DNA from: Sphingobacteriales bacterium
GTDB taxonomy: Bacteria > Bacteroidota > Bacteroidia > Chitinophagales > JADIYW01
DNA length: 63,645 nucleotides
Reading direction: 5' to 3'
Assembly (NCBI GenBank): GCA_947460245.1
Contig: CANHGL010000010.1
Coordinates: forward strand, 1 to 63,645
The number at the start of each line of letters is the position of its first letter. Position 1 is the first letter of the stretch. The notes below the pieces were generated by a model that worked only from the letters and a program-made list of their open reading frames with translations, did no database searches and was not told where the DNA came from. This document shows positions 1 through 63,645 of this stretch, piece by piece. Both the position numbers and the translations under genes were made by a program.

Positions 1-323
1 AACTCCTGTAATGTTTCTACCAAAGCCACGAGCGTATCAATATAGGTAGCCCCTGCTTTTATATTTCCAAGATCCAGCAACTTTATGCCATTCGTAAATG
101 CCGAACACTGATACAGTTGTTTTCGCACTTCATCCGGACCTTTTTCTGTTCCTATATTTTCCAGATAACCTCTAAAATCCTCTACACCCAGTAAGGCAAC
201 ACTATAACCATCCAGATGCTGTGACTGCTGATATAAGTGTATGTACTCCTTAACATAGGGATTCGTATCATAATACTTTCCCAGCAGCTGGGTATTTACA
301 GGTTGTAGAAAATCACTGAGCAT
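1..323 (-). CDS. Arginase/formimidoylglutamase-family protein, N-terminal part (cut by window start)
   Basis: About 107 codons read leftwards from an ATG at 321-323 and run off the window. The translation begins MLSDFLQPVNTQLLGKYY and contains LLGVEDFRG, EVRKQLYQC and LLDLGNIKAG. This is the usual N-terminal layout of the Bacteroidota ureohydrolase (arginase/agmatinase/formimidoylglutamase) proteins, in which a conserved LGNIK segment precedes the metal-binding GGSHD region. The metal-binding histidines and aspartates lie outside the window, so the substrate cannot be decided. Enzymes of this family hydrolyse guanidino or formimino groups with a dinuclear Mn centre. A good promoter lies just upstream (338-366). 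Assignment is by remembered family pattern on a fragment. Confidence 0.65.
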   Translation of the reverse strand, partial: MLSDFLQPVNTQLLGKYYDTNPYVKEYIHLYQQSQHLDGYSVALLGVEDFRGYLENIGTEKGPDEVRKQLYQCSAFTNGIKLLDLGNIKAGATYIDTLVALVETLQE

Positions 324-337
324 AACAGATGTTTAGA

Positions 338-366
338 CAAATTTAAGCTTTAGAGATAGAGCACAA
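338..366 (-). promoter_or_regulatory. Bacteroidota-type promoter of the arginase-family gene
   Basis: On the minus strand, TTG at 364-366 is followed by 18 nt and then TAAATTTG at 338-345. This fits the Bacteroidota sigma consensus TTG-N17-23-TAnnTTTG. The start codon is 14 nt beyond the -7 box, giving a leader of roughly 11 nt. Confidence 0.6.
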
Positions 367-398
367 CTCATAAATACTCAACGGGTGTTAATTAACAA

Positions 399-1934
399 CT
401 ACCCTGCCCAACCCTCTCTATCAAGACTCCTGTACTGAATAGCCTCTGCCAGATGTTCTGACTTTATCGCTTCACTCTTTGCTAAATCAGCGATGGTACG
501 GGAAACACGAATAATACGTTCATAAGCACGTGCTGATAATCCTAATTTTTTCATGGCAGTATTCAGTAATTGCTGAGAGGTAGCATCTAAGAGACAAAGA
601 TCTCTCGTAAGACTTGTTGGCATCTGAGCATTACAATAAATAGCCGATCCCCTAAACCGATTTTCCTGAATCGCTCTTGCTTCTTCAACTCGTTTTCTAA
701 TATCTATACTTTTCTCAGATAAACGCTTTGAAGACAAATCTTCCAGATTAACTGGCGTAACCTCCACATGCAGATCAATCCTATCCAATAATGGCCCTGA
801 AATTTTTGTAAGGTATTTCTGAACTACTCCAGGAGCACAAACACAATCTTTTTCAGGATGATTATAATATCCGCACGGGCAAGGATTCATACTGGCCACT
901 AACATGAAATTGGCAGGATAGTCTATAGAATAGCGCGCTCTCGAAATATTTACTTTCCGCTCTTCCATCGGTTGTCGCATGACTTCTAATACTGCTCGTT
1001 TAAATTCAGGCAACTCATCCAGAAATAAAACACCATTATGTGCCAAGGAAATTTCTCCGGGTTGCGGATGGCTACCTCCACCTACCAATGCAACATCTGA
1101 TACTGTATGATGTGGAGAGCGAAAGGGACGCTGATAAAACAATGCCCCATCCTGCTTTAGCTTTCCTGCTACAGAATGAATCTTAGTGGTCTCTAACGCC
1201 TCCTGCAAGGACAAAGGCGGCAGAATGGTAGGCATACGCTTTGCAAGCATAGTTTTACCGGCACCCGGCGGACCGATCAAAATTACATTGTGCCCGCCTG
1301 CTGCAGCAATCTCCAATGCACGCTTAATATTCTCCTGACCTTTGACATCACTAAAATCAAACGCTATGCCATCTGCACTTAATGCTGTTGTTAGAGAAGC
1401 ATCTACCTGTGTAGGCTCAAGGTATTTTTCTCCCGACAAAAAATCCACTACCTCATCAAGATGTGCTACACCATACACTTTTAATCCATCTACAATAGCT
1501 GCTTCACTGGCATTCTGTTTGGGAAGAATAATTCCCTCAAAGCCTTCTTTCAGTGCTTGTATCGCTATTGGTAACGCTCCTTTTATGGGCTGTAGCTCAC
1601 CATCCAGCGACAGCTCCCCCATAATAATATACCTCATTAAGTTGTCATTTTTTAATTGACCGGAAGCAGCTAGTATCCCAATAGCAATAGGTAAATCATA
1701 GGCAGAGCCTTCCTTGCGTATGTCTGCAGGAGCAAGATTTACGATAATCCGTATTCTTGGCATCTTATAGTCATTTATACGCAAGGCGCTCTCTACCCTA
1801 CTCCAGCTTTCTTTAACGGCGCTATCCGGGAGTCCGACCAGAAAATACTGACTACCCTGACACACATTTACCTCCACATTAATCGTAACCGCATCTACCC
1901 CAAAAACAGCACTTCCATAAATCTTAACCAGCAT
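399..1934 (-). CDS. comM: ComM/YifB family AAA+ ATPase (magnesium chelatase-like)
   Basis: The 511-residue product has the standard ComM/YifB layout: an N-terminal Lon-like/S5-fold domain (about 1-180), then a Mg-chelatase-type AAA+ core with Walker A GPPGAGKT at 221-228, Walker B in GVLFLDELPEF, and a Cys-rich stretch (CPCGYYNHPEKDCVC) typical of the family. The C-terminal helical domain ends near SLDREGW. In Haemophilus and Vibrio, ComM is a hexameric helicase promoting branch migration during natural transformation. It is cytoplasmic. The gene is monocistronic here, with 75 bp separating it from the arginase-family gene. Length and start match the family. Family membership is sure; a role in transformation here is inferred, although comF and radA also occur in the window. 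Confidence 0.93.
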   Translation of the reverse strand: MLVKIYGSAVFGVDAVTINVEVNVCQGSQYFLVGLPDSAVKESWSRVESALRINDYKMPRIRIIVNLAPADIRKEGSAYDLPIAIGILAASGQLKNDNLMRYIIMGELSLDGELQPIKGALPIAIQALKEGFEGIILPKQNASEAAIVDGLKVYGVAHLDEVVDFLSGEKYLEPTQVDASLTTALSADGIAFDFSDVKGQENIKRALEIAAAGGHNVILIGPPGAGKTMLAKRMPTILPPLSLQEALETTKIHSVAGKLKQDGALFYQRPFRSPHHTVSDVALVGGGSHPQPGEISLAHNGVLFLDELPEFKRAVLEVMRQPMEERKVNISRARYSIDYPANFMLVASMNPCPCGYYNHPEKDCVCAPGVVQKYLTKISGPLLDRIDLHVEVTPVNLEDLSSKRLSEKSIDIRKRVEEARAIQENRFRGSAIYCNAQMPTSLTRDLCLLDATSQQLLNTAMKKLGLSARAYERIIRVSRTIADLAKSEAIKSEHLAEAIQYRSLDREGWAG

Positions 1935-2152
1935 AAAAAACGTTCTACCTATTGAGATACAAGAAAGAGATAGAATCCATAGAACTTATTAAAAAAGATA
2001 GAATATCCTGGATAGAAAATTCCTAATAATGGTATCTTTAGTATAGAAATAAATTACTTTTAAAATATCTTGAAAACAATACTTTGATAACACAAAATCA
2101 TAGAATTATATATAATAACAGATATCCATCTTCAAGAAAATAAAATCAGATA

Positions 2153-3499
2153 ATGAGACGAAGAATATTTATTATACTATTTAGCAATCTACTTTTAAGT
2201 CTTCCTCTTGGGCTTTATGCACAACAAAGCATTTCATATAAAACGCTGGATTCTATTTCATTAGCAATCCGAAAAATGCAGACTACCATTAATAATATAG
2301 GGGTCAAAGGGAAATACACCCGAAAGAATGACTCCGGCAGAATAGTTACCAATTACGACACTACATTTTATAATTTCCCTGAGGATAATTTTGGAATAAC
2401 AGTAGATAGCCATCTTGCTTATAAAACAATGAGCAGCAAAAAGAGAGCAGATGCTGAATATTACTCCAGAGGCTTAGAAAATATAGACTTAACTACTGCA
2501 AAGAATATATTTTGGGGATACTATAACGACAGTTCTATTTGCGGTGTTACTTTAGGATTTCCAAATGCTTCATTAAAAGGATACCGGGTAGAAGGAGAGA
2601 AAAAAGTAAACGCTGATTTTAGCAGTTTGTCTTTTTTTGCTCCTGTGAAAAATAAGAAATCTATCCAAACAAACTCACTGCCCCTTCTGGTTCAGCTTCT
2701 TATTAAGCTCTACAATTTATTGTGTGAGGAAAAAGGACTATTTACTACTGAACAAGCCGCTCAGGAATTAAAAGATCTTAAGTCGATGAGCAATACGGAT
2801 TTTCTGGCTGCACATCCCAACTCCATATTTTCACAAAGGGCTAAAAACATAATTGCTCAGGCTAAAAAGAACCAGGATGAGCAATCACAAAAAACAGTTG
2901 TTACTTCAGGCATCTCGAATAATGGTTCGCTGGCAGATGAAATCAACAGACTGTATGCACTCAAACAAAAAGGCATACTCACTGCGGCTGAATTTGATGC
3001 AGCAAAAGCTAAAGTGCTTTCTATGCCAACCAAGCCAAAAAATACAACACAGGCTACCGTAACGCCTAAGGCAGAAACGCCCAAAAAGAAAGACCTCTCC
3101 TTTACAATTAATAGTAATAATTACTGTGCCATTAAAGCCCCTGCCAACAGCGAATTTATTGGACTATACGAATACCCGGGCAACGAGCCGGTATTCTGGG
3201 GGACAAAAAAAGTTGGAGAACCCGTTGTCCAATTAGATGCAACGGAAAGTGAAAATGGCCGCACAGGAAAGTTTCAGGCGCATGGTATTGCTCCATTTGA
3301 TATTTTATGGTGGCTCGAGTCCGACTGCAACGGCAAGGAACAAATAATTAATGGGGAATTGGGCGACAGACGCATACTGATTGTTAAATACCTTACAGGA
3401 AATGGCAATTATCCTCCAGGATCTTATGACCGGTTTACCTTGGATAAATTTAAAACCGGAAGAATTGTTATTCTAGGCGAACGAGAGAAAGTGAAGTAA
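2153..3499 (+). CDS. Secreted protein of unknown function with internal SHOCT domain
   Basis: I do not recognise the whole 448-residue protein. Residues 1-24 form a signal peptide (charged MRRR, hydrophobic core, ending LYAQQ). Residues 25-240 are a mixed region without a motif I know. Residues about 258-291 (SLADEINRLYALKQKGILT onward) match the SHOCT short helical domain, usually found at C-termini and thought to mediate oligomerisation. A Lys/Thr/Pro-rich linker (about 292-315) leads to a C-terminal beta-rich domain with two Cys. The gene starts with ATG and stands alone between comM (divergent) and pssA. No perfect -7 element was found; a shortened form TACTTTG lies near 2082. Likely periplasmic or surface exposed. 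Confidence 0.8.
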   Translation: MRRRIFIILFSNLLLSLPLGLYAQQSISYKTLDSISLAIRKMQTTINNIGVKGKYTRKNDSGRIVTNYDTTFYNFPEDNFGITVDSHLAYKTMSSKKRADAEYYSRGLENIDLTTAKNIFWGYYNDSSICGVTLGFPNASLKGYRVEGEKKVNADFSSLSFFAPVKNKKSIQTNSLPLLVQLLIKLYNLLCEEKGLFTTEQAAQELKDLKSMSNTDFLAAHPNSIFSQRAKNIIAQAKKNQDEQSQKTVVTSGISNNGSLADEINRLYALKQKGILTAAEFDAAKAKVLSMPTKPKNTTQATVTPKAETPKKKDLSFTINSNNYCAIKAPANSEFIGLYEYPGNEPVFWGTKKVGEPVVQLDATESENGRTGKFQAHGIAPFDILWWLESDCNGKEQIINGELGDRRILIVKYLTGNGNYPPGSYDRFTLDKFKTGRIVILGEREKVK

Positions 3500-3612
3500 G
3501 ATGTAAGATCTCTTAATAAATCTTCTGAATTCCTATCCTAAACTTATTTACTATTTAAAGAATCTAAATATTAAATTATTTACATAACTTGTAGCTATAT
3601 AAAGGATTGCAA

Positions 3613-4335
3613 ATGAAAAAACATATTCCTAATGCACTCACCCTACTAAATTTGGTATGCGGTTGTTTGGGTATAATAGCTTGTTTCACTCCGGAGAGAG
3701 CTGTTTTTGTGCCTTTATTTATTGGCATTGCATTACTGGCGGATTTCCTGGATGGTTTTGCGGCGAGGATATTGAATGTAAAATCAGATCTGGGAGCACA
3801 ACTGGATTCTTTAGCGGATATGGTGACCTTCGGTGTATTACCAGGTGTTATGCTTTACAAAATCTTTGGCAGTATTTCCATTTACGATACTCAAATCTTT
3901 GGCAGATTCCTAAAGTCTATTGCGTTGATATATCCTGTATTTGCTTGTTTGCGATTGGCTAATTTCAATATTGACAGCAGACAGCAGGAACATTTTATCG
4001 GGCTCCCAACACCGGCAGCTGCTATATTGATTCTTGGGTTATATGGAAAATATTATCTGGATGGGTTTAATGTACCTCCTTTTATTTTCAGCTCCTACGG
4101 ATTAGTAATTATTACTTTCTTTACATCTTACATAATGGTAGCAGAAGTTCCGCTATTTAGTATGAAAGGTAGGCCTTTAAGCTGGGAAGAAAATAAATAT
4201 CGCGTATTATTTTTGATATCCTGTATACCACAACTCCTTTTTCTGGAATGGATTGGACTCAGTACGGTTATTGTAACTTATGTGCTTTTCTCCATGCGTA
4301 ACAACCGCACCAAGAAGAATACAACTACTACTTGA
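3613..4335 (+). CDS. pssA: CDP-diacylglycerol-serine O-phosphatidyltransferase
   Basis: PssA makes phosphatidylserine from CDP-diacylglycerol and serine, the step toward phosphatidylethanolamine. The product (240 aa from the ATG at 3613) is a polytopic membrane protein. It carries the CDP-alcohol phosphotransferase signature D-x2-D-G-x2-A-R-x8-G-x3-D-x3-D, seen as DFLDGFAAR followed by GAQLDSLAD. An in-frame TTG at 3607 would add two residues, but ATG with an upstream AAAGGA is preferred. It converges with ruvB, the stop codons being about 22 bp apart. The partner decarboxylase psd is not in the window. Confidence 0.92.
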   Translation: MKKHIPNALTLLNLVCGCLGIIACFTPERAVFVPLFIGIALLADFLDGFAARILNVKSDLGAQLDSLADMVTFGVLPGVMLYKIFGSISIYDTQIFGRFLKSIALIYPVFACLRLANFNIDSRQQEHFIGLPTPAAAILILGLYGKYYLDGFNVPPFIFSSYGLVIITFFTSYIMVAEVPLFSMKGRPLSWEENKYRVLFLISCIPQLLFLEWIGLSTVIVTYVLFSMRNNRTKKNTTTT

Positions 4336-4357
4336 TAGTTAGATAAAAACCTTACTT

Positions 4358-5383
4358 CTAAAATAAAGTACCGGATTGCATTGGAGGCACCTTACCAATA
4401 TGTCCATAAGCCTTAGGTGTTGCCTCTCTTCCGCGAGGTGTACGTTTTAAATAACCCTCCTGAATTAAGAACGGCTCATATACTTCTTCAATAGTACCCG
4501 ATTCTTCTCCTACCGCAGTAGCTATAGTTGTTAAACCCACCGGACCACCGGCAAATTTTTCTATGATGGCAGAAAGAATTTTATTGTCCATCTCATCCAA
4601 TCCATGTTCATCTACATTAAGTGCTTCGAGGCCATATTTTGCTATCTCCAAATCAATCTTTCCATTTCCTTTTATCTGAGCGAAGTCTCTTACGCGCCTT
4701 AATAACGCGTTGGCGATACGTGGAGTTCCTCTGCTACGTTTAGAGATTTCCATAGCCCCCTTCTCATCAATTTCTGTATTTAAAATACTGGCTGAACGCT
4801 TAACTATATTTTTTAAAACCTCTGCAGTATAATATTCTAAACGGAAAGTTATACCAAAACGCGAACGCAAAGGCGCAGTAAGCAAACCGGAACGTGTAGT
4901 TGCCCCGATGAGCGTAAATGGGTTTAAAGTAATTTGTATGGTTCTGGCACTCGGACCACTATCAATCATGATATCAATCTTATAATCCTCCATAGCTGAA
5001 TATAAATATTCTTCCACGGTGGTATTGAGTCGGTGAATTTCATCAATGAATAAAACATCATTCGGCTGAAGGTTTGTGAGCAAACCGGCAAGATCACCGG
5101 GTTTCTCCAATACCGGACCAGAAGTAGTTTTCATATCTACACCCAATTCATTGGAGATAATATTAGAAAGGGTAGTTTTACCTAAACCGGGAGGGCCATG
5201 TAAAAGCACATGGTCCAGAGCCTCATCCCTTTGTTTAGCGGCCTGTATAAAAATGTGCAGGTTTTCTACAATCTGCGGTTGTCCTGCAAATTGCTCAAAT
5301 GCCTGAGGACGCAATACTTTTTCCAGTTCTTTCTCTGATTTAGAGAGAAAATCACCGCTGGCGTCTAAATTGGGATTCTGCAT
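4358..5383 (-). CDS. ruvB: Holliday junction branch migration helicase RuvB
   Basis: RuvB is the AAA+ motor that, with RuvA, moves Holliday junctions before RuvC cleavage. The 341 residues are full length. Walker [10 protein letters not shown] is at 63-71, Walker B DEIH at 114-117, sensor 1 GATTR at about 160-164, the LRSRFG arginine-finger region at about 172-177, and the winged-helix DNA-binding domain lies at about 260-335 ([14 protein letters not shown]). ruvA and ruvC are not adjacent. The start is fixed by homology and by a -7 element only 4 nt upstream, which leaves almost no 5' leader. Confidence 0.97.
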
Positions 5384-5387
5384 ACTG

Positions 5388-5395
5388 CAAAGGTA
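5388..5395 (-). promoter_or_regulatory. -7 element abutting ruvB start
   Basis: TACCTTTG on the minus strand matches TAnnTTTG exactly and ends 4 nt before the ruvB ATG. A TTTG lies about 23 nt further upstream. Transcription would begin at or within 1-2 nt of the start codon. Confidence 0.55.
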
Positions 5396-5510
5396 AAGAT
5401 TTTTAGCGTGTTCTACAGCAAATACGGCATGCTTAAGCAGAGTGCATCTATTTTCACATTTGTTAAATAAACTATGTGGTATTTAGGGTGTTAAAACAGG
5501 TAAGAATATG

Positions 5511-5518
5511 TATATTTG
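5511..5518 (+). promoter_or_regulatory. -7 element of icd
   Basis: TATATTTG matches TAnnTTTG and lies 19 nt before the icd ATG. No convincing -33 TTG was found at the expected spacing. Confidence 0.45.
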
Positions 5519-5537
5519 CCATCGCTAAAAAATTAAT

Positions 5538-6806
5538 ATGTCAGCAGAAACTATTACCATGAAAGACGGGCACTTGCATGTGCCGGATGAACCTATTGTA
5601 CCTTTTATTGAAGGTGACGGAACGGGCGCCGATATTTGGCGTGCTTCTGTAAAAGTATTGGATGCAGCCGTAGAAAAGGCTTACGGCGGAAAACGCAAAA
5701 TACATTGGAAAGAAGTACTTGCCGGAGAGAAGGCTTATAAACAAACCGGATCCTGGTTACCAGATGAAACTTTAGAAGTCATTAAAGAAAATAAAATTGC
5801 TATCAAAGGACCTTTAACTACCCCTGTTGGTGGCGGTATCAGGTCACTCAATGTGGCATTACGTCAGTTATTAGATTTGTATGCCTGCGTTCGACCTGTA
5901 CGTTATTTTGATGGTGTACCTTCTAACTCCAAAGTACCTGAGCAAGTAGATATGGTTATTTTCAGAGAAAACACTGAAGATATCTATGCAGGTATTGAAT
6001 GGTTACAGGGAACTGATGAGTGTAAGAAATTACTACACTTCTTACAAACAGAAATGAATGTAGGCGATAAGATTCGTTTTCCTGAAACCTCTTCACTAGG
6101 TATCAAGCCAGTATCATTAGAAGGATCTGAGCGATTAGTGCGTGCCGCATTAGAATTTGCGATAAGACTAAATCGCAAGAGCCTTACTTTAGTGCACAAA
6201 GGCAATATCATGAAATTTACAGAAGGTAAATTTAAAGAATGGGGTTACAAATTAGCGGAAAGAGAGTTTGGTGATAAAGTATTTACCTGGCCACAATACG
6301 ATAAAATTTTAGCGGAAGAAGGACAAGCGCAAGCAGACGCTGCCATGAAAAAAGCAGAGTCCGAAGGCAAGCTTATCGTAAAAGATGCTATAGCAGATAA
6401 CTTTTTACAGCAGATTATCTTGCGTCCGAATGAGTTTGATGTGGTAGCCACATTAAACTTGAATGGAGATTATATCTCTGATGCTTTAGCAGCATTAGTA
6501 GGTGGAATAGGTATTGCTCCGGGAGCTAATATTAACTACCAAACAGGCATGGCTATTTTTGAAGCTACGCATGGTACAGCACCAAAATATGCTGATCAGG
6601 ATAAAGTAAATCCAAGCTCTGTGATATTATCTGGTGTGATGATGTTTGAATTCTTTGGATGGCTGGAAGCTGCAAACCTTATTGTAAAGGGAATGGAGAA
6701 ATCTATAGAGAAAAAAACCGTTACATACGATTTCCATCGTTTGATGCCAGGAGCTACGCTATTAAAATGCTCTGAATTTGGAGACGCGATTATCAGCAAT
6801 ATGTAA
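5538..6806 (+). CDS. icd: NADP-dependent isocitrate dehydrogenase
   Basis: Icd oxidises isocitrate to 2-oxoglutarate and CO2 in the TCA cycle. The 422-residue product is of the homodimeric E. coli type: IEGDGTG near 24-30, the substrate loop [12 protein letters not shown] with Ser103 (equivalent to the serine phosphorylated by AceK in E. coli), the [12 protein letters not shown] segment, and the nucleotide-binding [12 protein letters not shown] near the C-terminus. Length matches the family. No aceK gene is present, so phosphorylation control cannot be assumed. It is transcribed alone and followed by a strong terminator. NADP rather than NAD preference is inferred from the subfamily. Confidence 0.95.
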
Positions 6807-6830
6807 TCCATAAGTATTGCTCTGTATATA

Positions 6831-6858
6831 AGACCTCACTCTTCGTGAGGTCTTTTTA
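6831..6858 (+). terminator. Rho-independent terminator of icd
   Basis: A 9-bp perfect stem (AGACCTCAC / GTGAGGTCT) with a 5-nt loop, followed by TTTTATTTTT. It lies 25 nt after the icd stop. Confidence 0.9.
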
Positions 6859-6920
6859 TTTTTAATGCATAGGAAACACTTTTTATAGTATTTTTAATAG
6901 CACAATTGAAAGCAGATTGG

Positions 6921-8174
6921 ATGAACCGTATAATACTTGCTCTTTTACTATTTATAACGCTACCTATAAGGGCGTCTTTTATCCTTTTACCAATGGATGA
7001 GGTTCAAACTGATCATTTAAAAGCTTATGGAATTGCCTATTGGATGCTGACTAAAAATATACCTGTAGACTGGCTACTTAATTACCGTGGTGGAAGCTTT
7101 GCATTTCCGTATGACAAAAACCTTGAAAAAGAGTGCCTTATTCGTAATGTAAAATTTGAAACCATTGCTGATGCCAGCATGAGTAAGATATTACAGGACA
7201 TTGCCAACCCAGAAGTAAATATGGATGCAGTAAGGTTAGAGAAGCCGCCAAAAGTAGCCGTATATTCTCCAAAAACCAATAATCCATGGGACGATGCGGT
7301 AACCCTTGTTTTAGAGTATGCAGAGATACCTTACAAAGTAATCTATGATGAAGAAATCTTAGATGATGAATTACATTTATACGATTGGCTGCACCTGCAT
7401 CATGAAGACTTTACAGGACAATACGGAAGATTTTGGGGAGCTTATCAGTTTGCAGATTGGTATCAGAAGCAAGTAGCCGATTACGAAAAAAGAGCAAAAA
7501 ATTTAGGCTTCAATAAAGTATCAGAAGAAAAACTTGCAGTAGCTAAAAAAATAAAAGACTTTGTGATGGGTGGAGGATTTATGTTTGCCATGTGCTCAGC
7601 TACCGACTCGTATGATATTGCACTTGCTGCAGAAGGCATTGATATTTGTCCACCGCAATTTGACTACGATGCAATAGACCCAGATGCACAGCGTAAATTA
7701 GACTACAGCAAGGGATTTGCATTTAAGGATTATACCATTAGTACAAATCCTTATGAGTATGAGTTCTCTTCCATCGATGTACCGCAGGTAAGGCAGATAG
7801 AAGAAAATATAGATTACTTCTCCCTATTTGATTTTTCTGCCAAGTGGGATCAGATACCATCTATGCTTACACAAGATCATGAAAAGTTGGTAAAAGGATT
7901 TATGGGGCAAACCACAGCCTATAAAAAGCAGTATATAAAATCAGACGTATTAATATTGGGAGAAAATAAAAGTTTAAACGAAGCTAAATATATTCATGGC
8001 ACCTATGGTAAAGGCACATGGACCTTTTATGGCGGCCATGACCCGGAAGATTATCAGCATCGGGTAGGAGATCCAAAAACAGAACTTAGGCTACATCCTA
8101 ATTCTGCAGGCTACCGGCTTATTCTCAATAATATATTATTTCCTGCAGCCAAGAAAAAGCCGCAAAAAACCTAA
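6921..8174 (+). CDS. Conserved secreted Bacteroidota protein, often labelled 'asparagine synthetase B'
   Basis: The ATG at 6921 gives a 417-residue product with a signal peptide (MNRIILALLLFITLPIRAS). An in-frame TTG at 6906 is less likely. It resembles a protein widely conserved in Bacteroidota that databases often call asparagine synthetase B; I recall the shared segments WLLNYRGGSF, YDWLHLHHEDFTGQYG, GGGFMFAMCSATDS and FYGGHDPEDYQHRVGDP. I see neither the N-terminal Cys nucleophile of class II glutamine amidotransferases nor the PP-loop (SGGxD) of asparagine synthetases. With a signal peptide, that catalytic name looks wrong. Parts recall the class I glutamine amidotransferase-like fold (MCSATDS), which is only a suggestion. 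It is monocistronic with its own terminator. Confidence 0.8.
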   Translation: MNRIILALLLFITLPIRASFILLPMDEVQTDHLKAYGIAYWMLTKNIPVDWLLNYRGGSFAFPYDKNLEKECLIRNVKFETIADASMSKILQDIANPEVNMDAVRLEKPPKVAVYSPKTNNPWDDAVTLVLEYAEIPYKVIYDEEILDDELHLYDWLHLHHEDFTGQYGRFWGAYQFADWYQKQVADYEKRAKNLGFNKVSEEKLAVAKKIKDFVMGGGFMFAMCSATDSYDIALAAEGIDICPPQFDYDAIDPDAQRKLDYSKGFAFKDYTISTNPYEYEFSSIDVPQVRQIEENIDYFSLFDFSAKWDQIPSMLTQDHEKLVKGFMGQTTAYKKQYIKSDVLILGENKSLNEAKYIHGTYGKGTWTFYGGHDPEDYQHRVGDPKTELRLHPNSAGYRLILNNILFPAAKKKPQKT

Positions 8175-8190
8175 TATTGATTAAATAAAA

Positions 8191-8215
8191 AAGAGCAACG
8201 TTGTGTTGCTCTTTT
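8191..8215 (+). terminator. Rho-independent terminator
   Basis: A 9-bp stem (AAGAGCAAC / GTTGCTCTT) with a 5-nt loop and TTT tail, 16 nt after the preceding stop codon. Confidence 0.85.
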
Positions 8216-8216
8216 A

Positions 8217-8300
8217 GGGGGTTTTAATGTTTCTTGGGTTTTAGTTTCCTTTCGGGGTTTGTTTCTGAGGATTTATGTTTCTTTTGGGTTTCTATGTTTC
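8217..8300. repeat. Degenerate tandem repeat, about five 17-nt units
   Basis: Directly after the terminator come about five imperfect copies of a unit close to GGGTTTTATGTTTCTTT. They start near 8219, 8237, 8254, 8269 and 8286, and each has the form GG(G/A)TTT followed by GTTTC. The segment is nearly free of adenine on the plus strand compared with its surroundings. No start or stop logic makes it coding. Function unknown. Confidence 0.55.
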
Positions 8301-8474
8301 TATCCTCATTTGGTACTGTAAATATGCAGCCAATTCTTTCGGAATAAAATGTCGAATTAGTATATTTTGTGACATGCTTATTAGTACATACTTTAAAAAG
8401 CATATGTTAGGGACAATAGGACAGTCCACAACAAGGGAAAGAATAATAAATTTAGAAAAAGTAGAGCGGGAGAA
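8301..8474. other. Gene-free stretch between repeat and purS
   Basis: The non-genic interval is 8175-8474. Apart from the terminator and repeat I see only a weak imperfect hairpin (ACATGCTT at 8372-8379 against AAGCATATGT at 8398-8407), downstream of the purS stop. It lacks a U-tract on either strand. Confidence 0.4.
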
Positions 8475-8720
8475 TTATTCGTGGATGATAAATTCAAAAT
8501 ACTCCATAACAGGATTATGGAGTAATCTCTTACAGGCATCTTTTACCTGTTCTGTTGCTGACTCTTTGCTTTCTGCTTCAATTTTCAGCGTGATATGTTT
8601 ACCTATACGAACATTAGAAGCTTTGAATTCCAGTTTATTTAAACTGCTTTCTACGGCTTTTCCCTGTGGATCTAATAGCTCCTTTAGTGGCATTATATTT
8701 ATTTCGGCGGTATACATCAT
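8475..8720 (-). CDS. purS: Phosphoribosylformylglycinamidine synthase subunit PurS
   Basis: PurS is the small subunit of the three-part FGAM synthase (PurS/PurQ/PurL) of de novo purine synthesis. It forms a dimer bridging the amidotransferase and synthetase subunits. The 81-residue product shows the family pattern LLDPQGKAVESSL, VRIGKHITLKIEA and a C-terminal KRLLHNPVMEYFEF. The start is one of two adjacent ATG codons (8720 or 8717); the TTG at 8726 is part of the -7 promoter box and cannot be the start of a normal transcript. purQ and purL are not nearby. Short length and family agree, so I am fairly sure. Confidence 0.88.
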   Translation of the reverse strand: MMYTAEINIMPLKELLDPQGKAVESSLNKLEFKASNVRIGKHITLKIEAESKESATEQVKDACKRLLHNPVMEYFEFIIHE

Positions 8721-8723
8721 ATT

Positions 8724-8753
8724 CAAAAGTAAATACTAAAATGTAAAAAGCAA
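8724..8753 (-). promoter_or_regulatory. Promoter of purS, abutting the start codon
   Basis: Minus strand: TTG (8751-8753), 19 nt, then TACTTTTG (8724-8731). This is a full consensus match. Only 3 nt separate the -7 box from the first ATG, so the mRNA should be leaderless or nearly so. Confidence 0.7.
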
Positions 8754-8777
8754 AAAAGTATACTATAAAAATAAAAA

Positions 8778-10364
8778 TTAGTGCGCATCGCTCATCGGAC
8801 CAGCACCAAGCTTATAGGTTTTAGCAAGTAATACAAATGGGACAGATAAACAGATAAATAAAGACATGTACTGAAACAAGTCGATATAGCTAAGAATAGA
8901 CGCCTGCCTATTGATAGTAAAATCTAACAAAGCATAGCCCTGTGTGGTGGCAGTTGAAATATCCGAAGTATGTTGCAGCATTGCACCTGTTGCACCTGCC
9001 ATACGTTGCTGTAAAAGAGGATTATCGGGAGTTACGTGTAGTAAGATATCTGCACGATGCTGAGCAGTTATTCGTTCTGAAAGTACACTAATCAAAGCAA
9101 CGCTGATGGAACCTCCAATCTGGCGAATCATATTAGATAAACCACTCGCCTGGCCTATATCTTTTCCCTGCAAGCCACCTAAGGTCATATTAGATAAAGG
9201 CACAAACAACAAGGCCATTCCAATACCTCTAATCAATAATGGCCAGAAAAAGAATTCCTGTCCGGTACCTGTAGTAAAAATCATGGACGACCAAAAAGAG
9301 AAGACAGCTGTTATGAGGAATCCACCGGTAATCATAAATTTTGGAGGTACACCTTTGGAAAGCATTATACCAATCATTGGCATCAGGAATCCACTTGTCA
9401 TGGCACCAGGAATAAACAAAGCACCCGTTTGCTGTGCGGTAAAGCCAAGATAGCGCTGGAAATAAATAGGGTAAACGAATACTGTACCAAATAAAATAAA
9501 CCCGAGCAGAAAATTCATTAGAGTACCAATGGCGACATTTCGTTTCGTTAATATTCTTAAATCTACTACAGGGTTTTCTGCTGTTAATTCACGCGCTATA
9601 AAACCCAAGACACCTACAACTGCTGCTATAAAAAATACTACGATAAAATAAGACTCAAACCAATCTTTACGTTCACCCTGCTCTAGGACCATCTGTAATG
9701 ACCCGACACCAATAATTAGAAGTATAATACCCAACCAGTCCACTCCTTTGTCATCAGGTTTATCAAATGGATTATCCTTTATAAAGTTGAGGGTAAGGAA
9801 GACCGCAGCTATACCAATTGGAATATTCACATAAAATATCGCCGGCCAGGAATAGTGATCAATCAGATAACCGCCTACAACTGGACCTAATGTTGGACCA
9901 ATGATTACACCCATTCCAAACATTGCCATTGCCATTCCAATTTTTTCGGGGGGATAGACTTCTTTAAGAATAGTCTGTGAGGTAGCAAATAATGCTCCAC
10001 CCCCAATACCCTGCATAAACCTCCAAAATACCAACATCCAGATGTTAGAAGACAAACCACACATTAAGGAGGAAAATGTAAAAAGCGCTACAGAACTTGC
10101 AAAATATAATTTTCTTCCAAACTGCCTGGACAACCAACCGCTCATAGGAACAATAATGACATTTGCAATCGCATATGAGGCAATCACCCAGCTAATCTCA
10201 CTGACAGTTGCACCCAGATTTCCCATCAAAGTAGTCGTAGCTACATTAACGATAGTTGTATCCAGAATCTCCAAAAGTGTACAAAGCACCACCGTTATAG
10301 TAATAATGGCACGTCTGTACCCGTATTCAACTAATATACTTGGATCATATGTTTGCGTTTGCAT
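8778..10364 (-). CDS. emrB: DHA2 family drug efflux transporter, EmrB type
   Basis: The inner-membrane proton antiporter of a tripartite pump. The 528 residues form about 14 hydrophobic segments, as in the DHA2 (14-TM) group of the major facilitator superfamily. Motifs visible are LDTTIVNVA in TM1, WLSRQFGRK in the first cytoplasmic loop (motif A), and GIGGGALFATSQTILKE (motif B/C region). It is the last gene of the TetR-TolC-HlyD-EmrB operon, 57 bp after emrA. Substrates cannot be told from sequence. The EmrB name is by family; E. coli EmrB exports uncouplers and hydrophobic drugs. Confidence 0.92.
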   Translation of the reverse strand: MQTQTYDPSILVEYGYRRAIITITVVLCTLLEILDTTIVNVATTTLMGNLGATVSEISWVIASYAIANVIIVPMSGWLSRQFGRKLYFASSVALFTFSSLMCGLSSNIWMLVFWRFMQGIGGGALFATSQTILKEVYPPEKIGMAMAMFGMGVIIGPTLGPVVGGYLIDHYSWPAIFYVNIPIGIAAVFLTLNFIKDNPFDKPDDKGVDWLGIILLIIGVGSLQMVLEQGERKDWFESYFIVVFFIAAVVGVLGFIARELTAENPVVDLRILTKRNVAIGTLMNFLLGFILFGTVFVYPIYFQRYLGFTAQQTGALFIPGAMTSGFLMPMIGIMLSKGVPPKFMITGGFLITAVFSFWSSMIFTTGTGQEFFFWPLLIRGIGMALLFVPLSNMTLGGLQGKDIGQASGLSNMIRQIGGSISVALISVLSERITAQHRADILLHVTPDNPLLQQRMAGATGAMLQHTSDISTATTQGYALLDFTINRQASILSYIDLFQYMSLFICLSVPFVLLAKTYKLGAGPMSDAH

Positions 10365-10421
10365 GTAAGTAGAGATAAATGATTAAACCTTTAAACCGAA
10401 ATAATTATCCATAAAATAAAA

Positions 10422-11549
10422 CTATTTTATTTTTACAGCAACAGTCACATTCATACCTGCACGTAAATCGTACTTGTCACTTTTATCATCTATAAGTCGG
10501 ATACGCACTGGGACACGCTGAACTACTTTCACAAAATTACCTGTAGAATTGTCTGCAGGCATCAATGAAAACTTAGATCCGGTAGCAGCTTGTAGAGATT
10601 CTATCTTGCCTTTTACCTTTATACCAGGATAGGCATCTACCTTTACTTCTACATCCTGACCAACCTTCATGCGTTCAATCTGCGTCTCTTTAAAATTGGC
10701 AGTTATCCATAGCTCACTATCATCTACCAAACTCATGAGTATCTGACCCGCATTCACTAATTGGCCGGATTGTATTCCTTTTTTTGCGATAAAGCCATCG
10801 GCAGGAGCAAGAATATAGGCGTATGATAATTGTAATTTGGCAAAATCAATATCTGCTTGGCGTTGCTGTATACCTACTTCTGCCAAACTAACCTGTGTAC
10901 CTACTCCACTAGCCTGCGTAGAAGATGCAGAAGCCAGCCGTTGAGTAGTTTTTAACTGAGCCTGTGCAACAGCCAATTGTTTTTCGGTAATTTGTAATTG
11001 TCTTTCTGCAGACTGTTTCTCAGCAGAAGCTGCATCATACTGTTGTTGCGTAGCAGATGTTTGTCGAAATAATTGCTCATAACGTTTAAAATTTTCCGTG
11101 GCATTCCAGACGCGAACTTTTGCTGCCTCTATATTCGCCTGCGCGGTTTCTATATTTGCTTCTGAAGTCGCTATAGTTGAAGACGAAGCACTAGCAGATG
11201 CATCAGCACTATACCTATTGCTTTTTGCCACATTCACATTTGCCCCAGCATTGATTAAATTGATTTCCGCTTGTTGAAGTTTAATCTTCAGGTCTCTGTC
11301 ATCTAGCTTTAACAAGGTATCCCCTTTATGCACGCGCTGATTTTCTTTTACATATACTTCATCAATATATCCTGAAATACGAGCAGATACCGGTATGATA
11401 TTACACTCAATCTGAGAATTCTCTGTATCCTCGTTGTGAATAGCATAATTGATTTTCTTAAAAACAAAAAATACAGCTATTAGCAATACTATTGCACCAA
11501 CTATAGGTACTATTTTTTTCTTTTTCGATTTGTTTTCTGTGTTTTCCAT
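10422..11549 (-). CDS. emrA: Periplasmic adaptor (membrane fusion) protein, HlyD/EmrA type
   Basis: Links the EmrB transporter to the outer-membrane TolC channel. The 375 residues include an N-terminal basic stretch and one membrane helix (about 13-28), the first half of the biotinyl-lipoyl domain (VYVKENQRVHKGDTLLKLDD), a long Ala/Gln-rich coiled-coil hairpin (about 80-225), the second lipoyl half (APADGFIAKKGIQSGQLV), and the beta-barrel domain (LWITANFKETQIERMKVGQ). This order is diagnostic. Middle of the efflux operon, 45 bp after the TolC gene. Confidence 0.93.
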   Translation of the reverse strand: MENTENKSKKKKIVPIVGAIVLLIAVFFVFKKINYAIHNEDTENSQIECNIIPVSARISGYIDEVYVKENQRVHKGDTLLKLDDRDLKIKLQQAEINLINAGANVNVAKSNRYSADASASASSSTIATSEANIETAQANIEAAKVRVWNATENFKRYEQLFRQTSATQQQYDAASAEKQSAERQLQITEKQLAVAQAQLKTTQRLASASSTQASGVGTQVSLAEVGIQQRQADIDFAKLQLSYAYILAPADGFIAKKGIQSGQLVNAGQILMSLVDDSELWITANFKETQIERMKVGQDVEVKVDAYPGIKVKGKIESLQAATGSKFSLMPADNSTGNFVKVVQRVPVRIRLIDDKSDKYDLRAGMNVTVAVKIK

Positions 11550-11594
11550 TGTTTACTATTATTCGTTTATTATAATGCTTATTCTATATTTCTA

Positions 11595-12914
11595 TTATTT
11601 GATGGCTCCTAAACTTTTCTGTAGTTTGTAATTAACCAATGCAGCATCGGCCTGTGCATTCAGTAATTGAGTTTCTGCCTGTAACAATAATTGATCTGCC
11701 TCTAATACATCTGTTAGCAATGCTACCTGAGCCACAAACCTATTATCAAGTATACGTTTGTTTTCTGCCGACTGCTCAATTGCCTTCTTAGCTAAATCTA
11801 TTTTTAATAAAGCAACCTTAAACGCCTCATAATTCGCATTTACTTCCATCTGTATCCCCTCCTTAAGTTGCTCCGTAACTTTCTGAATCTGGGCTTTTTG
11901 GTTAGTCGATTCATTAACTACTGCTCTTGCTGTATACAGCTGCAGGATATTCCAGTTCATAGATACGCCAATATCCCAGGTAGCTTTAAACTTTGCCTCT
12001 TGAGGAAACACTCGCTGATTAGGATTATTTACATACCCGTCTGCTATAAAATTGAGTGTTGGCAGGTAAGCACTCTTTGAAGCCTTGATTGCATAATTTG
12101 CAGCGTCAGTTCGCGCTTCCTGTGCCTTTAAATCTGCCCTGTTTGAAAAGGAAGCAGTTATGAGGTCATCAATATTGGCTGTCGAAAATATAAATACTTC
12201 AGGCCCTTCTACTTCTATAATTGTTTTAGTATCCAACCCCAATAAAAGGCAAAGATTAAAATTGGTAATTTCAATGGCACTTTCTACATCTGCTTTATTT
12301 ACCAGTAAATTTGTTTTCTGTAGTTCTGCACGCATAACATCGTTATTTAATGCCAATCCTACATTTTTAAATCTGGAAACATCCTCAACGCGAGCTTGTG
12401 TTTGCGCAATACTAGAATCCAGCAATATATTTGTTTGGTATAATTTAAACAGTGTATAATATACTTGTGCTACATTCCATTTAGCATCCTCTTTATCCTT
12501 CTGAATATCAAAATCTATTGCCATTTGTTGAAATTTCAATGCCTTCAGTGTATTCCAATTACGTAATCCAGAAAAAACAGGCTGCTGTAAGTAGAAACGA
12601 TTATTGTACTGATTCAGAATAATTGGATTTAAAGTAAATGCTCCTAAACCAGGAAGAGCTATAGTAAAAGGGTCAATATTATTGCTAATTCTGGAGTAAC
12701 TGGAGCTCACTCCCAATACCGGCAACATCGCATTCTGTGTTTGCTTTTTCTTTATGTCAAGCGCTTGTTTCTTCAGATCATCTGTTTGTAATTGCTTACT
12801 AGACTCTGTAGCCAAATCAAATGCCTCACGCAGTGATATTTTCTTGAACTGCTGTGCAGGTAAAAGATGGACAGATAACAATAGCAAGGAAGTTAAAATA
12901 TAATTGCGCATCAT
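11595..12914 (-). CDS. tolC: TolC-family outer-membrane efflux protein
   Basis: The outer-membrane channel of the efflux pump. The 439-residue product has a signal peptide (MMRNYILTSLLLLSVHLLPAQQ) and two OEP repeats of long amphipathic helices rich in Gln and Ala, with short beta segments (YNNRFYLQQPVFSGL and VSMNWNILQLY) that form the barrel. Its ATG overlaps the TetR TGA stop (ATGA), so the two are probably translationally coupled. Of the two consecutive ATG codons, the first is taken. The name is by function; sequence identity to E. coli TolC is expected to be low. Confidence 0.9.
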   Translation of the reverse strand: MMRNYILTSLLLLSVHLLPAQQFKKISLREAFDLATESSKQLQTDDLKKQALDIKKKQTQNAMLPVLGVSSSYSRISNNIDPFTIALPGLGAFTLNPIILNQYNNRFYLQQPVFSGLRNWNTLKALKFQQMAIDFDIQKDKEDAKWNVAQVYYTLFKLYQTNILLDSSIAQTQARVEDVSRFKNVGLALNNDVMRAELQKTNLLVNKADVESAIEITNFNLCLLLGLDTKTIIEVEGPEVFIFSTANIDDLITASFSNRADLKAQEARTDAANYAIKASKSAYLPTLNFIADGYVNNPNQRVFPQEAKFKATWDIGVSMNWNILQLYTARAVVNESTNQKAQIQKVTEQLKEGIQMEVNANYEAFKVALLKIDLAKKAIEQSAENKRILDNRFVAQVALLTDVLEADQLLLQAETQLLNAQADAALVNYKLQKSLGAIK

Positions 12915-13528
12915 TCTTTAATTAATAATTGATTAGTTAACATATCTGCAATAAAGCCTTTAATTCTAGTTCTGTGTTTGTTGTCATACACTTCCTCAAC
13001 AGACTCCTTATGCATTATTTTACACATCATGGTGCTGGAAGTGGCATACATTCGTATAATAGCAAAAATCGAGATTACGGTTAATTCTACATCTACAGGT
13101 TTAAATTCTTTTTTCTTTATACCTTTTTTTACAATATCTGAAACGTATAAAAAGTTACGTTCCATGTGCTCGATTAAAAAATCTGCCATATGTGTACGCT
13201 GATTCAAACTCATTTCCCGAAAAATAATAATCTGGAAATAACGATTATCGAAAAAGCTATTGGTTACAACATCTGTAATGGCTATTAATTTATCATAATG
13301 TGAGGGGAACTCAACGTAGGCTTCTTCAAATCTTTCAATTGGAATAAGCTTCCTTCTGATTACATCTTCATATAATTTTTCTTTGGAGCCAAAATAGTAA
13401 GATACCATAGCAATATTGATATCCGCTGCTCTGGAAATCTCCCTTATACTTACTGCATCAAACCCCTGCTCAGCGAAAAGACGCTCAGCAACATCGAGAA
13501 TATATGCCGTTTTATCGGTTAAGATCAT
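12911..13528 (-). CDS. TetR-family repressor of the efflux operon
   Basis: First gene of the operon. The 205-residue product starts MILTDKTAYILDVAERLF. A longer reading frame begins at a TTG at 13577-13579, but that TTG is the -33 promoter box, so the ATG at 13528 is the start. The N-terminal helix-turn-helix is typical (GFDAVSIREISRAADINIAM, then VSYYFGSKEKLYEDVI). The C-terminal ligand-binding part is helical. TetR repressors beside EmrAB/TolC genes usually respond to the pump's substrate. The promoter contains two overlapping inverted repeats, which fits autorepression and control of the whole operon. Confidence 0.92.
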   Translation of the reverse strand: MILTDKTAYILDVAERLFAEQGFDAVSIREISRAADINIAMVSYYFGSKEKLYEDVIRRKLIPIERFEEAYVEFPSHYDKLIAITDVVTNSFFDNRYFQIIIFREMSLNQRTHMADFLIEHMERNFLYVSDIVKKGIKKKEFKPVDVELTVISIFAIIRMYATSSTMMCKIMHKESVEEVYDNKHRTRIKGFIADMLTNQLLIKE

Positions 13529-13548
13529 CAAATAAGTATTAAGAGGTG

Positions 13549-13585
13549 CAAAGTTAATTAAACGTTTGTTTAAATTCAAATTTAA
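13549..13585 (-). promoter_or_regulatory. Promoter and probable TetR operator of the efflux operon
   Basis: Minus strand: TTG (13577-13579), 20 nt, TAACTTTG (13549-13556). This is an exact consensus promoter, 20 nt from the TetR ATG. Between and over the boxes lie two overlapping inverted repeats: TTAAAC-GTTT-GTTTAA (13558-13573) and TTAAATT-CA-AATTTAA (13570-13585). The first fills the spacer and the second covers the -33 box, the usual places for a repressor to block polymerase. Confidence 0.7.
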
Positions 13586-13670
13586 GTTTATGTGATTTAG
13601 ATCAAAAAAGTTATTGTTGTTTTATAAAGAATTGATAATCTCTAATTTATTTTAAGCGTATGAAATTGAC

Positions 13671-13678
13671 TAAATTTG
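13671..13678 (+). promoter_or_regulatory. -7 element of gldC
   Basis: TAAATTTG, an exact TAnnTTTG match, 16 nt before the gldC ATG. The -33 box is not clear. Confidence 0.45.
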
Positions 13679-13694
13679 CGACTCAAAATAAGTT

Positions 13695-14042
13695 ATGTCG
13701 CGCGAAACAGAAATCGTCTTTAAGGTTAGACTGGATGACCAAAATATGCCTGAGAAAATTAGTTGGACAGCAACGGATGGACCACAAGGTGAGGGTGAAC
13801 AGTGTAAGAGTATTATGATTGGGCTATGGGATGGGGAAGAGAAAAATACTATGCGTATAGATCTTTGGACAAAAGACATGCAGGTAGATGAAATGCATAC
13901 GCATTTCTTTCAATTATTATTAAGCCTCGGAGATACCTACCACCGTGCCACTCAAAATCCTTTCATTCAGGAAGCCATCAAGAATTTTTGCATGGATATA
14001 GCAGATAAAACCAGGGCCTGGGAAGAAGAAAAAGCAATTTAA
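13695..14042 (+). CDS. gldC: Gliding motility protein GldC
   Basis: The 115-residue soluble protein matches GldC: RETEIVFKVRLDDQNMPEKI, then ISWTATDG, and a C-terminal helical half. In Flavobacterium johnsoniae, GldC is needed for efficient gliding, though it is not part of the core type IX secretion machine. Orthologues also occur in non-gliding Bacteroidota. The stop is followed after 1 nt by the ATG of the ABC-F gene, so the two are co-transcribed and probably coupled. gldN lies at the far end of the window. Confidence 0.88.
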   Translation: MSRETEIVFKVRLDDQNMPEKISWTATDGPQGEGEQCKSIMIGLWDGEEKNTMRIDLWTKDMQVDEMHTHFFQLLLSLGDTYHRATQNPFIQEAIKNFCMDIADKTRAWEEEKAI

Positions 14043-14043
14043 G

Positions 14044-15948
14044 ATGTTACAAGCAAGCAACCTATCCATCATATTTGGCAGTCGAGTTCTATTTGACAAC
14101 GTCACCTTTACCATACAACCTAGAGACAGAATTGGATTAGTGGGAAGAAATGGAGTAGGAAAATCAACACTACTAAAAGCTATTAATGGAGAAATTACTC
14201 CACAGGAAGGCAGCATATCTAAACCCAGCGGTTATTCGATAGGCTTCTTAAAACAAGAAATACGCGGACAAAATGAACCCACTGTATGGCTCGAAGCACA
14301 GACCGCATTCAAGGAAATCAATATATTACAAGAGAAACTAGATAACGTTCAGCATCAACTCGAGACACGTACTGACTACGATTCTGATGCCTACATGAAT
14401 CTCTCTCAAGAATTTTGTGATATCAATGACAGACTTGTTCATTTAGATATAGATGATAAGGATAAAAAAACTGAATTAGTTTTATTGGGATTAGGATACC
14501 AAAGAGAAGATTTTGAAAAAGCCCCAAGCACCTTTTCCGGAGGATGGGCGATGCGATTAGAACTGGCTAAACTTTTATTACAAAACCCAGATCTATTAAT
14601 GCTGGATGAGCCTACCAATCACTTGGATATTGAATCTATTATTTGGTTAGAAGAATTTTTCCAAAAATATGAAGGGGCCATCATACTCGTATCACACGAT
14701 AAAACGTTCCTGGATAATGTTTGTAACAAGACCATAGAATTGGAATTAGGAAAAATGTATGAGTATAAAGCCAACTACTCTAAATACCTAGTTCTAAAGG
14801 AAGACAGACGAGAAAAACAACTTCAGACATTTAAAAACCAGCAAGATCAAATAAAACAAATTGAACGAAATATTGAACGCTTTAAAGCTAAAGCTAGCAA
14901 AGCCAGTATGGCGCAGAGTTTAGTAAAGAAGCTCGACCGAATGGATATTGTAGAAGTAGAGCAAGACGATGTTCGTTCCATGCGTTTCCAGTTCCCTATG
15001 GGCCAGCAAAGCGGTAAAGTAGTCGTAAAAGCAACTAACCTTGCTAAGAACTATGGAGAGAAACAAGTTTTTCATGATGTAAACATGGAAGTAGAAAGAG
15101 GTGATAAAGTTGCGTTTATCGGGAAAAACGGGATGGGGAAAACCACTATGGCTAAAATCATAGCTAAAGAATTAGATGCCAGCTCCGGAACTCAAGAAAT
15201 CGGTCACAATGTAGTTACTGCTTTCTTTGCTCAGCACCATGCAGAACATTTGCCAAAAGAACTGACTATACTACAATACATGGAAGATACGGCACCAAAT
15301 GATGTAAGGGCTCAGGTTAGAAATATCTTAGGTGCTTTTATGTTTTCCGGTGATGATGCAACAAAGAAAATATCTGTATTAAGTGGGGGTGAACGTGCAA
15401 GGGTTTGTTTAGCCCACTTACTGTTAAACCCAAGTAATGTATTAATACTCGATGAGCCAACAAATCACTTAGATTTGCGTGCAAAGGATGTTCTAAAAGA
15501 TGCAATTGCAAAATATCCCGGTACTGTAATAGTAGTTTCTCACGATAGAGATTTCCTGGTAGGGCTTACCACTAAGACATTTGAATTTAAAGATGGGGTA
15601 GTAAGACAACACGTTGGCGATGTAAATACATTCTTTGAAGAAAGACGGCTTGCTAACTTCAGAGAAGTAGAATTAAATACTCAGTCTTCTGGAGTCGACT
15701 CTCAAAAGAATAATAATACTAGCAACAACAATAAGACTGACGAAAAAGAAGCAAAGCGTATTAAAAATCAGATTTCAAGACTGGAAGAGGAAATCTCTAT
15801 GCATGAAACTGCCGTGAAAAAACTGGAAGAAAAAATAGCACAACAGGCACAAGATGGTAAATATGATGAACCCACTGTGCAACAACTCGGGGAAGGCAAG
15901 AAACAACTCGAGAAACTCATGCAGGAGTGGGAAGTACTACAAGTATAA
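14044..15948 (+). CDS. ABC-F family ATPase (ribosome-associated type)
   Basis: The 634 residues hold two fused ABC ATPase domains and no membrane segment. Walker A motifs are GRNGVGKST (34-42) and GKNGMGKTT (about 360). Signatures are FSGGWAMRLELAK and LSGGERARVCLA, and both Walker B regions read LDEPTNHLD. The interdomain linker (about 250-310) is Lys/Gln-rich, as in the P-site tRNA interaction motif. The C-terminal tail (about 555-634) is a charged coiled coil preceded by an Asn-rich stretch. ABC-F proteins bind the ribosomal E site and relieve stalled translation; some give antibiotic protection. The exact subgroup (Uup, YheS or EttA-like) is not decided here. Co-transcribed with gldC. Confidence 0.9.
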   Translation: MLQASNLSIIFGSRVLFDNVTFTIQPRDRIGLVGRNGVGKSTLLKAINGEITPQEGSISKPSGYSIGFLKQEIRGQNEPTVWLEAQTAFKEINILQEKLDNVQHQLETRTDYDSDAYMNLSQEFCDINDRLVHLDIDDKDKKTELVLLGLGYQREDFEKAPSTFSGGWAMRLELAKLLLQNPDLLMLDEPTNHLDIESIIWLEEFFQKYEGAIILVSHDKTFLDNVCNKTIELELGKMYEYKANYSKYLVLKEDRREKQLQTFKNQQDQIKQIERNIERFKAKASKASMAQSLVKKLDRMDIVEVEQDDVRSMRFQFPMGQQSGKVVVKATNLAKNYGEKQVFHDVNMEVERGDKVAFIGKNGMGKTTMAKIIAKELDASSGTQEIGHNVVTAFFAQHHAEHLPKELTILQYMEDTAPNDVRAQVRNILGAFMFSGDDATKKISVLSGGERARVCLAHLLLNPSNVLILDEPTNHLDLRAKDVLKDAIAKYPGTVIVVSHDRDFLVGLTTKTFEFKDGVVRQHVGDVNTFFEERRLANFREVELNTQSSGVDSQKNNNTSNNNKTDEKEAKRIKNQISRLEEEISMHETAVKKLEEKIAQQAQDGKYDEPTVQQLGEGKKQLEKLMQEWEVLQV

Positions 15949-15975
15949 TATCCTGATGTATACTAAAACTTTACA

Positions 15976-16278
15976 CTACAGTTGCATCTGCTCTAATAAG
16001 GTGTTAAAATAAACCACTTTCCCCGGAAAACTATCTGACAGGCTTTTCAATAGTGAAGCCTTAAAGTTCAACTCAAAATGCTCAAAGGAATTTAAATCCT
16101 TACAGAAAAACTGAAAAGTAAATGTATGACCATCTGTATCGTGCAGGACTTTAAAAAAATTATACCTTTCAAAAGAATGTGTTTGCATCATCGGCAACAA
16201 AAATTCTTCTTTCATCCAAGATAACCAATCTGCAGAAACAGATTCTTCTACATTCACAGTTAAAGTATATACTAGCAT
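15976..16278 (-). CDS. DUF4286 family protein
   Basis: Read from the ATG at 16278, the product is 100 residues (MLVYTLTVNVEESVSADWL...). An extended frame to 16320 would overlap the CDGSH gene and is unlikely. The pattern of an N-terminal beta strand, DWLSWMKEEFLLPMM, then F-rich strands (TFTFQFFC) and GKVVYFNTLLEQM fits the DUF4286 family of small ferredoxin-like alpha/beta proteins of Bacteroidota. Function is unknown. It starts 4 nt after the CDGSH stop, the last gene of a four-gene operon. Confidence 0.75.
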   Translation of the reverse strand: MLVYTLTVNVEESVSADWLSWMKEEFLLPMMQTHSFERYNFFKVLHDTDGHTFTFQFFCKDLNSFEHFELNFKASLLKSLSDSFPGKVVYFNTLLEQMQL

Positions 16279-16282
16279 CTTT

Positions 16283-16471
16283 CTAATCTTTAAAGCCACA
16301 TTTTCTGTGAGCACCGTCACAATAAGGCTTATTTACGGATTGTCCACAACGACAGAGGTATACTTCCTTCGAGGATTCCAACTTTCCATCTGCCAATTTA
16401 ATAGAGAGATTACCTTTTACCATTATTGGTCCATCTTTTAAGATAACGATTTCTGTAGTTTGTTCTAACAT
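16283..16471 (-). CDS. CDGSH-type iron-sulfur protein
   Basis: The 62-residue protein carries one CDGSH motif: C-x-C-x2-S-x3-P-x-C-D-G-x-H, seen as CRCGQSVNKPYCDGAH. The three Cys and one His coordinate a redox-active [2Fe-2S] cluster, as in mitoNEET. There is no membrane anchor. The N-terminal half is a small beta region (IVILKDGPIMVKGNLSI). It lies between pirin and DUF4286 genes in one operon, which suggests a redox or iron-linked role for the set (inference). Confidence 0.9.
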   Translation of the reverse strand: MLEQTTEIVILKDGPIMVKGNLSIKLADGKLESSKEVYLCRCGQSVNKPYCDGAHRKCGFKD

Positions 16472-16496
16472 AATTTATTGTTTTAAAAATTAAGAA

Positions 16497-17207
16497 TCAA
16501 TTGATTTGCATTGGCACTTCTATAGCCAATAATTTAACTGGCTTCAATACCGTTATCTGAAAGTCGCTTACATCAGAGATACCGATACAGTCCCTGTCTG
16601 AAAGTCGAACACCATTTATCTCTGCTTCTCCTTCAATAAGCATAAGATACACACCATTTAAAGAATTAAATAACTGATATGATTTGTCCTCGTCAAAGTT
16701 GCCTAAAGAAATATAAGCATCCTGATTTATCCATAATGCATGCGAATTCTCTTTAGGACTTACAACTACTTGCCAACTATTAACCCGTTCACGCTCATCA
16801 AAAAAAAGCTGGTCATACCTTGGAGGCATATTCAATATTTTAGGAAAAATCCAAATTTGAAATAAGGCAGCTTCATCCGATTCAGAAGCATTAAATTCTG
16901 AATGTAAAATACCGCTTCCTGCACTCATAATTTGTATATCTCCTACTTTTATTACTCCTTCATTTCCTGTTGAATCCGCATGTTTAATTGCGCCACTTAG
17001 AGGAATAGTTACAATTTCCATATTACTATGTGGATGCTTTCCAAAGCCATGCGATGCCTGAATACAGTCATCATTCAACACCCTCAAAGCACCAAAATTT
17101 TCTTTCTCAGGATTATAGTAATTTGCAAAACTAAAAGAGTAATTAGCCTTTAGCCAACCAAAATCAGCCTTACCTCTGTCAATTGCCCTATGAACTAATA
17201 TCTTCAT
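16497..17207 (-). CDS. Pirin family protein
   Basis: The 236-residue bicupin shows the pirin signature: GFGKHPHSNMEIVTIPLSGA with the metal-binding histidines, then MSAGSGILHSEFN with the second His cluster. The C-terminal cupin is more divergent. Pirins bind iron; some have quercetin 2,3-dioxygenase activity and others act as redox-sensitive regulators. The substrate here is unknown. The start is an ATG 27 nt after the DUF3467 stop. Next downstream, after 25 nt, is the CDGSH gene, so both metal proteins should be made together. Confidence 0.9.
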   Translation of the reverse strand: MKILVHRAIDRGKADFGWLKANYSFSFANYYNPEKENFGALRVLNDDCIQASHGFGKHPHSNMEIVTIPLSGAIKHADSTGNEGVIKVGDIQIMSAGSGILHSEFNASESDEAALFQIWIFPKILNMPPRYDQLFFDERERVNSWQVVVSPKENSHALWINQDAYISLGNFDEDKSYQLFNSLNGVYLMLIEGEAEINGVRLSDRDCIGISDVSDFQITVLKPVKLLAIEVPMQIN

Positions 17208-17234
17208 TCTATTAAATATTGATGAGTATACTCA

Positions 17235-17543
17235 TCATGCCTGTGTAGTTGGAGAACCAAAATTCAACGGATAAGCTACCTGTTCAAATTCTTTTATCTC
17301 GCCATGTAATTGTTCGAACTTTCTGATATTTTCATTCATTGCTATCATTAATCGTTTTGCATGCTGAGGCGTTAGGATAATTCTCGATTTTACTTTTGCT
17401 TTGGGTACCCCCGGAGCAAGACGAATGAAGTCGATTACAAACTCCTGATTTGAATGCGTAATTATTGCCAGATTAGCATACTCTCCTTCTGCTATATCTT
17501 CCGGTAGTTCAATATTAATTTGATTTTCTTGTTGGTTTTCCAT
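17235..17543 (-). CDS. DUF3467 family protein
   Basis: The 102 residues match the small DUF3467 family: QINIELPEDIAEGEYANLAI, SNQEFVIDFIRLAPGVPKA, and SRIILTPQHAKRLMIAM. The family is widespread in bacteria and has no known activity. It is acidic and soluble, with no membrane segment. It heads the operon DUF3467-pirin-CDGSH-DUF4286 and lies downstream of the rpoC terminator, so it needs its own promoter. I found no exact TAnnTTTG; TAAATTTA near 17577 is a near match. Confidence 0.82.
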   Translation of the reverse strand: MENQQENQINIELPEDIAEGEYANLAIITHSNQEFVIDFIRLAPGVPKAKVKSRIILTPQHAKRLMIAMNENIRKFEQLHGEIKEFEQVAYPLNFGSPTTQA

Positions 17544-17610
17544 ATTATTTTATTTACGTTTTAACATATGATTTGATAAATTTATGCAAATTAAATCAAT
17601 GTTATAGAAT

Positions 17611-17640
17611 AAAAAAGTCCCGCATAGCGGGACTTTTTAT
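17611..17640 (-). terminator. Terminator of the rpoBC operon
   Basis: Perfect GC-rich stem (AAAAGTCCCGC / GCGGGACTTTT) with a 3-nt loop, flanked by an A run and a T run, 17 nt after the rpoC stop. Confidence 0.93.
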
Positions 17641-17656
17641 TGTGGATTGAGATAGA

Positions 17657-20600
17657 TTATTCTTCTACATCTTCCTCTATCATTGCTTTCTTAGCCAACA
17701 TGCGCTCATACTCCTTCTTGGAACCTACCATCACATTTTCAAACTCACGAACACCAGTACCTGCAGGAATTCTATGACCAACGATTACGTTTTCTTTCAA
17801 ACCTCTCATTAAATCGATAGAACCATTGATAGCTGCTTGGTTCAATACCTTTGTAGTTTCCTGGAACGACGCAGCTGAAATCCAGCTATGCGTACCCAAT
17901 GAAGCACGGGTAATACCCTGAAGCAAAGGACTAGCCGTCGCAGGTATTGCATCTCTAAATTCAACAGACTTTCTATCATTACGTTTTAAGAAAGAATTCT
18001 CTTCACGAATCTGACGCATTGTTACAATCTGTCCAGTTACTAACTGTTCGGATTCACCTGCTTCAGTTATTACCTTCTTATCATAGATATAGTCATTTTG
18101 TTCAATGAAATCAAACTTGTCAACTGTTTCATTTTCCAAGAACTTAGTATCTCCTGCCTGATTAATTAACACATCACTCATCATCTGTTTAACAATAACT
18201 TCGATATGCTTGTCGTTGATTCGAACACCTTGTAATCGGTAAACTTCCTGTATTTCATTTACTAAATAAGCTTGTAATGCAGAAGGTCCTTTAATCTTCA
18301 AGATATCTGTAGGTGTAATTGCACCATCAGATAATGGCATACCCGCTTTTACAAAGTCACCATCCTGAACAAGGATATGCTTAGTAAGTGGAACGAGGTA
18401 TTTCTTTTGAACACCATCTTTTGAAGTAATCGTAACTTCTCGGTTACCACGCTTAATCTTACCAAATGTTGCCTGACCATCTATTTCAGAAACCTTAGCA
18501 GGGTTTGAAGGATTTCTAGCTTCAAACAATTCCTGAACACGTGGAAGACCACCCGTAATATCTCGTACTTTACTTAAAATACGTGGAATCTTAACGATGA
18601 TATTTCCCGGCACTACTGCCTGACCATCTTCTACAGAGATATGAGCTCCTACCGGTACAGAATACGAATAAAGTTGTTTTCCCTTTTCATCGATAATAAG
18701 CAATGAAGGAGATTTTTTCTTATCTCTGGATTCGATAGTAACTTTCTCACGGTGTCCGGTTTGTTCCTCTACTTCTTCGCGATAAGTAATACCTTCTATA
18801 ACGTGTTCGTATTTAATTACACCTCTAAACTCTGAGATAATAACATTGTTAAATGGATCCCAAGAACAAACTACATCACCCTTCTTCACTTTCTGACCAT
18901 TCTTCACCGCTAATGTAGCTCCGTAAGGAATATTGTTAGTGATTAATACTCTTTCAGAATTTTCTTCGACAATACTTATTTCACCTGTACGACCAATTAC
19001 AACTTGTTTTTGATCACCACCTTCACTTTCCTGCTTCACAGATTTAATACTATCAAATTCTAGCTTGCCATCAAATTTTGCAATCATCTGAGATTCAGAT
19101 GCAACAGAAGCAGCAGTACCACCTGTGTGGAACGTACGCAATGTTAACTGCGTTCCTGGCTCACCGATTGATTGAGCAGCTACAATACCAACCGCATCAC
19201 CTAACTGAGCAGGACGATTATTAGTTAGATTTCTTCCATAGCATTTAGAACAAACTCCACGACGCATTTCGCAAGTTAATACAGAACGTATTTCTACAGT
19301 TTCGATAGGAGAATCTTCGATTATTTTAGCAGCTGCTTCTAAAATCATATACCCTTCTTTGACGATAACTTCGCCGGTTAAAGGATGAATGACATCAGAA
19401 AGAGCAGTACGTCCAACGATTCTATCGAATAAAGACTCAATGACTTCTTCATTTTCTTTTAGAGCAGCGATATTTAAACCTCTTAATGTGAAACAATCTT
19501 CTCCATTAATGACCACATCTTGTGCAACATCCACTAAACGACGAGTTAAGTAACCCGCATCTGCTGTTTTTAGAGCTGTATCCGCCAAACCTTTACGCGC
19601 ACCGTGAGTAGAGATGAAATACTCTAAAACGTTCAATCCATCCTTAAAGTTAGATAAGATTGGATTTTCGATAATCTCACCACCTGCTGAACCTGACTTA
19701 CGAGGCTTTGCCATTAATCCTCGGATACCTGCCAACTGTTTAATCTGTTGTTTAGATCCACGCGCACCAGAATCCAACATCATATACACGGAGTTAAATC
19801 CTTGTTTATGCGTAGAGATTTCTCTCATTAAGGTTTCTGTAATTCTTGTATCCACACGTGTCCAGATGTCAATAATCTGATTATAACGCTCGTTATTGGT
19901 AATTAAACCATTATTAAAGTTCTGCCATACTTCGTCTACTTCTTCCGTAGCACCGGTTAGTAATTTTTGTTTTACATCCGGAATGATCAAATCATCGATA
20001 TTAAATGACAAACCTCCTTTAAATGCCTGACGATATCCTATTTCTTTGATATCATCAAGGAATTTAACAGTAGTTGGAATATTAGTATGCACTAACACTT
20101 CACCAATTACATTCTTTAAATTTTTCTTTGTCAGTAAATCATTAACATAACCTGTTTCCTGTGGAACTACTTCATTAAATAGTAAACGGCCTACAGTTGT
20201 ATCAATTATTTTGTGTTTGAATTCACCACCTTCTTTGACTCTAACTTTACACTTTACATTAGCATGTAAATCAACTTGATTCTCGTTCAAGGCGATAATA
20301 GCTTCTTCTGCTGAATAGAATACTTTACCTTCTCCACGAACTTTTTCCTCTTTAGTCGTTTTTTTACCTTTCGTCAAATAGTATAAACCAAGAACCATGT
20401 CCTGAGAAGGAATAGTAATTGGAGTACCGTTTTGTGGATTTAAGATATTATGTGAAGCCAACATCAATAGTTGGGCTTCCAATACAGCTGCATTACTTAA
20501 AGGAACGTGAACCGCCATTTGGTCACCGTCAAAGTCGGCATTGAATGAAGTACATACTAGTGGATGTAACTGTATTGCTTTGCCTTCTATCAACTTAGGC

Positions 20601-21979
20601 TGGAATGCCTGAATAGATAAACGGTGTAATGTTGGAGCACGGTTTAACAATACCGGATGTCCTTTCATCACATTCTCTAAGATATCCCAAATAACAGCTT
20701 CTTTTTTATCAACTAATTTCTTAGCAGACTTAACTGTCTTTACAATTCCTCTTTCCAGTAATTTACGAATAATGAACGGCTTGAATAACTCAGCGGCCAT
20801 ATCTTTTGGAAGTCCACACTCATGTAGCTTCAACTCTGGTCCAACCACAATTACTGAACGACCTGAATAATCTACACGCTTTCCTAATAAATTCTGACGG
20901 AAACGTCCTTGTTTACCTTTTAAAACATCGGATAACGATTTCAATGCTCGTCCACCTTCTGCTTTTACAGCATTTGATTTTCTTGAGTTATCAAACAAGG
21001 AATCTACCGCCTCTTGTAACATACGTTTTTCATTACGCAAGATTACTTCAGGTGCCTTGATTTCAATTAATCTCTTAAGACGATTATTTCTGATGATTAC
21101 ACGACGATAAAGGTCATTTAAATCAGAAGATGCAAAGCGTCCTCCATCCAATGGAACGAGTGGGCGCAATTCAGGTGGAATTACAGGTAAGTACTGCACT
21201 ACCATCCACTCTGGTCTGTTTTCTATATGTTCATTGGCTTCACGGAAAGATTCCACAACACTCAGACGCTTTAAAGCCTCTGATTTACGTTGCTGAGAAG
21301 TTTCGTTGGAAGCTTTATGACGCAATTCTCCAGAAAGTTTCTTCAAATCAATTCTTGCCAATAAATCACGAACGGCTTCACCGCCCATTTTAGATATGAA
21401 TTTATTAGGATCATCATCATGCAAAGATTGATTTTCTTTCGGTAATGCATCCAATACATCCAGGTATTCTTCTTCTGTAATCAGATCAAGATACTTGTAT
21501 GTTTTCTTCTCGCCGTTGATGGTTACACCGTCTGCTACGATACCTGGCTGTATAACTACATACCTTTCATAGTAGACAATAGTCTCCACATTCTTAGAAG
21601 ACAATCCCAACATATATCCTGTCTTGTTAGGCAATGATTTAAAGTACCAGATATGTACTACAGGAACCACCAATTTAATGTGTCCCATACGTTCACGTCG
21701 TACTTTTTTCTCTGTTACCTCTACACCACAACGATCGCATACGATACCTTTGTAGCGTATACGTTTGTACTTACCACAAAAACATTCGTAGTCTTTGGTT
21801 GGACCAAATATACGTTCACAGAATAAACCTTCCATTTCTGGCTTGTAAGTTCTGTAGTTAATGGTTTCAGGCTTTTTAACCTCACCATAAGAACGTTCCA
21901 AGATAGAATCCGGAGAAGCGAGCTTCAATGTTATCGTTGAAAACTCTGTGTTGATCTTATTATCCTTTTTAAAAGGCAT
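17657..21979 (-). CDS. rpoC: DNA-directed RNA polymerase subunit beta'
   Basis: The 1440-residue product is the full-length beta' subunit. It has the N-terminal zinc site ([20 protein letters not shown]), the catalytic Mg motif NADFDGDQM in the conserved active-site block, the second zinc site ([13 protein letters not shown]), and the trigger loop/bridge helix region ([16 protein letters not shown]). It is 47 bp downstream of rpoB and ends the operon at a strong terminator. The tail is acidic (MIEEDVEE). There is nothing unusual in length or motifs. Confidence 0.99.
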
Positions 21980-22026
21980 AGTTGTTATTTTTAATTACTA
22001 AAAATCAGTTTTTACTAAAAATCCAA

Positions 22027-25000
22027 TTAATCAAAATCCAAGTCTAATGCTAATCCTCTTAATTCATGAACCAATACATTGAATGATTCAGGAATACCAG
22101 GCTCTGGAAGATTATCTCCCTTCACTATCGCTTCATACGATTTAGCTCTACCTTGAATATCATCAGATTTAACTGTCAATAATTCCTGCAAGATGTTAGC
22201 TGCTCCATAAGCTTCTAACGCCCATACTTCCATTTCCCCTAAACGCTGACCACCAAATTGAGCTTTACCACCCAATGGTTGCTGTGTAATAAGAGAGTAT
22301 GGTCCGATGGAACGCGCGTGCATCTTATCATCCACCATGTGAGATAATTTAAGAATATAAATTACCCCTACTGTAGTTTTCTGATCAAAACGCTGACCGG
22401 TTTCACCATCATACAAGTATGTACTTCCTAAGCGCGGAAGATTAGCTTCTTCAATGTACTCTTCAATCTGATCCACTGTAGCACCATCAAATATTGGCGT
22501 AGAGAATCTCTTTCCAAGTGCTTTTCCTGCAAGACCAAGAACTGATTCATAAATCTGTCCGATGTTCATACGAGAAGGCACACCTAATGGATTCAATACA
22601 ACATCTACAGGAGTACCATCTTCTAAGAATGGCATATCTTCATCACGAACAATCTTAGCAACGATACCTTTATTTCCGTGACGACCTGCCATCTTATCTC
22701 CTACTCTCAACTTACGTTTCTGAGCAATATAAACTTTAGCAAGCTTCAATACGCCTGATGGTAACTCATCACCTACAGTTATCGCATATTTATCACGAAG
22801 GAAACGACCTTTCTCTTCATTGAAACGAATATTGAAGTTGTGAATTAATCGTTTGATTAATTCGTTTGATTCCTCTTCTTTCGTCCAATCAGAAGTATCC
22901 AAGTTCTGGTAATTTAAGCTACCTAATAACTTCTCTGAGAATTTAGTTCCTTTAGGAACTTCTTCTTCACCAAAGATATTCTTCACGCCTGATGTTGTCT
23001 TGCCACCCACCAATTGCATCAGTTTAGACACTAATACTTTTTTGATTTCTTCAAGATTTACCAAATGAACTTTCTCTACTTTTTCCAATTCAGCTTTTTC
23101 ACGAACCTTAGAGTTCTTGTCTTTCTTAGCTTTTTGGAATAGTTTTGTCGTTACAACGATACCTTCAGTTGATGGTGGTGCTTTGTAAGAAGCATCCTTA
23201 ACATCACCTGCTTTATCTCCAAAGATAGCACGTAATAATTTTTCTTCCGGAGTTGGATCTGTTTCACCCTTCGGTGTAATTTTTCCTATTAAGATATCTC
23301 CTTCTTTTATCTTAGCTCCCACACGGATAATACCATTTTCATCGAGGTTACGTGTTGCATCTTCACTTACATTCGGGATGTCGTTAGTTAACTCTTCTTC
23401 ACCCAACTTAGTATCACGAACATCCATTTCATATTCTTCGATATGAATGGATGTAAAGATATCTTCACGAACAACTTTCTCTGAAATTACTATTGCATCC
23501 TCAAAGTTGAATCCCTTCCATGGCATGAATGCAACAAGTAGGTTTTTACCTAATGCTAATTCTCCGTTTTGAGTAGCATAACCCTCACAAAGTATCTGAC
23601 CTTTAGTTACTTTCTCGCCCTTACGAACGATAGGTCTTAGGTTAATACAAGTAGCCTGATTGGTTCGTGCATACTTAGTTAACTTATAGACTTTAACATC
23701 ATCCTCAAAACTTACTAACTTCTCATTTTCAGTTCTATCGTAACGGATACGGATTTCATTAGCATCTACATATTCTACAACTCCAGATCGCTCTGAGTTT
23801 ACTAATACATTGGAATCCTGAGCAACTCTTGCTTCAATACCTGTACCAACAATTGGTGCCTCACAACGCATCAATGGAACAGCTTGACGCTGCATGTTAG
23901 AGCCCATCAGTGCACGGTTAGCATCATCATTCTCCAAGAATGGAATTAAGGATGCAGAAACACCTACAATCTGATTCGGTGCTACGTCCATATTCTGAAC
24001 ACCAGTCATCTCATCACTGTCTGTGTCTAAGATTGGGAAGTCACCTTGAAAACGACACTTCACTTTCTTATCTACAAATAAACCTTTATCATCCAATGTA
24101 ACATTAGATTGAGCGATGATTCTTTCATCCTCTTCTTCTGCTGTTAAGTATTCTACTTTTGATCCTTCTACCTTTCCTTTGGCCACTTTACGGTATGGAG
24201 TTTCAATAAAGCCCATTTCATTCACCTTAGCGTGAACGCAGAGTGTTGAAATCAAACCGATATTTGGACCTTCAGGAGTTTCAATGGTACACAAACGACC
24301 ATAGTGAGAATAATGCACGTCACGCACCTCAAAACCTGCACGTTCACGAGAAAGACCACCAGGTCCTAGTGCAGAAATACGACGCTTGTGCGTGATTTCT
24401 GATAATGGATTGGTTTGATCCAGGAACTGTGATAATTGTGAAGTACCAAAGAAAGAATTAATTACCGATGATAATGTTCTTGCATTAATTAAATCGATAG
24501 GTGTAAATACTTCATTATCTCTAACGTTCATACGCTCACGAATAGTACGAGCCATACGAGCAAGACCAACACCAAACTGAGCAAATAATTGCTCACCAAC
24601 AGTTTTTACTCTTCTGTTACTTAAGTGATCAATATCGTCAATTTCCGCTTTTTGGTTAACCAATTTGATTAGGTACTTAACAATCGAAACAATATCTTCT
24701 TTTGTTAAAACGATATTCTTAGGATCGATTCCTAAACTTAATTTTTTATTGATTTTATAACGACCTACAAAACCTAAATCGTAACGCTTATCGGAGAAAA
24801 ATAACTTCTCGATAATACCACGAGCGGTGTCATCATCTGGTGGATCGGACCCACGTAATTGACGATAGATGTGTTGTAAAGCTTCTATCTCAGAGTTAGA
24901 TGTATCTTTTTGTAGCGTATTGAAGATGATAGAATAATCTTCTTCAGTACTTTCTTTCTGAAGAATAATCGTTTTAACACCGGTTTCCAGTATTAACTTG

Positions 25001-25863
25001 GTATTATCTTCATCTAAATAAGTATCACGCTCTAAGATTACTTCATTTCTTTCAATAGAAACTACCTCACCTGTATCTTCATCCACAAAATCTTCCATCC
25101 AAGACTTTAGCACTCTAGCTGCTAAACGTCTGCCAATATGTTTTTCCAATGATTTTTTGCTCACCTCTACTTCATCAGACAACCCAAATAATTTAAGGAT
25201 ATCTTTATCCGAATCAAATCCAATTGCACGAAGTAAAGTAGTAACCGGGAATTTCTTCTTACGGTCGATATAAGCATACATCACATTATTAATGTCTGTA
25301 GCAAATTCCATCCAAGCACCTTTAAATGGTATTACTCTCGCAGAGAATATTTTTGTACCATTCGGGTGGTAGCTCATACCAAAGAACACGCCCGGAGAGC
25401 GGTGTAATTGAGAAACTACAACACGCTCAGCACCATTGATGATGAACGTACCCTTGTCTGTCATGTAGGGAATATTTCCTAAAAATACATCCTGAACGAT
25501 AGTTTGGAAATCAATATGTTCCTCATCGTTACAAGATAAGCGCAACTTTGCTTTTAAAGGAACGCTATAGGTTAGGCCTCTTTCTATACACTCATCAATA
25601 GTGTAACGAGGAGGATCAACATAGTAGTCCAAGAATTCCAATAAGAAAATATTTCTTGCATCAGTAATTGGGAAATTTTCTGAGAAAACCTTGTACAAAC
25701 CTTCTTTAGAACGTTTATCCGGAGTGGTTTCCAACTGCAAGAATTCTTGGAATGATTTAACCTGAATATCCAAAAGATTTGGATATTCATAAGGGTGGCT
25801 TATTTTACTGAAATTAATTCTTCCAGTAGCGGTAAGACCTATTTTTTCTGTTTTTTTAGACAT
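22027..25863 (-). CDS. rpoB: DNA-directed RNA polymerase subunit beta
   Basis: The 1278-residue product is complete. The rifampicin-binding segment is visible as [19 protein letters not shown] with [18 protein letters not shown]. The C-terminal clamp/switch region includes HGNKG and [18 protein letters not shown]. Residues at the rifampicin pocket look wild type (Q, D, H and S in their usual places by eye). It follows rplL after a 90-bp gap containing a strong hairpin, so its expression may be set apart from that of the ribosomal proteins. Confidence 0.99.
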
Positions 25864-25894
25864 GCAATCAAATTATTTTTTATAAAAACAGTAA

Positions 25895-25932
25895 AAAGTG
25901 TCTCGGTATCTACAAGCGATACCGGACACTTT
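25895..25932 (-). terminator. Hairpin between rplL and rpoB (probable attenuator)
   Basis: Minus strand: AAAGTGTC-CGGTATC, 7-nt loop, GATACCG, one bulged A, GACACTTT. This is a 15-bp stem followed by TTTACTGTTTTTAT. The structure resembles a leaky intrinsic terminator or RNase III site, as known in the E. coli rplL-rpoB gap. It sits 22 nt after the rplL stop and 31 nt before the rpoB ATG. Confidence 0.7.
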
Positions 25933-25953
25933 ATGTAATTGATTTTGAATGAA

Positions 25954-26331
25954 TTACTTCAATTCAACAGATGCACCAGCTTCTTCCAATTTTGTTTTTA
26001 TGGATTCAGCCTCATCTTTTGACACACCTTCCTTAATTGCTTTTGGTGCACCATCTACTAAGTCTTTAGCTTCTTTTAGTCCAAGACCAGTAAGTTCTTT
26101 AACTACCTTAACTACACCTAATTTTTGTGCTCCACCATCTTTAAGAATAACATCAAAAGATGTTTTTTCCTCAGCAGCAGCAGCACCACCACCGCCACCT
26201 GAAGCAACAACTGCAACTGCAGCAGCAGCTGGTTCGATACCGTACTCGGATTTTAAAATTTCAGCAAGTTCATTAACTTCTTTTACTGTTAAGTTTACTA
26301 GTTGTTCTGCGAATGCTTTTAAATCAGCCAT
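25954..26331 (-). CDS. rplL: 50S ribosomal protein L7/L12
   Basis: The 125-residue stalk protein. It has an N-terminal dimerisation domain ([15 protein letters not shown]...), an Ala/Gly-rich hinge (about 35-55), and the C-terminal factor-binding domain ([20 protein letters not shown]). It is essential for EF-Tu and EF-G GTPase stimulation. 29 bp downstream of rplJ. The Ala-rich hinge yields a long antisense frame that is not a gene. Confidence 0.98.
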
Positions 26332-26360
26332 TGTTTAAAAAATTTAAATAGTTATTAAAA

Positions 26361-26885
26361 TTAATTTTGTCTTTCTTGTAATGTTTTAACGATTCCACCA
26401 AGTTTATCTCCACTTGACTTTAATGCAGAGATTACATTTTTAGCAGGAGATTGCAATAAACCAACTATATCACCGATTAATTCAAATTTAGATTTAACGT
26501 TGATGAGTGCATCTAATTGATCGTCTCCAATATATACTGCTGAGTCTATGTAGGCAGCCTTTAAGAGCGGCTTCTTGATATCCCCTGTGCGGAATTGCTT
26601 AATTACTTTAGCTGGCACATTTCCAGTTTCTGTAAACATGATAGCTGTAGGTCCGTTTAAAACAGGATCTAAGTCATCTGAAAACTTACCACCGGCAACT
26701 AATGCCTTTTTGATTAATGTGTTTTTAGCAACCTGAAGATTGATTCCCTTGTCGAAACAAATTCTTCTTAACTTATTTATTTTTTCTACCGATAAACCTG
26801 AAGTATCAGTGAAGTAGAAGAAGCTAGAGTTAGAGAATTTTTCCGTCAACGTATCAATCGCTGCTTGTTTTTCGGTTTTAGTCAT
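26361..26885 (-). CDS. rplJ: 50S ribosomal protein L10
   Basis: The 174-residue product anchors the L7/L12 stalk to 23S rRNA. The N-terminal RNA-binding region includes FYFTDTSGLSVEKINKLRR and AKNTLIKKAL. The C-terminal helix (PAKNVISALKSSGDKLGGI) binds L7/L12 dimers. Gap to rplA is 24 bp, too short for a large L10 leader. Confidence 0.97.
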   Translation of the reverse strand: MTKTEKQAAIDTLTEKFSNSSFFYFTDTSGLSVEKINKLRRICFDKGINLQVAKNTLIKKALVAGGKFSDDLDPVLNGPTAIMFTETGNVPAKVIKQFRTGDIKKPLLKAAYIDSAVYIGDDQLDALINVKSKFELIGDIVGLLQSPAKNVISALKSSGDKLGGIVKTLQERQN

Positions 26886-26909
26886 TTTTTTCCTTTTAAG
26901 AATGGATTA

Positions 26910-27605
26910 TTAAATTCCCGGAATTGATTTCACATCTACCTCAATGGATGGACTCATCGTTGTTGCCATATAAATGCTTTTGAAATAGATACCTTTAGCT
27001 GAAGATGGCTTGATCTTAGCCAGTGTAGAAATCATTTCTTTAGCATTATCGAAGAGTTGTTCAGGTGTAAATGAAACACGACCTACAGAAGTATGGATAA
27101 TACCAAACTTATCGATTTTAAAAGATATTTTACCTTTCTTAACCTCTTTTACGGCATCACCTACGTTTTCTGTCACAGTACCAGATTTAGGATTTGGCAT
27201 TAAGTTACGAGGACCTAATATCTTTCCTAAACGGCCTAACTTAGGCATCACGCTTGGCGTAGCAATAATGATGTCAATATCTGTCCAACCACCGTTGATT
27301 TTCTCCAAATACTCATCCAGACCAACATAATCAGCACCAGCTTCTTTGGCATCCTTTTCTTTTTCAGGAGAACAAAGCACTAATACTTTTTTAGTTTTAC
27401 CTGTACCATGAGGAAGACTAACGGTACCTCTCAGCGCCTGATCAGGCTTACGAGGGTCAACACCTAAGCGGATATGAACATCAACTGAAGCATCAAACTT
27501 GGTAGTGTTTACTTCTTTTACTAAAGCAGTGGCTAGTTCTAATGAGTAAGATTTACCAATTTCAACCTTGTCTTGAACTGCTTTTCTTCTTTTAACAATT
27601 TTCAT
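26910..27605 (-). CDS. rplA: 50S ribosomal protein L1
   Basis: The 231-residue product is complete, with [16 protein letters not shown] and [16 protein letters not shown], the conserved rRNA-binding segment. L1 forms the mobile stalk near the E site and in many bacteria also represses its own operon by binding the mRNA. A 62-nt gap upstream, larger than others in this cluster, contains a structure that could be such a site. Confidence 0.98.
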
Positions 27606-27631
27606 CTTTCAATTTTTAGTGAGATAATAGC

Positions 27632-27660
27632 GTTCCAAATAGAGTGGAACTCTCTCCGCT
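27632..27660 (-). promoter_or_regulatory. Possible L1-binding mRNA structure between rplK and rplA
   Basis: Minus strand: AGC, seven unpaired nt (GGAGAGA), GTTCC, a 9-nt loop, GGAAC, GCT. Two short helices separated by a one-sided internal loop recall L1 binding sites in general shape only. Placement just before rplA is suggestive. The primary sequence was not matched to a known model. Confidence 0.3.
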
Positions 27661-27667
27661 TAATACA

Positions 27668-28111
27668 TTAAGCTTGCCATGGTTGGTCACCCGTAACGGT
27701 TATACCCATGCTTCTTGCAGTTCCCGCCACCATTTTCATGGCTGAATGAACTGTGTAACAGTTCAAATCTGGCATTTTGATTTCTGCAATTTCCTTCACC
27801 TGATCCCAGGATACCGACCCAACCTTATTACGGTTTGGAACTTTAGAGCCTTGTTTGACTTTAGAGTACTCCAATAATAAAGCAGAAGCGGGTGGTGTCT
27901 TGATGACAAAAGTGAATGATTTATCCTTATATACCGTAATAACACACGGTAAAATTTTTCCTTGTTTGTCTTGAGTAGCTGCGTTAAACTGCTTGCAAAA
28001 CTCCATAATATTCACCCCTTTTGAACCCAATGCAGGACCAATTGGAGGTGCTGGATTTGCCTGACCACCCTTTACTTGTAACTTAATAAACGTTTCTATT
28101 TCCTTTGCCAT
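27668..28111 (-). CDS. rplK: 50S ribosomal protein L11
   Basis: The 147-residue product has the Pro-rich N-terminal GTPase-centre domain ([20 protein letters not shown]) and the C-terminal rRNA-binding domain ending [17 protein letters not shown]11 binds the thiostrepton loop of 23S rRNA and is needed for the RelA stringent response. Its ATG follows the nusG stop after 3 nt. Confidence 0.98.
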
Positions 28112-28114
28112 TTT

Positions 28115-28660
28115 CTATTGTTTTTCAACTTGCATAAAATTCAACTCCACTGGAGTCTTTCTTCCAAATATTTTCACTACTACTCTCAACTTCTTCTTAT
28201 CCTCCATTATTTCCTCGATGGTACCAGTAAAGTCGTTGAAAGGACCATCTGTGATTTTAACATCCTCACCAATCAAGAATGGCTCACTAACTACACCGCC
28301 AACCTCTTCTTGCTCATCTACTTTACCTAGGATTCTGTTTACTTCGGCTTTCTTAAGTGGAATAGGCTTATTTCTCTCGATAAAGCTGATAACATTCGTC
28401 ATATTTTGAATATGCTGAACGATATCTGCATTAAATTTCTTAGAATCAGCTTCCATCATTAAATAACCCGGGAAGAAGTTCTTCTCATGAATTACTTTCT
28501 TTCCACCTTTCAGTTTGTATACTTTCTCAGTAGGAACTATAACCTGAGGAATAATTTCAGACCAGCCGGAAAGCCTAATCTCCTTCTCGATTATCTCGCG
28601 AAGTTTTTTTTCTTTTCCACTGATTACTCTCAGTACGTACCACTTTTTTTCTTCTGACAT
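28115..28660 (-). CDS. nusG: Transcription termination/antitermination protein NusG
   Basis: The product of about 181 residues from the ATG at 28660 (MSEEKKWYVLRV) has the NGN domain (KWYVLRVISGKEKKLREIIE; FFPGYLMME) and a C-terminal KOW domain (GEDVKITDGPFNDFTGTIEE). An ATG three codons upstream (28669) is also possible; the downstream one matches usual starts. NusG binds RNA polymerase and couples it to Rho or the ribosome. Confidence 0.96.
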   Translation of the reverse strand: MSEEKKWYVLRVISGKEKKLREIIEKEIRLSGWSEIIPQVIVPTEKVYKLKGGKKVIHEKNFFPGYLMMEADSKKFNADIVQHIQNMTNVISFIERNKPIPLKKAEVNRILGKVDEQEEVGGVVSEPFLIGEDVKITDGPFNDFTGTIEEIMEDKKKLRVVVKIFGRKTPVELNFMQVEKQ

Positions 28661-28683
28661 CTGCAACATTCTAAAAGAGGTGA

Positions 28684-28887
28684 CTAGCTACCACCAACCA
28701 TTTTATAAATAATATCACCGAATACAATATTAGAAATCATATCCATCAATCCTATTATCAAAGCGATAACCAAGGCCGCAATAGCTACTACCGCAGCATT
28801 TGCCTGCAACTCTTTCCATGTTGGCCATGAAACTTTAGTCGTTAACTCTTCGTAAGAAGCTTGCAGATATGATTTAATATTCTCCAT
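28684..28887 (-). CDS. secE: Preprotein translocase subunit SecE
   Basis: The 67-residue product starts MENIKSYLQASYEELTTKV at the ATG at 28887. It is the short single-TM form, with the conserved amphipathic VSWPTWKEL segment followed by one membrane helix (AAVVAIAALVIALIIGLMDM). The open frame extends upstream to 28950, but that part lies inside tRNA-Trp and is not coding. SecE clamps SecY in the Sec channel. Confidence 0.95.
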   Translation of the reverse strand: MENIKSYLQASYEELTTKVSWPTWKELQANAAVVAIAALVIALIIGLMDMISNIVFGDIIYKMVGGS

Positions 28888-28901
28888 TTCTTTTTCTTTT
28901 G

Positions 28902-28972
28902 CACGGGTGGAGAGATTCGAACTCCCATCAGCGGTTTTGGAGACCGACATTCTACCCTTGAACTACACCCGT
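28902..28972 (-). tRNA. trnW: tRNA-Trp (CCA)
   Basis: A cloverleaf with acceptor ACGGGTG/CACCCGT, a D-arm beginning TAGTTC, anticodon loop CTCCAAA (anticodon CCA), and T-loop TTCGAAT. CCA is not encoded at the 3' end. Only 14 nt separate it from the secE ATG. Position between tuf and secE is conserved in Bacteroidota. Confidence 0.97.
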
Positions 28973-28974
28973 AT

Positions 28975-29013
28975 ATTAGTCATTAGCCACTAATGCTCTG
29001 ACTAATGACTAAT
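28975..29013 (-). other. Perfect 12-bp hairpin between tuf and tRNA-Trp
   Basis: ATTAGTCATTAG (28975-28986) pairs perfectly with CTAATGACTAAT (29002-29013) across a 15-nt loop. The stem base is 2 nt from the mature 5' end of tRNA-Trp and 14 nt after the tuf stop. There is no U-tract, so it looks like a processing or stability element rather than an intrinsic terminator. ACTAATG occurs three times in the same direction here. Confidence 0.6.
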
Positions 29014-29027
29014 GACGGATATATTTG

Positions 29028-30215
29028 TTATTTTAAAATCTCAGTAACCTGACCAGCTCCTACTGTTCTTCCACCCTCACGGATAGCGAACTTAAGACCT
29101 TTCTCTAATGCTACAGGGTAGATTAATTTAACAGTTAATGTTACATTATCTCCAGGCATAACCATTTCTACACCAGCAGGTAATTCAATTTCTCCTGTAA
29201 CGTCTGTAGTTCTTAAGTAGAATTGAGGACGGTACTTGTTGAAGAATGGTGTATGACGACCACCTTCATCTTTGCTTAAGATATAAACCTCACACTTAAA
29301 TTCAGTATGCGGCGTAACAGAACCTGGTTTACAGATAACCATACCACGTTTGATATCTGTCTTCTCAACACCTCTTAAAAGAACACCTACATTTTCACCA
29401 GCTTCACCGATATCTAATATTTTTCTAAACATTTCAACTCCTGTACAAGTAGAGGATATAGATTTCTCTTGTAATCCTACTAATTCTACTGGCTCACCAG
29501 TCTTCACTACACCTCTTTCAATTCTGCCTGTAGCAACAGTTCCTCTACCAGTGATAGAGAATACATCTTCTACCGGCATCAAAAACGGCTGATCGATTGG
29601 ACGTGGAGGTAATGGAATCCACTCATCCACTGCTTTCATTAACTCTTCAATTTGAGCTATACCTTCTGCATCGTCTTGTAATGCCTTAATAGCTGATCCC
29701 TTAATGATTGGTGTGTTATCACCATCATATCCTCTCTTAGATAATTCTTCACGGATATCCATTTCAACTAACTCTAATAGTTCCGGATCATCCACTAAAT
29801 CTACTTTATTCATAAAAACTACCATTTTTGGAACACCTACTTGTGCTGCCAATAAGATATGTTCTTTAGTTTGAGGCATTGGTCCATCTGTAGAAGCTAC
29901 CACTAAGATTGCTCCATCCATTTGAGCAGCACCCGTAATCATATTCTTAATATAATCCGCGTGACCTGGACAGTCTACGTGTGCGTAGTGTCTAGAAATT
30001 GTATTATACTCTACGTGAGCGGTATTAATCGTAATACCTCTTTCTTTTTCTTCTGGAGCAGCGTCAATAGAATCGTAATCTTTTTTTTCTGCTAAACCAG
30101 ATTTTGACAACACATAAGTGATTGCAGCAGTCAAGGTAGTCTTACCGTGGTCAACGTGACCAATTGTACCGATGTTAACGTGCGGCTTATCCTTAACAAA
30201 TTTTTCCTTAGCCAT
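29028..30215 (-). CDS. tuf: Elongation factor Tu
   Basis: EF-Tu delivers aminoacyl-tRNA to the ribosome. The 395 residues are full length, with G1 [11 protein letters not shown]3 [12 protein letters not shown]4 NKVD, the switch region [12 protein letters not shown], and barrel domains 2 and 3 ([33 protein letters not shown]). It lies between the tRNA cluster and tRNA-Trp and is likely read from the promoter before the tRNAs. It is the only tuf in the window. Confidence 0.99.
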
Positions 30216-30287
30216 GATTTCTTGTTTTTAAAAATTAAATAATTATTCGAATAAAAATTTAATGCTTTTCAGCACTATTTATTTTTG

Positions 30288-30359
<72 letters not shown>

Positions 30360-30412
30360 GATAGAGTTTGAGTGCTTATGTTCGCTTCATCAAACTACAA
30401 TTAGATTTTATG

Positions 30413-30485
30413 AGCGGAAGACGAGGTTCGAACCCGCGACCTACAGCTTGGAAGGCTGTCGCTCTACCAACTGAGCTACTTCCGC
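30413..30485 (-). tRNA. trnG: tRNA-Gly (TCC)
   Basis: Acceptor GCGGAAG/CTTCCGC, D-arm TAGCTCAGTTGGTAGAGC, anticodon stem ACAGC/GCTGT around CTTCCAA (anticodon TCC), T-loop TTCGAAC. 73 nt. Confidence 0.97.
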
Positions 30486-30589
30486 ATTTTAAGTCCGGAG
30501 TGCTAAATTACAGCACTTTCAAACTTTCTTTCCAATCTTTCTCTCTTTTAAAGAACTCTCTTATATTATAAACACGTAAACAATTCTAG

Positions 30590-30672
30590 TGGGCAAGGAT
30601 GGATTCGAACCACCGAACTCCGAAGAGGACAGATTTACAGTCTGTTGCCGTTGGCCACTTGGCTACTTACCC
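30590..30672 (-). tRNA. trnY: tRNA-Tyr (GTA)
   Basis: A class II tRNA with a long variable arm (CCTCTTCGGAG region). Acceptor GGGTAAG/CTTGCCC, anticodon loop CTGTAAA (anticodon GTA), T-loop TTCGAAT, discriminator A. 83 nt. Confidence 0.96.
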
Positions 30673-30686
30673 TGAATTGTAACTGG

Positions 30687-30760
30687 AGCCGATGGAGGGA
30701 TTCGAACCCCCGACCCGCTGATTACAAATCAGCTGCTCTGGCCAGCTGAGCTACATCGGC
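30687..30760 (-). tRNA. trnT: tRNA-Thr (TGT)
   Basis: Acceptor GCCGATG/CATCGGC, identical to that of the other tRNA-Thr. D-arm TAGCTCAGCTGGCCAGAGC, anticodon stem GCTGA/TCAGC around TTTGTAA (anticodon TGT), T-loop TTCGAAT. 74 nt. First gene after the promoter. Confidence 0.97.
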
Positions 30761-30825
30761 ACAAAACTCATTTATTTACAAGAACTTACATAGGAAAAAT
30801 ATAAATTCCTCCTAATTTCGGAGTG

Positions 30826-30857
30826 CAAATATACAATTAAATTCGGATTTTAGACAA
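30826..30857 (-). promoter_or_regulatory. Strong promoter of the tRNA-tuf-rpoBC supercluster
   Basis: Minus strand: TTG (30855-30857), 21 nt, TATATTTG (30826-30833), a full match to the Bacteroidota consensus. It lies 66 nt before tRNA-Thr(TGT). The leader contains a small CTCC/GGAG hairpin. No other perfect promoter was noted before tuf. Confidence 0.72.
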
Positions 30858-30927
30858 TTGTAGACAAAAATCTTACAGATTTATGATAATTTAAAATTAG
30901 ATTAACCGGGCATCACCCTTTAAGAAA

Positions 30928-30955
30928 AAATGCGGCCTTTAAGCCGCATTTATAA
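30928..30955 (-). terminator. Terminator of the xerC-hpf operon
   Basis: Stem AAATGCGGC / GCCGCATTT with a 6-nt loop and a T6 run on the minus strand, about 25 nt after the hpf stop. It separates hpf from the tRNA promoter. Confidence 0.9.
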
Positions 30956-30976
30956 AAAAGTCTCACTGGAATTCTC

Positions 30977-31267
30977 CTATCTAGACTTTAGCTTCTCTAT
31001 TTGTCTTCGGAGCGACTCAACGCCACGGTCAACAGCCTCTTCAAATTTTTTACTTTTCCCCTTTGCGACCAATGTATTTCCAGGTATATTAGTCTTGATT
31101 ATCACTACTTTATCCTTAATTTGAGTATTTAACTTTTCTAAGCTCAATACCACATCGGCATCAATAATTTTATCATAAAAGGTATCTAATTTATCCATTC
31201 TTCTACGGATAAAATCTTTTAAAGTCTGATCTGCATCGAAATGCAAGGTTTGGATTTGAATTTTCAT
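30977..31267 (-). CDS. hpf: Ribosome hibernation-promoting factor (short HPF/RaiA type)
   Basis: The 96-residue product has the HPF/RaiA fold: MKIQIQTLHFDADQTLKDFI, the central helix MDKLDTFYDKIIDADVVL, and ALEV-like strands, ending with a basic helix (ESLRRQIEKLKSR). It lacks the C-terminal dimerisation domain of long HPF, so it is the short form. It binds the 30S decoding region in stationary phase. It follows xerC by 11 bp and is presumably co-transcribed. Confidence 0.92.
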   Translation of the reverse strand: MKIQIQTLHFDADQTLKDFIRRRMDKLDTFYDKIIDADVVLSLEKLNTQIKDKVVIIKTNIPGNTLVAKGKSKKFEEAVDRGVESLRRQIEKLKSR

Positions 31268-31278
31268 GGGTTTAAATT

Positions 31279-32169
31279 TTAAGCTTTTGGATGGGCAATT
31301 TTATACACTTCCTTTAACTGCTCAATGGTGTTATGGGTATAAACCTGTGTTGAGGCCAAACTGGCATGTCCCAATAACTCCTTGATGTCGTTTAATTTAG
31401 CCCCATTATTACTCATGTGAGTAGCGAAGGAATGGCGCAACACATGGGGGCTTTTCTTTTCTGATGTACTACATAGGCTAATGTGTTTTTTAACTATTCT
31501 ATAAACGAAATTTGGATATAGTTGTTGCCCTTCATTTGTTAAAAAAATGAAAGAAGCTATGGGCATTTCTTTAAAATATTGTAATTGTAGTTTTCTGAAA
31601 TTTTGTAAAGCATCCGATAATTCCTTACCCAAGGGAATAAGACGCTGCTTATTCCCCTTACCAGTAACCTTAATCTGGCCAGATGAAAAATCAACAGTGG
31701 ACCAACCTAGATTTATTAACTCCTGACGACGCATTCCTGTAGAATACAATAAGTCTATTATTAGTCTTTCTTGTAAACCTGAAAATGAATCATTAAAGTA
31801 ATGCTCTGGATTTTTAAACAATGCAGCTATACTCTTCTGCTCCACAAATTTAGGAAGTCTCTCAGGAATCTTAGGGGTATTTATCTTATCCGCCGGATTA
31901 GATTTTATTCGACCTATTTTTTGATAGTATTTATAGAATGATTTTAGAGCTGAGATTTTTCTCTTTACGGAGGTTGGCTTATTTTTTTCGGTAACTAATT
32001 TTACCACCCATGCCCTCACTGCGTTATTACGAACCAGTAATAAATCCTCTAATTGAAACTCTGATTGTATAAAAGAAAAAAACTGTAGAATATCCGTTTT
32101 ATAGGACTCTACAGTTTTAGATGAATATCTTTTTTCGTACTTAAGGTAATTACTGAATGCTTCTACCAT
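31279..32169 (-). CDS. xerC: Tyrosine recombinase XerC/XerD
   Basis: The 296-residue site-specific recombinase resolves chromosome dimers at dif with its partner. The catalytic set is complete: R147 in GMRRQE, K171 in TGKGNKQR, H242 and R245 in HVLRHS, H268 in LGHAS, and nucleophile Y277 in TQVYTHN. The N-terminal SAM-like core-binding domain covers about 1-95. Its position between rpsU and hpf is typical for Bacteroidota chromosomes, so it is not an integrase of a mobile element. XerC rather than XerD is assumed from context. Confidence 0.92.
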   Translation of the reverse strand: MVEAFSNYLKYEKRYSSKTVESYKTDILQFFSFIQSEFQLEDLLLVRNNAVRAWVVKLVTEKNKPTSVKRKISALKSFYKYYQKIGRIKSNPADKINTPKIPERLPKFVEQKSIAALFKNPEHYFNDSFSGLQERLIIDLLYSTGMRRQELINLGWSTVDFSSGQIKVTGKGNKQRLIPLGKELSDALQNFRKLQLQYFKEMPIASFIFLTNEGQQLYPNFVYRIVKKHISLCSTSEKKSPHVLRHSFATHMSNNGAKLNDIKELLGHASLASTQVYTHNTIEQLKEVYKIAHPKA

Positions 32170-32233
32170 ATTAGTTAACTACTTATTCTTATTAAGATTA
32201 AGATAGCTAAAAAAAGTGAAACATGCAAATAAA

Positions 32234-32425
32234 TTAATCCTCCGTTCTGCGTAATTGCTCTATGTAGATGGCTTTCAAAACCTCTGTACGACGTTTAACA
32301 GAAGGAAGTGTAAATGCCTGACGGGCACGCAATTGCTTAATAACTCCAGCCTTTTCAAACTTCTTTTTAAAAACTTTCAACGCTCTGTCTAAGCTTTCTG
32401 ATTCTCTAGCATCAATGATTAACAT
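32234..32425 (-). CDS. rpsU: 30S ribosomal protein S21
   Basis: The 63-residue basic protein matches bS21 (MLIIDARESESLDRALKVFK; then KKFEKAG and RRTEVLKAIY). In Bacteroidota, bS21 with bS18 and bS6 is known to hold the anti-Shine-Dalgarno end of 16S rRNA away from mRNA. Here the rpsU leader of about 35 nt has only a weak purine stretch (AAAAGAGC) about 10 nt before the ATG, not an extended SD. It heads a likely rpsU-xerC-hpf group. Confidence 0.96.
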   Translation of the reverse strand: MLIIDARESESLDRALKVFKKKFEKAGVIKQLRARQAFTLPSVKRRTEVLKAIYIEQLRRTED

Positions 32426-32463
32426 AATTAAATAGCTCTTTTATTTTTTAAATATAGGAAGTG

Positions 32464-32471
32464 CAAAGATA
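32464..32471 (-). promoter_or_regulatory. -7 element of rpsU
   Basis: TATCTTTG on the minus strand, an exact TAnnTTTG match 38 nt before the rpsU ATG. The -33 box is not clear. Confidence 0.5.
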
Positions 32472-32500
32472 GGAATAATATTTAAAACTCTTTAAAATAT

Positions 32501-33649
32501 TTAAATATTTCCCTTCAGAATCTCTCTGCTAATAACCAGCTTCTGAATTTCTGAGGTACCTTCTCCAATCGTGCAAAGCTTAGCATCCCTGTAGAACTTC
32601 TCCACTGGAAAGTCTTTTATATATCCGTAACCACCAAGGATTTGTACAGCCTCACTAGCTACTTTGCAACAAATTTCTGAAGCGTAGTATTTAGCAAATG
32701 CTGATTGTTTAGTCACTTTCTCCCCTCTCATCAAAAGATCTGCCGCCTGATATGTTAAAAGTTTAGCAGCCTCTATTTGAGTAGCCATGTCCGCCAATTT
32801 AAATCCAATTGCTTGAAAATCAGCGATTGGCTTTCCAAATTGCTCTCTCTCCTTTGCATATTTTACAGCAGCTTCGAACGCACCGATAGCTATACTCAAA
32901 CTCAATGATGCTATGGATATCCTTCCGCCATCCAAAATCTTCATTGACTGAATAAACCCATCTCCAACCTGACCTAAAACATTTTCTTTAGGAATTCTGC
33001 AATTATCAAAGATCATCTCTGCAGTTTCTGAGCAACGCATACCCAATTTATTCTCTTTCTTGCCTCCACTAAAACCTGGTGTTCCACGCTCTACCACAAA
33101 AGCAGTCATACCGTGACTGTCCAACAACTCACCCGTTCTGGCGATTACTACAGCAATATGTCCACTTTTACCGTGTGTAATAAAATTCTTAGTGCCATTA
33201 ATCACCCAATCGTCGCCATCCTGAACAGCCACACACTTCATTCTTCCTGCATCAGAACCGGTATTAGGCTCTGTTAACCCCCAAGCACCTATCCACTCAC
33301 CTGAAGCCAATTTTGGCAGCCACTTTTTACGTTGCTCTTCATTTCCAAATTTATAAATATGGTTTGTGCAAAGTGAATTATGAGCTGCAACAGATAACGC
33401 TAAAGCACTATCTACTTTTCCTATCTCAATTAGAGCAGTTATATATTCATTATATCCCAAACCAGCACCGCCATAAGCTTCTGGAATTAAGATTCCCATC
33501 AAACCTAATTCTCCAAGCTGATGCAAGGTTTCCATTGGAAAATGCTGGGTTTCATCCCATTCTAACACAAATGGCCTGATATTTTTTTCTGCAAAATCTC
33601 TTACCGTTTGCGCAATCATTACCTCATTTTCCGAATACTCAAAATTCAT
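32501..33649 (-). CDS. Acyl-CoA dehydrogenase
   Basis: FAD-dependent dehydrogenase that introduces the alpha-beta double bond in acyl-CoA, for fatty acid or branched-chain amino acid breakdown. The 382 residues have the usual three domains. The family segments WGLTEPNTGSDAG (FAD contact), GGYGYIKDFPVEKFYRDAK and GEGTSEIQK (with the catalytic-base Glu position) are present. The last motifs fit the short-chain/butyryl group. The electron acceptor ETF genes are not in the window. It is monocistronic by spacing. Chain-length specificity cannot be read by eye. Confidence 0.93.
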   Translation of the reverse strand: MNFEYSENEVMIAQTVRDFAEKNIRPFVLEWDETQHFPMETLHQLGELGLMGILIPEAYGGAGLGYNEYITALIEIGKVDSALALSVAAHNSLCTNHIYKFGNEEQRKKWLPKLASGEWIGAWGLTEPNTGSDAGRMKCVAVQDGDDWVINGTKNFITHGKSGHIAVVIARTGELLDSHGMTAFVVERGTPGFSGGKKENKLGMRCSETAEMIFDNCRIPKENVLGQVGDGFIQSMKILDGGRISIASLSLSIAIGAFEAAVKYAKEREQFGKPIADFQAIGFKLADMATQIEAAKLLTYQAADLLMRGEKVTKQSAFAKYYASEICCKVASEAVQILGGYGYIKDFPVEKFYRDAKLCTIGEGTSEIQKLVISREILKGNI

Positions 33650-33717
33650 TTTTTATTATTTTATTTTAAAGATATAAATTTAATCAAGAATGAAGGATAA
33701 GGTTTAGAAACATACCA

Positions 33718-34395
33718 TTAATTTAAAGAAATATAGGGTACTATCTTGTCATAAACTTCAGGATGATCTCTTACGTAATACAACTGCTTTACATCTTCTA
33801 TTGTTTCAAATCCCCTTACTTTTGTTCTAAATCCTATAATCTGCTTAGCAAGAGTAGAAAAGAAATATGGATTAGCAGTCAACTCATCATAGCTCGCCTC
33901 ATTAATATTTATCTTATTGGCTTTAACTGGCTTTACGCTTAATTTTGACTTGAAATTATCAAAAACTGAATCTTCTATACCCCAGACATCTTTAATCTGA
34001 CTTACAGAATAAAACCCTCCCAGTTTATCTCTGAATTTTACAATCCTCTGAGAAAGCACCTTGCCGACACCATAAAGCTTTTCATAGTCCTCCACAGAAG
34101 CACTATTTATTTCAATTATAAAATCCTCTTTCCTACTCTTATACGAACTCTCCATTGAGGTTCCTGTAGAAACAGAATTGATCTGCTTTGGATAATTATA
34201 GCTGTTTTTAGCATTCTCTATCTGTACTTTAAGCTGATTAATTTTTTGAAGATCGGCCTTTGATAAAGATGTCTCAGTACTAAAACAGGACACAATATAT
34301 CTTTGAAATACAATGCTTAATATTAACAGCACAGACAAGAAAATAATCCCGTTACGCTCAAACCTGGAGAAACTTTTTGAAGAAGAGGCACTCAT
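33718..34395 (-). CDS. Membrane-anchored helix-hairpin-helix protein (ComEA-like repeats)
   Basis: Read from the ATG at 34395, the 225-residue product has an N-terminal membrane helix (GIIFLSVLLILSIVFQRYIV) and then at least two HhH units: IEINSASVEDYEKLYGVGKV (with LSQRIVKFRDKLGGF) and ININEASYDELTANPYFFST (with LAKQIIGFRTKVRGF). Such repeats bind DNA non-specifically in ComEA, although Bacteroidota proteins of this type are unstudied. A TTG nine bases upstream overlaps the -7 box. With comM and comF in the window, a role in DNA uptake is possible but unproved. Confidence 0.85.
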   Translation of the reverse strand: MSASSSKSFSRFERNGIIFLSVLLILSIVFQRYIVSCFSTETSLSKADLQKINQLKVQIENAKNSYNYPKQINSVSTGTSMESSYKSRKEDFIIEINSASVEDYEKLYGVGKVLSQRIVKFRDKLGGFYSVSQIKDVWGIEDSVFDNFKSKLSVKPVKANKININEASYDELTANPYFFSTLAKQIIGFRTKVRGFETIEDVKQLYYVRDHPEVYDKIVPYISLN

Positions 34396-34401
34396 CAAAA
34401 A

Positions 34402-34409
34402 CAAATATA
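34402..34409 (-). promoter_or_regulatory. -7 element close to the HhH gene start
   Basis: TATATTTG on the minus strand, 6 nt before the ATG. It begins inside the U-tract of the OmpA terminator, so one gene's terminator and the next gene's promoter are fused. Confidence 0.5.
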
Positions 34410-34410
34410 A

Positions 34411-34437
34411 AAAAAGGGCTGCAATTGCAGCCCTTTC
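34411..34437 (-). terminator. Terminator of the OmpA-type porin gene
   Basis: A perfect 24-nt palindrome AAAGGGCTGCAA/TTGCAGCCCTTT (34413-34436) followed on the minus strand by a T7 run, 18 nt after the stop codon. Confidence 0.92.
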
Positions 34438-34454
34438 TTATAATGAAGAATCTG

Positions 34455-35888
34455 TTACTTGAAAATCAAGTTAAATTCTACTCTTCTGTTTTGAGCTCTA
34501 CCTGCGGCAGTTTTATTAGAGTCTACCGGTTTAGTATCACCGTAACCTTCTGAAGCCAATCTGCCTGCAGCAATACCTTTGCTTACTAAGTAAGCAGCAG
34601 CAGCAGCAGCTCTATCGTGAGATAATTTCAGGTTAATCTCAGATTTACCCACATTGTCTGTATGACCGTCTACATTAACATTGTAGTAAGGATACTCATT
34701 TAAGATAGATACTACTTCATCTAAAATCTTAAATGAAACCGGTTTGATAACCGCCTTACCTGTTTCGAACTGTATTGCACGAGCAGCGAAAGCTAATCTC
34801 TTCTTAACTTCTTCTTTTACTTCTGGACAGCCTTTGTTAGATGAAGGACCAGCAGCCTCAGGACATTTGTCATCAGCATCTGCTACACCGTCACCATCCT
34901 TGTCTGGACAACCCTGAGCAGAAAATGCACCAGCAACATCCGGACATTTATCCTTATCATTTACAATTCCGTCGCCATCTCTATCTGGATTTGGGCAACC
35001 ACCAAATTGAGCAATACCTGCAGTAGTAGGACAAGCATCTTTAGCATCTGCTATACCATCTCCATCAGCATCAGGACAACCATTTAATGCTGCCAAACCT
35101 GCAACAGCAGGACATTCATCCTTACTATCTTCAACACCATCACCGTCAGTGTCAGGGCAACCGTTGAATTGAGCTGAACCAGCAACAGTAGGACAAGCAT
35201 CATCGATATCATAAACACCGTCAGCATCTGTATCTACAGGAACCTGAACAACTTCTTTTTTAGCTTCTTCAACTTCTTTGCCTTTTCCAAGGTCAACCAT
35301 TAAACCCAATCCAAAAAAGATGTGATCATTGTTATTTTTAACGGCAAAATTATAACCCCCGTTTATATTTAAAGCAAGGTTATTAGCAACTTTAAAGTTA
35401 ACACCTGCACCAACAGGGATACCAAAACCATTTACATTTTGCTGCTCAATTGGTGTTTGAGCCCAAGTACCTTGAATCTTAGCAAAAATATATGGAGCAA
35501 CAGCGGCATTTTCCTTTAATATATAGCCGTTATTAAATTTATAAGCCACTAAACCAGAATACAATACATTGTAAGAATTTACAGATGGTAGGGTTGAGCC
35601 CTGCAAACTGGTAGAGAATGCATAACTTCCGAAATCTAAACCAACAGCTACTGAAGAATTAAAATTTCTCCATACGCTTAATCTAGCACCATACCAGATT
35701 GGGTTTTTGAAAGCTGAAAGTTTTTTTGACGCAGGAGAATAGAAATCAGCAACTTCCATGCCTACACCAATACTCCATTTGTTGTTTCCAACTGCACTGT
35801 TAGTATTCTTAGCTGGTTTTTTAGCACCTAATGCTACTGAACCAACCAAAATAAGCAATGCATAAAATAGTACGATACCTTTTTTCAT
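34455..35888 (-). CDS. OmpA-family outer-membrane protein with five calcium-binding (TSP3-like) repeats
   Basis: The 477-residue product has a signal peptide (MKKGIVLFYALLILVGSVALG), an N-terminal eight-stranded barrel (about 35-205, ending GLGLMVDLGKG), five repeats of the form DxDxDGxxDxxDxCP...GCP (about 217-355), and a C-terminal OmpA peptidoglycan-binding domain (NVDGHTDNVGKSEINLKLSH; GDTKPVDSNKTAAGRAQNRR). The Asp-rich repeats bind calcium in thrombospondin. Such porins tie the outer membrane to the cell wall and are abundant in Bacteroidota. It is transcribed alone from a promoter about 55 nt upstream. Confidence 0.93.
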   Translation of the reverse strand: MKKGIVLFYALLILVGSVALGAKKPAKNTNSAVGNNKWSIGVGMEVADFYSPASKKLSAFKNPIWYGARLSVWRNFNSSVAVGLDFGSYAFSTSLQGSTLPSVNSYNVLYSGLVAYKFNNGYILKENAAVAPYIFAKIQGTWAQTPIEQQNVNGFGIPVGAGVNFKVANNLALNINGGYNFAVKNNNDHIFFGLGLMVDLGKGKEVEEAKKEVVQVPVDTDADGVYDIDDACPTVAGSAQFNGCPDTDGDGVEDSKDECPAVAGLAALNGCPDADGDGIADAKDACPTTAGIAQFGGCPNPDRDGDGIVNDKDKCPDVAGAFSAQGCPDKDGDGVADADDKCPEAAGPSSNKGCPEVKEEVKKRLAFAARAIQFETGKAVIKPVSFKILDEVVSILNEYPYYNVNVDGHTDNVGKSEINLKLSHDRAAAAAAYLVSKGIAAGRLASEGYGDTKPVDSNKTAAGRAQNRRVEFNLIFK

Positions 35889-35942
35889 AAAGACTTTGTT
35901 TTTAGTTATTTGTACAAAAATAATGTTAATTTATATTAATTC

Positions 35943-35950
35943 ACAAATTT
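35943..35950 (-). promoter_or_regulatory. -7 element of the OmpA porin gene
   Basis: TAAATTTG on the minus strand, 54 nt before the ATG. A TTTG lies 24 nt further upstream, slightly wider than consensus. The leader is AT-rich and I see no riboswitch in it. The remainder of the gap up to MarC (36178) is AT-rich without recognisable signals. Confidence 0.4.
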
Positions 35951-36178
35951 AGTTAACTTTTTTAGGATTTCATACCAAAATATACTAAAACACTGTTTCT
36001 GGCAATTTAATCTAAATAAAAAAGATTCATAAAAAATTATAAACTAATGATTTACTAATAGTTATATTAATATATGGGATATGTCATCCTAAAAAAAATA
36101 TAATCATATAGATATCATAACACATACAGGCTTGAAAGATTCTGCCTAATAAAGGATATTTACCATCAATAATTGATT

Positions 36179-36763
36179 ATGTCTATAGATTTAAAAGAAA
36201 TTGTATCCGTATCTCTCATACTATTTGCTATAATTGACGTTTTGGGTTCTATACCCGTTATCCTTGATATCAAATCAAGACTTGGCCATATCGATGCAAA
36301 ATACGCTACACTCGTTTCCGGTTTCATTATGATTGTCTTTCTTTTTGCTGGTAAAGAACTTCTTAAAGTAATTGGGATAGATGTTGCTTCGTTTTCATTA
36401 GCAGGTTCGATAGTGATATTCTTAGTAGGTTTAGAAATGACACTAAGTAGAGATATCTTTAAATCCGGAGGTACCTCTATAAAAAGTATTTCCGTAGTTC
36501 CCATTGCCTTCCCAATGATTGCCGGGGCAGGAACATTAACTACCTTACTTTCTTTGAGGTCTGAGTACAACGTAATTGTTATTCTCATCGCCATCCTAAT
36601 TAACCTTGGAATTATCTACTTGGTTATACGATTTATACCAAAAATTGGTCAACTGTTAGGAGAAACGGGTATAAATATCCTTAGAAAAGTTTTTGGGGTT
36701 ATCTTGCTTTCTATAGCTATTAAGCTTTTTTCCAAGAATTTAGCTATACTCTTTCATATGTGA
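36179..36763 (+). CDS. MarC family integral membrane protein
   Basis: From the ATG at 36179 the product is 194 residues with six hydrophobic segments. It matches the MarC/UPF0056 family: ILFAIIDVLGSIPVILDI in helix 1, and VVPIAFPMIAGAGTLTTLL in the middle. The family is widespread and of unknown function; the link of MarC to antibiotic resistance was later withdrawn. A TTG at 36173 would add two residues. It converges with the ABC ATPase gene; the 53-bp gap has only a weak inverted repeat. Confidence 0.88.
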   Translation: MSIDLKEIVSVSLILFAIIDVLGSIPVILDIKSRLGHIDAKYATLVSGFIMIVFLFAGKELLKVIGIDVASFSLAGSIVIFLVGLEMTLSRDIFKSGGTSIKSISVVPIAFPMIAGAGTLTTLLSLRSEYNVIVILIAILINLGIIYLVIRFIPKIGQLLGETGINILRKVFGVILLSIAIKLFSKNLAILFHM

Positions 36764-36816
36764 TGAGTGAGCATTAGAAGTCCCAATTCTTAATTTTGAG
36801 GTTAATGCTTAGTATT

Positions 36817-37521
36817 TTATAGTTTTCTGGAACTATTGGGTTGATCACTTTCCACAAGACCATCTCTCATTCTGACAATTCTTCTCGTGTATGCAGCAAT
36901 GTCCTCTTCATGTGTAACCACTACCAACGTATTGCCGTTAGCATGAATCTCATCAAATAATTTCATTATCTCATAAGAAGTCTTGGAATCCAAATTTCCA
37001 GTGGGCTCATCAGCTAAGATAAGAGATGGATTATTGACCAATGCCCTGGCAACAGCAACACGCTGTCGTTGTCCGCCTGATAACTCATTAGGGCGATGCT
37101 TTACCCTATCTGCAAGCCCAACCTGCTCCAAAACCTGCATAGCTCTTTCATCCCGTTCTTGTTTACTCCAACCTGCATAAATCAATGGTAAAGCCACATT
37201 TTCTAAGGTGGTAAGACGTGGAATTAAGTTAAATGTCTGAAAAATAAACCCAATTTGCTTGTTTCGAATTGCTGCCAGTTCATTATCATGCGCCTGGCTG
37301 ACATCATTTCCTCCCAGAAAATAACTTCCTGCTGTTGGCGTGTCCAAACAACCAATAATATTCATCAATGTAGATTTTCCGGAACCAGAAGGGCCCATCA
37401 GTGCCACATATTCATTTTTACAAATATCCAGATCTATCCCCTTGAGTGCATAAATAACCTCTTCACCTAAGACAAACTCACGAGTAATCCCTCTTAATCC
37501 AATGACAATATTCTTATCCAT
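36817..37521 (-). CDS. LolD/MacB-type ABC transporter ATP-binding protein
   Basis: The 234-residue ATPase has Walker [11 protein letters not shown]-loop [12 protein letters not shown], signature [15 protein letters not shown], Walker [13 protein letters not shown], and H-loop VVTHEED. It belongs to the LolD/MacB/FtsE group, which drives lipoprotein release, peptide export or mechanotransmission through FtsX-like permeases. No permease gene is adjacent: neighbours are marC and trpS. The partner must be elsewhere. A -7 element lies 21 nt upstream of the ATG. Confidence 0.9.
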
Positions 37522-37542
37522 TTATCTTCCTGGTTTTCTGAA

Positions 37543-37550
37543 CAAACGTA
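37543..37550 (-). promoter_or_regulatory. -7 element of the LolD-like gene
   Basis: TACGTTTG on the minus strand, with TTG 23 nt upstream. It lies 21 nt before the ATG. Confidence 0.45.
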
Positions 37551-37709
37551 CGAGAATTAGAACTAATATAAAACAAAAGCATCTACTTTATTGTGCGAAC
37601 GAACACTCCAATTCGTTATTCAGCAATAATCCTTTAAATTTACATACTACAATAAATACAAGCAAACTATTCTCTTGTATTTTATTATTTTGCATAACAA
37701 ACTGTATCG

Positions 37710-38714
37710 ATGAGAGAACGCGTATTAAGTGGTGTAAGAAGCACCGGAAATTTACATTTAGGGAACTACTTTGGAGCAATCAAAAACTTCCTTCAAATGC
37801 AGGAAGATTATGAAAGCTATTTCTTTATAGCCAACTTACATGCATTAACTACACACCCCGACCCTGAACAGTTAAAGAAATCGGTTCGAAATACCTTGGT
37901 AGAATATCTAGCGTGCGGGTTAGACCCATCCAAGAGTACAATTTATGTCCAAAGTGATGTTCCAGAAATTTCTGAACTATATGCCTTACTGAATATGTTG
38001 GCCTACAAAGGAGAACTCGAAAAATGCACTTCCTTCAAAGAAAAAATCAAAAAACACAATGAAAATATCAATGCCGGACTGCTAACCTATCCTGTTTTAA
38101 TGGCAGCTGACATATTGATACATAGAGCACATAAAGTTCCTGTAGGTAAAGATCAGGAGCAACATTTGGAGATGACGAGAAACTTTGCTTTAAGATTCAA
38201 CCATAAATATGGAGTAGATTATTTCCCTGAGCCTCAGGCTTTTGATATGAGTGGTAAATTGATAAAAGTTCCGGGCTTGGATGGCAGCGGTAAAATGGGA
38301 AAGAGTGAAAGTGAAGGGAATGCTATCTTCCTGAGGGAAGAACCCGAAAGTATCCGAAAAAAAGTAATGAAAGCAAAGACAGACGCTGGTCCAACTGAAC
38401 CCAATCAGACCAAACCGGAAGAAATACAACATCTTTTTACACTCATGGGCCTGGTATCTTCCAATGATACCATCGCACATTTTGAAGACAGCTACAACAA
38501 CTGCTCTATACGTTATGGGGATCTCAAAAAACAATTAGCTGAAGATATCCTTCAATTTGTTGCCCCGCTAAGAGCTAAAATAGTAGACATGGATAATGAC
38601 CGCACTTACATCAATAAAGTAGCAAAAGACGGTGCCGAAAAGGCAAGAATTAGTGCACAGCAAACACTTGATGGGGTTAAAGAAATTATGGGACTAAGAA
38701 GCATTTGGAAATAA
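37710..38714 (+). CDS. trpS: Tryptophanyl-tRNA synthetase
   Basis: Charges tRNA-Trp. The 334 residues are full length for the bacterial class Ic enzyme. The HIGH-like motif is GNLHLGNYFGA near residue 13 and the KMSKS motif is KMGKSE near 195. GKDQEQHLEMTR is the usual conserved segment between them. Monocistronic. A -7-like TATTTTG lies about 20 nt before the ATG. Its substrate tRNA gene (28902-28972) happens to lie in this window. Confidence 0.97.
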   Translation: MRERVLSGVRSTGNLHLGNYFGAIKNFLQMQEDYESYFFIANLHALTTHPDPEQLKKSVRNTLVEYLACGLDPSKSTIYVQSDVPEISELYALLNMLAYKGELEKCTSFKEKIKKHNENINAGLLTYPVLMAADILIHRAHKVPVGKDQEQHLEMTRNFALRFNHKYGVDYFPEPQAFDMSGKLIKVPGLDGSGKMGKSESEGNAIFLREEPESIRKKVMKAKTDAGPTEPNQTKPEEIQHLFTLMGLVSSNDTIAHFEDSYNNCSIRYGDLKKQLAEDILQFVAPLRAKIVDMDNDRTYINKVAKDGAEKARISAQQTLDGVKEIMGLRSIWK

Positions 38715-38855
38715 AATACTGCTTTAGGTTACCACACTTACTGAATGTATTTTTTACAAAGTTTTCCACTTTATAAAATAAAACACATAAACAACGGCTT
38801 TAGATTAAAAAAAATTTATAGCTTAGAACTCCATTAAAAATTAAAATCTACCATT

Positions 38856-39494
38856 TTGGCAAAGCAGAAGAAAACGCTAAAGCATATTGCAATAGCAGGA
38901 AATATTGGATCGGGAAAAACCACCCTGACGGAGCTTTTAGCTAAACATTACAATTGGGAGGCGCGTTTCGAAGACGTCGAGAATAATCCATACCTCAATG
39001 ATTTTTATCAGGATATGCCTCGATGGTCATTTAACTTGCAAATTTATTTCCTTAACAACAGATTACAACAACTTGTAGAAATACAAGAAGGTGACAAGGT
39101 CGTGATTCAGGATAGAACCATTTATGAAGATGCTCATATTTTTGCACCCAACTTACACGAAATGGGCTTAATGAGCAATCGTGACTTTGAAAACTATATC
39201 AGCTTCTTCCGTACTATATGCAAACAAGTTCAACCACCAAATTTACTGGTTTACCTGAAGGCATCCCTCGGAACTCTTGTTGGTCAAATTGAACGACGTG
39301 GCAGAGCTTATGAAGACAATATCAGATTGGATTATTTAAAACAACTGAACCAATACTATGATAATTGGATTGATAACTACAAGGAAGGGCCTTTATTAGT
39401 GATCAATGTAGATGATCTCAATTATGCTGATAAAAAGGAAGACTTTGGTAAGGTTGTAGAAAAGATTGATGCTGAATTATTCGGATTGTTTTAA
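38856..39494 (+). CDS. Deoxynucleoside kinase
   Basis: Phosphorylates deoxynucleosides for salvage. The 212 residues show P-loop GNIGSGKTTL near 15-24, the substrate motif QDRTIYEDAHIF with the conserved DRT/E..IF residues, and the LID Arg motif (ERRGRAYED). The Bacteroidota enzymes are usually annotated as deoxyadenosine/deoxyguanosine kinases. The start is a TTG (38856-38858): no ATG occurs in frame before the P-loop, and the resulting MAKQKKTLKHIAIAGNIG matches orthologue N-termini. Monocistronic by spacing. Exact base specificity not determined. Confidence 0.9.
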   Translation: MAKQKKTLKHIAIAGNIGSGKTTLTELLAKHYNWEARFEDVENNPYLNDFYQDMPRWSFNLQIYFLNNRLQQLVEIQEGDKVVIQDRTIYEDAHIFAPNLHEMGLMSNRDFENYISFFRTICKQVQPPNLLVYLKASLGTLVGQIERRGRAYEDNIRLDYLKQLNQYYDNWIDNYKEGPLLVINVDDLNYADKKEDFGKVVEKIDAELFGLF

Positions 39495-39505
39495 CCAACT
39501 CCTTT

Positions 39506-40474
39506 TTACTTTCCTGTTATATATGCATTCTCGAAGCCTATCGAGCTTTTTACTTGTTGTAGAACTGTTTCCGCGGCAGCGTGACTTACAAATCCTGTTA
39601 TCCATACTACATTCATATTTTTTTCATTTTTGTAGTAAACTAACTTACCGTACTTTGATAACTGAGTAAATATTTCCCATTTAGGTGCTGAAAAAGCCCC
39701 AAGCTGGATAGCAGTCTTATATCTAGATAACATTTCCTCTCGGGATTTACTCCCTAAAAATTCTGGCGTAGTATTTGTTGTGCTCTGCCTCTGAGATAAA
39801 GGATCCATAGGCACTTGTACTGAAACCTTAGTATCAACGCTAGGCGTTATAGCAACTGAGGTTTTTTCCGGCTCAACAACAACGGTAGTTTTTTGAATTT
39901 CAAAAGAAACTGACTTCGATGGAGCAATAACTGTATTAGTAGATGGTATTTCAGCATCAATCACCTTGAATGTCTTTAGATCTAATTTCTTTATAATGCC
40001 GCCTGAAGAATAGGTTAAGATGGATTCATTTAATAAGCCTGGATTAGATTCATTTTTTTCTGTATTTACCCCCAAGCCCATATTTTTCGGCTTACTCCAT
40101 GCACCATTCAAATATTCTGAAACATATAAATCCTGACCACCTAAAGATCCTGGAAATGTTGCAACGAAATACATTTTTCTAGAAATATCATCATCCAATA
40201 CTGCTGGCTGACCCACTTTGAATGTTCCAAGAAGATCCTTATTTAGTGTAAATGCTACCCAATGTTCATCCTTCCATACTGCATGCATTATTTCATACAT
40301 TAAAGACTCTTCCGTCGACTTTATATCTTCCGGCATATTGTAGGACTCCAAAGCATCTGTATACAACTCAAAAGTGATGTCCTTTAAATACCCATAATTA
40401 TTCTGAAGCATTGCTGCATTACTATTAAAGTGCAATGCAAAAAGAAACATAAAAAAAACAAAGAAATTCTTCAT
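39506..40474 (-). CDS. Secreted protein with PD40-like repeat and C-terminal SPOR-like domain
   Basis: The 322-residue product has a signal peptide (MKNFFVFFMFLFALHFNSNA). The middle (about 95-170) has beta-propeller-like segments (SRKMYFVATFPGSLGGQDLY followed by VSEYLNGAWSKPKN), as in the PD40 repeats of OmpA-linked proteins of Bacteroidota. A Val/Thr/Pro-rich linker follows, and then a C-terminal SPOR-like fold (IQLGAFSAPKWEIFTQL; MNVVWITGFVSHAAAETVLQ). SPOR domains bind denuded septal peptidoglycan. Its function is unknown; a cell-wall or division role is inferred. It is divergent from lepA. Confidence 0.75.
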   Translation of the reverse strand: MKNFFVFFMFLFALHFNSNAAMLQNNYGYLKDITFELYTDALESYNMPEDIKSTEESLMYEIMHAVWKDEHWVAFTLNKDLLGTFKVGQPAVLDDDISRKMYFVATFPGSLGGQDLYVSEYLNGAWSKPKNMGLGVNTEKNESNPGLLNESILTYSSGGIIKKLDLKTFKVIDAEIPSTNTVIAPSKSVSFEIQKTTVVVEPEKTSVAITPSVDTKVSVQVPMDPLSQRQSTTNTTPEFLGSKSREEMLSRYKTAIQLGAFSAPKWEIFTQLSKYGKLVYYKNEKNMNVVWITGFVSHAAAETVLQQVKSSIGFENAYITGK

Positions 40475-40614
40475 AATGACATACTATTAATCCTTACAAA
40501 GCTGCCATAAAATAGGCCCTTTTCAAGGCAAAGTTTTCCACAAAATAACAATAACAAAAAGCCAATTAAGCGGCTTAAAATTTCATTTTCCACCCAAACA
40601 AATAACTCTAATTT

Positions 40615-40674
40615 TATATTTGAGGGAACAAATCAATTTCGACTAAAAGATTCAATTGATTATCCTTATTTTTG
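40615..40674 (+). promoter_or_regulatory. Two -7 elements upstream of lepA
   Basis: TATATTTG at 40615-40622 and TATTTTTG at 40667-40674 both match TAnnTTTG. The distal one gives a leader of about 55 nt. The proximal one ends 4 nt before the ATG and would give a leaderless mRNA. Confidence 0.5.
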
Positions 40675-40678
40675 CACC

Positions 40679-42472
40679 ATGGAAAATATCAGAAACTTTT
40701 GTATCATAGCACACATTGACCATGGCAAGAGTACACTTGCAGATAGGTTACTGGAAGTGACTAAAACAGTTTCTGCACGCGACCTACAAGCGCAGACGCT
40801 GGATGATATGGACTTGGAGCGTGAGCGTGGCATTACTATCAAAAGTCATGCTATTCAAATGGATTACACCCATACTGATGGAAAACCTTATATACTTAAT
40901 CTAATAGATACACCCGGACACGTAGACTTCTCCTATGAAGTTTCCAGATCTCTGGCAGCATGTGAAGGCGCTTTGCTTCTTGTAGATGCCGCTCAGGGCA
41001 TACAAGCCCAAACTATTTCAAACCTTTACCTTGCCATCGAGAATGGGCTGGAAATCATCCCCGTTATCAATAAGATTGATATGGATGGCGCTATGATTGA
41101 AGAAGTAACAGATCAAATCGTAGATCTTATAGGATGTAAAGCTGAGGATATCATTTTGGCGAGTGGCAAGACGGGCATAGGTATTGAAAATATTTTGGAT
41201 GCTGTTATAAAACGTATTCCTGCTCCTAAAGGCGATAAAAATGCACCCTTACAGGCACTGGTATTTGACTCTGTTTTTAATCAGTTTAGAGGTGTAATAG
41301 CTTATGTTCGAATTTTAAATGGAACCCTAAAAAAGGGAGATAGAGTGAAGTTCGTTGCTACTGAAAAAACCTATGAAGTAGATGAAGTAGGAATTCTGAA
41401 AATGAATCTGACACCAAAGAGTGAAATCTCTGCAGGTGATGTAGGATATATTATTACAGGTATTAAAGTTTCCAAAGAGATTAAAGTTGGTGATACCCTT
41501 ACCCATTTACATAACCCTTGCAAACAAGCCATCAAAGGCTTTGAGGATGTAAAACCCATGGTATTTGCCGGAATTTATCCAATAGACAATGATGATTTTG
41601 AAGAATTGAGAGACTCCCTTGAGAAATTACAACTCAACGATGCCTCTTTGGTATGGGAGCCTGAAACTTCACTGGCGCTCGGTTTTGGATTCCGTTGTGG
41701 ATTTTTGGGGTTACTACATTTAGAAATTGTACAGGAACGTTTAGAACGTGAGTATGATATGACCATCATTACCACTGTACCTAACGTAACCTACTATGCT
41801 TATCAAAAAGACGGTACGAAGTTGACTGTCAATAATCCATCAGACCTTCCAGAACCCACCATATTGAATTACGTGGAAGAACCCTTCATCAAGGCACAGA
41901 TTATCACCAAACCTGAATACATCGGATCCATTATGAAACTATGTATGGATAAAAGAGCGATTTTGAAAAATCAGGTTTATTTAACACCAACAAAAATTGA
42001 AATACAATTTGAAATGCCATTAGCTGAAATTGTATTTGACTTCTACGATCAGCTAAAATCTATCTCTAAAGGATATGCAAGCTTTGATTATCACATGCAT
42101 GACTTTAGAGAGAGTGATTTGGTACGATTAGATATAAAATTAAATGGAGAAAATGTGGATGCTTTCTCTGCATTAATACACCGCTCCAAAGCATACAGCT
42201 TTGGCAGCAGACTTTGTGAAAAATTAAAAGAACTCATTCCAAGACAACAATTCCTCATTGCCATTCAGGCAGCCATTGGCGCGAAGATTATAGCCAGGGA
42301 AACTATATCAGCAATGCGAAAAGACGTTACTGCAAAATGTTATGGTGGTGATATTTCCAGAAAAAGAAAACTACTGGAAAAACAGAAGAAAGGAAAGAAA
42401 CGAATGAGACAAGTAGGAAATGTAGAAGTGCCACAAGAAGCCTTTATGGCTGTTCTTAAGCTGAATGACTAA
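40679..42472 (+). CDS. lepA: Elongation factor 4 (LepA), ribosomal back-translocase GTPase
   Basis: The 597-residue product has G1 [14 protein letters not shown]2 [10 protein letters not shown]3 [12 protein letters not shown]4 NKID, then barrel and EF-G-like domains III and V, and the LepA-specific C-terminal domain with the conserved end ([20 protein letters not shown]). It acts on stalled or mistranslocated ribosomes and in 30S assembly. Full length. The DUF1961 gene follows after 15 bp. Confidence 0.98.
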
Positions 42473-42487
42473 CGCATTACTAAAAAT

Positions 42488-43240
42488 ATGCAGCAAAAAT
42501 TAAAGAATAAAAGAATACTAACTGCTACTCTATTCATTCTGTTGCAACTCCATCTGATTAGTTCATTTGGCCAACAACCTTCGAATAAAGGAAGATTACT
42601 CTACTCAAATACGCTAAAAGATATTAGAGATACAAGTGCGTGGATAATGGAGGGCAAAGGCAAGATTGAATTTAATAATGGATGGATGCATATGCTTGCT
42701 CCAGACAAGAAAGGGCATGCCGTCTTCTGGTGTCCGCAAACATTTCCAAGTAATTTTATTGCAGAATGGGAGGTGCAAAATTTGCATGTCGCTTACGGAC
42801 TGTGTATAGTGTTTTTTGCTGCGAAGGGGATAAACGGTGAAGATATTTTTGATCCGACTATACCCAAAAGAGATGCTATTTTCAAAGAATACACAAACGG
42901 ATCAATTAACAATTATCATATCTCCTATTATGCTAATAGCCGAAATGAGCGAGGAAGAGAGACGGCTAATTTGAGGAAGAATAAAGGATTTTATAAAGTC
43001 CAGTCTAAAGAATCAGGTATACCCATCAATTCTGAAGCAGTTCATAAGATTCAGCTTCTGAAAAATAACGGCAGGATTCAAATGTTCATTGATGAAAGAA
43101 AAATAATTGACTGGTTTGATGAAGGACAAAAATATGGGAGAATTTTGGAAGATGGAAGAATAGGGTTTAGAGAGATGAAAGGCACACAATTTGCGTACCG
43201 TAATTTTAATGTCTGGGAATATGTAGTTACTGAGAAATAG
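42488..43240 (+). CDS. Secreted DUF1961 (concanavalin-like) protein
   Basis: The 250-residue product has a signal peptide (hydrophobic core ILTATLFILLQLHLISS, ending FGQQ). It matches the DUF1961 family through ARG/AAKGINGEDIFDPTIPKRD, NNYHISYYANSRNERG and TANLRKNKGFYKV. The fold is concanavalin-like and related members sit in carbohydrate-degrading gene sets. Here there is no such context: the only linked gene is lepA, 15 bp upstream, so co-transcription may be incidental. Possible role: binding or cleaving a polysaccharide outside the cytoplasm; no catalytic residues can be assigned. Confidence 0.75.
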   Translation: MQQKLKNKRILTATLFILLQLHLISSFGQQPSNKGRLLYSNTLKDIRDTSAWIMEGKGKIEFNNGWMHMLAPDKKGHAVFWCPQTFPSNFIAEWEVQNLHVAYGLCIVFFAAKGINGEDIFDPTIPKRDAIFKEYTNGSINNYHISYYANSRNERGRETANLRKNKGFYKVQSKESGIPINSEAVHKIQLLKNNGRIQMFIDERKIIDWFDEGQKYGRILEDGRIGFREMKGTQFAYRNFNVWEYVVTEK

Positions 43241-43289
43241 AAGCCATCTGTGAATTATATCTACACACAGCAAAGACCTAATTACTAAT

Positions 43290-44255
43290 CTATAATAACT
43301 CCGAGATTATCTTCTCTACAGAAACGCTTTCTGCCTCTGCTTTAAAGTTTCTAATAATACGGTGACGTAAAATAGGTAATGCAACCGCCTGAATATCCTC
43401 AATATCCGGTGAGTATTTTCCAGAAATTGCAGCATGTCCTTTAGCGGCAATCACCAATGCCTGAGAAGCTCTTGGACCTGCTCCCCAAGACACGAAATCA
43501 TTAACTACCTTGTTAGCCTTTGGCGTATTTGGACGAGTAGAGGCTACTAATTTAACAGCATATTCTACTACATTATCAGCTATTGGCATTCTACGAATCA
43601 GATGCTGATAACTGATAATATCCTTTCCATTAATAATCTTATTTATCACCGCCGAGTTATCTGCAGTAGTTGATTTCACTACCTGTAACTCTTCCTCATA
43701 ACTAGGGTAGTCCAAGACAATATTAAACATAAATCGATCTAACTGCGCCTCTGGAAGCGGATAAGTACCCTCCTGCTCTATTGGATTCTGTGTGGCTAAA
43801 ACAAAGAAAGGTAAATCAAACTTATGCTGAGTTCCTGCAGCCGTAACCTGTCTTTCCTGCATGGCTTCCAAAAGAGCCGACTGTGTTTTAGGAGGTGTAC
43901 GATTGATTTCATCTGCCAAAATAATATTGGCAAATATTGGACCTTTATTAAACTGAAATTGTCTGTTTTCATTTAATACTTCAGCACCTATTATATCCGA
44001 AGGCATTAAATCAGGAGTAAACTGAATACGCTTAAAATTAAGATCCAAAGCCTCTGAAACTGTCTTCACTAATAATGTCTTGGCAAGTCCTGGCACACCC
44101 ACTAGAAGGCTGTGGCTATCACAGAAGATAGACAATAGAACATACTTCAATACATCATCTTGTCCAATTATAACCTTACCTATTTCCTTTTTCAAGTCCT
44201 GATAGGAAGCCGAAAGACTCTTGATACCTTCAACATCATTAGAATACTGGGTCAT
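43290..44255 (-). CDS. MoxR-family AAA+ ATPase
   Basis: The 321-residue product has Walker A GVPGLAKTLL, Walker B ILADEINRTPPKTQSALLEAM, sensor 1 ATQNPIEQEGTYPLPEAQLDRF and the lid domain. MoxR ATPases act as chaperones with VWA-domain proteins in metal insertion or complex maturation; in Bacteroidota they often belong to Bat operons. No DUF58 or VWA partner follows here. Its ATG is 6 bp after the stop of the SurA-like gene, so these are co-transcribed. Confidence 0.93.
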   Translation of the reverse strand: MTQYSNDVEGIKSLSASYQDLKKEIGKVIIGQDDVLKYVLLSIFCDSHSLLVGVPGLAKTLLVKTVSEALDLNFKRIQFTPDLMPSDIIGAEVLNENRQFQFNKGPIFANIILADEINRTPPKTQSALLEAMQERQVTAAGTQHKFDLPFFVLATQNPIEQEGTYPLPEAQLDRFMFNIVLDYPSYEEELQVVKSTTADNSAVINKIINGKDIISYQHLIRRMPIADNVVEYAVKLVASTRPNTPKANKVVNDFVSWGAGPRASQALVIAAKGHAAISGKYSPDIEDIQAVALPILRHRIIRNFKAEAESVSVEKIISELL

Positions 44256-44261
44256 ATTATC

Positions 44262-45599
44262 TTATTTTGGAAGAATGGAACGCAAAGTTTCACAGACTTT
44301 ATATTCATCTGCAACCATAAGATAGGTCTTTTTTATATTTTTATCATACCAACGCTGAAGCACTATTTCTTCTTTATCAGACTTTGCTGCGTTCTGCATT
44401 TTATCATAATCCAATTTGATATCAGCAATATGTGGATTTGTTTTTGAAATAAGCTTTACGATTCTGAAAGCAGGCGATCCATCTTCCGCTTGAAACATGA
44501 TGGGAGATGTAATAGCGCCGATAGACAAAGTATCTACCATAAGGTAGAGGTTTGGATCTATCTTATTTACCTCCAACAAGGTACCACCCGTTTCATAGTT
44601 TAAGATAGAACCTCCAACATTCTTAGATTGCTCATCTTGTGAGTAGTCTTTAACCGACTGAAAGAAACTTATCTTATTATTTAAAATATCATTCCGTATA
44701 GAATCCAGCTTGTTTTGGGCATACTCCGCATCCTTAGAAGTAGACTGCGGACGAACTAGAATGTGACGCACCTGAATCATATCTCCTCTGCGTTCTATCA
44801 TTTCAATAATATGGTATCCAAAAGGCGTTTGAACCAGATCACTGATCTCACCCGCTTTTAGCCTAAATGCAGCACCTTCAAATTCCTTTACATAAGTGCC
44901 ACGCGGAGCCCAATCCAACAAACCACCTTGTTGGGCAGAAGATATATCTTCAGAATAAAGATTTGCCAATAACTCAAAGTTCTCTCCATTTCTGAGGCGC
45001 TCCAGAATACCAAAGGCCTTGTCTCTTGCTGACTGCTGTTGCACTACAGATACTCTCGGCTTCATAACAATTTGTTGCAGCTCAATCGTTGCATTAAAAT
45101 AAGGCAAACTGTCTTTTGCTAATTTATCAAAGTATCCTTTTACTTCAGAAGGAGTAACCTTAATGTCCCCGAGTATCTTATTGCGCATCCTTGCTGCCAA
45201 CATTTGCTCCCGAATATCCTCCCTGTAATCCTCTTTTATCTGCTCAACCGTTTTGTGATAATATTCTTCAAAAGCTTCCTGAGAACCGGCAGCACTGATA
45301 AAATAATTTACCTTACGCGTAAGCTCATCTTCTACTTCCTCATTGGAAAGTGGTAAACTATCTTTTAATGCCTGAGTAGTAAGAATCTTATTATAAATTA
45401 AACGCTCCAACAACTCGCAACGACTTTTCTGTTCTTCCGGACCTCGAAGACTTAATAAATCGAGTTGGTTTTCTATATCAGAACGAAGAATAATCTTATC
45501 GTTCACTATAGCATCAATTTTATCCAGAAGAGTTGAATCAGATGAGAATGCAAGTTGAATCGCAATTACACACAGGATAAACAGTATTGATTTACGCAT
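44262..45599 (-). CDS. Periplasmic peptidyl-prolyl isomerase, SurA-like, two parvulin domains
   Basis: From the ATG at 45599 the product is 445 residues with a signal peptide (MRKSILFILCVIAIQLAFSS). An N-terminal SurA-type helical domain (IDAIVNDKIILRSDIENQLD) comes first, then two parvulin domains (about 165-275 with GGLLDWAPRGTYVKEFEGA and FGYHIIEMIERR; about 280-385 with VRHILVRP). The family helps outer-membrane proteins fold. The longer frame to 45638 would start before the signal peptide and is rejected. It precedes moxR and follows another PPIase gene. Confidence 0.9.
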   Translation of the reverse strand: MRKSILFILCVIAIQLAFSSDSTLLDKIDAIVNDKIILRSDIENQLDLLSLRGPEEQKSRCELLERLIYNKILTTQALKDSLPLSNEEVEDELTRKVNYFISAAGSQEAFEEYYHKTVEQIKEDYREDIREQMLAARMRNKILGDIKVTPSEVKGYFDKLAKDSLPYFNATIELQQIVMKPRVSVVQQQSARDKAFGILERLRNGENFELLANLYSEDISSAQQGGLLDWAPRGTYVKEFEGAAFRLKAGEISDLVQTPFGYHIIEMIERRGDMIQVRHILVRPQSTSKDAEYAQNKLDSIRNDILNNKISFFQSVKDYSQDEQSKNVGGSILNYETGGTLLEVNKIDPNLYLMVDTLSIGAITSPIMFQAEDGSPAFRIVKLISKTNPHIADIKLDYDKMQNAAKSDKEEIVLQRWYDKNIKKTYLMVADEYKVCETLRSILPK

Positions 45600-45615
45600 T
45601 ATATAGGTTGAAGTA

Positions 45616-45623
45616 CAAATGTA
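45616..45623 (-). promoter_or_regulatory. -7 element of the SurA-like gene
   Basis: TACATTTG on the minus strand, 16 nt before the ATG. It is inside the perfect 12-nt palindrome GTACATTTGTAC with one mismatch pair at the centre, possibly coincidental. Confidence 0.4.
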
Positions 45624-45701
45624 CAAAAAGGAAGGCAAGAATATACTTAAATCTGACGCTAAATAGGCCCAAAATGGTGGATTAAGATTTTTTAACGCGA
45701 C

Positions 45702-47630
45702 CTATCTTTTGACCATAGACTCAAAAACATCTCTATGGATATCCACCGGATATTTCCTCTTCAAATCATTCAACCAATCTTTCTCCAGTTGCTGTTGGTA
45801 AGCAGCCACAACATAACCTCTACATTCAGACAACGCCCTAGGTTGCTCGGGAATAATGTTATAAACCTGATTAATAACATACTTCCCGTCAAGATTTAGT
45901 GGCTTTTCAACAAACTCCTTCAAAGGCTTAACATCTGTCTTTTCTTCAAGCTCCTGACTTTCTATCCTTTGCTTTACCACTCCAATACTTTTCATTTTTT
46001 GCTTAATCAAACCGTCCGCTACCTGATTATTTTCCAATAAAAATTTATACATAAGTACAGCCTGTTGTAAATCATTGACATAAACTTTTCTTTGAGTAGC
46101 TTTCTTATTGATATTAAAATCCGCTTTATGTAAATTGTAGTAGGAGAGCAAACCTATGGAATCTTCGGATGCTTTATTCCAAATATATTTTTCGGATAGC
46201 GTGAATATCATAATCCCATTCCTATACTCCTCCATAAGAGATTTATACTCTTTATTGTTTGATTTTATATACTCTTTATATGCATTCAGTACAAAATTTT
46301 GAGCTACGTTGTCAATCATTGCAGTATATTTGTCTTCACCAGGCTTTGTAAAAAAAGAATAATAAGTTTCTTGTATCCGTTTGCCAAAGTCATTCTCATT
46401 ATACTGCCTATCTCCAATCTGCATTAATGTAATAGGAAAAACGGTATCCCTATAGGCAAAAGCCGAATTCATAGTAAGCATATTTAATCTATCCTTAAAC
46501 GCAGTATAATTTTCTTTAAAATATTTTACGGATAGCTGATTGCTCAACTTAGCAATAAACTTATCCAATTCGTACTGGTACTGCGGGAGATTCTGTAATT
46601 TGGTTTTTATAACAGGTGCAGCTTCCTCAAAAGAGAGTGGCTTAGCGGTTTCTATACGCTTAACAATATACCAAGCTGAGGATGTTCTAAAAGGGGGTGC
46701 ATACTCTCCGTCCTTAAGCGCATAAACTGCATCTTCAAAAACCTTAGCATAAGTATTTATTCCAAACCAATCCAAAAGACCACTATTACCTTTGGTAGCT
46801 TCATCTTCACTGTATAATTGTACTGCCTTATCAAATGATAATCCACTTTTAAGTTTTGAATACACTAAACGAATGGTATCTTCTGCTAATTTCTTTCCTC
46901 GTTCTGAAGTATCTCCTACTGAAAAATATCTTTTCACAATTGCTGCTTTTAATCTAGGCCTTGCAGCACGTATTTCATTCAGATTTATAATATGATAGCC
47001 TATCTTTGTTTTTATCGGTTCTGAAATGTCACCTGGCTTCATGGAATAAACTATTTCTTCAATTTCAGGCAGGGATAACTGAAAACTATTTACCCAACCA
47101 ATTTTTCCTGCATTCAGATAAGTTTGTTTGTCTTCAGATAATTTCGCCGCTTCTTCAAAAGACATACCCGACTTTATTCTTTTAGATAGCTGATCTGCCT
47201 TCGAAAATGCCTGGACATAATCTACATTGGGACCTACCGCAAAAAAGATATGACTAATGTTTACATCCGTTCCGGAACGTTCATATTCCTTTCGGACTAA
47301 TTTATCTTGCACATCTTTTTCCACATAAGATTCCAGTAACTGTTTTTCATAAGATGCCAGCTCTTCTTTAAAACGATCATTTTGATCCAAACCCTGATCT
47401 ATCGCTTCTTTTACTTTTAGTCGGAAATTGATATAAAGATTAAGGTAATCTTCCAAAGACTTTCTACTATAATCCGCTTTATTATTAAAATTATTTTTAT
47501 TGTAGATATACTCAAACTCGTCTTTATGGACTTTTGTATCACCTAAGGTAAATAATACTTCCTGCTGAGCAGAAATACTGAAGGCCAATCCGAAAACAAT
47601 AAAAAAGAATACAGATATTTTTTTTCTCAT
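45702..47630 (-). CDS. Peptidyl-prolyl isomerase with tandem parvulin domains (PpiD/SurA-like)
   Basis: The 642-residue product starts with a signal peptide (MRKKISVFFFIVFGLAFSIS, then AQQ). Parvulin domain 1 is at about 120-225 (ISHIFFAVGP; GKIGWVNSFQLSLPEIEEIV; IGYHIINLNEIR) and domain 2 at about 230-340 (GNSGLLDWFGINTYAKVFED). The last 300 residues are helical and less conserved. It is longer than the SurA-like neighbour and probably a second chaperone for exported proteins. Its stop is 103 bp from the next start. Confidence 0.88.
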   Translation of the reverse strand: MRKKISVFFFIVFGLAFSISAQQEVLFTLGDTKVHKDEFEYIYNKNNFNNKADYSRKSLEDYLNLYINFRLKVKEAIDQGLDQNDRFKEELASYEKQLLESYVEKDVQDKLVRKEYERSGTDVNISHIFFAVGPNVDYVQAFSKADQLSKRIKSGMSFEEAAKLSEDKQTYLNAGKIGWVNSFQLSLPEIEEIVYSMKPGDISEPIKTKIGYHIINLNEIRAARPRLKAAIVKRYFSVGDTSERGKKLAEDTIRLVYSKLKSGLSFDKAVQLYSEDEATKGNSGLLDWFGINTYAKVFEDAVYALKDGEYAPPFRTSSAWYIVKRIETAKPLSFEEAAPVIKTKLQNLPQYQYELDKFIAKLSNQLSVKYFKENYTAFKDRLNMLTMNSAFAYRDTVFPITLMQIGDRQYNENDFGKRIQETYYSFFTKPGEDKYTAMIDNVAQNFVLNAYKEYIKSNNKEYKSLMEEYRNGIMIFTLSEKYIWNKASEDSIGLLSYYNLHKADFNINKKATQRKVYVNDLQQAVLMYKFLLENNQVADGLIKQKMKSIGVVKQRIESQELEEKTDVKPLKEFVEKPLNLDGKYVINQVYNIIPEQPRALSECRGYVVAAYQQQLEKDWLNDLKRKYPVDIHRDVFESMVKR

Positions 47631-47769
47631 TTATCAATGCTTTGACGTAAAAATATTGAATTTTAGTCTTCTTTTTACCAAAAAGCTTCTGTTATGCCGA
47701 ATATATTTAGTTATTTTTAACAACTATAAAGGACCTCATTTACAGAAGGTCTCCAAGCACCCCAAACAC

Positions 47770-49179
47770 ATGAGAAAAAAGAAAAAAAAAGACTATCCGA
47801 TACTAGAAAATATAGAGATTAGTGCTATTGCGGCTGAAGGCAAGGGGCTTGCCAGGGTTGAGAATTTTGTTGTATTTGTTGACAAAGCAATACCGGGAGA
47901 TATAATCAATGCCAAAATTATAAATAAGAAGAAAGATTATGCCATGGCAGAGATAAGCACATTGCTCCAGCCATCCTCAATGAGAACCGAATCATTTTGT
48001 CAGCATTTTGGTACTTGTGGCGGGTGCAAGTGGCAACATGTAAACTATAGTGCACAACTTGAATTTAAAGCTAAACTAGTAGATGAGGCATTTAGACGAA
48101 TTGGAAAGATAGAATTAAAAAATATATCTCCTATTCTGGGTTGCGAAGAGAGTACCCACTATAGAAATAAATTAGAATTTACATTTTCTAATAGAGTATG
48201 GCTAACCAGAGAGCAGATAGATACGGGAGAGCAATTTGACAGAAACGCCTTGGGTTTTCATGCAGCAGGTAGTTTCGCAAGTGTTCTGCATATTGAAAAA
48301 TGTTATCTACAAGATGATAGAACAAATAACATTAGAAATGCAGTTTACCAATACTCCATTAAAAACCAATTATCCTTCTATAATTTAAAAAATCATGAAG
48401 GTCTTTTAAGGAATCTTATTATTCGCAATAGCACGTTGGATGAATGGATGATTACAGTTTGTTTTGCTGAAGAGAAAACTGATCAAATAGATGGGATGAT
48501 GTCTTTTATCAAAACCGAATTCCCTTTTATTACTTCGCTAAATTATATTATCAATCAAAAAAAGAACGATACTATATACGACCAAGAAGTAATAAACTAC
48601 TATGGCAAAGAATATATTACAGAACAGCTTGGGGATATAGACTACAAAATAAGCACCAAGTCATTCTTTCAAACTAATAGTAAACAGGCAAAGAGATTAT
48701 ATGATATTGTCAAGAAGCTGGGAGGGTTTACTAAGCAAGAAGTAGTGTATGATTTATATTGTGGAACCGGAAGCATTGGCTTATACATCGCTAATGATTG
48801 TAAAAAAATCGTAGGCATTGAACAAATACAAGATGCCATAACTGATGCTAATTTTAATGCAACAATCAATGCTATTGACAACTGTACATTCCTTGCCGGT
48901 ACATGTGAGGATTTACTAAAAGAAGAATTTATATCTACACATGGAATGCCTGACACCGTTATACTTGACCCACCCAGAGCAGGGTTACATGAAAAAGTAG
49001 TTCAGGTGCTACTTCAAGCAGCTCCCAAAAAAATAATTTATGTAAGCTGCAACCCTACTACACAAGCTAGGGATGTGCAAATGCTATATGACAAATATGA
49101 GATTACTGAATGCTATCCGGTAGACATGTTCCCACATACCTTTCACATTGAAAATGTAGTTTTACTAACGTTAAAATGA
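47770..49179 (+). CDS. rlmD: 23S rRNA (uracil-5-)-methyltransferase, RlmD family
   Basis: From the ATG at 47770 the product is 469 residues. An N-terminal TRAM domain (about 8-65), an iron-sulfur Cys set (CQHFGTCGGCKWQH), an SAM-binding segment (VYDLYCGTGSIGLYIA), and the catalytic loop VSCNPTTQARD with its Cys nucleophile are present. DPPRAGLHEKV is the conserved family motif. The family methylates U747 or U1939 of 23S rRNA; the RlmD/RlmCD choice is not settled by eye. The frame is open upstream to 47656 but that extension is unlike the family. Confidence 0.92.
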   Translation: MRKKKKKDYPILENIEISAIAAEGKGLARVENFVVFVDKAIPGDIINAKIINKKKDYAMAEISTLLQPSSMRTESFCQHFGTCGGCKWQHVNYSAQLEFKAKLVDEAFRRIGKIELKNISPILGCEESTHYRNKLEFTFSNRVWLTREQIDTGEQFDRNALGFHAAGSFASVLHIEKCYLQDDRTNNIRNAVYQYSIKNQLSFYNLKNHEGLLRNLIIRNSTLDEWMITVCFAEEKTDQIDGMMSFIKTEFPFITSLNYIINQKKNDTIYDQEVINYYGKEYITEQLGDIDYKISTKSFFQTNSKQAKRLYDIVKKLGGFTKQEVVYDLYCGTGSIGLYIANDCKKIVGIEQIQDAITDANFNATINAIDNCTFLAGTCEDLLKEEFISTHGMPDTVILDPPRAGLHEKVVQVLLQAAPKKIIYVSCNPTTQARDVQMLYDKYEITECYPVDMFPHTFHIENVVLLTLK

Positions 49180-49195
49180 GCTATTTAACATAGCA

Positions 49196-51454
49196 TCATC
49201 TTACATCCAACATGACTTTAAGCTTTTTAAGCATAAGCTTATTCTTTTCTTCAGTAAAAGAAGTCCTTATATCTAGTTTCTCCAATTGAGTGAGGTGCCA
49301 ATTCATAGCTGCACGGTTTCGCTTCTTACTCTGATCGTAGTTAAAATTCAGCACACTAACATCCGTTACACTTGAATTCTCGAGATATGATAAACCAATA
49401 TCTGAATTATAATCCTGCAATAGCATGAGGTTGTTAAATATGCTTCCCAATGGAGAAAGCAGCTCACTGATATATGTCTCTTTTTCATTGGGGTCAAAAT
49501 CCCGCGTCTTACTATCTACCCGAATGGAAATAAATACTACTCCACCCGTATGTTCATCTATCCAATCTTTAAATACACTGTAGAATCGTGTAGAAACTGA
49601 AAAGCCGGAATTCTCTCTTAAACCAGCATCCAATACTTTTACTTCAGGAGTTGTAGGAAGATATACCGCAGGCATTATATATGGATAAGTAGAATTTATC
49701 CGAAGCACATCAACAAAATTGAGATGTTGTGAACCTTTGTTATTAAAAAAACGCTTATACTCTACAGCATCTGAAGATAAATTATCAAAATAACCTTTTG
49801 ATTTTTTGATATATGGCCTAACCAGATAAGAAATATCCTGTGGAGAGAAAAATAGAAATCGTTGGTCATTTATGATAGTACCACTTATAACCATCATTGG
49901 GATCTCAGCATTTTGTTCGGGGATAGCATAATCTGACATCAACTTACTCATCTCGAAATGTGTATTCTCGTTTAGCTGCTGATTAAATATGTATCCTCTG
50001 TCTTTCTTATACTTTAAGCCCATGTAGGTATAATCACGCCATGGAAAAAAAATATCATTGGTAGCGATAGAGGTACCTACACCGTTAAGTAAATCTTTAC
50101 CTGCATCTTCCAAATATTTGGGATCCAAACAGTTTGTCTTTTTTTTATTTTTTTGTTGAAAGTAAAGTTCTCTAAAATAAGCGGCACCAATCATTCCACC
50201 TGAAGCACCTGACATCAAGAAGGTATGATCAAAAAGCTTACTTCCGGTTTGCCGCTCCAATTCCTGTAAAACATAGAAAGTCCAATAAGTAGACTTTAGC
50301 CCACCGCCTGCAGTATTTATAAAAAACATTTTAGGCTTAGACTCTCCATATTTCTGATACATCTTGGAGTGCCATTTTGAAAGAATAGATTTTGTTTTAA
50401 GAATATCCGCTTCCACCATACTCGCATTAACAGCATTATTGACAGCTTCATTATTATATGGAATTTTATATCCTTTATAATCTAATCCATAAACTTTATG
50501 TTTATATACAACCCAGCCATACTGAGTTAGAAAATTCAATATAAGGATAAGCAATACCATTGCAACAACCTTCCAGCCCCTGAATATATAATTGAAAAAA
50601 GAGAGGAAAACAATCAGCACGGAAAATACAAGAAAGACAGATGCAGATGCAGGTAGTCTGTAATAAGGATTTTCAATAAGCTTACCCAATGCAATTAAAC
50701 AAGCAATAGCAAATAATTGAAATATAAAAGCACCTCTATGATGCAGAAATAAAGCCCGATATACCAGCTTTTTATCATAGAAGTCGGCAGTTCTGACTAA
50801 ACTTATATTAAATGGAAGGCGAATAAAACTCTCCACCCGCCATTGTGATTCTTTGTCTTCTAATGATACTAACTCAGACTGTATTGGTCTGAAAACCCCT
50901 AACCAATTAAATTTATCCAATATCCTCTGAATAAAGAGCTCTATACTTGGATGAAAGGCTGCAAAAAGAATACTTGAAATAATGATTACTAATAAATTGC
51001 CCAAAAGTAGGGCTGCTATATTTTGAATAATAATACTTACAGGCAATAAGCTTTCTGTGTGCTGAAAAAACACAATACTTATCACATAAACGCCAGTGAA
51101 AGAAAAAGGAAGTATTGTATTATTAAGACTAAACTGAACAAATGGATATGAGAATGCTGCTAAGAATTCAAATCGATAACTGTTTAAGATATAAAAAGAA
51201 ACATTCCAGGCCATTATAAAACCTCCCATGGCCAGACCAACCAATAAAAAGCTTAAGAAATTAACATGACCGAGATATTCAGGATCCAGAAATAACATAG
51301 GAATACCATAACTAACTCCAAATACCTCCAGAACAGAAGCAAATAAAATTACCCAAAAGAGCAAAAGAAAGGGATGCCTTTTTATATGCAGCAATAGCAG
51401 TTGCAAAGGCAAACTATATATAGCGTAACGAAAATATCTTAATATTCTCTCCAT
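49196..51454 (-). CDS. Patatin-like phospholipase fused to an N-terminal membrane domain
   Basis: The 752-residue protein has about seven to nine membrane helices in residues 1-315, then a cytoplasmic or periplasmic patatin-like domain. The lipase elements are oxyanion loop GGGLKS (383-388), nucleophile elbow GASGG with S418, and the dyad Asp in DAGLRENSG (D609). The catalytic domain is therefore complete. Patatin enzymes release fatty acids from glycerolipids. The membrane part is unlike known transporter folds by eye. Monocistronic and convergent with rlmD. Its function is unknown; a membrane-lipid remodelling or toxin-like role is speculative. Confidence 0.8.
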   Translation of the reverse strand: MERILRYFRYAIYSLPLQLLLLHIKRHPFLLLFWVILFASVLEVFGVSYGIPMLFLDPEYLGHVNFLSFLLVGLAMGGFIMAWNVSFYILNSYRFEFLAAFSYPFVQFSLNNTILPFSFTGVYVISIVFFQHTESLLPVSIIIQNIAALLLGNLLVIIISSILFAAFHPSIELFIQRILDKFNWLGVFRPIQSELVSLEDKESQWRVESFIRLPFNISLVRTADFYDKKLVYRALFLHHRGAFIFQLFAIACLIALGKLIENPYYRLPASASVFLVFSVLIVFLSFFNYIFRGWKVVAMVLLILILNFLTQYGWVVYKHKVYGLDYKGYKIPYNNEAVNNAVNASMVEADILKTKSILSKWHSKMYQKYGESKPKMFFINTAGGGLKSTYWTFYVLQELERQTGSKLFDHTFLMSGASGGMIGAAYFRELYFQQKNKKKTNCLDPKYLEDAGKDLLNGVGTSIATNDIFFPWRDYTYMGLKYKKDRGYIFNQQLNENTHFEMSKLMSDYAIPEQNAEIPMMVISGTIINDQRFLFFSPQDISYLVRPYIKKSKGYFDNLSSDAVEYKRFFNNKGSQHLNFVDVLRINSTYPYIMPAVYLPTTPEVKVLDAGLRENSGFSVSTRFYSVFKDWIDEHTGGVVFISIRVDSKTRDFDPNEKETYISELLSPLGSIFNNLMLLQDYNSDIGLSYLENSSVTDVSVLNFNYDQSKKRNRAAMNWHLTQLEKLDIRTSFTEEKNKLMLKKLKVMLDVR

Positions 51455-51537
51455 GAGGGTTTAAGTACAAAAACAATTTATTTAAAAATACACCAAAAAA
51501 AGTAAATCTGGAAGCAGCTCAACAATACAACATTTTA

Positions 51538-53025
51538 TCATTGTATTTCATAGGCACCAGCATCTGGCGGATTAGCCCTGGCAAATCCATCTATATCAAA
51601 AGAAAGCCCAGTAAACAAGCCAAAATTACTGGCTGGGGAATTTTGCAATGGCCTAAACTTATTGAGTAAAACATCTTCAAACTGCGGATCATCCACACTA
51701 CAAGAGATAAAGACAGGTGGCGTAAACAGAGATTTTGTTTTAAGAATACAATGATTAAACGATAAGTCTATTGGGTGTAAGCTAGTTGCCGCTTCCTCAG
51801 CTACAATCTCCTCATCCAAGGTTCCATATAAAATACAGTTAACAAATGTCGCCCTAGATGAATCTGACTGAAGAGCCGGTAAGGCAGCATCGTATTCGAA
51901 GAAATTATTCATGTAAAAAAGTGGATCCTTAGAATGCGAAATATATGTTCCTCCACGAGTATAAAAAGTACAGTTGGTAAATTGATAGTCGCCTCCATCA
52001 TATATACCCACTACATTTTTGCCACAACTGTATACCAATACATTCTCAGCTACTATCTTTCCCAAAAAACCAAATAAACCATAAAATGCATTATTGTAAA
52101 TCTTGGAATTTCGTATAGTGACAGTAGGAGCATTAGACAAACTCATCGCCTGAAGCTGTAAAATATTAACTGCGGGATTATCGGAGGTTTTAATATTTCC
52201 AACATTAATTCCATAAGAAGAATTGCGCATTTTCAGATACTCTATAGTGCCGGTACTATTTCTTAAAAAGAATACTCCAGCATATTGACCCGGAAAGTCA
52301 TCATAAGACCTATCAGCTATATCCTTATCTAAACGCACGCCACGGAATGTTACCATACTAGCCGTATCTGCTCCTTTTACCTTCAAATCGCCCTCCACAA
52401 TAATAGCTGCACCTCCTCCAAAGTAAACATTACAACCGGAATTAATAGTCAAGGAAGCTCCTTGTTTAATTTGAATATAATTAAGAATTACATAGGGAAG
52501 ATCATTATTCCAAACAGTATTTGTTTCTATGGAATCCGCATTAAAAAAGTGAGCATTTTGCCCATATGCCTGAAGGATAACTTTCTGTTGAATTCCATTC
52601 GTACTAAACTGAATGGAATCCAAAATAATGAAAGGCAAATTCCGGCTATTGGGATCTACAGTAACCTCTACGAATACATAGATACTATCTTTCGCAGGAA
52701 TCTCAATATCTTCAAATAAAACGCCACTATCTCCATCTACATTTATGCGATAAGCAGAAGACACCCCACCTCCCAATTGTATTTTGGAGACACGAAGGAT
52801 TTGCTTACTCGTGTTTCTTATAGTAAAGAACTTTGTCGTAGAACCAAGCGAAGTAAACAAAGTATCAAAGGTAAGTGTATCATTAGAAAAAGTAAGCTGA
52901 CCACCAGAGGAGAAGCTATCTTTCTTACACGACTGAAGAGGTGCTAAAAAAATAAAAATCAGTACTCCAAGAATAATTACATTCAGGAAGGTAAAAAGAC
53001 TTTTTTTCACAGGCTCAGCAAACAT
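51538..53025 (-). CDS. Lipoprotein with predicted right-handed beta-helix
   Basis: From the ATG at 53025 the product is 495 residues. An N-terminal hydrophobic segment (ILGVLIFIFLAPLQSC) ends in a lipobox, with Cys as the lipidated residue. Residues about 45-155 form an Ig-like domain with alternating strands (DTLFTSLGSTTKFFTIRN). The rest shows the short, Asn- and Gly-rich repeats of a parallel beta-helix (GTIEYLKMRNSSYGINVGN; TVTIRNSKIYNNAFYGLFG), ending in DAGAYEIQ, a common end of such Bacteroidota proteins. Probably surface exposed; ligand unknown. Its -7 box is 3 nt before the ATG. Confidence 0.8.
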   Translation of the reverse strand: MFAEPVKKSLFTFLNVIILGVLIFIFLAPLQSCKKDSFSSGGQLTFSNDTLTFDTLFTSLGSTTKFFTIRNTSKQILRVSKIQLGGGVSSAYRINVDGDSGVLFEDIEIPAKDSIYVFVEVTVDPNSRNLPFIILDSIQFSTNGIQQKVILQAYGQNAHFFNADSIETNTVWNNDLPYVILNYIQIKQGASLTINSGCNVYFGGGAAIIVEGDLKVKGADTASMVTFRGVRLDKDIADRSYDDFPGQYAGVFFLRNSTGTIEYLKMRNSSYGINVGNIKTSDNPAVNILQLQAMSLSNAPTVTIRNSKIYNNAFYGLFGFLGKIVAENVLVYSCGKNVVGIYDGGDYQFTNCTFYTRGGTYISHSKDPLFYMNNFFEYDAALPALQSDSSRATFVNCILYGTLDEEIVAEEAATSLHPIDLSFNHCILKTKSLFTPPVFISCSVDDPQFEDVLLNKFRPLQNSPASNFGLFTGLSFDIDGFARANPPDAGAYEIQ

Positions 53026-53028
53026 ATC

Positions 53029-53062
53029 CAAATATACTTTTTTCTTTTTACTTAGTCCACAA
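53029..53062 (-). promoter_or_regulatory. Promoter abutting the beta-helix lipoprotein start
   Basis: Minus strand: TTG (53060-53062, inside the end of comF), 23 nt, TATATTTG (53029-53036), then GAT and the ATG. The gap from -7 box to start is 3 nt. Confidence 0.55.
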
Positions 53063-53753
53063 AAGCCATAGTAGCAATACTAACCTTACAACCGTTTGCC
53101 GTTTTGAAAATCTGAGCACAAGCGTCCAAAGTGGCTCCAGTGGTTAAAACATCATCTATTAAAAGAACATGTTTCTTATTTACCTTTTCTTGATCCTTCA
53201 ACTTGAAGGTATCACTAACATTTTCCCATCGTTCAAGTCGGGATTTTCTTGTTTGAGAAGATGTATTAATCTCTCTCACTAAATTATCGTTTTGCAGATC
53301 AATTTTTAATACCTCATTGATTCCGAGAGCAATTAAATAACTTTGGTTATACCCTCTGATATTTTGCTTTTGGGGATGTAATGGAATAGGTATAATAGTT
53401 GTAACACCTCTAAAATATGGGCTATTCTGTAATCGCTGCCCCATTAACCGACCCATATAAAGAGCCAGTTCCTTTTGCTCATTATACTTTATGTTATGTA
53501 GTAGTCGCTGAACCTTCTCTCCTTTCGAAAAGAAAAGCAGAGCGGAAGCAAAATCTATATCTGCTCTACCGAAAAAAACCTGCTCTACCGGATTTTCTTT
53601 TAATAACTCAAATTCCGTAAAAGGTAATTCTAGTTTGCAATGCAAACAAAGATGCTCCTCACTCTTCACTAAGGAACAATCACAAGCACCGCAAATTTTT
53701 GGAAAAAACAGACGATAAAAATCAGTAGTATATTCTTTAAGAACAGAAAGCAT
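53052..53753 (-). CDS. comF: ComF family phosphoribosyltransferase-like protein
   Basis: The 233-residue product has the N-terminal zinc-finger Cys set (CGACDCSLVKSEEHLCLHC) and a C-terminal phosphoribosyltransferase domain with the PRPP loop VLLIDDVLTTGATLDAC. ComF proteins take part in natural transformation, in DNA uptake or handling with PriA/ComM, although they occur in many bacteria not known to be competent. The gene follows radA by 11 bp and should be in the same transcript. Confidence 0.92.
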   Translation of the reverse strand: MLSVLKEYTTDFYRLFFPKICGACDCSLVKSEEHLCLHCKLELPFTEFELLKENPVEQVFFGRADIDFASALLFFSKGEKVQRLLHNIKYNEQKELALYMGRLMGQRLQNSPYFRGVTTIIPIPLHPQKQNIRGYNQSYLIALGINEVLKIDLQNDNLVREINTSSQTRKSRLERWENVSDTFKLKDQEKVNKKHVLLIDDVLTTGATLDACAQIFKTANGCKVSIATMAFVD

Positions 53754-53764
53754 ATTTATTCTTT

Positions 53765-55111
53765 CTAAAATAATCTCTTATAAAACTCTGCTACAGTATT
53801 TTGTAAACTAATCTCAGCCGCATCACTTTTTACTTTCTGATTGTATTTGGATATAAATATCTTTTCATACCCAAGCTTACCTGCTTCGGCAACACGCTGC
53901 TCTACCTTGTTAACTGCACGTATCTCTCCACTGAGACCAACCTCTCCAGAGAAACAGAATTTATTATTAATGGCTACATCGTCATAGGAAGAAAGTAATG
54001 CTGCAACTACCGCCAAATCTACGGCAGGATCCTCGACCCTCAAGCCACCAGCTATATTCAGGAAAACATCCTTTGCACCAAACCTAAATCCACAGCGCTT
54101 GTCTAATACCGCTAATAGCATGTTTAATCTGCGCAAATCATAACCCGTAGCACTACGCTGAGGAGTACCATACACTGCCGGACTGACTAGCGCCTGCACT
54201 TCTACCAACAAAGCACGCATCCCTTCCATCATTACTGCGACAGCGACACCACTGACCATTTCGTCTCGTTGGGTTATTAATAATTCCGATGGATTGGTAA
54301 CAGCCCGCATACCATCACCGCGCATATCATAAATTCCCAACTCTGCAGAAGAACCGAATCTGTTTTTTATGGTTCGGAGTATCCTGTAATTGTAATTTCT
54401 GTCCCCTTCAAACTGTAGAACAGTATCAACAATATGCTCTAATACTTTAGGTCCTGCTATTGTTCCTTCTTTTGTAATATGTCCTACTATAAATACAGGT
54501 AGATTGTTGCGCTTTGCATATTGCTGGATAATATGAGTAGTTTCACGAATCTGGGAAACACTGCCTGCCGCAGACTCTATAATAGAAGTCTCTAAAGTCT
54601 GTATGGAATCAATTACCAATACGTGAGGTTGAATTTGCTCGATCTGTTGAAGTATTGACTCTACTGAGGTTTCATTATAAACATATATCTCACTGTTATT
54701 CTTCTTAATCCTATCGGCACGCATTTTTATCTGCTGTTCACTTTCCTCTCCAGATACATATAATGTCTTTAGACCCTTAGTTTGAAGAACCAGCTGCAAA
54801 AGCAGAGTAGACTTACCGATTCCCGGTTCCCCTCCTATTAAAACAATAGAACCCTGAACTATTCCACCACCTAAAACACGATTAAGTTCTGGGTCTGCAG
54901 TGATTATTCTATCTCTGTTTTCGGAGGAGATAGCATCCAGTATCTGTGGCTTGGTACGCTGAGCATTTACCAGTCCGGCAACCTTGGGCTTTGGCTCTAC
55001 CAGCTCCTCCACAAAACTATTCCATGTGCCACAGTTACCGCATTTACCCATCCATTTTGGCGAGGAGGTGCCACAGGATTGACATATATATATAGTTTTG
55101 GTTTTCGACAT
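53765..55111 (-). CDS. radA: DNA repair protein RadA (branch-migration helicase)
   Basis: The 448-residue product has an N-terminal zinc finger (CQSCGTSSPKWMGKCGNCG), a RecA-like ATPase with Walker A GGEPGIGKSTLLLQ, the RadA motif KNRFGSSAELG, and a C-terminal Lon-like domain. RadA extends D-loops in recombination and in transformation. A near -7 box TATCTTTA lies 5 nt before the ATG. First gene of the radA-comF pair. Confidence 0.96.
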   Translation of the reverse strand: MSKTKTIYICQSCGTSSPKWMGKCGNCGTWNSFVEELVEPKPKVAGLVNAQRTKPQILDAISSENRDRIITADPELNRVLGGGIVQGSIVLIGGEPGIGKSTLLLQLVLQTKGLKTLYVSGEESEQQIKMRADRIKKNNSEIYVYNETSVESILQQIEQIQPHVLVIDSIQTLETSIIESAAGSVSQIRETTHIIQQYAKRNNLPVFIVGHITKEGTIAGPKVLEHIVDTVLQFEGDRNYNYRILRTIKNRFGSSAELGIYDMRGDGMRAVTNPSELLITQRDEMVSGVAVAVMMEGMRALLVEVQALVSPAVYGTPQRSATGYDLRRLNMLLAVLDKRCGFRFGAKDVFLNIAGGLRVEDPAVDLAVVAALLSSYDDVAINNKFCFSGEVGLSGEIRAVNKVEQRVAEAGKLGYEKIFISKYNQKVKSDAAEISLQNTVAEFYKRLF

Positions 55112-55174
55112 TTGTGTAAAGATAGGATGGAAATTGGGAAATAGAAAACGGATATTTGCTATAATCTATTTGCT

Positions 55175-56143
55175 ATGAAAAACTATATCCTATATATACT
55201 CACCATATTCCTGCTAAACAGCTGCGCGCTACAGAAAAAATTTGATTCAATGCAAAATGACTATCTGGTCAGCGTGTTAGAGAATAGAACCCTTAGTGCA
55301 CGGCTAGACTCTTTGAGATCTAAATGCGCGTCTGATCAAGAGATTTTAAATGCCAAGCTCTCCAAAATGAAATCTGATTCCGCATCTATGGCATCATCCA
55401 TGGCATCCATGAAACGTCAGGTACAGGAGCAAACGGATAAGTTTACTGCATCTCAGCAAGAATACCTGAAGAAATTAAAAGATGCCGGGGAATTGAACCA
55501 GCGATCTAATGCAGAGTTACTTCAAATGCAACTGGATCTTGAAAAGCAGAGAATGGCCTTACAACAGAAGGAAGCAGATCTAAAAAAATTAACAGATGCA
55601 TTACAAGCACGCGAGGCAAAAATTTCAGAACTACAACAACTCCTAACCGATCAAAAGAGCAAATCAGAAGCTTTAAGAGATGCTATTAAAAAAGCACTGG
55701 TTGATTTCTCAGCCGGAGAACTTAGCGTCTACACTAAAGACGGCAAGGTATATGTGTCTATGTCTGACAAACTACTCTTCAAGTCAGGATCTACGTCTGT
55801 AGAGAGCAAAGGAATAGATGCGCTTGGAAAACTTTCAGAAGTTATTAAAAAGAATCCTGATATACAGGTGGATATTGAAGGCCATACAGATAATATTCCA
55901 TACGGATCAAATGGCGGAATGATTAAAGACAATTGGGATTTAAGCCTAATGCGCTCCAGTAGTGTATTACATATTCTATCTGAAAAGTATAAAGTAAGTC
56001 CTAAACAGGTAAAAGGCTCAGGAAGAGGTGAATTTTATCCCGTTGAAAGCAATGCTACAGCTGAAGGCCGTGGAAAAAACAGAAGAACTGAAATTATCTT
56101 AACTCCTCAGATAGATAAACTATTGAATTTACTTGGAGAATGA
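55175..56143 (+). CDS. OmpA-family lipoprotein with long coiled coil
   Basis: The 322-residue product has a lipoprotein signal (ILYILTIFLLNSCALQ, lipid on Cys near residue 17). Residues about 45-165 form a coiled coil rich in Gln, Lys and Leu (QLDLEKQRMALQQKEADLKK). The C-terminal OmpA domain (about 180-310) shows DIEGHTDNIPYG and GRGKNRRTEIILTP, the peptidoglycan-binding elements. It probably spans from the outer membrane to the cell wall. Divergent from radA; monocistronic by spacing. Confidence 0.92.
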   Translation: MKNYILYILTIFLLNSCALQKKFDSMQNDYLVSVLENRTLSARLDSLRSKCASDQEILNAKLSKMKSDSASMASSMASMKRQVQEQTDKFTASQQEYLKKLKDAGELNQRSNAELLQMQLDLEKQRMALQQKEADLKKLTDALQAREAKISELQQLLTDQKSKSEALRDAIKKALVDFSAGELSVYTKDGKVYVSMSDKLLFKSGSTSVESKGIDALGKLSEVIKKNPDIQVDIEGHTDNIPYGSNGGMIKDNWDLSLMRSSSVLHILSEKYKVSPKQVKGSGRGEFYPVESNATAEGRGKNRRTEIILTPQIDKLLNLLGE

Positions 56144-56218
56144 TAGGATAAACTGTCGGGAGCGACTAGTCTCTGAAAAACTTCACTAAAATTAATATTC
56201 GGTTGACCTATAAACCTT

Positions 56219-56226
56219 TATTTTTG
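56219..56226 (+). promoter_or_regulatory. -7 element close to tatC start
   Basis: TATTTTTG, an exact TAnnTTTG match, 7 nt before the tatC ATG. The predicted leader is about 4 nt. Confidence 0.5.
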
Positions 56227-56233
56227 CTACTGA

Positions 56234-57067
56234 ATGAGCAAGATAACGGAAACTGCTGAGCAGAAAAGCATGGGCTTCTTTGACCATATTGAAGCACTAA
56301 GATGGCATATCATGCGCTCCGGCATTGCCTTTATTTTACTTGCTATTATCGCTTTCTCTCAGAAAGAATTCCTATTTGACTTCTTATTATTTGGACCAAC
56401 ACGAGCAGACTTCCCCACCAATAAATTATTTTGCTGGCTAGACGGAAAATCCTACTTCTTTCAGGGAATGTGTATAAAAGATGCGCATTTCGTTTTCATC
56501 AATACAGATATTACCGGACAATTCATGTTGCATATATCTATGGCCATGTATGTAGGCGCAGTTGCAGCATTTCCATATATTTTTTGGGAGATATGGCGTT
56601 TTATAAAACCAGCCCTAAGGGAACGTGAGATGAAAAACACCAGAGGAATTGTTCTCGTTACCTCACTTCTATTTTCATTAGGCTGCTTATTTGGATACTT
56701 TATCATCACCCCATTCTGCGTGAATTTCCTGATTCAATACCAGGCAACTGCTATTGTACAAAATATGATAGATGTAAATAGTTATATCGGATTATTAGTT
56801 AGTATGACTGTTCCCACCGGTATTTTATTTGAGCTACCAATGCTAGTATATCTACTTACCAAAATTGGTATACTTACTCCTGATTTTATGCGAAAAGGAA
56901 GAAAGATTGCCTATGTAATCATCCTCATAATTGTTGCCATCATAACCCCACAAGGAGATATTACCAGCCTGCTTTTAATTTCAGGGCCAATTTTTATTTT
57001 GTATGAACTAAGCATAGGAGTTTCCAATAGAGTACACCAAAAAATAGTTCGGGAAGAAGGATTTTAA
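56234..57067 (+). CDS. tatC: Twin-arginine translocase subunit TatC
   Basis: The 277-residue product has six membrane helices and the conserved TatC features: FFDHIEALRWHIMRS at the N-terminus, FPYIFWEIWRFIKPALREREM between helices 2 and 3, and FELPMLVYLL in helix 5. It recognises twin-arginine signal peptides of folded proteins. tatA is not adjacent. The gene converges with the YhhN gene, stops 14 bp apart. Confidence 0.95.
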   Translation: MSKITETAEQKSMGFFDHIEALRWHIMRSGIAFILLAIIAFSQKEFLFDFLLFGPTRADFPTNKLFCWLDGKSYFFQGMCIKDAHFVFINTDITGQFMLHISMAMYVGAVAAFPYIFWEIWRFIKPALREREMKNTRGIVLVTSLLFSLGCLFGYFIITPFCVNFLIQYQATAIVQNMIDVNSYIGLLVSMTVPTGILFELPMLVYLLTKIGILTPDFMRKGRKIAYVIILIIVAIITPQGDITSLLLISGPIFILYELSIGVSNRVHQKIVREEGF

Positions 57068-57081
57068 GTCAACCTTTAACT

Positions 57082-57798
57082 TTAGTTTTCCCTGCCCAAG
57101 ACTATAAAAAGTTGTGCAAGTGCATAAGTAAGCATCACAAAAACGCTAAGAATAACTGATTGGTGGATAAAAAGATTAATGGCTAAGGCCGTATCTGATA
57201 ATACAAATAGTATAGCTCCTGAGCATATAAGATAAAATGATTTTTGTGTGACAAAGTTAAATCTATTAATTGCTGCCAATAACATGGCAATAATGCATAC
57301 AGCATAGATATAAATCGGCAATTTCATTTCTCCCAGATTCGGAGAAAGATATCCCAAACACACTATTAAGAAAGCCAAAAAGGGCAATACTAGATATGGA
57401 TTTTCCACCACAAGACTTACTTTATTTTTACCAGATATATCCTTCAAAAAGCAAACTATGTACGCAAGATGCGCAACTAAAAATGAGAACAACCCTAAGC
57501 TAAAAAATAATCTACTTTCAGAAGGTGAATAATAACGTTGCAACAGCAGAAAAATATCACCCATCCACGAAAAGAATAAGGCATAAAAGATAAATCTATG
57601 CTTAACAGTAAACCCCATTTTTTTCCATAATAGCATCATCAAAAGAGGCATCATCAATACTTTAGTAATACTATTTAGATAGTAAAAACTATACCACAAT
57701 GAAAAAAGGTTTAAGCAGAGATTTACACCATATATAAGAATTAAATGCATATTACAATTTACAAATAATGGATCTTTATTGCTTGCTTTTTTGGTCAT
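57082..57798 (-). CDS. YhhN/TMEM86 family membrane protein (possible lysoplasmalogenase)
   Basis: The 238-residue product has about eight membrane helices. The family segments TKVLMMPLLMMLLW near the start, FFSWMGDIFLLL with its Gly-Asp pair, and LFSFLVAHLAYIVCF are recognisable. Some TMEM86 members cleave the vinyl-ether bond of lysoplasmalogens; whether this bacterium has plasmalogens is unknown. No operon partner. Confidence 0.85.
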   Translation of the reverse strand: MTKKASNKDPLFVNCNMHLILIYGVNLCLNLFSLWYSFYYLNSITKVLMMPLLMMLLWKKMGFTVKHRFIFYALFFSWMGDIFLLLQRYYSPSESRLFFSLGLFSFLVAHLAYIVCFLKDISGKNKVSLVVENPYLVLPFLAFLIVCLGYLSPNLGEMKLPIYIYAVCIIAMLLAAINRFNFVTQKSFYLICSGAILFVLSDTALAINLFIHQSVILSVFVMLTYALAQLFIVLGREN

Positions 57799-57855
57799 GA
57801 AATGAAAAAATATTAAAAGGAATCAGGATATTTACTTAAAGACTAAAAAGAATCC

Positions 57856-58659
57856 ATGAAGGTTTTAATTATTGGTGGCGGAAATATGGGTAAGAGCTTT
57901 GCAGAGAGCTTTCTAAATGCAAAGGTGCTTATGCATCAAGATTTAAGTATACTTGAAAAAAATCAGCAACAAATTCTGGAATTAAATCGGTTGAAAATAG
58001 GAGCGGTATTAGAAGAATATGGGTCTGCTATTTCTGATAAGGAGCTTATTATTCTTGCCGTTAAACCTCAGGATGCCGAAAGTGTATATCCTAATCTAAA
58101 GCCCTACATTAACGAAAACCATATCATTTTAACCGTTATGGCAGGCATACAAATAGAGGAAGTTGAACATCAACTGGGCACCAACAAGGTAATCCGAGCA
58201 ATGCCAAATCTATGTTGTCAAGTTGGTTTGGGAGTTACTGGCTTCATGGCATCAGATACTATACCACAGAAAAATATTGATTCTATCCGAAAACTTCTGG
58301 AAACCACCGGTATTTCCATACAGCTATACATAGAAGATCAACTCAATGCCATAACCGCTATCTCAGGAAGTGGCCCAGCCTATATCTTCTATTTTATGAA
58401 TGCTATGATTCAAAAAACTATGGAATATGGGTTTACACTTACTGAGGCATCTAAGATGATAGAACAGACTGTATTAGGTGCTGTTGAGTTATATAAAGTA
58501 AATGACCTCTCCTGCAATCAATGGGTAGAAAGAGTTGCCTCAAAAGGAGGCACCACAGAAGCTGCATTAAATCATTTTAATGCTAACAAAGTCGGACAAA
58601 ATATTCAAGAAGGCATCGAACAAGCTATGAAGCGATCCAGAGAACTAAGCAAACAATAG
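57856..58659 (+). CDS. proC: Pyrroline-5-carboxylate reductase
   Basis: Catalyses the last step of proline synthesis with NAD(P)H. The 267 residues have the Rossmann motif IIGGGNMGKSFAESF, LAVKPQD, IRAMPNL, and the substrate-binding SGSGPAYIFYFMNAM with the downstream SKGGTTEAAL segment. Full length, no fusion. Monocistronic by spacing to nupC (120 bp). Confidence 0.96.
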   Translation: MKVLIIGGGNMGKSFAESFLNAKVLMHQDLSILEKNQQQILELNRLKIGAVLEEYGSAISDKELIILAVKPQDAESVYPNLKPYINENHIILTVMAGIQIEEVEHQLGTNKVIRAMPNLCCQVGLGVTGFMASDTIPQKNIDSIRKLLETTGISIQLYIEDQLNAITAISGSGPAYIFYFMNAMIQKTMEYGFTLTEASKMIEQTVLGAVELYKVNDLSCNQWVERVASKGGTTEAALNHFNANKVGQNIQEGIEQAMKRSRELSKQ

Positions 58660-58779
58660 ACTAGACTATTTTAATCCCCCATTTATATGTGATGTTGAAA
58701 AGAAGACAAGTAATGCCTACTGTATCGGTATAAATTCCCTGAAAAAAAATCTATCTTGTTTTACTAACCAAAAGACACT

Positions 58780-60012
58780 ATGGAAAGATTTACAGGATTA
58801 TTGGGTATAATTGCCATATTAGGTATTGCCTTTCTATTCTCCAACAACAAAAAAGCTATTAACTACCGATTGGTTGTAAGCGGGCTTGGACTTCAACTAT
58901 TTCTAGCTGTTATCATTCTTAAAATACCTTTGGTAACTCAGTTTTTCCAGGCAATTGGAAATGGCATGAAAGCTATTGAGGGGTATGCGCAACAAGGGGC
59001 AGCCTTTGTTTATGGCGGTATTATGACAGACACTCGTTCACCATCAGGTCCTGCCTCCTTTGGAATGCCAGGGACTTTTGTATTTGCCTTTAATATTCCG
59101 GCAACAATCATTTTAGTTTGCGTATTAGTTGCCATTCTATATCATTTTGGTATCATGCAGCGTGTCGTAGCCGTAATTGCAAGGGTGATGAATTTTGTTA
59201 TGCGCGTGTCCGGAGCTGAGGCACTGAGTAATGTAGCTAGCGCATTTGTTGGTCAAGTAGAAGCACAGGTTATGATTCGTCCTTATTTATCAGGAATGAC
59301 CAATAGTGAATTACTAGCTTCTATGTCGGGCAGTATGGCCTGCATAGCAGGAGGAATCTTGATCGTATACGTGAGCATGGGTGTACCTGCTGAGTATCTA
59401 ATTGCTGCGAGCTTAATGGCAGCACCTGCTGCATTGGTAATTGCCAAAATAGTCTTTCCAGAAACTGAAGAATCTCAAACCAAGGGAAAGGTTTCTGTAG
59501 AAGTAAAAAGCCAATACACTAATATAATTGATGCTATTTCCCATGGCGCGAGCGATGGTATGCGCATATCCATAAATGTAATAGCAATGCTGATTGGATT
59601 TATTGCACTAATGGCATTGGTTAATGCAATGCTGGGAGCTATAAACCCAAATCTTAGCCTCAATTCAATATTTGGTGTATTATTTTACCCACTTGCCTGG
59701 GCTATGGGGGTTCCTAAAAAAGAGGTGATGGAAGTAGCTACAATGATGGGACAAAAACTCACTATTAATGAGTTCGTGGCTTATAGTAATTTGACTGCAG
59801 CAAAAGTTCATATGTCCCCTAAGGCAATAGCTATTGCAAGTTTCGCATTATGCGGATTTGCTAATTTTAGCTCAGTGGGTATACAAATTGGTGGTATTGG
59901 CGAATTAGCCCCTAACCGACGTGCAGATTTAGCAAAGCTCGGTCTTAGGGCACTACTTTGCGGAACGCTTGCATCTTATCTATCTGCTACAATAGCAGGG
60001 ATACTGATGTAA
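58780..60012 (+). CDS. nupC: Concentrative nucleoside transporter (NupC/CNT family)
   Basis: The 410-residue inner-membrane protein takes up nucleosides with a cation. CNT motifs are visible: FVGQVEAQVMIRPYLSGMT (helix hairpin and substrate-binding QxExxE-like region), SGSMACIAGGIL, and FALCGFANFSSVGIQIGGIG. A deoxynucleoside kinase gene occurs in the window but 20 kb away. Stops 2 bp from the end of the convergent GT-C gene. Confidence 0.93.
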   Translation: MERFTGLLGIIAILGIAFLFSNNKKAINYRLVVSGLGLQLFLAVIILKIPLVTQFFQAIGNGMKAIEGYAQQGAAFVYGGIMTDTRSPSGPASFGMPGTFVFAFNIPATIILVCVLVAILYHFGIMQRVVAVIARVMNFVMRVSGAEALSNVASAFVGQVEAQVMIRPYLSGMTNSELLASMSGSMACIAGGILIVYVSMGVPAEYLIAASLMAAPAALVIAKIVFPETEESQTKGKVSVEVKSQYTNIIDAISHGASDGMRISINVIAMLIGFIALMALVNAMLGAINPNLSLNSIFGVLFYPLAWAMGVPKKEVMEVATMMGQKLTINEFVAYSNLTAAKVHMSPKAIAIASFALCGFANFSSVGIQIGGIGELAPNRRADLAKLGLRALLCGTLASYLSATIAGILM

Positions 60013-60014
60013 CT

Positions 60015-61268
60015 TTAAGAACAAGGCAAATGCTGCTTTTTACCATATAGAAGATAAAAAAGGTAGAGTATTATTATCAGATAAAATGATGCTATCAGCT
60101 TCGGCTCAAATAGTATAGATGTCATATAGGTATCCTTATGCAATGCCAGATACCACGTAATCCGTTCCATGTTAAGAAAATAGGCAATAGAGCACCCCAG
60201 CAATGGGAAATATCTGTTACTCAAAAAGCCATACACAGCTAATAAGATAATTGCCGGATGCACATAGCGTTCATGCATTTGTGTATTGAAATAATAGAAG
60301 CTCAAGACAACCAAAGCTGCAATCAAGAATATATTAGACAACAAATAAGGAGCTTCTTCAGGATTTACATACTTCTTATATGCATACTGCATCAACGGGA
60401 AAATTGCTATAAGACTACTACTGAAAAATAGAATTCTGCCAATTTGCTGATAAGTAAGACCTGCAAATTTAATTGCATCAGATAAACCAAGCATACCCTC
60501 AATTGATGTATTATATAAAACCAGTGACCACATATTAAAAGCCCCTACCGTTGGATAAGGGTAATGCCCCACAGCACCTAAAACAACATTCATAACCTGA
60601 TTTAGCCTACCTGTAACTATAAAAGGAAGAAGAATCAGAGCCTCAATAATAAACACCAAAAAGAGCGAAATCAAAAACTTACTAAATCCTTCTTTGGAAA
60701 ATAATTGTGGCAACAACACCAAACCAACAACAGGAATAAAGACCAAAGCCTGAAGTTTAAAATTTAAAGCCAACAAAAGAGATATTACACTGAAGATGAT
60801 TTTTTTTTCAATAGCCAAAACCAATGCTGCAAAACCAAAAAATGTGAATATAGCATCTACTTGCCCCCAAATTGCTGTATTATAAAAAAAGGCAATATTA
60901 AATAATAAAATCAGGAAACAGAATAGCTTTTTTGATTCCTCCTTAATAAACCAAACAGCCAGATAAGCTGCTGCAATATCAAAGAAAAAAGTATAATATT
61001 TAATGGTGTAAAGGTTATCCTGAATATCCGTTAAATTTCCCTGCATTTTAACATGCAACAATAAAAAATACAAATAAGCCGGAAGGTAATTACAGCTTTC
61101 ATTATCATAAATATGTGTAAAGCCATGATTATACATATATTTAGACCAATCCATCCAAAAGGTCATATCCCCCTGATGACCCCATTTATGCATCAACATA
61201 ATGAATGCCAGATAAATAATTCCTAATAGGACAAACCATTTCTTTGTATTTTCTGAAAATGTAAACAA
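60015..61268 (-). CDS. GT-C fold membrane glycosyltransferase (mannosyltransferase-like)
   Basis: The 417-residue product has about ten membrane helices. The motifs NYLPAYLYFL, WGQVDAIFTFFG and MHERYVHPAIIL match the polyprenyl-phosphate sugar-dependent GT-C transferases of Bacteroidota (GT87/ALG6-like). WGQxD is the catalytic-loop Asp motif of the type. The only plausible start is a TTG at 61266-61268: no ATG lies upstream in frame, and the first internal ATG falls inside helix 1. Substrate unknown. Confidence 0.82.
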   Translation of the reverse strand: MFTFSENTKKWFVLLGIIYLAFIMLMHKWGHQGDMTFWMDWSKYMYNHGFTHIYDNESCNYLPAYLYFLLLHVKMQGNLTDIQDNLYTIKYYTFFFDIAAAYLAVWFIKEESKKLFCFLILLFNIAFFYNTAIWGQVDAIFTFFGFAALVLAIEKKIIFSVISLLLALNFKLQALVFIPVVGLVLLPQLFSKEGFSKFLISLFLVFIIEALILLPFIVTGRLNQVMNVVLGAVGHYPYPTVGAFNMWSLVLYNTSIEGMLGLSDAIKFAGLTYQQIGRILFFSSSLIAIFPLMQYAYKKYVNPEEAPYLLSNIFLIAALVVLSFYYFNTQMHERYVHPAIILLAVYGFLSNRYFPLLGCSIAYFLNMERITWYLALHKDTYMTSILFEPKLIASFYLIIILYLFYLLYGKKQHLPCS

Positions 61269-61339
61269 GGCAGTGATTTTAGTTGTTAGAATAAAAATAC
61301 AACATTTTTTTTAGCAGTAGAATCATCCTGCACATCAGC

Positions 61340-61347
61340 TATATTTG
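61340..61347 (+). promoter_or_regulatory. -7 element abutting uvrC start
   Basis: TATATTTG, an exact TAnnTTTG match, 4 nt before the uvrC ATG. No clear -33 TTG at the usual spacing. Confidence 0.5.
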
Positions 61348-61351
61348 TACA

Positions 61352-63133
61352 ATGTCCGATAAGACACATCTCCAAGCAATCATTAAGAACCTACCTAAAA
61401 ATCCGGGTGTATACCGGTATTATGACAAGGAGGGAAATATACTATATATTGGAAAAGCTAAAAATTTAAAAAACAGAGTATCCTCCTATTTTATAAACAA
61501 AGATCACTCTTACCGTATCCAACTTATGGTGCAAAAGATTCAGTCTATAGAATACTCTATTGTTCAGACTGAAAGAGATGCTTTACTACTGGAGAACTCC
61601 CTTATAAAGGAATTACAACCCCGATACAACATCCTGCTGAAGGATGACAAAACTTATCCCTATATAAAAATTATCCAAGAGGCATTTCCAAGAATCTATT
61701 TTACCAGAAGATATGAAAATGATGGAGCTGAATATTTTGGACCATATACCTCTATTCATCAGGTTCGCTCTATGCTTGAACTAATAAAGAAATTATATCC
61801 TATACGAAGCTGTTCATTACCACTGAATGAGAAAAATATTGCAGCAAAAAAATTTAAGGTTTGTCTGGAATATCATATCGGCAACTGCTTAGCTCCATGC
61901 ACCGGACTTCAGCATAGAGATAACTATGATGAAAATATAGATCATATAAGAAAAATCTTAAAAGGAAGGCTTCAAGAGTTACGCTCAGCAATGAAACAAC
62001 AAATGCAGGATTTTGCCAATCAACTTGAATTTGAAAAAGCAGAGATTGTTCGCATAAAACTTCAGTCACTGAAAGACTATGTAATAAACTCTACAATAGT
62101 CAACCCAGGTATAGGGAACTTCCATGTATTTGGATACACAGAAGATGAGAAGAGGGCATATATCAATTATCTTTTTATTTATGAAGGGACTATTGTAAAA
62201 ACAAAATCGATTACACTGCAAAAAAGTTTGGATGAAAACCAAGAAGAGCTTTTACAATTTGCAGTCATTGACCTATTGGGTAATTATACAGAAGAAACCG
62301 ACATCCTATTGCCATTTGAAATAAATTTAAAGAACAGTAATCTAAAAACATCTATCCCAAAGATAGGTGATAAGAAAAGAATCTTAGAATTAGCACAACG
62401 CAATGCCGTATTCCAGAAACAAAAAGGAATTGAAAAGAACAAGATAAATCGTAGTGAGAGGATTTTAGAACTCATGAAAACAGAGCTAAAATTAAATAAG
62501 CAGCCAGAATACATCGAGTGCTTTGACAACTCTAACTTCCAAGGAACTAATGCTGTAGCAGCTTGTGTAGTTTTTAAAAATGCCGTACCTGCAAAAAAAG
62601 AATACCGGCATTTTAATGTTAAAACGGTAATAGGGGCAAACGATTTCGATACGATGAAAGAAATCATTTATCGTAGATATTCAAAATTATTAAATGAAGA
62701 CAGACTACTTCCCGATCTGATTGTCATTGACGGAGGGAAAGGTCAACTAAATGCCGCAATGGAAAGTATAACCCAGTTGGGAATAGAAAATAAAGTACAA
62801 GTCATCTCTATTGCCAAAAGATTAGAAGAGATATACTATCCCAATGATCCATACCCATTACACATTAGCAAAAAATCTGAGTCACTAAAGGTAATTCAGC
62901 ACATCCGTAATGAAGCACATAGATTTGGAATAACCTTTCACCGAAATAAGCGATCAAAGGATACCATTAAAAGTGAGCTAAAAGAAATCAGTGGAATAGG
63001 TGAGAAAATCAGTTTCAAACTTTTATCCCACTTCGGATCCGTTAAAACTATTAGTGATACACCTATTGATATACTAGAAAAAATAATAGGAAAAAGTAAA
63101 GCACAAATAGTATTCAATCACTTTAAAAAATAA
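61352..63133 (+). CDS. uvrC: UvrABC system protein C (excinuclease)
   Basis: UvrC makes both incisions in nucleotide excision repair. The 593 residues include the GIY-YIG nuclease (GVYRYYDKEGNILYIGKAKN, about 18-37), a UVR motif that binds UvrB (QLEFEKAEIVRIKLQSL, about 213-230), the RNase H-like second nuclease (IECFDNSNFQGTNAVAA; VIDGGKGQLNAAM), and C-terminal helix-hairpin-helix repeats (ISGIGEKISFKLLSHFGS). Slightly shorter than the E. coli protein of 610 residues. It ends at a shared bidirectional terminator with gldN. Confidence 0.97.
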   Translation: MSDKTHLQAIIKNLPKNPGVYRYYDKEGNILYIGKAKNLKNRVSSYFINKDHSYRIQLMVQKIQSIEYSIVQTERDALLLENSLIKELQPRYNILLKDDKTYPYIKIIQEAFPRIYFTRRYENDGAEYFGPYTSIHQVRSMLELIKKLYPIRSCSLPLNEKNIAAKKFKVCLEYHIGNCLAPCTGLQHRDNYDENIDHIRKILKGRLQELRSAMKQQMQDFANQLEFEKAEIVRIKLQSLKDYVINSTIVNPGIGNFHVFGYTEDEKRAYINYLFIYEGTIVKTKSITLQKSLDENQEELLQFAVIDLLGNYTEETDILLPFEINLKNSNLKTSIPKIGDKKRILELAQRNAVFQKQKGIEKNKINRSERILELMKTELKLNKQPEYIECFDNSNFQGTNAVAACVVFKNAVPAKKEYRHFNVKTVIGANDFDTMKEIIYRRYSKLLNEDRLLPDLIVIDGGKGQLNAAMESITQLGIENKVQVISIAKRLEEIYYPNDPYPLHISKKSESLKVIQHIRNEAHRFGITFHRNKRSKDTIKSELKEISGIGEKISFKLLSHFGSVKTISDTPIDILEKIIGKSKAQIVFNHFKK

Positions 63134-63163
63134 AAAACGGGTAACTATAGTTACCCGTTTTTT
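63132..63163. terminator. Bidirectional terminator between uvrC and gldN
   Basis: A perfect 32-nt palindrome AAAAAACGGGTAACTA/TAGTTACCCGTTTTTT with T runs on both strands, between convergent genes. Confidence 0.95.
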
Positions 63164-63184
63164 ATTTTTTAGAACTTAAGCATA

Positions 63185-63645
63185 TTAATACTCCCAAAGG
63201 TCATGCTCATACTTAAATATTTCCTGTTTTTTAGCCTCTGATTCATACAAGATATCGATACCGGATTTGTAATCTTTAATACGGAAATCCTGAACGTTCT
63301 CAATTTTATAAATATAGCTACCAAATAAACGTAAAGCGAATACCTGATCCCAGTTCAAACGTACGCCATTCGGGAATGGGTTATAAGCTTGAGAATTTAC
63401 TAAAATCTGTCTTAGGTTTGGAAAATATACCCAAAACACCGGTACTTCACCACGGAAATCACCAGTAGCTGGATCATAATTATCATATAAAGGACAAATA
63501 CCCTGAACACGTACTTCCATAGTAGAGGTCTGTTTGTTAAAATACCAAACTTCTTTCAAACGTAACTTATTTACATTATTCCAGTTTACCTCTTTAGTTA
63601 CTACTTGCAATGTCTGGATACCAGTACCCGGGTCAGTAACATAGA
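63185..63645 (-). CDS. gldN: Gliding motility/type IX secretion protein GldN, C-terminal part (cut by window end)
   Basis: About 153 codons enter from the right end and stop at 63185. The segments WYFNKQTSTMEVRVQGICPL, PVFWVYFPNLRQILVN and the end KYEHDLWEY are typical of GldN, an essential part of the type IX secretion ring (GldK-GldL-GldM-GldN). An internal TTG at 63610 is not the start; the frame is open to the window edge and reads YVTDPGTGIQTL upstream. GldN is periplasmic and binds GldK. gldK, gldL and gldM presumably lie just outside. Confidence 0.9.
   Translation of the reverse strand, partial: YVTDPGTGIQTLQVVTKEVNWNNVNKLRLKEVWYFNKQTSTMEVRVQGICPLYDNYDPATGDFRGEVPVFWVYFPNLRQILVNSQAYNPFPNGVRLNWDQVFALRLFGSYIYKIENVQDFRIKDYKSGIDILYESEAKKQEIFKYEHDLWEY

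Follow-up and report, generated by a model that had tools for sequence, protein, structure and literature searches.

A conserved exported protein family of Bacteroidota with a predicted class I amidotransferase-like fold and a co-occurring TPR protein

P0001, the 417-residue product of a gene in the window (the whole stretch of DNA analysed, 63,645 nucleotides of a Sphingobacteriales genome), belongs to a strongly conserved family found in about 70% of the sampled genomes of its phylum. Its members end in a shared basic tail and co-occur with a TPR protein, whose gene is often adjacent outside the window's class. Our best reading, which we put forward tentatively, is that P0001 is an envelope thiol enzyme working with this exported TPR protein. 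In its favour are the predicted fold, an invariant cysteine (Cys225) placed as in a nucleophile elbow, invariant loops that follow strands, the co-occurrence and adjacency with the TPR gene, and the predicted export of both proteins. Against it stand the lack of sequence similarity to real amidotransferases, the A-M-C-S-A sequence of the elbow, the loss of E376 in one paralogue, and the separation of the two genes in the window's class. It is surprising that a family so conserved, widespread and tightly paired is still unnamed. Although 76 of its positions and its C-terminus are invariant, it has no Pfam or NCBIfam model. New here are the C-terminal -KT tail, the TPR partner and the co-occurrence with SprA; the tail, the partner and a separate N-terminal domain go beyond the preliminary description of the gene.

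The gene and its surroundings

The ORF at 6921 to 8174 on the plus strand, from which the preliminary description started, is genuine: its coordinates and frame were confirmed, with an ATG at 6921, a stop codon at 8172-8174 that is included in the interval, and a product of 417 aa. A homology search of the window's own genome found one copy. Residues 1-18 (6921..6974, plus strand) are a predicted signal peptide by hydropathy, with cleavage probably after Ala18, a residue that 90% or more of the rows retain in an alignment of 36. By a simple hydropathy count, which is not SignalP, 176/176 family ORFs have a hydrophobic stretch ahead of the mature domain, in agreement with the earlier proposal that the protein is exported; export would presumably follow the Sec route.

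A terminator-like hairpin of 10 pairs followed by a T-rich stretch (6830..6854, plus strand) lies between the isocitrate dehydrogenase gene and the P0001 gene; the region contains 4 such sites compared to 1.6 expected from shuffles. Because this hairpin separates the two genes, the P0001 gene is probably transcribed alone, as its own unit. Downstream, a 154-aa ORF at 8275-8739 has no Pfam match and is probably not a gene, and four minus-strand genes at 8778-13579, with matches to MFS_1, HlyD, OEP and TetR_N, resemble a drug-efflux cluster of the tripartite type together with its regulator.

Distribution and conservation of the family

With P0001 as query, 198 genomes from the order were searched and 148 contained a homologue. 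Among the matches listed in that search, full-length main copies are 58-86% identical to P0001, and one second copy is 47% identical. A profile made from A1, an alignment of 36 family members, was run against 395 sampled genomes from the phylum and detected the family in 275. A scan of named genomes returned at least 585 relatives, and the best 80 of these at least 585 carry titles of Bacteroidota or one of its subgroups, apart from one entitled 'uncultured bacterium'. A phage or plasmid origin was set aside, since the annotated phage and plasmid collections contained no homologue.

The family alignment was assembled from the ORFs at 176 of 180 loci together with P0001, giving 173 distinct rows, some of which are the same gene fetched twice. 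Left out were L141, which is only a 10-base stretch, and L146, L164 and one of L001-L110, for which the ORF table holds no family ORF. Across the 173 rows, 76 of the 417 positions are invariant, including H158, H160, H161, E162, D163, C225, H373, D374, P375, D377 and T417. M224 is likewise kept in 173/173 rows, and E376 in 172/173. Strong conservation had been claimed in the preliminary description, and both motifs quoted there do rank with the best-conserved parts of the protein; M224, C225 and H373 to D377 proved near-invariant, but the Arg of QHRVGDP varies among the 36 aligned rows and is not a conserved position.

Neither P0001 nor the 36 members of A1 matched any Pfam or NCBIfam family better than chance, and P0001 had no match above chance to the sequences of solved structures. 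Several low-scoring matches were dismissed as chance: Suppressor_APC and SWIRM-assoc_3, which only 2/36 and 4/36 members match; rad24, which scored 15.6 bits (E 0.004) where the cut-off is 482 and is matched by 1/36 members; and RAD17. The literature searched yielded no published description of the family or of a function for it, and in a paper on Bacteroidetes signature proteins (PMC1887533) the terms 'asparagine' and 'amidotransferase' have 0 occurrences. The family is absent from the searched model libraries, yet lies within a known fold superfamily, as described below.

Some genomes carry additional or altered copies. The second copy with 47% identity, L194 (G053:C6, match 354201-355415), has HDPV for HDPE and a type IX secretion system (T9SS) sorting domain in place of the basic tail. 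L192 and L193 (G375:C6 and G552:C1, family f30) are divergent second copies with changes in PWDDA and in the last part of HDPEDYQH; they still have Cys225, HHEDFTGQ and the tail. The 8.8-Mb genome G181 has three copies (L182, L191 and L198; G181:C1), of which two lie next to each other, and G163:C32 has two side-by-side copies. On G455:C53 and G114:C68 the family gene lies in three and two overlapping pieces, respectively, in differing frames, suggestive of a broken gene or an assembly error.

The asparagine synthetase B label

The preliminary description reported the label 'asparagine synthetase B' for this protein and held it to be likely wrong. That judgement stands, and P0001 is almost certainly not AsnB. 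Residue 2 is Asn and not the Cys of class II (Ntn) amidotransferases, and the protein starts with a hydrophobic leader. The PF00733 (Asn_synthase) and class II amidotransferase models gave no match at E up to 10 with P0001 or the 36 A1 members, and the predicted structure shows neither an Ntn amidotransferase nor an AsnB ATP-pyrophosphatase domain, the combination named beforehand as the finding that would overturn this view. We therefore rejected an identity with AsnB, given the missing Cys2, the missing AsnB domains and two true PF00733 genes elsewhere in the genome (G000:C6 and C26). Fold, size, N-terminus and location all differ between AsnB and P0001, and the label, as given in the preliminary description, is all that they have in common; where it is used, it conceals the P0001 family. 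In the available part of PMC6120980, 'asparagine synthetase B' appears in the context of a 605-aa protein of an O-glycosylation locus.

Predicted fold

AlphaFold2, supplied with A1 as alignment, returned a model of P0001 with pLDDT 84.5 and pTM 0.86, in which two domains follow the signal peptide. The N-terminal domain, residues 19-107 (6975..7241, plus strand), is predicted to be ferredoxin-like (beta-alpha-beta-beta-alpha-beta), and the N-terminal part folded alone again appeared ferredoxin-like (pLDDT 88.7). Foldseek with the model of this domain gave no hit at E <= 0.001. UreE C-terminal domains (3l9z, 3tj8) ranked at the top for it with Z 7.8, a weak resemblance that may reflect merely the common ferredoxin-like arrangement.

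For the C-terminal domain, residues 108-411 (7242..8153, plus strand), both Foldseek and VIA-align point to a class I amidotransferase/ThuA-like fold. The best Foldseek match for the P0001 model had an E of 2.5e-5. With residues 108-412, the two highest VIA-align scores went to 5xb7, a GH42 middle domain (Z 13.2), and to 8aa2, which is chain G of the levan utilisome (Z 13.1); further matches were the ThuA-like protein 1t0b (Z 12.4; 196 residues, 3.4 A), 2gk3 (Z 12.1), 3soz (Z 11.9), 4pxy (Z 11.8), PdxT 2iss (Z 11.6; 174 residues, 3.0 A), 3rht (Z 11.5) and 2nv0 (Z 11.2). The main domain of P0001 thus very probably has, as modelled, a class I amidotransferase-like fold (Z 11-13), in keeping with the guess of a class I amidotransferase-like or ThuA-like fold in the preliminary description.

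By sequence, P0001 lies outside the class I amidotransferase family. PF00117 matched none of the 36 A1 members, and hhalign of the P0001 profile, a shallow one with Neff 2.1, against 30 GATase domains from nine genomes gave a probability of 0.1%. PF06283 (ThuA) had no match in the 36 A1 members at E up to 10 and none in the window's genome, with two sub-threshold hits in relatives. To the ThuA-like and GATase1-like proteins (1t0b, 2gk3, 3soz, 3rht and 4pxy), residues 108-412 are similar in predicted fold, but identity is ~10%, there is no common Pfam match and the motifs differ; in addition, P0001 has an extra N-terminal domain, a signal peptide, an invariant tail and a TPR partner. The class I glutamine amidotransferases (PdxT 2iss and 2nv0; PF00117) have in common with modelled P0001 the fold, a Cys at a strand-helix turn and a His after a late strand. 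Their signature is a G-x-C-x-G elbow and H-P-E, whereas P0001 has A-M-C-S-A and H-D-P-E, shows no profile similarity to them and is exported, and the P0001 gene neighbourhoods examined contain no synthase partner. The two highest-scoring structures, 5xb7 and 8aa2, belong to glycan enzymes and to a glycan-uptake complex, respectively, and have no family model in common with P0001.

A candidate active site around Cys225

Three conserved loops, each after a strand, would most likely form a single active site. The first, H158-Q167 (HLHHEDFTGQ; 7392..7421, plus strand), follows strand 156-160, and F164, G166 and Q167 are invariant there in the 173 rows along with the His, Glu and Asp residues listed above. 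The second holds Met-Cys225 (Cys225, 7593..7595, plus strand), which the model places at the turn between strand 220-224 and helix 226-236, a nucleophile-elbow position. The third, GGHDPED at residues 371-377 (8031..8051, plus strand), follows strand 365-370 and contains the candidate catalytic residues His373 and Asp374. Strand-Cys-helix turns are typical of nucleophile elbows, and in class I amidotransferases the catalytic H-P-E comes after a late strand, a placement that H373-D-P-E appears to parallel in the P0001 model.

In 8 of the 173 rows, Cys225 is the sole Cys of the mature part and so is not in a disulfide there. It is also kept in 12/12 further or divergent sequences examined, including paralogue L194, which has lost E376 and the basic tail. 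This retention, together with its being the only mature Cys in 8 rows, argues for a free, functional thiol that acts as a nucleophile or a metal ligand. We regard thiol catalysis by P0001 as nearly an even call, falling slightly on the doubtful side. If it occurs, Cys225, together with His373 and Asp374, would be a thiol nucleophile attacking an amide- or ester-type linkage in a substrate of the envelope, in a hydrolase or transferase reaction that would do without AsnB-type ATP chemistry.

The dense invariant His, Asp and Glu residues of two loops and the free Cys would also suit a metal site, in which H158/H160/H161/E162/D163, C225 and H373/D374 bind metal and P0001 is a metal-dependent hydrolase or a periplasmic metal-handling protein. 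We consider this unlikely: the turn that holds Cys225 is of the type just described for nucleophiles, and no metal-site family of Pfam or NCBIfam matched P0001 or the 36 members. A lead in its favour comes from Bizionia argentinensis, where an 'asparagine synthetase B' transcript is one of the ten with the strongest decrease when the iron regulator MliR is mutated (PMC9478572); the available text of that paper gives no locus tag, so that membership in the P0001 family is a lead only.

The domain might instead be a non-catalytic binder of a glycan, peptide or lipid, with the TPR protein as its docking partner. Related domains occur in glycan enzymes and uptake complexes, the source of both top structural matches, and several of the top matches are non-catalytic domains, the GH42 middle domain being one, which counts against catalysis by P0001. 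However, 76 invariant positions across a phylum are seldom seen in binding proteins, and an invariant unpaired Cys at an elbow would be hard to explain without chemistry. We judge a pure binding role to be improbable, and retain the thiol enzyme as our tentative reading.

Co-occurrence with a TPR protein

In other classes, the P0001 family gene often lies downstream of one that encodes an exported TPR protein of ~620 aa, for which Pfam and NCBIfam give generic TPR matches only. A Gln stands at the leader end in 25/25 aligned TPR proteins; since this fits the Bacteroidetes Q-rule for exported proteins, as laid out in the available part of PMC10653852, these proteins are probably exported. In the window's genome the TPR gene is on another contig (G000:C27:2662-4461, minus strand), where it comes after sprA, gcvH and vanZ.

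In a test of 18 genomes with A3, a profile of the TPR protein, all 12 P0001-positive genomes had a near-full-length relative; of the 6 P0001-negative genomes, 3 gave short weak matches and 3 gave no match. We then scored the best few TPR candidates per genome in all 395 genomes with profile A4 at E <= 1e-30. The TPR protein was present in 271 genomes, namely 271/275 P0001-positive and 0/120 P0001-negative ones (phi 0.98); 120 genomes had neither gene, none had the TPR protein alone, and 4 had the P0001 family alone (G365, G397, G454 and G487). In G397 the family gene is a contig-edge fragment only. The other three have a whole family gene and no near-full-length TPR relative, although G365 could have a truncated partner: its best match lies in a frame of 287 aa and spans 276 of the 611 positions, at the N-terminal end. 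The Fisher value for this co-occurrence ignores relatedness and has no reading as a probability. Better evidence of pairing is joint absence beside close relatives that have both genes, as in G412 and G469 of genus g177, in genus g116 of family f28 and in 12/13 genomes of family f20 among those listed.

Gene order was examined at 39 loci (L142-L180) picked by eye from the phylum match list, 35 outside the window's class and 4 inside. At 20 of the 39, all 20 among the 35 outside the class, the family gene is preceded by the TPR gene in the same orientation (19 by the ORF table and L164 by match coordinates). The gap is at most 6 bp in 11 of those 19; 7 of the 11 are one-base overlaps, and one is an artefact of an over-long frame. 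The other 8 gaps, of 957-1,401 bp, contain an intervening gene, ClpX-like in 7, and ClpX adjoins the family gene in some groups. A TPR match in L146 was taken to be generic and rejected, because that genome has its best hit on another contig.

In the window's own class, the TPR and P0001 family genes are unlinked, and no TPR gene was found at E <= 1e-30 near the family gene in the loci of the best 80 of at least 585 relatives (flanks up to 8 kb). There, the family gene adjoins what we take to be dnaB at 43 of 79 loci, and at fewer loci genes that we take to be accA, a YjgP/YjgQ-like gene and tgt. No pathway emerged from these neighbours, and we abandoned them as a guide to function. The neighbourhood analysis suggested in the preliminary description was informative mainly outside the class, through the TPR gene. 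At L159, L165 and L168, in related genomes, the family gene directly follows a gene that is presumably flippase-like, two of the pairs overlapping by one base.

Taken together, a functional pairing of P0001 with the TPR protein seems likely. In the proposed mechanism the TPR protein would be a probable scaffold or substrate-presenting partner, contacting P0001 physically. It offers a first functional handle on the family, and predictions for the Cys, the His and the tail are testable in laboratory Bacteroidota. The pairing hints that the bacterial envelope has a machine of two proteins that is still undescribed.

Relation to type IX secretion

SprA (PF14349) is present in 303 of the 395 genomes, including 275/275 of those with the P0001 family, and the family occurs in 0/92 SprA-negative genomes. 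The association (phi 0.83) is looser than that with the TPR protein, and 14 of 20 SprA-negative genomes among those listed are from one family, f38. Because 28 SprA-positive genomes are without the P0001 family, the pair is not needed for T9SS. An accessory role is nevertheless possible, given the SprA co-occurrence, the position of the TPR gene after sprA-gcvH-vanZ in the window's genus, and the C-terminal T9SS sorting domain of paralogue L194 (TIGR04183, 42.6 bits, cut-off 23). Such a role, with the pair acting in the periplasm to process or chaperone the cargo or machinery of T9SS, we find doubtful, as SprA is common in the sample and the usual P0001-type protein has no sorting domain (TIGR04183 was absent from P0001 and the 36 A1 members). 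Rather unlikely, too, though less so, is the broadest version of our reading, a phylum-wide periplasmic machine in which a thiol enzyme of a new amidotransferase-fold family is paired with an exported TPR scaffold, is docked by its basic -KT tail and serves outer-envelope maturation or T9SS.

That sprA, a third gene, also tracks the P0001 family would be consistent with P0001 and the TPR protein being functionally unlinked, two envelope genes of ancient, vertical descent that the same lineages have lost, as would the non-independence of the sampled genomes and the separation of the two genes in the window's class; this is quite improbable against the complete lack of genomes with the TPR protein alone, the recurrent joint absences beside relatives with both, and the recurrence outside the class of adjacent genes with overlapping or near-touching ends.

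The C-terminal tail

P0001 ends in a basic tail, residues 410-417 (AKKKPQKT; 8148..8171, plus strand), the last residues of which are of low confidence in the AlphaFold2 model. The idea that it is a dedicated ligand of the TPR protein is weakened, since the tail persists in the three genomes that have a whole family gene but lack a near-full-length TPR relative, which argues against a role as TPR ligand only. In the reading we favour, it may serve in docking or retention in the envelope. A -KT end following a basic stretch is found in 174/176 family ORFs. Among the 1,675 other ORFs at these loci, 1 has a -KT end and 0 have the basic pattern. The variants include AAKKKKQKT (57), AARKKKQKT (27) and AAKKKPQKT (25); of the two exceptions, one ends in -RT and the other has the LKT tail residues followed by an extension.
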